Of a DNA stretch of 30,840 nt, positions 1 to 30,840 are shown piece after piece. Position numbers and translations under genes: made by a program. Source of the stretch: a virus; the IMG/VR virus record IMGVR_UViG_3300033141_006302, positions 1-30,840 of that record; one strand, written 5' to 3'. The notes beneath the pieces were generated by a model, which saw only the letters and a list, made by a program, of their open reading frames with translations, was not told where the DNA came from and did no database searches. Within the stretch, counting starts at the first letter, position 1. Each line of letters opens with the position of its first letter.

Positions 1-101
1 CTGAAGCGCCTTTAGTGGTAGATACCAATCAGGATTTAGATGTTGTTGCTAGTGCCGCAGGAAATATTTCTGTGACAGTGACGGGCTATCTTGCCCCGTA
101 G
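1..101 (+). CDS. C-terminal end of a protein gene cut by the window start
   Basis: An open frame enters from the left edge and stops with TAG at 99-101. The visible residues are Ser/Val/Ala/Thr-rich and end in VTVTGYLAP, a beta-strand-like tail as expected for a virion surface protein. The next gene follows after 9 bases that contain its ribosome binding site, so the two are probably in one operon. Too little is visible to name it. Confidence 0.6.
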   Translation, partial: EAPLVVDTNQDLDVVASAAGNISVTVTGYLAP

Positions 102-110
102 AAAGGAAAC

Positions 111-1148
111 ATGGGTTGGTATGACAAAGATTGGTCAAATCGTAAAAAAATAACCATTGACAATACAAAGGTTAGTGGCTCTGGTAGCCATTCTAATTTT
201 CCTGTTCTAGTGCTTCTTGCTTCTGACACGGAACTTGCCAACACTGCTCAAGATGATGGAGATGACATCTTATTTACTTCGTCTGACGGAGAAACTAAAC
301 TAGATCACGAGCTGGTTTCCTTTAATGGGGCTACGGGAGCTTTAATTGCTTGGGTGAGAATACCCAGTCTTTCTACTTCAGCCGATACGGATATATATAT
401 GTATTATGGTAACGCTGGAGCTTCCAGCCAAGAAAATGCCGCTTCGGTTTGGACAACTGGCGGAAAATATGTTGCTGTTTATCATCTTGAGAACGACGCA
501 AACGACTCTACCGGCAACCATAATGGGACAAATAATGGTGGCGATTTTGTTACGGGAAAAGTTGGAACTGGAATACAATTCATAAAGGCTAATTCTGATA
601 GAATTTCTATTTCTAGCCACGCCGACTTTGATTTTGGTGTTGATGATCCCTTTGCTTGGGTTTTTTGGGCTAAATACCCAACTGGAGCTTCGTCATGGGA
701 AAGAGTTTTTACTCGTCAATCAAGTGGTTATACAATCTGTTCTGCATGGTCTGGTGACGGGTTTAAATTTATGTTTAACGAGGAGGCGAATAGTATTCTT
801 ACTGGAGATGTTTGCGATGACACTTGGCGCTATTTTGCTTGGGTTTTCAATAAAACTGATGACAAAATGCACCTTGTCATTAACAATTCAGAATATGGCT
901 CTGGGGTTAGTATTAGCGGTAAGACCCAGAGCGGTGGCGATATTGGATTGGGTGCGGCTCCAAGCGGGGGTAACCCGTCTAACGCCTACATGGATGAGGT
1001 TCGCATTGTCCAAAACATTGAGGATTTAAACTGGTTCATTACCGAATACAACAACCAGAATAGCCCGTCAACATTTTATACGCTGGGAAGTGAAGAAAAC
1101 AAACCAGTTACAGGACAATTCATGTCGCTTAACACAAAGTATTGGTAA
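111..1148 (+). CDS. DUF2341-LamG lectin-like virion protein
   Basis: 345 residues. Residues about 5-115 match the DUF2341 pattern: W-x2-RKKITIDN near the start, NFPVLV, DGDDILFTSSDG, then a tyrosine-rich strand (IYMYYGN) and the VAVYHLENDANDSTGN motif that leads into a concanavalin A-like LamG jelly roll (about 120-325), which ends with the typical MDEVRI strand. DUF2341-LamG proteins are beta-rich and usually surface-exposed, binding glycans or acting as adhesins. Among phage structural genes it is best read as a host-recognition or decoration protein. There is no signal peptide. GAAAGGA lies 4 bases before the ATG. Confidence 0.75.
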   Translation: MGWYDKDWSNRKKITIDNTKVSGSGSHSNFPVLVLLASDTELANTAQDDGDDILFTSSDGETKLDHELVSFNGATGALIAWVRIPSLSTSADTDIYMYYGNAGASSQENAASVWTTGGKYVAVYHLENDANDSTGNHNGTNNGGDFVTGKVGTGIQFIKANSDRISISSHADFDFGVDDPFAWVFWAKYPTGASSWERVFTRQSSGYTICSAWSGDGFKFMFNEEANSILTGDVCDDTWRYFAWVFNKTDDKMHLVINNSEYGSGVSISGKTQSGGDIGLGAAPSGGNPSNAYMDEVRIVQNIEDLNWFITEYNNQNSPSTFYTLGSEENKPVTGQFMSLNTKYW

Positions 1149-1152
1149 AATT

Positions 1153-1305
1153 ATGGAAAAACCCAAGAAGGTAGAATTAACCAAAGCGGAGCTTAAATTG
1201 ATAAGCCAAGTCTTATTCAACAGCCGGTGGAGTGGGCAGGAGTGGCAGGGAACAATCATGCCGCTTATAAATAAGATTGCGAAAATTATTGACTTGAAAC
1301 AATAA
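1153..1305 (+). CDS. small hypothetical protein (50 aa)
   Basis: The ATG at 1153 lies 5 bases after the previous stop. An upstream in-frame start at 1090 exists but would overlap the LamG gene by 59 bases, so the short form is preferred. The product begins MEKPKKVELTKAEL and is a charged amphipathic helix with KLISQVLFNSRW in the middle. No family is recognised. It sits between a lectin-like protein and a coiled-coil protein in the same direction. Confidence 0.5.
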   Translation: MEKPKKVELTKAELKLISQVLFNSRWSGQEWQGTIMPLINKIAKIIDLKQ

Positions 1306-1321
1306 TATTTACTTGGAGTGT

Positions 1322-1780
1322 ATGACTGATTTAAAGCGTGAGCAAGAACAAATTGCTGGCTATTTGGCCAAAATCAATGAAACTTTCTCCAGGATAGCCT
1401 CAAAACAGAGGAAAAAAGCCGCCGAATTGCGCCAGATGGCTAATGATACTATTGAGATGGAAAAAATCCTTAAGGGGGCGATTTCTATGGCTAAAGAAAA
1501 GGAAGAAATCGCTGCTAAAAAGCTTGTTGATGCCGACAGGCGCTATGAAAAAGCTGATAAGTTGGCTAAGTTTTTTGAGAGAGTTGTCGACAAGGAGAGA
1601 AAAAAGCTTGATAACTTAAAAAGGGAAATCACTAGCAAAAACGAGGAAATTAAGGCAAAAGAGAGGCACTTTAATGTTGCGAGGAAGAGGATTAGGGAGA
1701 AAGAAAGGTTGTTAAAAGACAGGGAGATGACGCTTCAGCGGGTGGCCAAGGAGCTTCGGTCGAAAGGTGGTATAATATAG
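1322..1780 (+). CDS. coiled-coil protein (152 aa)
   Basis: Almost entirely Lys/Glu/Arg-rich heptad-like sequence, predicted to be one long coiled coil, with no hydrophobic core domain or membrane segment. ATG at 1322 is chosen, with GGAG 3 bases upstream; a TTG at 1313 is the only longer choice. The last codons overlap the extended -10 promoter of the next gene. A structural or spacer role in the virion is possible, but no family is recognised. Confidence 0.6.
   Translation: MTDLKREQEQIAGYLAKINETFSRIASKQRKKAAELRQMANDTIEMEKILKGAISMAKEKEEIAAKKLVDADRRYEKADKLAKFFERVVDKERKKLDNLKREITSKNEEIKAKERHFNVARKRIREKERLLKDREMTLQRVAKELRSKGGII
1768..1776 (+). promoter_or_regulatory. extended -10 promoter for the leaderless gene at 1783
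   Basis: TGG-TATAAT inside the 3' end of the coiled-coil gene. Six bases separate the TATAAT from the ATG at 1783, so initiation about 7 bases downstream of the -10 would start the mRNA at or beside the A of the ATG. No good -35 is present and no Shine-Dalgarno is close to the ATG. The same arrangement recurs at 5920, 10874 and 17540. Confidence 0.6.
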
Positions 1781-1782
1781 GT

Positions 1783-3228
1783 ATGGCTGACGAAATTTCT
1801 GGCACAGATCCCCAGCGTAGAGGAACGCTTGTTGTAAAGGATTCGTCAAGCGGCGAGGTCATTGCCCTGGTTGCTGATGGGTCAACCAAGCGGCTTCTGG
1901 TTGATGCTTCCATCACTTCCGGGCTTAGTTCCCAGACCGGGCTTCAGAATGGCGAGGCAGTTGATGCAGACGACAAGGGAGTTTTGTGCTTGGGGTCTGA
2001 TGGGTCTAACTATCGGGCGTTGGCAGTAGACGCTTCTGGAAACCTTCAGGTTGATATTGTTTCTGGTTCTTCTGCTAATACTGAATATACTGAGGGCGAT
2101 ACTGATGCTACTATAACCGGTATTGCGATAATGTGGGAGGATACTTCCAACACATTAAGAGCTGTTTCTGCTGCAAAACCGCTTCCGGTTGAACAACAGG
2201 GGGCTATTACCGAAACAAATTCTGCGGCGATAAAGACGGCTGTTGAAAAAATTGATGACGCCATTTCTGGCTCAGAGATGCAGGTCGATATTGTGTCTGA
2301 TGGGGCAGGATTGGCAACTGCCGCCAATCAGTCAACTATCATAGGCCATGTTGATGGGATTGAGGGGCTGCTAACTACTATTGATGCTGATACTTCCACT
2401 CTATCTGGCGCGATCAGCGGTTCGGAGATGCAAGTAGATATTGTTGGTTCGCTTCCGGCCGGTACTAATACAATTGGAAAGCTAGCGGCCAATGATGGTG
2501 TTGATATTGGCGATGTTTCTATAAATAATACGGTAACAGTAAATAGCGAGTTGCCATCAGCAGTTGCTTTAAGTGATACCTTATCAAACCCAACTGCTCC
2601 GGCAGTTGGTGCTTATTTGGTTGGCTATGAACCAAACAATACCCAATGGGAAAGAATTAAGGTAACTGCCCAAGGCATATTAATGGTTGCCACCGATGGC
2701 TCTTATCCGTTGGACTGTAGCGGAAATAAGGCCCATGACACTGTAGATAGTGGTAATCCGCTTAAAATCGGCTTTAAGGCAATTGCTCACGGGACTAATC
2801 CTGCGGCGGTGGCGGTCAACGATAGAACCAATTGGTTTGCCAATAGGCACGGAATCCCTTGGGTGATCGGTGGTCATCCCAATATAATTACTTTAAGAGC
2901 AAATTACACTACTGCTCAAACTGATGCGGCTATTGTGACGGTTGCCCCTGGAACTAAGATTGTGGTAACTCGTTGTTCAGTTTTAGTTGATAACGCTTGC
3001 TCAGTAGATGTTCAGGTTAGAATTGGCTTTGCTACTGCTACTACTCCCACTTCCACTGGAGTAATTTTATCTCATCCGGGTATTGCTGCTGGTTCTGGTG
3101 TGGTTGAGGGAAGTGGGTCGGGAATCTTGGGGATTGGAGCAGATAATGAAGATTTGAGGATTACTTCACAAGTACCTACTGGTGGATCAATTGATGTAGT
3201 TGTTTCTTATTATACAATTGAGAGCTAA
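1783..3228 (+). CDS. phage structural protein with repeated (M/L)QVDIV motifs
   Basis: 481 residues, rich in Gly/Ala/Ser/Thr/Val with no membrane segment. Residues about 50-95 (GEAVDADDKGVLCLGSDG then ALAVDASGNLQVDI) follow a pattern common in phage head or tail surface proteins. A related motif returns twice as AISGSEMQVDIV (about 160-171 and 210-221), separated by a short helical stretch. The C-terminal third (about 360-481) is a separate beta-rich domain. Probably a virion fibre, decoration or neck protein; assignment to head or tail cannot be made. It has its own predicted promoter and a leaderless-type start, and is followed immediately by the next gene. Confidence 0.65.
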   Translation: MADEISGTDPQRRGTLVVKDSSSGEVIALVADGSTKRLLVDASITSGLSSQTGLQNGEAVDADDKGVLCLGSDGSNYRALAVDASGNLQVDIVSGSSANTEYTEGDTDATITGIAIMWEDTSNTLRAVSAAKPLPVEQQGAITETNSAAIKTAVEKIDDAISGSEMQVDIVSDGAGLATAANQSTIIGHVDGIEGLLTTIDADTSTLSGAISGSEMQVDIVGSLPAGTNTIGKLAANDGVDIGDVSINNTVTVNSELPSAVALSDTLSNPTAPAVGAYLVGYEPNNTQWERIKVTAQGILMVATDGSYPLDCSGNKAHDTVDSGNPLKIGFKAIAHGTNPAAVAVNDRTNWFANRHGIPWVIGGHPNIITLRANYTTAQTDAAIVTVAPGTKIVVTRCSVLVDNACSVDVQVRIGFATATTPTSTGVILSHPGIAAGSGVVEGSGSGILGIGADNEDLRITSQVPTGGSIDVVVSYYTIES

Positions 3229-4143
3229 ATGAATGAATTTACTGATCTTCAATTACGAAATAAATTATTCTTTTTAGAAAATCAAAAAGAACTTCTTTCT
3301 CTTATAAATAGCGAAGCGGGCAAGTGGTTAATTGGGATTAAAGAAAAACATCCTATTGTTAAGGTTGATCCTAATGGATGGCACTTTCTAAAGCAGAATG
3401 GCGAAATTGAAGCACAATTCTTTTGTTATGAAAAAGTGGCAAAATATTTGCTTCCTTACTTTACTACCAAAGAGATTGGAGAATCATTTGATAATTATGT
3501 GTTTTCTCCTGCTGTGTTTATGGCAGCCGCGTCTTACTACAGTGGTGCTGGAGATGGACAAGTTAGAAATTATGGAGCTGATTGGAATACTGTTCACGAT
3601 GCAAGTACTGGTACCAGTGCTGATTATACCAGTGACGCATTAGATCTTCAAACCTATCTGTCAGGTAATTATTATATGTCAAGGCTTTTTTTTCCTATTG
3701 ACACCTCTGGATTGCCAGGCGATGCGACAATTAGTGCTGCCACTTTTTCAATTCATTGTGGCCAAAAAGGATCAGCGGATCCCGGCATAGCTCTTGTTCA
3801 AACATCACAAGCCTCTATGACTTCTCTGGTAACAGGTGATCTTGATCAGTGTGGCTCAATAAATAGTCCCACTGAAGGGGCCCCTAGAGTTACTGCGGAT
3901 TTAGGCACCAATACTTTCACTCTTAATGCCACAGGAAAAGGATGGATTAGTAAAACTGGATGGACAAAACTTGGATTAAGAACTGAAAAGGATTGTGATG
4001 ATTCGGCCCCTACGGGCTTTGATGGGGATATAAAGTATAGAATGTCCGAGTACACAGGAACAAGCAATGATCCAACGCTCAGTATTACATATACTGTTCC
4101 TTTAGTAGGGATTATTGGACGAGGAATTGTTCCGATTCCGTAA
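3229..4143 (+). CDS. DNRLRE-like beta-domain virion protein
   Basis: 304 residues, starting directly after the previous stop. Residues 1-90 are a mixed helical domain (ends near KEIGESFDNYVF). Residues about 110-295 form a beta-rich domain with the hallmarks of DNRLRE/CBM96-type adhesin modules: SRLFFPIDTSGLPGDATISA, then a late GTSNDPTLSITYT strand. Such modules occur in extracellular matrix and surface proteins and probably bind carbohydrate. A host-adhesion or capsid decoration role fits its place beside the LamG protein. Followed by a probable terminator. Confidence 0.6.
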   Translation: MNEFTDLQLRNKLFFLENQKELLSLINSEAGKWLIGIKEKHPIVKVDPNGWHFLKQNGEIEAQFFCYEKVAKYLLPYFTTKEIGESFDNYVFSPAVFMAAASYYSGAGDGQVRNYGADWNTVHDASTGTSADYTSDALDLQTYLSGNYYMSRLFFPIDTSGLPGDATISAATFSIHCGQKGSADPGIALVQTSQASMTSLVTGDLDQCGSINSPTEGAPRVTADLGTNTFTLNATGKGWISKTGWTKLGLRTEKDCDDSAPTGFDGDIKYRMSEYTGTSNDPTLSITYTVPLVGIIGRGIVPIP

Positions 4144-4146
4144 CTT

Positions 4147-4169
4147 GGCATTTCGGGATGCTTGTTTTT
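4147..4169 (+). terminator. weak intrinsic terminator
   Basis: GGCAT/ATGCT stem (one G-T pair) around a six-base TTCGGG loop, followed by TTG and five T. It lies 4 bases after the stop of the DNRLRE-like gene and 24 bases before a promoter, so it may close the surface-protein unit. The stem is short, so efficiency is doubtful. Confidence 0.4.
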
Positions 4170-4192
4170 ATGTTTATAAAGATGGTATTGCC

Positions 4193-4222
4193 TTGGCGTT
4201 AATTTTGACAATATGTTATAAT
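4193..4222 (+). promoter_or_regulatory. sigma70-type promoter with extended -10
   Basis: TTGGCG (4193-4198), an 18-base spacer and TGT-TATAAT (4214-4222). The start would fall near 4229, giving a short leader of about 16 bases before the ATG at 4245. A perfect TTGACA at 4205-4210 is only 6 bases from the -10, too close to be its -35. It stands in the only sizeable gap of this region, after a probable terminator. Confidence 0.6.
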
Positions 4223-4244
4223 ATAAACTAGAGTTCATAAAACC

Positions 4245-4436
4245 ATGCCAAAAGCAGAGCAGAAATCTCCAGCGAACGATAAAAAACTCAATGCATTTCT
4301 TGAAGATATTAACCGCGTTTGTGAAAAACATCGCTATCAACTTCGCCCCACTCTTAAATACGGCAATAGTACAATAGAAGGACAAATTGTGGCTATTCCT
4401 TTGAAAAGTACCGAGGAGGTGAGGAAAAATGGCTAG
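4245..4436 (+). CDS. hypothetical protein (63 aa)
   Basis: First gene behind the promoter at 4193-4222. A soluble, charged product (MPKAEQKSPANDKKL at the start, then a predicted helix and two strands, QIVAIPLKS). No motif is recognised. It overlaps the next gene by 8 bases, and its 3' end carries that gene's Shine-Dalgarno (GAGGTGAGG), so the two are translationally coupled. Confidence 0.6.
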   Translation: MPKAEQKSPANDKKLNAFLEDINRVCEKHRYQLRPTLKYGNSTIEGQIVAIPLKSTEEVRKNG

Positions 4437-5082
4437 TTTACCCAGAAAGGCATGGAATATTGTGGCTGTTCACAATATTGACGATGAGGATTTTGTTTTC
4501 GAGTATGACGCTCGTTCCGGTAATCCGCCATATGTTATCCCGGCGGGAGAGGTTAAACGATTTCCAAAGTTTCTTGCTAAACATGCTATTAAGCATTTAG
4601 TTGATAAGATTATGATTAAAAATAATCAGCGCATTTCAAATCAGGAAGCAAGAAGAGATTTAATGGAACAAATTATTGTTGGCGAAGAGAGTTTTCAGCC
4701 AGAGCCAGAAAAATCCGAGGCGGAAAAGACAAAAGAGGTTGTTGATAGGGTAAACGCCCCATCTGAAGTAGACAGAATTTTGGACAAAATCAAGGAGGGC
4801 GAAAAAAGAGCCGAGAAGGCACTTAAAGAAAAGAAACCAACTAAAAGTGGTGCCACGCCAGAGGATGTAGAGACTTTTGCCGGATTAAAAAAAGCAAAGC
4901 GAACCAGTGATAAGCCAGAAAAAGAATCTCCAAGGCCTGTGCCAACTAGACAAGAAATATACAAATATGCTGAGGATGTTTTAAAAATGACCATTGATGA
5001 TAAAACCAGAAAGAAGCTTGATAAGATGAAAGTTAGCGAGCTACTGAAGGAGGTGGGAGATCCAAGAGATAGCTTGGTGTAA
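4429..5082 (+). CDS. conserved phage head-region protein of unknown function
   Basis: 217 residues. The N-terminal 85 residues (IDDEDFVFEYD, YVIPAGEVKRFPKFLAKHAIKHL) resemble a small beta domain often seen next to head and neck genes in tailed phages. The rest is low-complexity, Lys/Glu-rich and probably disordered, ending in a short helix (KVSELLKEVGD). GAGGTGAGG gives a strong ribosome binding site. The scaffold-like gene starts two bases after its stop. The family likeness is from memory of such proteins and needs a profile search. Confidence 0.6.
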   Translation: MASLPRKAWNIVAVHNIDDEDFVFEYDARSGNPPYVIPAGEVKRFPKFLAKHAIKHLVDKIMIKNNQRISNQEARRDLMEQIIVGEESFQPEPEKSEAEKTKEVVDRVNAPSEVDRILDKIKEGEKRAEKALKEKKPTKSGATPEDVETFAGLKKAKRTSDKPEKESPRPVPTRQEIYKYAEDVLKMTIDDKTRKKLDKMKVSELLKEVGDPRDSLV

Positions 5083-5084
5083 TT

Positions 5085-5882
5085 ATGGCAGATTTTAACT
5101 TAGACGATATTAGGCTTAAGGATGCTGATGAGCTTTCTGACGAGGAGAGGGATTTTCTTCGGGAAAACAAGGATGAGCTGACCGACGAAGAGCTTGAGTC
5201 GTTTGGTGATGTTTTAACAGAAGAAAAAGACGAAGAGGAGGAGGATAAGCATGAAGATGAGGAGAAAGAAGAAGAAGAGGAAAAAGGCTTTTCGTTTGAA
5301 TCAGAAGAAGATTTTATTGAAAAAACAAGCCGTGTTTTTGAGAGGGTTTTGGAAAAGAGGGAAAAGAAGACCGATACCGATACCGAAAAGAAGGAAACTG
5401 ACCGCATTTTTCCAGAAGGGTTTAAGCCTCGAGACTGGGAGGAGGCCGGTCAGAAAATTCACGAAGCTTGGGAAAGGAAGCAAAAGGCAATGGCGGATGA
5501 GCTCAAAAGAAAGGCAGATGAAATTAACAGGGAGTGGGATAATCAGCTGGCTGATCTTAGAATAAAAAATCCAAACCTTCCAAAGGCCGGTACTAAAGAA
5601 GGAGCCTCTTTTGACCAAGAGCTTTCTGGAATTATTGCTAAGTATAAGGGAGTGACCAATATGAATGAGGCGTATGAAATTTGGGAAGCCAAGCATGGGG
5701 GCGGCAAAGGTGGCGAAAACCAAAAGGATGTATCTGGAAAGCAAAAAGACTTGGTTAAAAAGATTGGCAAGAGTTCGGCCGGAGAAGAGGAAAAGAAACA
5801 AAAGAAGTATCAGGAAATTGCTGGCAAAGATATGGACGACGCCGAAGAAGCAGCCCTCAGAAGGTGGAAGGAACTTTCATAG
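5085..5882 (+). CDS. acidic, scaffold-like protein
   Basis: 265 residues with a very acidic N-terminal half (DELSDEERDF, then runs of Glu/Asp) and a long charged helical region with GFKPRDWEEAGQKIHEAWERK near residue 110-125. The C-terminus is Lys-rich. This composition (acidic, helical, no Cys, basic tail) is typical of phage scaffolding proteins, which fill the procapsid. However, no major capsid gene follows; the next gene is a tail adaptor. It may therefore be another head-assembly or internal protein. Confidence 0.5.
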   Translation: MADFNLDDIRLKDADELSDEERDFLRENKDELTDEELESFGDVLTEEKDEEEEDKHEDEEKEEEEEKGFSFESEEDFIEKTSRVFERVLEKREKKTDTDTEKKETDRIFPEGFKPRDWEEAGQKIHEAWERKQKAMADELKRKADEINREWDNQLADLRIKNPNLPKAGTKEGASFDQELSGIIAKYKGVTNMNEAYEIWEAKHGGGKGGENQKDVSGKQKDLVKKIGKSSAGEEEKKQKKYQEIAGKDMDDAEEAALRRWKELS

Positions 5883-5919
5883 CTTCGTGTAAATAGCTTT
5901 TCATCTATTGCTGTTCCTG

Positions 5920-5928
5920 TGATATAAT
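5920..5928 (+). promoter_or_regulatory. extended -10 promoter for the gene at 5936
   Basis: TGA-TATAAT, 7 bases before the ATG at 5936, in a 53-base gap. A weak TTTTCA lies at about -35. The gene start has no Shine-Dalgarno, so a leaderless or near-leaderless mRNA is predicted. Confidence 0.6.
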
Positions 5929-5935
5929 ATAGTTA

Positions 5936-6847
5936 ATGCTTAGCTATCAGGGACAGTATACCGAGTTTCAAAATCTTACTTCCGACGACGATTCTACTAA
6001 TTTGTCGATGGGAAAGACGTGGATTAGGCAGGGCCAGCGGAAGCTTGATGTTCTTTTAAATGTTTTTTATCAGGACAAAACAAGAACCTTCACGACTGTG
6101 GATGATGCCATTTCGGGAACATCAAATCAAGCCTATCAACTTCCGGAGAACTTTCGAACCCTAACCGAGCTGTATGTTACCGTTGGGACAACCCAATATC
6201 ACGCTGATTTGATTCAGAACATCAATCTTTGGCGCACTCTTAATTCAACTACCACTCAGAGCACTAGTAACTTTCTTTCTCATTGCTTTATCAAACAGGA
6301 TCGTATCGAGCTTTACCCGATTCCTTCTTCGGCTAATACCGCCACTATGCTTTACCGGGCAATGACCAAGCCCTTAAGCCAAGACGATTACACTACTGGA
6401 ACTATTACCACTCTTGCCAATGGCTCAACCTCAGTTACCGGAAGCGGTACTTCTTGGACATCCTCAATGGTTGGACGCTATTTTAGGATTGATGACGACA
6501 TGGAGTGGTATAAAATTTCAGCGGTTGGCGGAAGCACTTCTATTACTTTAGAGAAGGAATATCAGGGCGTGTCTATCTCTGGTGGAAGTGAGAGCTATAC
6601 GATTGGTGAGTTTCCTAATACGCCGCCAGAAACTCATATTTTACCGGTTTATTATGCCGTTTGGATGTGGGCTTTGTTTCGAAAAGATGTTCAGCTTGCC
6701 CGGGAGTATGAAAGACTTTGGAAGGAGGGCGTAAGAGACGCAGAGGCTGCTTGGGCTAATCGATCTTCTAGCCCAATTATTCCCAATCGTCATATTGGCA
6801 GGAGAAAATTGGTTAATCCTAATTATTATCCTTTGAATCTTAGTTAA
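5936..6847 (+). CDS. head-tail adaptor / tail tubular protein A-like
   Basis: 303 residues. The N-terminal helices (MGKTWIRQGQRKLDVLLN) and the C-terminal helices (HILPVYYAVWMWALFRKDVQLAREYERLWKEG is the core pattern, about 234-265) frame an inserted beta domain at about 150-222 that reads ITTLANGSTSVTGSGTSW, then a VGRYFRID strand and an ISAVGGSTSITLEKEYQG strand. This arrangement, a helical bundle plus a small Ig-like insert, is typical of podoviral adaptor proteins (T7 gp11-like), which join portal and nozzle. The next gene is a nozzle-like protein, supporting the assignment. Confidence 0.65.
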   Translation: MLSYQGQYTEFQNLTSDDDSTNLSMGKTWIRQGQRKLDVLLNVFYQDKTRTFTTVDDAISGTSNQAYQLPENFRTLTELYVTVGTTQYHADLIQNINLWRTLNSTTTQSTSNFLSHCFIKQDRIELYPIPSSANTATMLYRAMTKPLSQDDYTTGTITTLANGSTSVTGSGTSWTSSMVGRYFRIDDDMEWYKISAVGGSTSITLEKEYQGVSISGGSESYTIGEFPNTPPETHILPVYYAVWMWALFRKDVQLAREYERLWKEGVRDAEAAWANRSSSPIIPNRHIGRRKLVNPNYYPLNLS

Positions 6848-6848
6848 T

Positions 6849-9800
6849 ATGGCCCGAAGAATCATTCCCCAAAGTCGTTTTCAAGGAATCGCTTATTCCG
6901 AAAAGGAAGGTTTGCGATCCCAATTTTTATGGGCGGAATGTCTTGATTACCGTAGTGACCCAACTAAGCTCAAAATACTCCCAAGAACACTAAAAGTTTC
7001 CGGGACGGTTGTCAAAGATTTGATTATGTGCGGGGACCAATATGATTCGACTGATTCATACTTTTATGGAGACGCCGGACATATTTACAAGCGAACATCG
7101 TCTGAGGTTTGGAGCGATTTGCGAACCGTTTCTAACTCACATGGAAATGGAATGAAGTATTTTGGTGAAGATCAGTATTTGTATTATACCTCCGATACAG
7201 CGATCGGTCGCTATGGACCAATGAGTGGAACAAAAACATTTGTTGACGATTTTTTGGGATCACAGGGGGGCGTTCCCAAAAATACCCATTCTCTTGATTT
7301 AGAATCAGGCTCATCTCAATATGCTACTGCCGCCGATCATGCTTCGTTATCTATTACCAGCGACATTACTATTGAGGGCTGTTTTAAGATGGAATCTTTA
7401 CCATCGGCCGGAAACCAAATGGTCTTGGTAAGCAAGTGGAATGAAAATGGCGACCAGAGGAGCTACAAGTTTGATTTGGCTGGTGTTTCTGCAAGGTTTG
7501 GCGATGGAAGCGATGGAGCTCTAACTATTTCTTCTAACACAACCCAATCTCCAATTGATTCAACTTGTACCGGTACGGCCGCGACTTATTCCTTGTCGGC
7601 CACTAATGCCTCTTTTGCTGTTGGTCAAAAGATTCTTGTTCACCAAACTTATGGAACCAATGCTGGTGTTTGGGAACAAAATGAAATTGCCAGCTATACG
7701 GCCGGAACAATTACAACCGCTAACGCCTTGAAAAACACCTACACCCCTGGTGCTCAGGTGCTTGTTTTAAAGGAATATACCAATGTTACCGTTAATGCTG
7801 GTAAGACGTGGACGGCCAAGGCCTGGAATGGAAGCGTTGGTGGTATTTTGGCTTTTCTCGCTAATGGGACAGTTACGGTTAGCGGGACAATTAGTGCGGT
7901 TGGCAAGGGCTTTAGGCACGGACAAACAGTTTCTGTTGGAGAAGATCCAACCCATTATGCCTATCAGGGAGAGGGACAGAATGGCACTGGTTCTCAATCT
8001 GGCTCAGCGAATGGAATGGGTGGTGGCGGTGGCCAACACGATAAAGGAAATAGGTGTGCTGGCGGTGGTGGTGGTGGCTATGCCTCATCTGGCGCTGACG
8101 GCGGCGATTCTGGCGCTGGAGACGAGGGGATTATGCAGGGGGGAACTGGTGGAGGAACTGGCGGAACAGCTGACCTAACAACTGCCCTATTTGGTGGCGC
8201 TGGTGGAAACGGTTCCGCCAATACTGGAAAAAATGATAGTTTAGGTGGCAATGGTGGTGGCTTTATATTTTTTTATGGATCAACTCTTACTGTTTCTGGC
8301 TCAATAAACGCTAGCGGGGCAGATGGCGTAGATGCTTCCGATGGGATAGCTGGTTCCGGTGGTGGTGCTGGCGGTTCAATTCTTATTAAATCTCAATCGG
8401 CAACTCTTGGCACATCTCTTTTAAAGGCAAATGGCGGTAGCGGTGGAGCTGCTCGTGACCCAAATTTTCAGCCAGCTGGGGGTGGTGGCGGAAACGGTCG
8501 GATTCATCTTGATTATTACACTAGCTATTCCGGAACAACCAGCCCAACTCTTGATGTCACTCAAGACGACACTTTGGTAACAACAACCAAATATCAGCTT
8601 AGATTTTCAGTTTCTACCGATGGCACATCTGGAAATACAGAGGTTTTGTCAAAAACTCTTGAGAGCGACCCACAGACATCTCAATGGTATCGTTATGCGG
8701 TTACTTGGGATGCTTCAGCCTCTCAGGCCGAGTTTTTTGTGGACGGAACTAGTGCGGGAATAGCTACTGGATCAAAAACTTCAATTTATGATAGTACTGC
8801 TGTTCTTGCTATCGGGGCTTCGCTTGATTCGTCTGGAGACGATGAAAATCACTTTGATGGCAAGGTTGATGATGTTAGGATTTGGAACGATATTAGATCA
8901 GATACTGAACTTAACGCCTATAAAGAAATTGAGCTTTCTGGCGGAGAGGCCGGTCTGGCTGCCTATTATGAGCTAGATAATTCTGGTGGTGATTCGTCAG
9001 CGAATAGCAATTCCTTAACGTTGCAAAATTCTCCCTCGTATGACGCTGACGATGTTCCATTTCGTTCTCCCACCACTAGACTTGACCTTGATCAGTCACT
9101 GGATACTAGCGGCAATACCTATACTCTCCAAACATCAATTAGCGAAACCGATACCCATAGACAGACTTTTACTCCAACCAAAGAACCACTAAAAAGTGTT
9201 GAGGTTTTATTAGCTGCAAAAGGAACAGGTGACTGGACACTCACAGTTCACGATGCTTTAAATCGTGAGATTGGTTCAAAAACTATTGCCAATGCCGATT
9301 TGCCATCATCGGCCGGTGATGTTGAGTTTACCTTTGACTCGCCATTGCGAGTTGTTCTTGGGTCTAGTTATCATTTTCACCTCACCTCAACGGTGGCTGA
9401 CGGAACAGTTACCACGACAACTACCAATGATCTTGAAACGGCCGATTTTCACACCTATTTTAGTTTTTTGGTTGATAATGTTTTCCACCCAATTGAACAA
9501 ATTACTAATCTTTTAGTAATTGGAAACGGAAGATATTTGGCCTCATGGGATGCCGCCAGCTATAATCCCCATCGCCTAACTTTCCCCTCTGGCTACCGTG
9601 TTCGTTGTCTTGGTCATTGGCGTGAATTTTTGGTAATAGGAACAGTGCGTGGAGATAGTCTTACTGATTATGATCAGGGAATGTTGTTCCTTTGGGATGG
9701 AATATCAACTACTTATAACTACAAAATTCCAGTTAAGGAGGGCGGAATTAATGCCATTGCCAGCGGTGATCCACTTTACTTTATTGCCGGATACTCTGGC

Positions 9801-10490
9801 GACCTCTTGAGATATTCTGGCGGTATTCCTAGAAAAGTTTTAAGAATGCCTAATGTTGAAACTGGCGATACGCTTGAAATCAATCCAAACGCCATTACTA
9901 CTTATCGTGCTTTGGTTCATGTTGGAATGGCAGAAAATTCGACTTCTTCAACAATCAAGCGGGGAGTTTACTCTTACGGCAGACTTTATGAGAACCTTCC
10001 CGAAACGCTTAGTTTTGACTATTCTCTTTCGTTGGGAGTAACTACTGGAAGCAGTCTCGAAATTGGTGGCCTGTTTCCTATTGGAGATTCTCTTTTTATA
10101 AGCTGGCGGAATAACACTTCTTACGGGGTTGATTCAGTAACGCCGTCAAATGATCCTTTTCCTAACGCTACAGTTGAGTTTCTTATTACGGATGCCAATA
10201 AGATTTGGGCGCAAAAACAGGCTCAAGTTATCAGGGCCTATTTCAAGAAGCTTTCAAGTGGGGATTCTGTTACCCTTAAATACAAGATAGATAGGGCTGA
10301 TAGTTGGACGTTCGGAGATGCAGTCTCTACTGCTGACAAAATCGAAGCAAGGCTGCCGCTTCCAACTAAGGGGGCCAGATTTAATGAGTTTCAAGTTGGC
10401 ATTGATTTGGCAACAACCAACTCTACTAGCCCTGAAGTTTATGGTTGGGCTATTGATATTGACGATTTGCAGCGTGAAAGGAGAACTTGA
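6849..10490 (+). CDS. giant nozzle-like tail protein with LamG and glycine-rich insertions
   Basis: 1,213 residues directly after the adaptor. Residues 1-135 (CLDYRSDPTKLKILPRTLKV, then Trp/Tyr-rich strands) and about 885-1213 (VIGNGRYLASWD, FLVIGTVRGDS, GMLFLWDG, YFIAGYSGDLLRYSGG) look like the two parts of a beta-propeller as in T7 gp12-type nozzles. Between them lies a LamG domain split in two: about 146-212 (SLDLESGSSQYATA, SDITIEGCFKMESL) and about 581-735 (YQLRFSVSTDGTSG, VDGTSAG, DGKVDDVRIWN). The split is filled by about 365 residues with a Gly-rich core (about 375-550, many GGGGG runs). Residues about 745-880 form a further beta domain. Domain borders are by eye. Confidence 0.6.
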   Translation: MARRIIPQSRFQGIAYSEKEGLRSQFLWAECLDYRSDPTKLKILPRTLKVSGTVVKDLIMCGDQYDSTDSYFYGDAGHIYKRTSSEVWSDLRTVSNSHGNGMKYFGEDQYLYYTSDTAIGRYGPMSGTKTFVDDFLGSQGGVPKNTHSLDLESGSSQYATAADHASLSITSDITIEGCFKMESLPSAGNQMVLVSKWNENGDQRSYKFDLAGVSARFGDGSDGALTISSNTTQSPIDSTCTGTAATYSLSATNASFAVGQKILVHQTYGTNAGVWEQNEIASYTAGTITTANALKNTYTPGAQVLVLKEYTNVTVNAGKTWTAKAWNGSVGGILAFLANGTVTVSGTISAVGKGFRHGQTVSVGEDPTHYAYQGEGQNGTGSQSGSANGMGGGGGQHDKGNRCAGGGGGGYASSGADGGDSGAGDEGIMQGGTGGGTGGTADLTTALFGGAGGNGSANTGKNDSLGGNGGGFIFFYGSTLTVSGSINASGADGVDASDGIAGSGGGAGGSILIKSQSATLGTSLLKANGGSGGAARDPNFQPAGGGGGNGRIHLDYYTSYSGTTSPTLDVTQDDTLVTTTKYQLRFSVSTDGTSGNTEVLSKTLESDPQTSQWYRYAVTWDASASQAEFFVDGTSAGIATGSKTSIYDSTAVLAIGASLDSSGDDENHFDGKVDDVRIWNDIRSDTELNAYKEIELSGGEAGLAAYYELDNSGGDSSANSNSLTLQNSPSYDADDVPFRSPTTRLDLDQSLDTSGNTYTLQTSISETDTHRQTFTPTKEPLKSVEVLLAAKGTGDWTLTVHDALNREIGSKTIANADLPSSAGDVEFTFDSPLRVVLGSSYHFHLTSTVADGTVTTTTTNDLETADFHTYFSFLVDNVFHPIEQITNLLVIGNGRYLASWDAASYNPHRLTFPSGYRVRCLGHWREFLVIGTVRGDSLTDYDQGMLFLWDGISTTYNYKIPVKEGGINAIASGDPLYFIAGYSGDLLRYSGGIPRKVLRMPNVETGDTLEINPNAITTYRALVHVGMAENSTSSTIKRGVYSYGRLYENLPETLSFDYSLSLGVTTGSSLEIGGLFPIGDSLFISWRNNTSYGVDSVTPSNDPFPNATVEFLITDANKIWAQKQAQVIRAYFKKLSSGDSVTLKYKIDRADSWTFGDAVSTADKIEARLPLPTKGARFNEFQVGIDLATTNSTSPEVYGWAIDIDDLQRERRT

Positions 10491-10876
10491 TGGAAAACAA
10501 CCTTTCGGAAAAAATCAAGGAGCTTGAGGAGCGGATTAATGAGCTAGAGTCAAGGCGCGTTCATCAGGCAGACATTACTCCAAGCTCGGTTCATGACCGT
10601 CATATTTATCTTGGAGAAAGAACGCAAGGTGATATTATCTATATTGATTCTGAGAACCGACTAAAGCTTTTGAATGCCGGAACAAGTGGCGGAGTTTTAG
10701 TTACCGGTGGCTCTGGAGCTAATCCGTCTTGGTCTACTCCAGACACCGGCTGGTCGGTAACCAACAAAACAGAAGACAAAACCCTTGATTGTAATGTTGG
10801 GAGCGTTGATGTAGTTGCCGATGTTTTGGGAACATTAATTGATGTTTTAAAGAGTATTGGGATAATTAGTTCGTGA
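10490..10876 (+). CDS. short tail-fibre-like protein
   Basis: 128 residues. Start at the ATG overlapping the previous stop (TGATG), with AAGGAG 6 bases upstream. An N-terminal coiled coil (KIKELEERINELESRR) is followed by a strand-rich segment GDIIYIDSENRLKLLNAG then GGVLVTGGSGANPSW, a motif common in trimeric phage fibre proteins, and a C-terminal hydrophobic helix (DVLGTLIDVLKSIGII). Probably a small trimeric fibre or spike component attached near the nozzle. Confidence 0.55.
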   Translation: MENNLSEKIKELEERINELESRRVHQADITPSSVHDRHIYLGERTQGDIIYIDSENRLKLLNAGTSGGVLVTGGSGANPSWSTPDTGWSVTNKTEDKTLDCNVGSVDVVADVLGTLIDVLKSIGIISS

Positions 10877-10882
10877 TATAAT
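10874..10882 (+). promoter_or_regulatory. extended -10 promoter for the leaderless gene at 10889
   Basis: TGA-TATAAT overlapping the last codons of the fibre-like gene and 6 bases before the next ATG. The stretch TGATATAATATAG is identical to that at 5920-5932. No Shine-Dalgarno precedes the ATG. Confidence 0.6.
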
Positions 10883-10888
10883 ATAGCT

Positions 10889-12061
10889 ATGGCTTACGAA
10901 AAACCACCATACGCGCCAAATGTAGTTAACCAAACCGTGAGTTACGGTGGTGCCACATGGAAGGGCAACCCGGGCAGCGATTGGGTATTAGAGAGTGCTG
11001 CTGGCGGTGGCGGTGGCGACTATTCGGCCATTGAATCTGTCCCGTCTGTTCAGGAGTATATTAAGGGCCAATTTGCCACTGAGGATGTGGCCTTAAAAAA
11101 TCTTCTTGCCCAAATGAGATCAAGACAAAGTCCGCTTGATATTTATTCTGGCTTGGAGGAAACAGCTGGGTTGCCAATGATGAAAAAAACAGCCACCACC
11201 CTCATGAAGGAAATTGCTTCAATTGAAGATTACCTCGACATGATTGAGCCCGATGTTTCGGCTCGTACTAGAGAATCATTAGCTACAGAGGCCCAGAGAA
11301 GAGCAATGGTGGCGGCTGGCAAAAAACCATGGATTGAAAAGCTTTCTCGGCTTGGCACTTCTCTTGGCAGGCTTGGAGAAAGAATTGGGATGGCCGAGAG
11401 AGGAATTGGCACAAAAACAGAATTGGCAATGCGGGCACAAGAGATGAATCTTGAGCCGTATCAGCTTGCTTATTCAGTTACAGTTGACCGAAATGCAAGA
11501 ATGTTGACCGGGTTTACCGAAGATAGGCAGGCCCAACTCGATATCCTTTGGGACAAACTTCAACGGCAGCGCCAACTTGAAGATCGCGAATGGGAGTTGG
11601 CCCAACAGCTGGCAGCTGAGGAAAGACAATATTTTAAAAACCTGCAAGCGGCAGCAGCCGAGTCTGGAATTGAAATTGGTGGAAACGAATCAGCTGGCGA
11701 ATTGTTGGCGCTGATTGGAAAAACCGCTAAAGAAGCCATTGATTGGGAGAGAAGTTACAAAGAAAGAGCCCTGAGACGGGGCGGTGGCGGAGGAACGGCT
11801 GGTGAAAGGGCCACTGCTGCAGCCCTAGTTAGCTTGAGAAAGGATGTTTTGGCTGGAGCCACCTTTGAGGATGTAATGAGAAGGTATGCTAGTGTTATTC
11901 CCACCTATAAAATCAGGGAAGAGTATAATGCTGCCTCTCGATACGGCCCGGCCAAAGAAAGCGAATCTCAGGTTGAGGCGTGGTTTAGAGAACCAGAGGG
12001 CGGCGGAGAAGAGGGGGGAATAGAGATTGTTAGGCCGGACGGAAGCATTGTTAGGTTTTAA
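10889..12061 (+). CDS. helical virion or ejection-type protein, function unknown
   Basis: 390 residues. A short N-terminal beta segment with GGATWKGNPGSDWVLE is followed by a Gly linker, then about 300 residues of mostly alpha-helix (ASIEDYLDMIEPDVSARTRES, RQAQLDILWDKLQRQRQLED) and a Gly-rich, acidic tail. No transmembrane segment and no catalytic motif. Its place between fibre and cell-wall-hydrolase-like genes, just before the giant polyvalent protein, fits an internal ejection protein. This is inference from position. Confidence 0.55.
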   Translation: MAYEKPPYAPNVVNQTVSYGGATWKGNPGSDWVLESAAGGGGGDYSAIESVPSVQEYIKGQFATEDVALKNLLAQMRSRQSPLDIYSGLEETAGLPMMKKTATTLMKEIASIEDYLDMIEPDVSARTRESLATEAQRRAMVAAGKKPWIEKLSRLGTSLGRLGERIGMAERGIGTKTELAMRAQEMNLEPYQLAYSVTVDRNARMLTGFTEDRQAQLDILWDKLQRQRQLEDREWELAQQLAAEERQYFKNLQAAAAESGIEIGGNESAGELLALIGKTAKEAIDWERSYKERALRRGGGGGTAGERATAAALVSLRKDVLAGATFEDVMRRYASVIPTYKIREEYNAASRYGPAKESESQVEAWFREPEGGGEEGGIEIVRPDGSIVRF

Positions 12062-12070
12062 TAAAATGAA

Positions 12071-12544
12071 ATGGCTATTAGGTTTGCCGGAAACAAGAAA
12101 ATATTCGAAAACCCCATCAAGTGGTGGAATTTGTTTTTTGGAAAGAGGCCAAAGCCGCCATCAATAGAAGAACAGCGCAAGTGGTTTACCCAGCCAACGC
12201 CAACACCAACCCCAACTCCCACTCCCACGCCAGTTCCTGAATTAAAATTTGGTCGTGTTACCTACTATTTGCCGACTGGCAATCCCACTGCTACTGGAAC
12301 AGAACCAAAGGAAGGCTATACGGTTGCTATTAGCCCAGATCTTAAAGATAAAATTCCCATGGGAAGCATTATAGAGCTTCCTGATGGAAGTCGTTATCGA
12401 GTTGAAGACTTAACTAACGAAAGACTCGAAAACACCCTCGACATTTTTTACTCCACCCCACCGGAAAAAGATAAGTGGTTGAGAAGGGGTGTCCCCTACA
12501 AGATTGTTGGCAGGGATACTTCTGGAATGAAATATAATTACTAA
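12071..12544 (+). CDS. 3D-domain (RlpA-like barrel) protein, probable cell-wall-acting virion component
   Basis: 157 residues. A basic N-terminus is joined by a (PT)n linker (about residues 42-54) to a C-terminal domain whose order of motifs recalls the '3D' double-psi barrel: a YYLPTG strand, VAISPDLKDKIPMGSIIELPDG, RVEDLTNERL and LDIFY. In the family the three Asp give the domain its name and members act on peptidoglycan or bind sugars; here Asp residues are seen at the DL, ED and LD positions. It could help the phage breach the wall. The start has no Shine-Dalgarno. Confidence 0.5.
   Translation: MAIRFAGNKKIFENPIKWWNLFFGKRPKPPSIEEQRKWFTQPTPTPTPTPTPTPVPELKFGRVTYYLPTGNPTATGTEPKEGYTVAISPDLKDKIPMGSIIELPDGSRYRVEDLTNERLENTLDIFYSTPPEKDKWLRRGVPYKIVGRDTSGMKYNY
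12533..12538 (+). promoter_or_regulatory. -10 element for the giant gene at 12546
   Basis: TATAAT 7 bases before the ATG, overlapping the last codons of the 3D-domain gene. It lacks a correctly spaced TG; a TTGGCA at 12507-12512 is 20 bases away, longer than optimal. Placement matches the leaderless pattern of other genes here, but this is the weakest member. Confidence 0.4.
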
Positions 12545-12545
12545 T

Positions 12546-15500
12546 ATGGATTTTAAGCTACCAAACCAATTTAAGGGATTTTTTAGAAAGCGCCTTGATG
12601 TTTTTAAAGACCCTACTCAAGCTTTTTATAGGCGCAAACAGGCAGTTGTTGGTCTTGGCAGGGAATATGTTTCAAAAGCAAAAGAACTTCGAAGAGAAGC
12701 TCCATTGGCCGAAAGGGCTTTTCCCCAGTTTGGCGCTGGCAGAGTATCAGAAAAATTCTTTCCAGAGTTTAAAACTCCACGCACTAGATTGGTTGAGGCC
12801 CCAGAAGAGGAGGCATTTAATCTTGCCCTTCAAGCTGGGCTTTTTTTTGAGGGAGGAGTACAGCCACGTGGCCGGATGACTCCTAGAATGGCAAGAGAAA
12901 TTTTGAAAGTTAAAAAGGGAGCCAGCCAATCACAGATAAAGACTGCCTATAAAAACCTTCTTGAGAAAGAATTTCCAAAACGGCTTGTTGATTTGGCCAA
13001 GCGAAGACAGGTTAATGTGGCCAATTTAATTTGGGAGGCAACTGATGCCCTACTTCCGAGAGTAATTCCCAAGCCAGAACCCTTGTCTAAAAAATTACCC
13101 GTCAGGCCAGATACAACTAAACCATTGGCAAAAATGGCCGAGAAAGAAGTTGCTAAAACATCCGAGATGGTTGCTACGGGCAAGCTTAGACCAGACTATT
13201 CCCAGATTCCCCCGGGGGCTAAAATTTTACCAGACAAAATCCACTATGAATATCGGGGGAGAACCCTTGCCGTTCCCCTTGGGGGAGAAAAGGTTGGGTT
13301 GGCAAGGGAAATAACTAAACAAAAGCCCAAGACAACAATTGCAAAACTGGAAAAAGAACTCTTTACTGACAAATTAAATGCTTTTCTTACGGAGTCTCCC
13401 AGTCAGGAAGAATATGTTAAGCGACTTGGAGCAGTTGAAAAGCAATTGGAGCGACCAGAAATAAAAGGGAGTCGCCAGAAACTAAACATGGCAAGGGCTA
13501 CTCTCGTTAAGCAGATAAAAAATCTCACTGGTTACGAGATGGGCAGAAACTATAAGGAAAATTATTCTATTCTTCAGACAATAAAGCAAAACCCAGAGCT
13601 AGAGGGAGTCGTCGATAAGCTTGAATCTTTAATTTTTAAGATTGATGAAATGACCGGGGGGAGAGTTAAGAAGAAGATAATGGAAGCAACCACAACTAGC
13701 CCAAACCTTCCCGCTGAGGGAAAATACTATATTCCTTATGGTAAATACACTACTCGCGGTACCGGCAATCGAGAGTGGGTTCAGCAAACTGTTCCCCTTG
13801 TCTATATGGGAAACAAACGACAAATGGTTGGCTATTTACTTAACGCACTTGATGTTAAGCAAACCGATCTTGGCAATATTGTTCCCGCCGATGTAAAACA
13901 TCTTGGTCGCTTTAAGAATGTTTATGATTTGTTTGGCGGGTCTGGTTTGCTTACTAGCCTTTCTAAGAAGCTTTTTCCGAAGGCAAAGTTTCATTACAAC
14001 GAACTTGATTTAGAAGTTATTAATGCTCTTAGGCGAGTCAAAACAAATCCAAAGCCAGTTCAGAAGTTTATTGCTCAGGTGGGCCGATATTTGGCTGATA
14101 ATCCGGGGGCAGACTGGCTTTCTCATTTTAAGTTACTTTACAAAAAAGACCCAGATTTTCGAGTAGCCGCTAAGCTTATTGAGGCGGCGGCTGGTCGAAC
14201 TCAAGAGCTGACGCCCACCAAACTTAGCAATCTTGTCAAGTCGGTGCCAAGCTTTTCTAAAATCTTTAAGGGGGTCAACATGACTAACAGGGATGCTCTT
14301 AAAGTTTTAGATAGGCTCGCCAAAACTGGAAAAAGCTCTGATTTTGTTTGGATCGATCCACCATACCTTTGGTCAAGTGGCTATGCCCATGGAGCCGAGA
14401 TGGAGCGGGCCAAGGGATTTCTCGATTTACTCGATAAATTGGAGGCCCTTGATAGAAGGGGGGTAAAGTTTGTTTTTACCAATAACGATCCGGAAGTGCA
14501 GGTGGCCAAGGCCGGTACCGAGGCGGTTCACCTTCGGAACATTATGGGGCGGCTAAACCAACTCACTAGGAACATGGTAATAATACATGGCGTTAAACCA
14601 ATTGGAACTTCTCGTGAAGAGATTATCATTACTAACCTTCCGGAGGCAAAGAAAAGCCTTGCCATGCTCGTTCAAAGTGAGGTTGAGAAAAGACTTAAAA
14701 AGCTTTTTAAGGACCCAGCTGCAGCACCAAAAGAAATGCTTAAGTTTTGGCGTGACATTCGTGGTTCTTCGAGGCTTGTTCCTGAGGGAGAAAAAATTAC
14801 TCCCCATCAGATCAGAACTATTAGAAGCTTAAGAAAGCGATTGCGTGTTAAAAACCGGGAAATGTTGCCAGTTTTAGATGATCTTTTGGGTGATGTTTCT
14901 TTTGCCAAGATGACTAGGGAAGATGGTAAAAAGATGATTGAATGGCTTCAGCCTAGAAACTGGGAGGTTATTGAAAACAAGATTGCCATGGTTAGGGAAA
15001 TGCAGGCCGAGGAAAGACGACGGCTGGCGGTTGGAGAAAAGTTTGCCACCAAGCAGGAAGACTTGGAGAAGAAATATGGCGTGATGGGAGAAATAAATCA
15101 GACAGTTGATGAAATTGCCAATTTTGCCCTAATGATCAAGGATTTGCCCTCTCCGGAGCCAGTTGACCCAAGCCTGCTCAAGAGCTTGGCAATGCTTTCG
15201 GTTAGGCATTTGTCTGAGGGGCAGGCAACCAAGCTGCTTGGAATTAAAAACTCATTTCATGTTCCCATGCGTGGATTGATTAACATTAGCAAGAATTACG
15301 AAGAGCGAATGAAGAGGGGGCTTTCAAAAATAACCAAGGATTTAAGCAAGGCGGAGCAGGAACAGGTTGCCTACCTTCAGGGAGGAGCTAAGAAACTATA
15401 TAAAGGGAAAATTAGTAAAAGAGCTAAGGCGGTTGCCAAATACCTTCAGGAAGTTTCGGAGGCAAATATTGCTATAGTCAATCGATTGCGAGAGGCAAGA

Positions 15501-17537
15501 AAGCAACCACCCCTTAAGGTTCGCAAGCCCTATCTTCCCTATATTGTGGAGGAAAACATTAGAATGGCTGCCAGTCTTTTTGACCGAACTAAATTTTGGG
15601 AGCAGCGGACCAAAACCCCGCGAGACTTCGCGGTTGGCTTGTTTGAGAAAGATTTGGACAGGATTTTTGATGCTTGGTCTAGGTCATCTGCGAATTGGCT
15701 TAAAAAGAATCTTTATGGTGCTTTTCTTCTTGACCGGTATGAGGCGGTGACTCGCGGAAGCGGCCCGGCCAAACACTATGTTAAAGAAATGGTTGATCTT
15801 GACATTTATGATCTTTTGTCACCTTCGGAGAAATTTTATCGCTCAATCGGGAATGCTATTAATCAAAAGGTCGGCACTATTATTCCAAAGAAAGTTCCTG
15901 TTGACGAGGAGCTGGCTAAGTCTATTTTAAACACTAGCTTTGGTAAGGAGCTGGCAGATAATATAAAAAATGGCTATCTTGAAGTACCAAGAATCCAGTT
16001 ACCAAATATTGGCGATGTCTTTGTCAAGGTTTTTTATCCTGCCAAGCTTGCTTGGAATTGGTCTTTTGCCCTTCTTAACAGAACCCAACCAATGGCAGCG
16101 ATTCCCTTCATTGGGACAGAGTCAAAGCTTGCCGGTCGAATTAGACTTTATGGCTCAATGTTTCCGTGGAATAGAAAAACAAGAGCAGACTATATTCGTG
16201 TTTTGGAGGAAAGTGGGTACGCTTTCGGCCGAATAATGGCCGGTCAAGAAATCCCCAAGCTTAATAAGAAGTTAATTAAATTTTTTGATCAGGGTATTAA
16301 TTTTCTGGGAGACATAACTGAACTTGCCAACCGGTTGGAGAATATGTTTGGATTTGAATATTACCTCACTAAGAAGGTTGAACCAGAGATCGGGGTAAAA
16401 ATTTCTAGTGCCGACAAGAAGAGGATGGCAGCCCAGTTTTCTGCCTTTATTAACTTTCTTTCTGGTAAAGGCTATTCTCCACTTGCCCAGCGATCGTTGA
16501 TGGGCAGATTTCTTTATGTGTTTCAGCAATATCCCATTAACCAACTCGAAGTGATTTCAGAAATGATTCGAGTATCTTTTAAAGATAGTGGCACACAAGA
16601 GTTTTTAAAAATTCTTGGGAGAGAGGGCGGCATTAGTCCAAAAGCGATAAAGGCTTTTGACAAGATGTCGTCTAAAAGCAAAGCCAATCTTTTCAACATA
16701 TTTTTAGCCCTTGCTCTCCCGGTGGCCACGCTTTACGCCCTCACTAGAAGTTGGAATATTGCTTCGCGCGCCCTGCCGTCAATGCCAAGAATTGCTATTT
16801 CAGACTTAGCCTCGTCTGTTTTTAGTTGGTTAGAAAATCCCACTAGCGACGAGGCAAGAGATCGGTTGATTGATGAATGGAAGGCTTTTACCCGCGTTAC
16901 TGCTGTTGACCGCCTTAAGGATGCTTTATCAGCCTACGATTATGGTCTTTTACAAAGCCACCGCACCGGCCGACCCGTTTTTGTTGATCAAAACATTAAG
17001 AATGCGGCAATGCTCTACTTGTTTGGCCGATCATCGTTGGAAGAATATGAGAAAGCTTATCCTTCACTTTTGGGAAGAGTGGTTGGCGGCCAGCGGGCGG
17101 CTAGTGAACTTGACAGGCTTCGGGAAGAGATGAAGGATGAGTCAAGGGAGAACCGAGAGGCGGCTGTTAAGATTCTAAAAATGATTCGTTCTAAAATGCC
17201 AAGCGATAAGATTGCCAAAGAGCTTGCTGAAATGAAGAAAAGCGGCAAACTAAATGAGAAGGTAACCAAAAGACTTAAGGCCTATCTTGAGGAAGAGGGG
17301 CGCGGACAAGGAATGCTTGAGAGGGGAATTATTGGTCTTAACGACCGCCAGCAGGCAAAGTTTGTTTTGGATAAAATTTTTAGCAAAATGAGTACCGAAG
17401 AGTTGGCAAGGCTTCTTAAAACCTACAAGGAGCAGAAGATTTTAACCGATAATGTTAAGAAAGAAATGAAAACCCTACTTAAGGAGGGGTATGGTTCAGA
17501 TAATCGTAACTTGTTTGAAGGATTTTTTCGCAAATAG
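12546..17537 (+). CDS. giant polyvalent protein with J-like and Dam-type methyltransferase domains
   Basis: 1,663 residues, the largest gene in the window. About 111-170 resembles a DnaJ J-domain (AREILKVKKGASQSQIKTAY) but the HPD tripeptide is replaced by FPK. About 415-700 is a D12-class DNA adenine methyltransferase: YMGNKRQM, motif I as DLFGGSG (461-467), YNELD, motif IV as DPPY (604-607), then FVFTNND. The remaining 900 residues are largely helical, with one hydrophobic segment at about 1380-1400 (IFLALALPVATLYAL) and a charged C-terminal coil. Such proteins ('polyvalent proteins') are known from phages and conjugative elements and are thought to enter the host with the DNA. The methyltransferase would shield the DNA from restriction. 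Confidence 0.75.
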   Translation: MDFKLPNQFKGFFRKRLDVFKDPTQAFYRRKQAVVGLGREYVSKAKELRREAPLAERAFPQFGAGRVSEKFFPEFKTPRTRLVEAPEEEAFNLALQAGLFFEGGVQPRGRMTPRMAREILKVKKGASQSQIKTAYKNLLEKEFPKRLVDLAKRRQVNVANLIWEATDALLPRVIPKPEPLSKKLPVRPDTTKPLAKMAEKEVAKTSEMVATGKLRPDYSQIPPGAKILPDKIHYEYRGRTLAVPLGGEKVGLAREITKQKPKTTIAKLEKELFTDKLNAFLTESPSQEEYVKRLGAVEKQLERPEIKGSRQKLNMARATLVKQIKNLTGYEMGRNYKENYSILQTIKQNPELEGVVDKLESLIFKIDEMTGGRVKKKIMEATTTSPNLPAEGKYYIPYGKYTTRGTGNREWVQQTVPLVYMGNKRQMVGYLLNALDVKQTDLGNIVPADVKHLGRFKNVYDLFGGSGLLTSLSKKLFPKAKFHYNELDLEVINALRRVKTNPKPVQKFIAQVGRYLADNPGADWLSHFKLLYKKDPDFRVAAKLIEAAAGRTQELTPTKLSNLVKSVPSFSKIFKGVNMTNRDALKVLDRLAKTGKSSDFVWIDPPYLWSSGYAHGAEMERAKGFLDLLDKLEALDRRGVKFVFTNNDPEVQVAKAGTEAVHLRNIMGRLNQLTRNMVIIHGVKPIGTSREEIIITNLPEAKKSLAMLVQSEVEKRLKKLFKDPAAAPKEMLKFWRDIRGSSRLVPEGEKITPHQIRTIRSLRKRLRVKNREMLPVLDDLLGDVSFAKMTREDGKKMIEWLQPRNWEVIENKIAMVREMQAEERRRLAVGEKFATKQEDLEKKYGVMGEINQTVDEIANFALMIKDLPSPEPVDPSLLKSLAMLSVRHLSEGQATKLLGIKNSFHVPMRGLINISKNYEERMKRGLSKITKDLSKAEQEQVAYLQGGAKKLYKGKISKRAKAVAKYLQEVSEANIAIVNRLREARKQPPLKVRKPYLPYIVEENIRMAASLFDRTKFWEQRTKTPRDFAVGLFEKDLDRIFDAWSRSSANWLKKNLYGAFLLDRYEAVTRGSGPAKHYVKEMVDLDIYDLLSPSEKFYRSIGNAINQKVGTIIPKKVPVDEELAKSILNTSFGKELADNIKNGYLEVPRIQLPNIGDVFVKVFYPAKLAWNWSFALLNRTQPMAAIPFIGTESKLAGRIRLYGSMFPWNRKTRADYIRVLEESGYAFGRIMAGQEIPKLNKKLIKFFDQGINFLGDITELANRLENMFGFEYYLTKKVEPEIGVKISSADKKRMAAQFSAFINFLSGKGYSPLAQRSLMGRFLYVFQQYPINQLEVISEMIRVSFKDSGTQEFLKILGREGGISPKAIKAFDKMSSKSKANLFNIFLALALPVATLYALTRSWNIASRALPSMPRIAISDLASSVFSWLENPTSDEARDRLIDEWKAFTRVTAVDRLKDALSAYDYGLLQSHRTGRPVFVDQNIKNAAMLYLFGRSSLEEYEKAYPSLLGRVVGGQRAASELDRLREEMKDESRENREAAVKILKMIRSKMPSDKIAKELAEMKKSGKLNEKVTKRLKAYLEEEGRGQGMLERGIIGLNDRQQAKFVLDKIFSKMSTEELARLLKTYKEQKILTDNVKKEMKTLLKEGYGSDNRNLFEGFFRK

Positions 17538-17539
17538 TG

Positions 17540-17548
17540 TGGTATAAT
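17540..17548 (+). promoter_or_regulatory. extended -10 promoter for the leaderless gene at 17555
   Basis: TGG-TATAAT starting 3 bases after the stop of the giant gene and ending 6 bases before the ATG at 17555. No -35 and no Shine-Dalgarno. It decides the start of the next gene: a longer in-frame start at 17537 would place the promoter inside the coding region. Confidence 0.6.
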
Positions 17549-17554
17549 TTAACT

Positions 17555-17797
17555 ATGGACAACAGTGCATTAGTTGAAGCTTTTAGACGAAGAGCTGGGG
17601 CGGGCATGGCTAACCAGTCAGCTCAGGCTGGTGGGCCAATTCAGCCACCTCAGTTTATGTCTGCAACAGGGATTGACCAACTTCAGAAATCCCAGCCCGG
17701 AGAGGCAGAGCTAATTGTTAAGGCTCTTATTCAAAGACTTAGAAACCTACCACCGTTTAAACCAACTAATAATACTGGTGGGGGCACTAATGGGTAA
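17555..17797 (+). CDS. hypothetical protein (80 aa), first gene of the lysis region
   Basis: Starts MDNSALVEAFRRRAGAGM at the ATG chosen from the promoter position. A short amphipathic helix is followed by a Pro/Gln/Gly-rich linker, a second helix (AELIVKALIQRLRNL) and a Gly/Asn-rich tail. No membrane segment or known domain. It could be a small virion or lysis-accessory protein. Confidence 0.55.
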   Translation: MDNSALVEAFRRRAGAGMANQSAQAGGPIQPPQFMSATGIDQLQKSQPGEAELIVKALIQRLRNLPPFKPTNNTGGGTNG

Positions 17798-17799
17798 AT

Positions 17800-17994
17800 A
17801 TGGAAAATCACTATTGGGAACTAATCCAGCAAAACGCCAACCATATTGCCACTATCAATGATGAGCTTGGCCAGATTGTTGAAAGGCTGGCCAAACTTGA
17901 AACTCAACTTCAACTTGGGGTGGGGATTTTAGTTGCTTTGGCGGCTAAAGCCTTGTGGGATATTTTTAGTTCCTACAAAAACAATCGTAAATGA
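17800..17994 (+). CDS. XhlA-like holin or holin-accessory membrane protein
   Basis: 64 residues: an N-terminal amphipathic coiled coil (NDELGQIVERLAKLETQLQ) followed by one membrane segment (about 40-57, VGILVALAAKALWDIF) and a basic tail. This layout is that of XhlA-type proteins that assist phage lysis. It overlaps the peptidase gene by 4 bases (ATGA), as holin and endolysin genes often do. Function is inferred from topology and position. Confidence 0.55.
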   Translation: MENHYWELIQQNANHIATINDELGQIVERLAKLETQLQLGVGILVALAAKALWDIFSSYKNNRK

Positions 17995-18881
17995 AATTAG
18001 TAATAAACCCATTAAGTCAGAGGGATGAGCGGTGGAAGCTCAAGCGTCTTGGGGGATCTAATGTTACGATTGGGAATTATGGTTGTTTGCTGGTGTGCCA
18101 TTCAATGTACCTTCGGTACTTGGGCCAAGACTTGCTTCCCGATGCTTTAAATGAGGTTTATAAGAACAAGGGGGTTTTTGACCCGCAAGGGAATATCAAT
18201 TTCTGGGCGGCGGCAACCGCCTTTGAAAACACTTGGGTGGCTGACGAATACTACAATTGTTACGATATCCCCTGCGACTTGAGCAAGATTGACTATTTGC
18301 TTGACAAGAAAATGCCGGTGATTGCCTTGGTGGACTTTAGCCCGAAGGCGGGCATCCAAACCCACTTTGTTTTAATTAAAGGTAAAGAGAACAATAGCTA
18401 TTTAATAAACGACCCATGGACAGGTGAGGAGTATTTTTTTGAAGCCAAGTATGGCGACCCTGCCACCAAGATATTCGGTTTGCGGATTTATACGGGAAGG
18501 GAGGTGCCAAATGGGACAAGCGTTGAGGACCAACTTTCAGATTGTAAAGTGTCGCTTGGGTCTTGTGAGGAAGCATTGGCAACAAAATCACTTGAGGTCA
18601 ACAATCTCAGAACGAGTCTTGAAACTCAAGAGAGAGATAACAAAGACCTCATCGGCCAACTCCTTGAAGCAAGAAATCAACGGGATAAGGCAGTTAGGGA
18701 ACAAGAAGAATTGGCAAAGAAGGTGGAAGGGCTTGAAACAGGTCTATCTAGTGCTCAGGAAGAAATTAAACGCCTTAAAACGGCTCTAAAGAGCTCACAG
18801 GCATTAAAATTTGAGGCAATAGGCACTTGGGATTTGGCCAAGGAGCTATTTAAACGGTTTCTTCATAGAAGAAGGGGGTGA
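17991..18881 (+). CDS. C39-like papain-fold peptidase with coiled-coil tail, candidate endolysin
   Basis: 296 residues. Residues 1-170 match the Peptidase_C39_2 type: NPLSQRDERW at the start, GNYGCLLVC with the likely nucleophile Cys32, THFVLIKG with His125, and INDPWTGE with Asn140/Asp141 completing the triad. Residues about 178-275 are a long coiled coil, and the C-terminus is basic (RFLHRRRG). C39-like domains appear in phage lysins and cleave peptide bonds; a cell-wall target is likely from the neighbours (small membrane proteins on both sides). No signal peptide, so a holin would be needed for export. Confidence 0.6.
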   Translation: MKLVINPLSQRDERWKLKRLGGSNVTIGNYGCLLVCHSMYLRYLGQDLLPDALNEVYKNKGVFDPQGNINFWAAATAFENTWVADEYYNCYDIPCDLSKIDYLLDKKMPVIALVDFSPKAGIQTHFVLIKGKENNSYLINDPWTGEEYFFEAKYGDPATKIFGLRIYTGREVPNGTSVEDQLSDCKVSLGSCEEALATKSLEVNNLRTSLETQERDNKDLIGQLLEARNQRDKAVREQEELAKKVEGLETGLSSAQEEIKRLKTALKSSQALKFEAIGTWDLAKELFKRFLHRRRG

Positions 18882-19084
18882 TGATGATGAAGAAAATATA
18901 TGAATTGTGGGAAAATTTGCCAGACTTTGTTAAGGTAGCCGCTTGGATCGGTTTTTCTGCTTCGGTGACAGCAGTTGGTTCTTATTTACTAGAGAGGCCG
19001 GAGTTTTTCCAATATTATGGATTGGTGAACTTTGTTCTCTACGCAATCAAGGAAATTGACAAAAAATATCGGAGGAAAAAATAA
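18881..19084 (+). CDS. small two-helix membrane protein, candidate holin
   Basis: 67 residues from the ATG at 18881; three ATG codons in a row (18881, 18884, 18887) follow AAGGGGG, so the exact start is open. Two hydrophobic stretches (VKVAAWIGFSASVTAVGSYLL and a shorter FFQYYGLVNFVLYAI) and a strongly basic C-terminus (KKYRRKK) give a typical small-holin profile. It overlaps the peptidase stop and is followed by another membrane peptide, forming a lysis cassette. Confidence 0.6.
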   Translation: MMMKKIYELWENLPDFVKVAAWIGFSASVTAVGSYLLERPEFFQYYGLVNFVLYAIKEIDKKYRRKK

Positions 19085-19188
19085 TGTGGTGCGCCTGCCC
19101 ATTAAGCTCGATTGTTATTTTTATCCTTGGGGCTTGGTTTGGGGCTACCGGCATTTGTTTGCTGATGGGAAGCGATGATTTTAAGTGA
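19084..19188 (+). CDS. 34-aa cysteine-containing membrane peptide
   Basis: ATG overlaps the stop of the candidate holin (TAATG), with GGAGG about 10 bases upstream. The product MWCACPLSSIVIFILGAWFG is one membrane helix with three Cys, two of them at the very start. It could be a lipoprotein-like or lysis-accessory peptide. The next gene overlaps its end. Small size lowers confidence. Confidence 0.45.
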   Translation: MWCACPLSSIVIFILGAWFGATGICLLMGSDDFK

Positions 19189-19390
19189 ACGAGTCATTAG
19201 CCAACAAGGATGTTTTCGTAGAGTCATTAGGTACTTGGAGGGCTGGCACGCCTCGAAAGGAAAATTAACGATGGGATACAGAGGCAAAGAAACTATCCAG
19301 ACTATTGACCTTATTGAGCCAAAGGTGGTTTTTGAAGTGAGGCAGGAAAACAACGAACCTGCGGCGGAAAAAAAACATAGAGGAAGTTGA
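19175..19390 (+). CDS. hypothetical protein (71 aa), possibly interrupted by a frameshift
   Basis: Starts with ATG inside the end of the 34-aa gene. Soluble, basic N-terminus (SERVISQQGCFRRVIRYL) and a strand-rich centre (IDLIEPKVVFEV). No family recognised. A run of eight A at 19368-19375 lies just before the stop, and the +1 frame stays open past it, so the real product may be longer (see the next entry). Confidence 0.5.
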   Translation: MILSERVISQQGCFRRVIRYLEGWHASKGKLTMGYRGKETIQTIDLIEPKVVFEVRQENNEPAAEKKHRGS

Positions 19391-19487
19391 CAACCTGTTT
19401 TGGGTTTGGTTTTGGGATTTGGCCGCCAGAATTGGCCAATGGGAAAGTCAACTTGAAAGGATAGGCGTTAATGACCGAAAGACTTAA
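19376..19487 (+). other. open +1 frame continuing past an A8 tract
   Basis: Beyond the A8 run, the +1 frame reads NIEEVDNLFWVWFWDLAARI, then GQWESQLERIGVNDRKT and a stop at 19485-19487. It looks like an amphipathic, protein-like sequence but has no ATG, GTG or TTG of its own. It would join the upstream gene if the tract had seven A or if ribosomes shifted +1 there. It overlaps the next gene by 17 bases. Confidence 0.35.
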
Positions 19488-19782
19488 CAGCATCCCGCTA
19501 GCTGAGAAAGAACCCGAACGGGTGGAAATCAGCCCCGGAAGGTTTTTTACGGAACTACGGGAAATTTCGGTGGCTTGTTTGCAAAACGCCAATGCCTATC
19601 TTGAAAAATATCGCTATTGGGAGAAGCGGTTGCACGCCTGCAACTTGCTCTATCAGAAGGCCCGCAGTTTGAAAGAAAATGGCTTTAGAATTAAATATTT
19701 CAGGGACGAGGAAGGCAACCTCACCCTTGAAGCCGTGGAGAAAGGAGAAGCTGGTTTTATCGGTTTAGCAAAACATGAATAA
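19471..19782 (+). CDS. hypothetical protein (103 aa)
   Basis: ATG with AAAGGA 9 bases upstream. Predicted mostly helical (RFFTELREISVACLQNANAYL, EKYRYWEKRLHACNLLYQKA) with a short strand pair (FRIKYFRDEEGNLTLEAVE). No motif or membrane segment. It overlaps the metallophosphoesterase by 8 bases, suggesting coupled translation. Confidence 0.6.
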   Translation: MTERLNSIPLAEKEPERVEISPGRFFTELREISVACLQNANAYLEKYRYWEKRLHACNLLYQKARSLKENGFRIKYFRDEEGNLTLEAVEKGEAGFIGLAKHE

Positions 19783-20749
19783 AGAAGCGGCAATTTTCTA
19801 TCCGGACGGCACTTCGGCAACGAGGGCCGAGGTTAGACGGAAATTGTTGGCTGAAGAATTAACCACTCCTTCGTTTTTGACTCCCCTTCCTGAACGAAGG
19901 GACTTCACCGAATGGCAACCCATTATGGCCCGGCGAAAGAAAGAATACAAAGAGCTACTTCAAATCCCCGAATTAGTCCATATTGAAATTGCCACCGAGC
20001 GTCCCATTCTTATTGGCTTGTTTGGTGATGTTCACGCCCTTCATCCGGAAGTAAACCTTGACCGCTTTGGCAAAGACATTGATTTGGTTAAGTCGGTTAA
20101 TGGCTATTTCATGACCTTTGGCGATTTAACCGACAGCATTTTCTGGCAACAATCACCCCAGTTGGCCTCAGAAGAAGAGTCAATCCTTTACATGAGATCG
20201 GCTTTAAAATACATGGCCGAGGGCAACCATTTGCTTTGTAGCTGGCTTGGCGACCATGACGGCTGGGTTTATGACAAACACGGCGGCCACCTTCTCTACC
20301 ATGACTTCTGGGAGAAGTTCAACGCCCATTTACTGGACGGCGTTTCTTATGTTGATCTTGGCTTGTTTAACAAATATGGGGCTAGAAACTACGCCATTAT
20401 CGGAAGCCATCAACACAAGGGTTTTTCAGTCTATAATGACGCTCACGCCGCTTGGCGACAACAATTAGACGAGGCCAATACTTCCCGGAGCATTGTTTCC
20501 ATTACTGCCCATAAGCATACTAAGGCTCATCTAACTCAAGTTCGGAAGGTTTTTGGCGGAGACGAAAGGATAATACACGCCATCAGCTTGGGGACTTATA
20601 AGGAGTCGGACCGATATTCAAGGAAACATGGTTGGCCTCGCAAGGGTGAGGAAACGGCAAGCGCCTTTGGATTAGTTTATTATCCCGATAAAGATAGAGT
20701 TGAGGTTCATTGGAATTTGGAACAGGCGATTGAAAGTTTAACGAGATAG
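19775..20749 (+). CDS. calcineurin-like metallophosphoesterase
   Basis: 324 residues. The metal-binding motifs are in order: GDVH (Asp85, His87), GDLTD (Asp117), a GNHD-type site read here as GDHD (160-161), GSHQH (210-214) and AHKH (245-248). These ligands hold two metal ions that hydrolyse phosphoesters; family members act on nucleotides, DNA or proteins. The N-terminal 70 residues are an extra helical extension. The Asn of the GNHD box is Asp, which may alter activity. It is the last gene before the non-coding island. The natural substrate cannot be deduced. Confidence 0.75.
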   Translation: MNKEAAIFYPDGTSATRAEVRRKLLAEELTTPSFLTPLPERRDFTEWQPIMARRKKEYKELLQIPELVHIEIATERPILIGLFGDVHALHPEVNLDRFGKDIDLVKSVNGYFMTFGDLTDSIFWQQSPQLASEEESILYMRSALKYMAEGNHLLCSWLGDHDGWVYDKHGGHLLYHDFWEKFNAHLLDGVSYVDLGLFNKYGARNYAIIGSHQHKGFSVYNDAHAAWRQQLDEANTSRSIVSITAHKHTKAHLTQVRKVFGGDERIIHAISLGTYKESDRYSRKHGWPRKGEETASAFGLVYYPDKDRVEVHWNLEQAIESLTR

Positions 20750-20766
20750 GGATTGCCCAACAACTT

Positions 20767-20853
20767 GGAAGCGGAAAACGATTCGCTGGCGTGACCCTCC
20801 CCGGGCGAGAGAGAGTTAGGTCAGCAGGAGTTCGCTGCTCCTCGCTTCCACCA
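20767..20853 (+). other. tRNA-like element with acceptor stem, T-arm and CCA
   Basis: 87 bases starting 18 bases after the metallophosphoesterase stop. GGAAGCG (20767-20773) pairs perfectly with CGCTTCC (20843-20849), followed by A and CCA as in a tRNA. Just inside, AGGAG-TTCGCTG-CTCCT forms a T-arm with TTCG but C instead of the usual A58. Between them TGACC/GGTCA (20792-20796 with 20819-20823) makes a long arm. I could not build a normal D-arm or an anticodon loop with U33, so it is not a working elongator tRNA as drawn. It may be a tRNA mimic, a decayed tRNA or an attachment-type remnant. Confidence 0.4.
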
Positions 20854-20886
20854 AATAAAAACCGACCTCGCCTAAAGCCAAGTCGG
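20853..20886 (-). terminator. intrinsic terminator reading leftwards
   Basis: On the minus strand CCGACTT pairs with AGGTCGG (one G-U) around an 11-base loop, followed by TTTTTATTT. On the plus strand the hairpin is weaker (one C-A mismatch) and its tail is only ATTGTTT, though it may still help end late transcription. Confidence 0.5.
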
Positions 20887-20894
20887 ATTGTTTG

Positions 20895-20903
20895 AGTATA
20901 GCA
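20895..20903 (-). promoter_or_regulatory. possible divergent extended -10 (minus strand)
   Basis: TGC-TATACT on the minus strand, 8 bases left of a TTGACA. A start near 20888 would give a transcript of roughly 35 bases made almost wholly of the terminator hairpin. No gene follows on this strand, so this may be chance. Confidence 0.25.
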
Positions 20904-20918
20904 TTTTTTGACAAGGTA

Positions 20919-20927
20919 TGGTATAGT
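20919..20927 (+). promoter_or_regulatory. extended -10 promoter of the regulatory leader
   Basis: TGG-TATAGT. A start 7 bases downstream falls at about 20934, the first base of block A of the structured leader. The TTGACA at 20908-20913 is only 8 bases away and cannot act as its normal -35, but may be part of an operator or of an overlapping signal. Confidence 0.5.
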
Positions 20928-20933
20928 AATAGT

Positions 20934-21019
20934 GCGGTTGGTTAGCGAACACTGCAAGTCCCTTTGTTTGGCGGGCAACCGCGATGCAGTGTTCGGCTCG
21001 CCAAACAAGGGGATTTTTT
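20934..21019 (+). promoter_or_regulatory. structured 5' leader with interlocked helices A-B-C-A'-B'-C'
   Basis: Three blocks are followed in the same order by their complements. A GCGGTTG (20934-20940) pairs with CAACCGC (20976-20982). B CGAACACTGCA (20946-20956) pairs with TGCAGTGTTCG (20985-20995). C CCCTTTGTTTGGCG (20960-20973) pairs with CGCCAAACAAGGGG (20999-21012), 14 pairs with one G-U. All three helices cross one another. C' contains AAGGGG, the Shine-Dalgarno 7 bases before the ATG at 21020, and is followed by ATTTTTT, so helix C could hide the ribosome site or act as a terminator. Helix B competes with it in folding order. No known riboswitch class is recognised. Confidence 0.6.
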
Positions 21020-21259
21020 ATGAAGGAAGTTAAAAACATCACCCTCTTTGTAAAAAACGGCAAAGAGGTAAAGAGATACTTGACCCACTCTTATCGCCGT
21101 TTTTATGCCAAATTGCGTGCCTGTTCCGGACAAGGTTATCGTGTTCTAATCAAGTATTGCCATCCCGAAGAATATGCTTACTTGCCAACCAATGACAGTG
21201 GGTGGTATACTAACAAGGAGAAGCTTCTTAAAACAGCAAGAGCTTTCTTAGAAAGATGA
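21020..21259 (+). CDS. hypothetical protein (79 aa) under the structured leader
   Basis: ATG with AAGGGG 7 bases upstream; an in-frame ATG at 20984 would start inside the leader helices and has no ribosome site. The product is small and basic: strands (VKNITLFVKNGKEVKRYL), a helix (SYRRFYAKLRACSGQGY) and a strand RVLIKYC, ending in a helix (KEKLLKTARAFLER). The pattern recalls a small RNA- or protein-binding alpha/beta fold, but no family is recognised. Its isolated, elaborately regulated position makes it a likely regulator or host-directed protein. Confidence 0.6.
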   Translation: MKEVKNITLFVKNGKEVKRYLTHSYRRFYAKLRACSGQGYRVLIKYCHPEEYAYLPTNDSGWYTNKEKLLKTARAFLER

Positions 21260-21372
21260 AAAAACTCATTCAGAACATTACTTTAATCGGAGAGACCCTG
21301 ACCGCGCGGGGGGATGGGAGCGCGGTTGACCGACCGACCGACCGACCGACGGGAATAGCGACGAATTTTTAA
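21256..21372 (+). CDS. possible small overlapping ORF (38 aa)
   Basis: The ATG overlaps the previous stop (ATGA). It begins MKKLIQNITLIGETL, resembling a real N-terminus, then runs through the GC hairpin and the GACC repeat, which gives VDRPTDRPT, and stops within the terminator stem-loop. It may be translated by coupling, but the second half is dictated by repeat DNA. Confidence 0.25.
   Translation: MKKLIQNITLIGETLTARGDGSAVDRPTDRPTGIATNF
21301..21326 (+). other. GC-rich hairpin with G-run loop
   Basis: ACCGCGC pairs perfectly with GCGCGGT; the 12-base loop is six G, AT, GGG, A. It lies directly before the GACC repeat and upstream of a terminator. Role unknown. Confidence 0.45.
21328..21350 (+). 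repeat. GACC tetranucleotide tandem repeat
   Basis: Five GACC units and a final GAC, 23 bases. A four-base unit changes reading frame with each gain or loss, so it would act as a phase-variable switch if the overlapping small frame is translated. It may also be a protein-binding array. Confidence 0.8.
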
Positions 21373-21389
21373 TTTTCGTCGTTTTTTTT
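21359..21389 (+). terminator. strong intrinsic terminator
   Basis: CGACGAA/TTCGTCG stem of 7 pairs with a 9-base AT loop, followed by eight T. It closes the short unit made of the leader and the gene at 21020. Confidence 0.75.
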
Positions 21390-21449
21390 ATACCCGATGA
21401 CCTGAACAGGATTTCAGGAGGAGGGGAGACAAAAAAGACTATTCCCAGA

Positions 21450-21468
21450 GGGAGGGAGGGAGAGAGGG
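21450..21468 (+). other. G-quadruplex-type motif
   Basis: GGGAGGGAGGGAGAGAGGG: four G3 runs with loops of 1, 1 and 5 bases, fitting the standard G3N1-7 rule. Flanking AGACT and AGTCT could clamp it in a hairpin loop. Confidence 0.6.
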
Positions 21469-21474
21469 AGTCTA

Positions 21475-21528
21475 AGCTCTTTGGCCTTGGACGCAATCTA
21501 GAAACGCCGAAGGCACAATAAAAGAGCT
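21475..21528 (+). ncRNA. long bulged hairpin, possible small RNA
   Basis: P1 AGCTCTTT/AAAGAGCT (21475-21482 with 21521-21528), P2 GCCTT/AAGGC (21484-21488 with 21510-21514), P3 GG(A)CG/CGCC (21489-21493 with 21505-21508) and an 11-base loop CAATCTAGAAA. The 3' side carries a 6-base ACAATA internal loop. It is followed 13 bases later by a strong terminator, as in a small RNA gene. Expression is unproven. Confidence 0.4.
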
Positions 21529-21541
21529 GGCGGGGTAGTGG

Positions 21542-21582
21542 AAAAAGTGGCAAGTCCCATATTCCCTCTTGCCACTTTTTTT
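21542..21582 (+). terminator. strong, probably bidirectional intrinsic terminator
   Basis: A 13-pair stem (A5-GTGGCAAG with CTTGCCAC-T5) around a 13-base loop, with a run of seven T on the plus strand and a matching U-tail on the minus strand. It separates the non-coding island from the early operon. Confidence 0.85.
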
Positions 21583-21641
21583 CTTGGTTGGTGTTTGTCT
21601 TTTTAAAAAACATTTGCCTATTTACCTTGCCTTTTTGGGGC

Positions 21642-21671
21642 TTGACATGGTGTGTTGTTTTGGGGTAGTAT
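21642..21671 (+). promoter_or_regulatory. early-operon promoter
   Basis: TTGACA (21642-21647), an 18-base spacer, TAGTAT (21666-21671). The predicted start falls within a base or two of the ATG at 21681, so the first gene of the early operon may also be leaderless or nearly so. This is the only promoter here with a consensus -35 at normal spacing. Confidence 0.65.
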
Positions 21672-21680
21672 GTGTGTGAG

Positions 21681-21908
21681 ATGAAAAACGAGGTTTTAAA
21701 CCCTGAAATTGAGTTTCGCATTAATCAGCTTCTTAAGCATACGTTGGCGTGTTATTTTTCTCTCAAGAAAAAGAAACAGCATGATTTGGCTTTGGCCGTA
21801 CTTCGTTTTGGTTCTGCTTGGGCGGATTTTGCTCTTGATATTACCGGCGTTCGTAATTTTTACAAGAAGGAGGTTTCCCGGCTAACGGTTAGCCGAGGTG
21901 TTTTGTAA
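21681..21908 (+). CDS. hypothetical early protein (75 aa)
   Basis: First gene of the early operon; ATG at 21681 fits the promoter. Almost fully helical (EIEFRINQLLKHTLACYFSLKKK, LALAVLRFGSAWADFALDI), soluble, with no motif. Ends by overlapping the next start (TAATG). Confidence 0.55.
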   Translation: MKNEVLNPEIEFRINQLLKHTLACYFSLKKKKQHDLALAVLRFGSAWADFALDITGVRNFYKKEVSRLTVSRGVL

Positions 21909-22090
21909 TGGATTTTAGCAAGGCTCTTGACCATCTTGTTTGGTATATGATTTTCCGCTTTGGAAAAAGGGATTTCAATATTAGAAGCGCGGAACATTTA
22001 CAGGAAATTATTATGGGTGATTTATGGACGGCCGTTGAGAAAATTAAGCAGTTTGATGTTGAGTATTTTGAGAAGTTGAAAAATGAATAA
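21908..22090 (+). CDS. hypothetical early protein (60 aa)
   Basis: Starts at the TAATG junction. Small, helical and aromatic (SKALDHLVWYMIFRFGKRDF), ending with charged residues. It overlaps the nuclease gene by 8 bases. No family recognised. Confidence 0.55.
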   Translation: MDFSKALDHLVWYMIFRFGKRDFNIRSAEHLQEIIMGDLWTAVEKIKQFDVEYFEKLKNE

Positions 22091-23105
22091 ACTATCTTGG
22101 TCTTTTGCTAATATTTGGAATGAATCGCTTGCTTGCCGGGAGGAGCGCAAGCTGGAGCCGCGAGAGAGAATTTGGGCCTCAGAGCTTGGGGGGCCGATGC
22201 TTGATCGGTGGTACAAGATGAAGGGGGTAAAACCGAGTAATCCGTTTGGTTTTCGGCCCTTGCGCAAGTTCGAGGCGGGGAATCTTTTTGAGTGGATTAC
22301 AGCGGTGGTTTTGAATCGTGCGGGCATTTTAATCGAGCAACAACGATGGCTGCGGTACCAGTACGATGGTCTTTTACCAGTCACTGGTCGGCTGGATCAC
22401 TTGGCTGGTGGCAAGCCGGATTGGGGGAAGGCGGAGGCCGCGTTTACCAATGGCGAGTTTCCAGAATTTATTTCCCGGGCAGCGGCGGCGATCGTGAAGC
22501 ATTTTAGAACAAAACACCCCAATGGATTAAGAAGAGTAGTTTTAGAAATAAAGAGTGTTGGTTCGAATCTGTTTCATCGTTACGATGTTTTTCGAATGGC
22601 CGATCCTCGCCACCGCTTGCAGCTTTTTCACTATCTTAAAGCGGGCAACTTCAAGGAGGGGCACTTGGTTTATGTTTCTAAGGATGATCTTTGCTTGGTG
22701 GAAATCGGCGTATTTGCTAATCCCGCGCTTGAGGAGGCCTATCGAAAGGATATTGAGCAGATAACCGGTTGTCTTAAGAGTAAGACGCCACCGGAAAAGG
22801 AGAAGCCGATTGCCTTTGATGATGTGGCGGGAAGATTTTATGTCAACTGGAAAGTCAGTTGTAGTCAATATCTTACGAAGGCCTATGGTTTTCCTAGCCG
22901 GGCTAATTTTGAGGCTAGGTATAAGTCGAGGGTGGCTCGGTGGAATCGGGTTTTGGGACGGCTGGCGTCAGGAAAGAAGATGACTGATGATAATAAGGAG
23001 GCAATGGAGGAAATGCGTGCAGAGTTTCCGGATTTGGATGAATTGTTGGAAATAGTCAAGAAGCGACAAAAAGTAAAGGAGGCGTACGACGCGAAGAATA
23101 CATGA
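22083..23105 (+). CDS. PD-(D/E)XK nuclease (Cas4/RecB-like)
   Basis: 340 residues. The nuclease motifs are in order: FEAGNLFEWITAVVL (an E-x-G-x3-E helix, about 63-77), GRLD with Asp105, LEIKS with Glu155 and Lys157 (the ExK), and HRLQLFHYL (the Q-x3-Y helix, about 177-185). This is the layout of RecB/Cas4/lambda-exonuclease-type folds, which cut or resect DNA using Mg2+. No four-Cys iron-sulphur cluster is seen, unlike true Cas4. Next to an SSB-like protein it probably serves in phage recombination or replication. Confidence 0.7.
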   Translation: MNKLSWSFANIWNESLACREERKLEPRERIWASELGGPMLDRWYKMKGVKPSNPFGFRPLRKFEAGNLFEWITAVVLNRAGILIEQQRWLRYQYDGLLPVTGRLDHLAGGKPDWGKAEAAFTNGEFPEFISRAAAAIVKHFRTKHPNGLRRVVLEIKSVGSNLFHRYDVFRMADPRHRLQLFHYLKAGNFKEGHLVYVSKDDLCLVEIGVFANPALEEAYRKDIEQITGCLKSKTPPEKEKPIAFDDVAGRFYVNWKVSCSQYLTKAYGFPSRANFEARYKSRVARWNRVLGRLASGKKMTDDNKEAMEEMRAEFPDLDELLEIVKKRQKVKEAYDAKNT

Positions 23106-23272
23106 TTTGCCCAAATTGTTTAGTTCAAATGCATCAGAAAAACCGAGAAGGTGGGGGAGTGTCTGAACATGATTATTATGAAACTTGGGAAATTAAAGTT
23201 TGCCCGGATTGTAAACGGGAAGTTAAAGAATTTTATTCAGTCAAAGTCTTAAAGGAGGGAGGTGTAGTTTAG
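23102..23272 (+). CDS. small zinc-ribbon protein (56 aa)
   Basis: Two CxxC knuckles, MICPNC at the start and VCPDC at about 34-37, likely hold one zinc ion. The rest is polar with a strand-rich centre. ATGA overlap with the nuclease and TAGTG overlap with the SSB-like gene place it firmly in the operon. Such ribbons bind nucleic acid or proteins. Confidence 0.65.
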   Translation: MICPNCLVQMHQKNREGGGVSEHDYYETWEIKVCPDCKREVKEFYSVKVLKEGGVV

Positions 23273-23841
23273 TGGGAGAAATAGTTAAGGATTTATCAAG
23301 CTATACTCCACCCGTGGGCGAGAGCTCTTGGCACAAGTTTGAGGAGGGAACAACAACGATTAGAATTTTAAGCCACAGCTATCACTATGTAAGTCACTAT
23401 GTTCATTCTGAAAAGAAGAGCTATAATTGTACGGGTGATATTTCTACTTGTGAGTGGTGCCAGAAGGGAGTTAAGGCCAGCAACCGATGGGCTTATCTTA
23501 TTCTAATTCGAGGAGATGTGCCGGTGGTTAAACCAGTGGAGTTTGGTTGGTCTATTTTTGGGACAATTTTGGAGTTGGCCAAGGATAGTGATTATGGCGA
23601 TCCGCGAAAGTACGATTTGAAAATTTCTCGAAAGGGAACTGATAAGGATACTCGCTATACTGTAATCCCGGGCAAAAGAACAAAGTTTACCAAAAACGAA
23701 GCATTGTTTTTGAAGGCAAACAATTTAGATACTCTTGAGGGGGCGACAGAGAAATTGATGAGTTTTTACAATAACAATGTAGAGCCGGACAATAGCGGCG
23801 ACCTAGGGGAGGTGCTTGGTGACAGCGAAGTTGAAGAATAA
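23272..23841 (+). CDS. T4 gp32-like single-stranded-DNA-binding protein with zinc site
   Basis: 189 residues from GTG, with AAAGGAGGGAGG just upstream. Residues about 30-70 have the gp32-type zinc site: His residues at 35-45 (HSYHYVSHYVH), then C53-x6-C60-x2-C63. KGTDKDTRYTVIPG follows, as in the OB-fold core of gp32-like proteins. The C-terminus is acidic (EVLGDSEVEE), as in SSBs, where the tail recruits partners. It would coat single-stranded DNA in replication and recombination; the nuclease two genes upstream fits that. Confidence 0.65.
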   Translation: MGEIVKDLSSYTPPVGESSWHKFEEGTTTIRILSHSYHYVSHYVHSEKKSYNCTGDISTCEWCQKGVKASNRWAYLILIRGDVPVVKPVEFGWSIFGTILELAKDSDYGDPRKYDLKISRKGTDKDTRYTVIPGKRTKFTKNEALFLKANNLDTLEGATEKLMSFYNNNVEPDNSGDLGEVLGDSEVEE

Positions 23842-24397
23842 GGTGTCTGCGGTGGCTCGCGGGCAGCGACTTAACTATTTGTGGAACCAGTTGCTTGCGC
23901 TTAAACGCTCGGCGACTGAGCATTATTTTAAACTGGGGGAAATCATGAAAGAAATTAGAGATAAAGAGCTTTGGCGGGAAAGTTTTGAAAGCTTTGCCAG
24001 TCTTTGTGCTGATGACGAGCTTGGTTTTAGTTATTCGCATGTTAAGAACGCGATTACTTTAGTAGAGAGGTTTCCTAAATGGCGAAGCTTAATTGATATT
24101 CCCTATAGTAAGCTGATTATGATTGGACCGCACCTTAAGGAGGATAATAAGCGGGAGCTGGTTGCTATGGCCCGCTCTTTGTCGCGAAGTGATTTGCGCC
24201 ATCAGTTGGTGGTAAAGGGAGTGGCTGAGAAGGAGCCTAGGGCTAGGTATTTGCCTAAAATTTATCCATGTTCGGTTTGCGGAAAGGTGCGCGGGGTTAG
24301 CTTTGAGGGCCTTTGTCATTGCGGAATGAGTATTAAGCAGGTGGAATATATTTCCTTGTTAATTGAGAAGGTAAAGAGTGGAGATTACGAACTATGA
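23819..24397 (+). CDS. helical protein with C-terminal zinc ribbon, possible DNA-binding
   Basis: 192 residues from GTG, with AGGGGAGG 7 bases upstream; it overlaps the SSB-like gene by 23 bases. Residues about 25-90 resemble a helix-turn-helix unit seen in phage and plasmid replication proteins (HYFKLGEIMKEIRDKELW, ESFESFASLCADDELGFSYS). CSVCGKVRG and LCHCG at about 145-165 form a likely zinc ribbon. A role in replication or transcription control is inferred. Confidence 0.55.
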   Translation: MTAKLKNKVSAVARGQRLNYLWNQLLALKRSATEHYFKLGEIMKEIRDKELWRESFESFASLCADDELGFSYSHVKNAITLVERFPKWRSLIDIPYSKLIMIGPHLKEDNKRELVAMARSLSRSDLRHQLVVKGVAEKEPRARYLPKIYPCSVCGKVRGVSFEGLCHCGMSIKQVEYISLLIEKVKSGDYEL

Positions 24398-24582
24398 CTT
24401 TTAGAAGAATTGGTAATGCTATTAGGGTGAACATCACTTTTAAGCCGGGCTTTTTGCAACTACTTGATGCTTGGGCTGAAATTACCATGCAGAGTCGAAG
24501 TGAGTTTGTCCGGGAGGCGATTAGGCATTATATCTTTTATCTTAGAAAGAAAGGGGTGAAGGATGAAAAAAGTGGATCGTGA
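24394..24582 (+). CDS. ribbon-helix-helix (CopG/Arc-type) DNA-binding protein
   Basis: 62 residues. A basic strand (RVNITFKPG) is followed by helix 1 (FLQLLDAWAEITMQ) and the typical SRSEFVREAIRHYIFYL helix 2. This is the ribbon-helix-helix pattern of small dimeric repressors, the strand lying in the DNA major groove. It could regulate early promoters of this phage, but no operator was identified. ATGA overlap with the upstream gene. Confidence 0.7.
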   Translation: MTFRRIGNAIRVNITFKPGFLQLLDAWAEITMQSRSEFVREAIRHYIFYLRKKGVKDEKSGS

Positions 24583-24757
24583 GCTTACCCGCTATATTTG
24601 GCGGCACGATATTGATAATGAGTTGTTTACTCTTATCGACAAGGAGACGGGAAAAACTTTTACTATTGATCGGATCCGCCGTTTTAGTTTGCAGCGGGCG
24701 ATTGTGAGCGCTAACCAGCGGGAAAGATTTAAGCGACCGAGACAGAAGAAAAAATGA
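24563..24757 (+). CDS. hypothetical basic protein (64 aa)
   Basis: ATG with GGGGTGAAGG just upstream, overlapping the repressor-like gene by 20 bases. Basic, with a strand-rich first half (ELFTLIDKETGKTFTIDRI) and an Arg/Lys-rich end (RERFKRPRQKKK). Nucleic-acid binding is plausible. No family recognised. Confidence 0.55.
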   Translation: MKKVDRELTRYIWRHDIDNELFTLIDKETGKTFTIDRIRRFSLQRAIVSANQRERFKRPRQKKK

Positions 24758-24902
24758 ATGATTTACTTGACCGGCTAGTGAAAGTGCGTAAAGATTTAAG
24801 GCGAGCGAAAAAGAGCGGCGACAAGGTAATGATTGGGTTTTGGTTGCGGGAGAAAAAGAAGGTGGAGAAACTGTTAGTTAAATTAATGAAGGGAGAAAAA
24901 TA

Positions 24903-24903
<1 letters not shown>
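24754..24903 (+). CDS. small basic helical protein (49 aa)
   Basis: ATGA overlap with the upstream gene and TAATG overlap with groES. The product MNDLLDRLVKVRKDLRRAKK continues as a Lys/Arg-rich helical hairpin. Unknown function; position suggests co-expression with the chaperonins. Confidence 0.55.
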
Positions 24904-27001
<2,098 letters not shown>

Positions 27002-27005
<4 letters not shown>

Positions 27006-27271
27006 TTTATCATAAAAAGTTAACTCAAGAACAGCGCATTTTAAACCTTTTAAGAGAAAGGGGAAGCCGGGGTGCTTATGTTTATGAGTTTATGACTCCT
27101 CGGCCAAATGGACTCGGGATTGCTCAATATAATGCCCGTATCTATGGGTTAAGAGAAAAGGGATATGTAATTGAAAACAAAAAACCGGGCCATTTTGTTT
27201 TGGTTAAAGATATTGAGTTTGATGAAAATGGCCAAGGAAGGCTGGAGCTTTTTCTTGGAGATATCTTATAA
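27002..27271 (+). CDS. winged-helix-like DNA-binding protein
   Basis: 89 residues. TQEQRILNLLRERG, a GAYVYEFM turn, ARIYGLREKGYVIENKK and HFVLV match a winged helix-turn-helix: three helices and a wing. Proteins like this are small phage regulators. The acidic C-terminal extension is short. ATGA overlap with the preceding gene. Confidence 0.55.
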
Positions 27272-27282
27272 ACAATTTTAAA

Positions 27283-27555
27283 ATGAAAATACCCAGAACC
27301 ATTAAAGAAGATTGGAAAATCCACTTTGGTTGGACAATCGCCTTCACCATGCTCTTTGCCTTTGGGATGCTTCTTTGGTCACATCAGACAATAAAACGCC
27401 TTAGAATTGAGCTGGCAGACTCCCGGCAAACATTAAAGGAATGTCAGCATACCAACGACATCTGGCGGAGTCAGATAAAGAGTGGAAGCGTCAAGATTTA
27501 CAAGGAAACTGAAGATGGCAGGGAAATTATTGAAAGGTGGGAAATGGAAAAATGA
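27283..27555 (+). CDS. membrane protein with coiled coil, possible spanin-like
   Basis: 90 residues. One N-terminal membrane helix (about 17-33, TIAFTMLFAFGMLLW) preceded by basic residues, followed by a coiled coil (KRLRIELADSRQTLKECQ). This topology (inner-membrane anchor, coiled coil outside) is that of i-spanins such as Rz, but the gene lies far from the lysis cassette and no o-spanin is nested. The assignment remains open. There is no clear Shine-Dalgarno. Confidence 0.5.
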   Translation: MKIPRTIKEDWKIHFGWTIAFTMLFAFGMLLWSHQTIKRLRIELADSRQTLKECQHTNDIWRSQIKSGSVKIYKETEDGREIIERWEMEK

Positions 27556-27662
27556 ACCTAAAGAAGATTGAGAAGGAAATAAAAATGATAATAAAGAAGC
27601 CAAAACTAACTCGTGTCGCCTACACAAAAGAGTGGCAAAGAAGACCGAGAGAAGAGATTTGA
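27552..27662 (+). CDS. very small basic protein (36 aa)
   Basis: ATGA overlap with the membrane protein. MNLKKIEKEIKMIIKKPKL is a basic amphipathic helix, and the remainder contains TKEWQRRPREE. No family recognised; retained because of the coupled start. Confidence 0.4.
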   Translation: MNLKKIEKEIKMIIKKPKLTRVAYTKEWQRRPREEI

Positions 27663-27820
27663 GTAATCTCCCCGAATTTAATTGGACTGTTATAAAGCTC
27701 ACTAAATTTTTATTTGATGAAGTCGGAAAGTCTGGGGAAGCTGTTGGCTACAACAAACACGTCCAAGAAATCAAACAATGGAAGAAGAAGATGTTAAGAG
27801 AATTGGAGGAGGAAAAATGA
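27632..27820 (+). CDS. hypothetical protein (62 aa)
   Basis: Starts with GTG at 27632 (a TTG at 27659 is the alternative), within the previous small gene. A soluble helical product (EFNWTVIKLTKFLFDEVGKSG, NKHVQEIKQWKKKMLRELEEE). Its end holds the GGAGGAGG ribosome site of the YopX gene. Confidence 0.45.
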   Translation: MAKKTERRDLSNLPEFNWTVIKLTKFLFDEVGKSGEAVGYNKHVQEIKQWKKKMLRELEEEK

Positions 27821-28161
27821 GACCAATTAAATTCCGGGCTTGGGACAAAAATAAAATGAGAATGGGACACCTGTTCTCATTGAAGGATTTGTTTGAAAAT
27901 CACTATACCAATCATTATGAAGATTTGGTTCTTATGCAGTATATAGGTTTAAAAGACAAAAATGGGGTTGAAATTTATGAAGGAGATATAGTTATTGGAA
28001 AAAATGGGCAACAGGGTGTAATTGAATGGATAAAGATTGACACCTGCTTCGCAGTCCAAACCCACAAACCTGAAATCTGGACTGTGGGTAAATTCAGAGA
28101 AAAAAGTGGAGGATTTGAAGTCATCGGCAATATCTACGAAAACAAGGATTTACTTAAATGA
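27817..28161 (+). CDS. YopX-family protein
   Basis: 114 residues. The N-terminal RPIKFRAWDKNKM, the central LMQYIGLKDKNGVEIYEGDIV and the C-terminal FEVIGNIYENKDLL are the signature of the YopX family (PF09643), common in phages and prophages but without a known biochemical role; members form beta-barrels. ATG at 27817 is chosen because GGAGGAGG precedes it and because the family starts with MR-x-IKFRAW. Confidence 0.85.
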   Translation: MRPIKFRAWDKNKMRMGHLFSLKDLFENHYTNHYEDLVLMQYIGLKDKNGVEIYEGDIVIGKNGQQGVIEWIKIDTCFAVQTHKPEIWTVGKFREKSGGFEVIGNIYENKDLLK

Positions 28162-28247
28162 CCAAACTCATCACCACCATTTTAAAAATCCTCAACCGGA
28201 CAATTTTAAAGGGCAAGATTTGGAAGAAAGGATTAGAGCCTAAATGA
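28158..28247 (+). CDS. very small basic peptide (29 aa)
   Basis: ATGA overlaps at both ends connect it to YopX and to the next gene. MTKLITTILKILNRTILKG is a hydrophobic, basic amphipathic helix that could associate with membranes. May also serve only to couple translation. Confidence 0.35.
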   Translation: MTKLITTILKILNRTILKGKIWKKGLEPK

Positions 28248-28426
28248 AAGAAATATTAAGACACGACCATTGTGATGAATGTAAGAAACAAGGCAAGCGG
28301 CTGGATATGATTGGGCCTTCGGTGAGTGCGACCGTGGTTTATTGTAAAGAGGGCATGGCCTTCCATGATGAGTGTGAGAAGTTTGAGCCAAAGAGGAGAA
28401 CAAATGAAAAAAACAAAACGCTTTAA
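28244..28426 (+). CDS. small cysteine-containing protein (60 aa)
   Basis: Begins MKEILRHDHCDECKKQG; with further Cys at about 34 and 44 this suggests a zinc site. The C-terminus is basic. The next gene starts within its last 23 bases. No family recognised. Confidence 0.5.
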   Translation: MKEILRHDHCDECKKQGKRLDMIGPSVSATVVYCKEGMAFHDECEKFEPKRRTNEKNKTL

Positions 28427-29108
28427 ATTTTTACGGACCGGATTAAAATCCCACTTTGGCGGTTTTAAGTGGAAAATTGGTCAGTGGTACAAGTGGGATG
28501 GGAAATTGAAAATGTGCAAAACAGGCTTCCATTGTTCTAGGGAGCCCTACGATGCCTTTTCTTATGTCCAGGGAGAAATCTTGGCTGAGGTGGAGGTTAG
28601 GGGGAAATCGGAAAAACAAGAAGATAAAGAAACATGGTCAGAAATGAGGATTTTAAGAGCTTGGAAATGGGGTAAGAAAGACAGCGTGAGATTGGCGATT
28701 TATTGTACCGAGCTGGTTTTGCCGAATTTTGAGAAGGAATTTCCAAAGGACAAGCGACCAAGAAAGGCAATTTTAGCCGCCAAGAGATGGCTGTGGGGAC
28801 GAGGAGATGCTTCGGCGGCGGAGTCGGCGGCGGAGTCGGCGGCGTGGTCAGTGGCGAGGTCGGCGGCAAGGTCGGCGGAGTCGGCAGAGTTAGCGGCGGC
28901 GGAGTCGGCGGCGTGGTCGGCGGAGTCGGCGGCAAGGTCGGCGGAGTCGGCGGCGGAGTCGGCGGCGTGGTCGGCGGAGTCGGCGGCGGAGTCGGCGGCG
29001 TGGTCGGCGGAGTCGGCGGCGGAGTCGGCAATTAAAGAAATTCAGCAAAAGTTTTTAAAGATGGTTAAAGGCTTAGAGCCTTACCATAAAAACAAGTGGG
29101 TGAAATGA
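28404..29108 (+). CDS. protein with N-terminal DUF7666-like domain and long Ser-Ala repeat
   Basis: 234 residues from the ATG at 28404, with GAGGAG 5 bases upstream. Residues about 10-105 (KWKIGQWYKWDGKLKMCKTGFHCS, ILAEVEVRGKS pattern) resemble a domain met in phage and bacterial proteins of unknown function, usually followed by Ala/Ser repeats. Residues about 136-208 are triplets of Ser-Ala-x with x being Glu, Ala, Trp or Arg. The C-terminus is a charged helix. The repeats may form a long helix or stalk. The domain name is from memory and needs checking. Confidence 0.6.
   Translation: MKKTKRFKFLRTGLKSHFGGFKWKIGQWYKWDGKLKMCKTGFHCSREPYDAFSYVQGEILAEVEVRGKSEKQEDKETWSEMRILRAWKWGKKDSVRLAIYCTELVLPNFEKEFPKDKRPRKAILAAKRWLWGRGDASAAESAAESAAWSVARSAARSAESAELAAAESAAWSAESAARSAESAAESAAWSAESAAESAAWSAESAAESAIKEIQQKFLKMVKGLEPYHKNKWVK
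28812..29030 (+). repeat. degenerate (TCGGCGGNG) codon-triplet repeat
   Basis: About 219 bases of TCG-GCG-GCG/GAG/TGG/AGG units encoding Ser-Ala-x. Because the unit has no stop in most frames, long false frames appear on both strands (Pro-Thr-rich and Gly-Val-rich). High GC compared with its neighbours. Confidence 0.85.
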
Positions 29109-29269
29109 AAGGAAAGAAAGAGAAGAAATTTACCATAAAGGAAGTTGAGAAAGCGATGATGGCAGTTTTACCGGCCTTTCCTAAGCGTAAACTGTTACAT
29201 AAAATTGCCTTTGTGAGTCGTGTTTGGCAATTGACCAAAGCAAGATTAGAGGAAGAATTAAATGACTAA
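29105..29269 (+). CDS. small basic protein (54 aa)
   Basis: ATGA overlap with the repeat protein. Lys-rich N-terminus (MKGKKEKKFTIKEVEKAM), then two helices (FPKRKLLHKIAFVSRVWQL). No family recognised; the tight packing supports it. Confidence 0.5.
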   Translation: MKGKKEKKFTIKEVEKAMMAVLPAFPKRKLLHKIAFVSRVWQLTKARLEEELND

Positions 29270-29420
29270 ACAAGATTGGGAGAAACGATTAATTAAACAG
29301 ATTAAATCATTCCTATATTGTTGGTATGGAAGTATTGGCAAGGAAGAGAAGTACCAAAAAATGGCAGAAGAACTCTATTGGAAGGCAATTCACGAGGAAC
29401 TTAAGAGGAGGAGAAAATGA
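29262..29420 (+). CDS. small protein (52 aa), N-terminus like the next gene
   Basis: Overlaps its neighbours at both ends (ATGA). MTKQDWEKRLIKQIKSFLYC then a helix with aromatic residues. The first residues (KQDWEKRL) match those of the next protein (KPDWEKRF), suggesting a shared short module or duplication. Function unknown. Confidence 0.5.
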   Translation: MTKQDWEKRLIKQIKSFLYCWYGSIGKEEKYQKMAEELYWKAIHEELKRRRK

Positions 29421-29674
29421 AAAAACCAGATTGGGAAAAACGATTTGAAAAGATGTTTCCTGATTTTTCTGATTTGCCCTCATCGCTATATAAACCAGAG
29501 AGGGGCGAAATTGTATTGCGTAAAAATATCAAACAATTCATCTCCCAAGAACTAAAGAAAGAGAGAGAGAAAGAATTGATGAAACTAGAACATTGGGCAA
29601 GTAAGCATCCAAGAATAGACGCCAAAACATGGGGCTTAATACATAATTATGTAGAGAGGGTGAAAAATGACTAA
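29417..29674 (+). CDS. hypothetical protein (85 aa)
   Basis: ATG with AGGAGGAG just upstream. MKKPDWEKRFEKMFPDF, then a flexible stretch and a charged helix (KKEREKELMKLEHWASKH). Its start resembles that of the previous gene. ATGA-type coupling on both sides. Confidence 0.55.
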   Translation: MKKPDWEKRFEKMFPDFSDLPSSLYKPERGEIVLRKNIKQFISQELKKEREKELMKLEHWASKHPRIDAKTWGLIHNYVERVKND

Positions 29675-30080
29675 ACCAATGAAAGACCTAAGGAAAGAAA
29701 TTAAAGAAGGAGAGCCGATCCCAAAATTTTATGGGATTTCTTACCTTGAGCCAAATCGGCTAGGAGCAATTTGTTATCCAATCCCACTTAATATTTTAAT
29801 TGGCTATATTAGAAAAATTTATTTATGGTTTCTTAGTGGTTGGGATTTTAAAACAGGATATGAGAAAGGATTTTCGGAGGGACTTGTGAGTGGGCGAGCG
29901 TATGCTTTCAACATGATTAAACGGCAGGTAATTAAAAATGATCTTGAAGTGATTATAAAGAGGTTTATGGAATATGAGGCTAAAATTTTAGAGAAACACA
30001 GGAATGGGAAAGCAGTTGATGGTTGGATTTGGAAATTTATTGAAGCTGAAACTAAGAGGTTGGCAAAGAGAAACCAATGA
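29667..30080 (+). CDS. hypothetical protein (137 aa) with hydrophobic segment
   Basis: One strongly hydrophobic stretch (about 33-57, AICYPIPLNILIGYI then YLWFLSGW) may dip into or cross a membrane, followed by a Gly/aromatic turn (YEKGFSEGLVSGRAYAF) and a long charged helix. No family recognised. Coupled to both neighbours by overlaps. Confidence 0.55.
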   Translation: MTKPMKDLRKEIKEGEPIPKFYGISYLEPNRLGAICYPIPLNILIGYIRKIYLWFLSGWDFKTGYEKGFSEGLVSGRAYAFNMIKRQVIKNDLEVIIKRFMEYEAKILEKHRNGKAVDGWIWKFIEAETKRLAKRNQ

Positions 30081-30115
30081 AAAACCTAAGGAAAATAGAT
30101 AAGCTAGTAAAATGA
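30077..30115 (+). CDS. possible 12-aa leader or coupling peptide
   Basis: ATGA overlaps at both ends; encodes MKNLRKIDKLVK. The final 24 bases closely match the end of the following gene (KKIDNLVK), also directly before a start. It may exist only to bring ribosomes to the next ATG. Confidence 0.3.
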   Translation: MKNLRKIDKLVK

Positions 30116-30417
30116 GGAAACTTGGTATAATCAAACGATTTGGAGTGTGTGTTTATTGTGGGCAGACGCATGAGCCGTGGGGAATGATTGAGCCGCTTTA
30201 TGAGGGATATTTTGGAAGAATTGTAATTGTTAAAGATGATGGCGACTCAAGAAAGGTATGGGTTAGGCTTTTAAGGCCTCTCCTTGCGCCAGATGGAAAA
30301 ATCCAAATGTGCAGGGAATTTGTAATTTGCAGAAAACACATAGAGTTTTCTTTGTTAGTAATAATTAAAATGAAAATTAAGGAGTTAATGAAAAAAATAG
30401 ATAACCTAGTAAAATGA
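30112..30417 (+). CDS. hypothetical protein (101 aa) with possible zinc site
   Basis: CVYCG at about 13-17 and two more Cys at about 68 and 75, with a nearby His, could form a zinc ribbon. A strand-rich middle (RIVIVKDDGDSRKVWVRLL) separates them. The C-terminus is helical and basic and ends KKIDNLVK, like the preceding 12-aa peptide. Confidence 0.55.
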   Translation: MRKLGIIKRFGVCVYCGQTHEPWGMIEPLYEGYFGRIVIVKDDGDSRKVWVRLLRPLLAPDGKIQMCREFVICRKHIEFSLLVIIKMKIKELMKKIDNLVK

Positions 30418-30500
30418 AAGATTGGCAAGTGTTTTTAATTGCGATAGCAAGCGGGTTTTTGGCAATTATTATTCATGGGTTTTTAACGGGGACGCTTTAG
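30414..30500 (+). CDS. 28-aa membrane peptide
   Basis: ATGA overlap with the upstream gene. MKDWQVFLIAIASGFLAIII forms a single membrane helix with a short tail. Small but coupled at its start, and the next gene begins right after its stop. Confidence 0.4.
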   Translation: MKDWQVFLIAIASGFLAIIIHGFLTGTL

Positions 30501-30662
30501 ATGAAAGAACGAACCCTAGAACAAGCCTTCCAGCCAGTTGATATGACTGATAAGGATAAGAAGAAAACCGTTGAGCAAATTATTTTAGAAACGGGCCATG
30601 GTTTTTATGACCCGCATGGAAAGAGATATGAGGAACATCGAAAACCGAAGAAGGGTGCTTGA
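30501..30662 (+). CDS. small hypothetical protein (53 aa)
   Basis: Starts with ATG immediately after the previous stop. Polar product MKERTLEQAFQPVDMTDKDK, then a short helix and HGFYDPHGKRYEEH. No family recognised. The HNH gene begins inside its 3' end. Confidence 0.5.
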   Translation: MKERTLEQAFQPVDMTDKDKKKTVEQIILETGHGFYDPHGKRYEEHRKPKKGA

Positions 30663-30840
30663 GATTTACGGGAACGAGTGTGCCAACAAGGACGACCCAA
30701 GGATCAAGCATACCTTTAAACGAAGATTGACCTTTCATCATATTGTCTTTCAAAGCGAGGGTGGCACAGATGAGAAGTCAAACCTAATCCCGCTTTGCCG
30801 GAAGTGCCATGATTTTACTCATGAACTAGCAGAGGGCCGG
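30628..30840 (+). CDS. HNH endonuclease, cut by the window end
   Basis: 71 residues visible from the ATG at 30628, with GGAAAGAG just upstream. RRLTFHHIVFQSEGG carries the first HH, SNLIPLCRKCHDFTH the Asn, the CxxC and the final His, the classic HNH fold where one metal ion cuts DNA. In phages HNH proteins serve in DNA packaging, homing or host DNA degradation; which applies here is unclear. The C-terminus lies beyond the window. Confidence 0.75.
   Translation, partial: MRNIENRRRVLEIYGNECANKDDPRIKHTFKRRLTFHHIVFQSEGGTDEKSNLIPLCRKCHDFTHELAEGR

Follow-up and report, generated by a model that had tools for sequence, protein, structure and literature searches.

A leader of 86 nt immediately 5′ of a 79-aa orphan ORF may act as a co-transcriptional attenuator of that gene, with dual control over transcription and translation, and it is towards this reading that we lean, if only somewhat. 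The leader lies in a 30.8-kb IMG/VR virus contig (the whole stretch of DNA that was analysed, hereafter the window), whose main genes are on the plus strand. An exonuclease-like gene (19775-20749) precedes it and a Cas4-like gene (22083-23105) follows the ORF (21020-21259, plus strand), whose 5′ end the leader abuts. Three blocks and their complements occupy 20934-21016 in the order A-B-C-A′-B′-C′. These crossing blocks are best read as a succession of alternative folds, not as a single knotted fold. The leader probably belongs to a familiar general class of on/off switch, here in a new setting and with strands arranged unusually.

Architecture of the leader

The original prediction described three ordered blocks, each followed by its complement at a nearly constant distance, and this arrangement is present on the plus strand, with offsets of 42, 39 and about 40 nt. 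Block A (GCGGTTG, 20934-20940) is matched over 7 bp by A′ (CAACCGC, 20976-20982), and block B (CGAACACTGCA, 20946-20956) over 11 bp by B′ (TGCAGTGTTCG, 20985-20995). The C/C′ helix has 14 bp, its core at 20959-20972 containing 14 bases and one G-U; the full helix, between C (20956-20976) and C′ (20996-21016), runs to 21 consecutive pairs with G-U counted. C and C′ are the 5′ and 3′ arms of a hairpin that could serve both as terminator and to sequester the Shine-Dalgarno sequence. The elements claimed at its end are all in place: AAGGGG lies within C′ at 21007-21012, ATTTTTT includes the T-run TTTTTT at 21014-21019 (the putative terminator U-tract), and the ATG follows at once at 21020.

A′ and B′ account for almost all of the 19-nt loop of the C hairpin, so that hardly any loop base lacks a partner upstream. 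B abuts C and B′ abuts C′, neither junction having a linker; by pseudoknot geometry, the full B and C helices should therefore be sterically incompatible, and would have to alternate or shrink. Block B together with 20939-20942 and 20944-20946 gives an extended helix of 17 bp, the candidate antiterminator, of which B is the 5′ arm and B′ the 3′ arm. Its added pairs, 20944-20946:20996-20998 and 20939-20942:21000-21003, reuse the 3′ end of block A (20939-20940) and fall on a contested stretch, 20996-21003, which is both the 3′ end of the antiterminator and the first 8 nt of C′. B and C are alternatives, in the manner of an antiterminator that invades C′ and a terminator. The suggestion that this topology has no parallel among described bacterial leaders loses its force here, because antiterminator/terminator pairs alternate and need no single knotted structure.

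The whole leader folds at -44.3 kcal/mol (z = -5.8 versus shuffles). With the C hairpin given, 5e-5 of shuffles have an 11-nt stretch of the 23-nt 5′ segment that is perfectly complementary to the loop, and 14 of the 30578 23-mers in the window pair equally well with the loop plus C′. Only four crossing pairs of at least 8 bp occur in the window, that of the leader being the strongest, and 40 shuffled windows contained none with both helices of at least 10 bp. In 820 kb of shuffled DNA the weaker helix of the best crossing pair reached -18.4 kcal/mol, compared with -21.9 in the leader; no crossing pair there had both helices below -18.4 kcal/mol, the two in the leader being at -21.9 and -39.7. 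B/B′ and C/C′ exceed chance. A/A′ alone, with p = 0.004-0.02 for a pair picked post hoc, is near chance, and because of this, and because A takes part in the early fold only, the case for a role of block A is weak.

Predicted order of folding along the transcript

The MFE profile was computed for the growing RNA with the start taken as 20934; such profiles give an order of folds and are not kinetics. The order found is A:A′ (RNA ending at 20980-20992), then extended B:B′ (20993-21009), then C:C′ (21010 on). The A:A′ stage has an energy of -19.0. B:B′ begins at -24.6 and goes to -32.4 through pairing with 20996-20998 and 21000-21003, reaching its 17 bp by invasion of the first 8 bases of C′. 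C:C′ takes over with -32.6 at 21010 and stands at -44.3 at the end of the leader. In the ensemble, the share at 21010 is 0.54 for B and 0.46 for C, and at 21011 it is 0.99 for C. A polymerase paused on TTTTTT would expose the RNA to roughly 21010-21011, by what is established for intrinsic termination.

Blocking of B brings C:C′ forward to 21006 and blocking of the loop to 21002, while blocking of A and B together forces C. Co-transcriptional folding and these blocking tests support the proposal that helix C could block translation, end transcription or do both, and that helix B, formed earlier, would oppose it. In shuffle controls that kept C and randomised the 5′ segment (or this segment and the loop), 1.5-4% had no C pairs up to 21009; since this share of the controls delays C as long, timing alone is only modest evidence, and the exact complementarity is the better evidence. 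The barrier on the nested path from the ON to the OFF fold is high (saddle -3.5 from -32.1), pseudoknotted intermediates being outside the model.

Gene, promoter and the proposed mechanism

The ORF behind the leader has a coding log-odds of 0.137, versus -0.34 and -0.43 for the two remaining frames of that strand, and its AAGGGG pairs with the anti-Shine-Dalgarno at -7.6 kcal/mol (median at random sites, -3.3). The 79-aa protein is basic, and a mixed alpha-beta fold of the order beta-beta-alpha-beta-beta-alpha is predicted for it; the best of five single-sequence AlphaFold models has a pLDDT of 85.7 and a pTM of 0.74, the other models being at 59-74. The protein has no match in Pfam, NCBIfam, PHROGs, PDB sequences or phage genomes, and a fold search with the model gave none at E <= 0.001.

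A possible promoter on the plus strand at 20908-20927 consists of TTGACA (20908-20913) and the extended -10-like TGGTATAGT (20919-20927). Their spacing of 8 nt is unlike that of a standard sigma-70 promoter. A start at the first base of block A had been predicted; a standard -35/-10 scan with 16-18 nt spacing returned no promoter at the leader, and only TGGTATAGT and TTGACA suggest a start near 20934, from which we infer transcription. The non-standard spacing is common to two intergenic regions of the window, 4205-4230 and 20908-20932, where TTGACA is followed after only 6-8 nt by TATAATATA / TATAGTAATA.

On the attenuator reading, A:A′ would pair first on the emerging RNA. Once B′ is exposed, B:B′ would grow to 17 bp and capture the first 8 bases of C′, giving the antiterminator and the ON fold. 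If the polymerase passes before C:C′ wins, the gene would be transcribed and its Shine-Dalgarno left unpaired. Release of 21010-21011 would favour the 21-bp hairpin C:C′; formed with the polymerase on TTTTTT it would end transcription, and formed later it would hide the Shine-Dalgarno (the OFF fold). A slowed polymerase would tip the leader to OFF, as would a protein or RNA that occupies B or the loop, the gene product itself being a possible candidate; the existence of such a regulator, like termination at C:C′, is inferred. A coding ORF that begins right after the T-run and a strong Shine-Dalgarno within C′ argue for this reading. Against it stand the 19-nt loop, which is long for an intrinsic terminator, the non-standard promoter, the high nested barrier from ON to OFF, and the lack, in the collections searched, of any relative of leader or gene that could show covariation.

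A more ambitious version, which we regard as unlikely, makes the 86 nt a three-stage strand-exchange relay of A:A′, B:B′ and C:C′. Each new block would displace the previous helix, and the last would both end transcription and hide the ribosome site; the leader would then belong to a broader class of phage leaders, so far undescribed, whose terminator loops are complementary to elements upstream.

Control of translation alone has a distinctly small probability. C:C′ would terminate poorly, and its slow formation would leave a short time for translation before the Shine-Dalgarno is hidden, like the metastable leaders of phages and type I toxins. This would fit the location of the Shine-Dalgarno in C′, the clear dominance of C:C′ as the final fold (-44.3) and the high nested barrier, which would prolong the ON fold; but TTTTTT right behind the hairpin fits termination equally well. 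Moreover, metastable control of translation has been shown for toxin mRNAs (PMC6733600), whereas the prediction for the 79-aa protein is a soluble, mixed alpha-beta fold and not a small membrane toxin.

Search for relatives and a kissing-loop RNA of distant phages

Searches with the 79-aa protein in IMG/VR, phage records and 48 related records returned no relatives, nor did those by way of the neighbouring exonuclease and a 1663-aa protein, and the exact B...B′ pattern had no match in IMG/VR. A search with the Cas4-like gene gave 80 loci, none with a homologous leader or 79-aa gene. A crossing repeat at L035 lies within an apparent HNH coding region, as read from the sequence, and was rejected as chance. 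At L027:5385-5471 (plus strand), adjacent crossing repeats B-C-B′-C′ lead directly into an ATG, some 530 nt 5′ of the Cas4-like gene; this site has no T-run and was rejected as a full counterpart, being kept only as a possible analogue. At L022:1523-1654 (plus strand), a promoter TTGACA...TATAAT is followed by a long leader hairpin with internal alternatives TTGGTAAGG / CTTACCAA / CCTTACCAA and then by TTTTTTTATG of a 268-aa HTH_36 protein. The element resembles an attenuator that would control a replication-type gene and, like that at L027, is a possible analogue; it was set aside as a counterpart, for at 1540-1654 it has the strong hairpin, T7 and ATG before the HTH_36 protein, but its alternatives are nested and not crossing.

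Scanning of the Cas4-like loci for the architecture of the leader also found a separate conserved phage RNA of about 92-96 nt (for instance L049:8401-8494, minus strand), in which the loop of a terminator pairs with the loop of an upstream hairpin. It occurs in at least 27 distinct versions (at L049, L036, L042, L044, L047, L048, L050, L054, L058-L060, L062-L064, L066, L070, L072, L078, L080, L081, L084, L085, L087, L089, L091, L094, L095, L101, L103 and L107-L109) and in many contigs is on the strand opposite the Cas4-like gene. Its order is promoter, hairpin P1 (loop K), hairpin P2, terminator hairpin P3 (loop K′) and T-run, so that the K/K′ pairing crosses P1 and P3. The promoter is of the TTTG / TAnnTTTG kind, which is known from Bacteroidota. 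In an alignment of 27 distinct sequences to a model from which K/K′ was left out, seven of the eight K/K′ pairs were changed on both sides, and 94% of the cells pair; over the entire structure the share is 96%, versus 38-49% with the partners slid. Seven loci tested, some of them members of the 27-sequence set, gave no Rfam match. Three unrelated contexts are found behind the T-run: a 239-aa winged-helix protein, with its ATG immediately after the T-run, an 81-85-aa protein, or no ORF directly behind.

The covariance model R1 of this RNA had no match in the window at E <= 0.1, and the RNA is not homologous to the leader. The leader is like it in that the loop of the terminator hairpin is complementary to an upstream segment, and in that the T-run is often followed at once by ATG; the RNA differs in sequence, and its partner is itself a hairpin loop, so that the pairing is compatible with the terminator. 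The finding shows that, among phages with a distant relationship through the Cas4-like gene, terminators are in use whose loops pair with RNA upstream. Study of the leader has thus led to a well-supported conserved phage RNA, a terminator hairpin that kisses an upstream hairpin through co-varying loops.

Other explanations and the surrounding DNA

These distant phages bear on another account, to which we assign a low probability: the element would be an independent small RNA (about 85 nt) that has a promoter and a terminator of its own and acts on another RNA through its loop, the ORF being read only by leakage. The leader is indeed flanked by promoter-like DNA and a terminator-like end, and the distant phages conserve a unit of promoter, structured RNA and terminator, sometimes with no ORF directly behind. 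But the Shine-Dalgarno and start codon sit at the end of the element with single-base precision, and the ORF appears to be coding; and the window holds no complementary target of more than 10 nt, and nothing above chance.

Control by an antisense RNA on the pattern of pT181 or pIP501, in which an RNA transcribed against the leader would bind A/B and so impose the terminator, is improbable. The logic and the dual control are shared with the pT181 leader, and a block of A and B forces C; however, a sigma-70-type scan of the minus strand gave no promoter-like site directed into the leader, and the gene is not recognisable as a replication initiator. No more credible is the view that the element is a strong terminator of the usual sort, ending transcription from upstream, or a hairpin in the DNA, and that B/B′ is due to chance or a relic of duplication, since the rarity of B/B′ given the hairpin (p = 5e-5) and the position immediately 5′ of a Shine-Dalgarno and ATG tell against it, despite the long hairpins with T-runs nearby (21357-21392 and 21542-21580) and the comparable crossing repeats found by coincidence at some natural coding loci (L008, L035).

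These two strong terminator-like hairpins belong to a non-coding stretch (21260-21670) that also has a gaccgaccgacc repeat and may encode a small RNA. On the other side of the leader, 20766-20853 has a cloverleaf-like fold (-38.1 kcal/mol, z -2.6) with the closing pair TGGAAGCG/CGCTTCCA and the 3′ end ACCA; neither ARAGORN nor Rfam calls a tRNA there. Elsewhere in the window, exact copies of TATAATATAG at 1771-1780, 5923-5932 and 10877-10886 precede three start codons by 2-3 nt; with one mismatch allowed there are 5 matches versus 1.6 expected, and the sites are possibly phage promoters for leaderless transcripts. The phage carries GroES-like and GroEL genes (24903-26769), and in a host search its GroEL had only 42-54% identity to scattered bacterial lineages.

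Comparison with known systems

The nearest known system appears to be the attenuator in the repC leader of the Staphylococcus plasmid pT181, in which the ribosome site lies within the 3′ half of the terminator (PMC5435934). In both, a 5′ leader can fold either as a terminator or as an antiterminator, each excluding the other. As in pT181, a terminator-like hairpin and U-tract (C:C′ with TTTTTT at 21014-21019) precede the gene (ATG 21020), an exclusive antiterminator would form earlier (by prediction only, the 17-bp B:B′ until 21009), and the ribosome site is in the 3′ arm of the terminator (AAGGGG, 21007-21012, in C′). The pT181 antiterminator takes the 5′ part of the terminator stem, whereas that of the window leader takes the beginning of the 3′ arm (20996-21003) and, unlike in pT181, encloses the 5′ arm of the terminator in its loop. 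In pT181 a cis-antisense RNA decides, while a scan of the window leader gave no sigma-70-like antisense promoter; and pT181 controls the replication initiator RepC, while the window leader precedes a 79-aa orphan. The leader would work like a pT181-type attenuator, yet we do not file it as a member because the antiterminator arm and the gene differ and an antisense RNA was not found.

The repR leader of pIP501 has four elements in the order A-B-a-b, the same crossing order as in the window leader. There, attenuation by RNAIII sets the expression of a gene of a mobile element (PMC4981023), and the window leader may likewise attenuate such a gene; pIP501 differs in its 329-bp leader, in its antisense RNA and CopR, and in the replication initiator downstream. 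An anti-antiterminator, antiterminator and terminator logic is shared with the protein- or tRNA-controlled attenuators (pyr and trp of Bacillus, T-box; PMC7430163). Unlike these, the window leader has no known binding motif or Rfam family match, scoring nowhere above the gathering threshold in Rfam 15. It is also unlike the mRNAs of type I toxin-antitoxin systems, as the 79-aa basic protein, predicted to be mixed alpha-beta, is not a small hydrophobic toxin and the sigma-70-type scan gave no antisense promoter. If the leader works as predicted, it would be a small natural RNA switch with dual control, carried by a phage that has few recognisable relatives, and the geometry of its antiterminator would be unlike that of the plasmid attenuators employed in RNA engineering.
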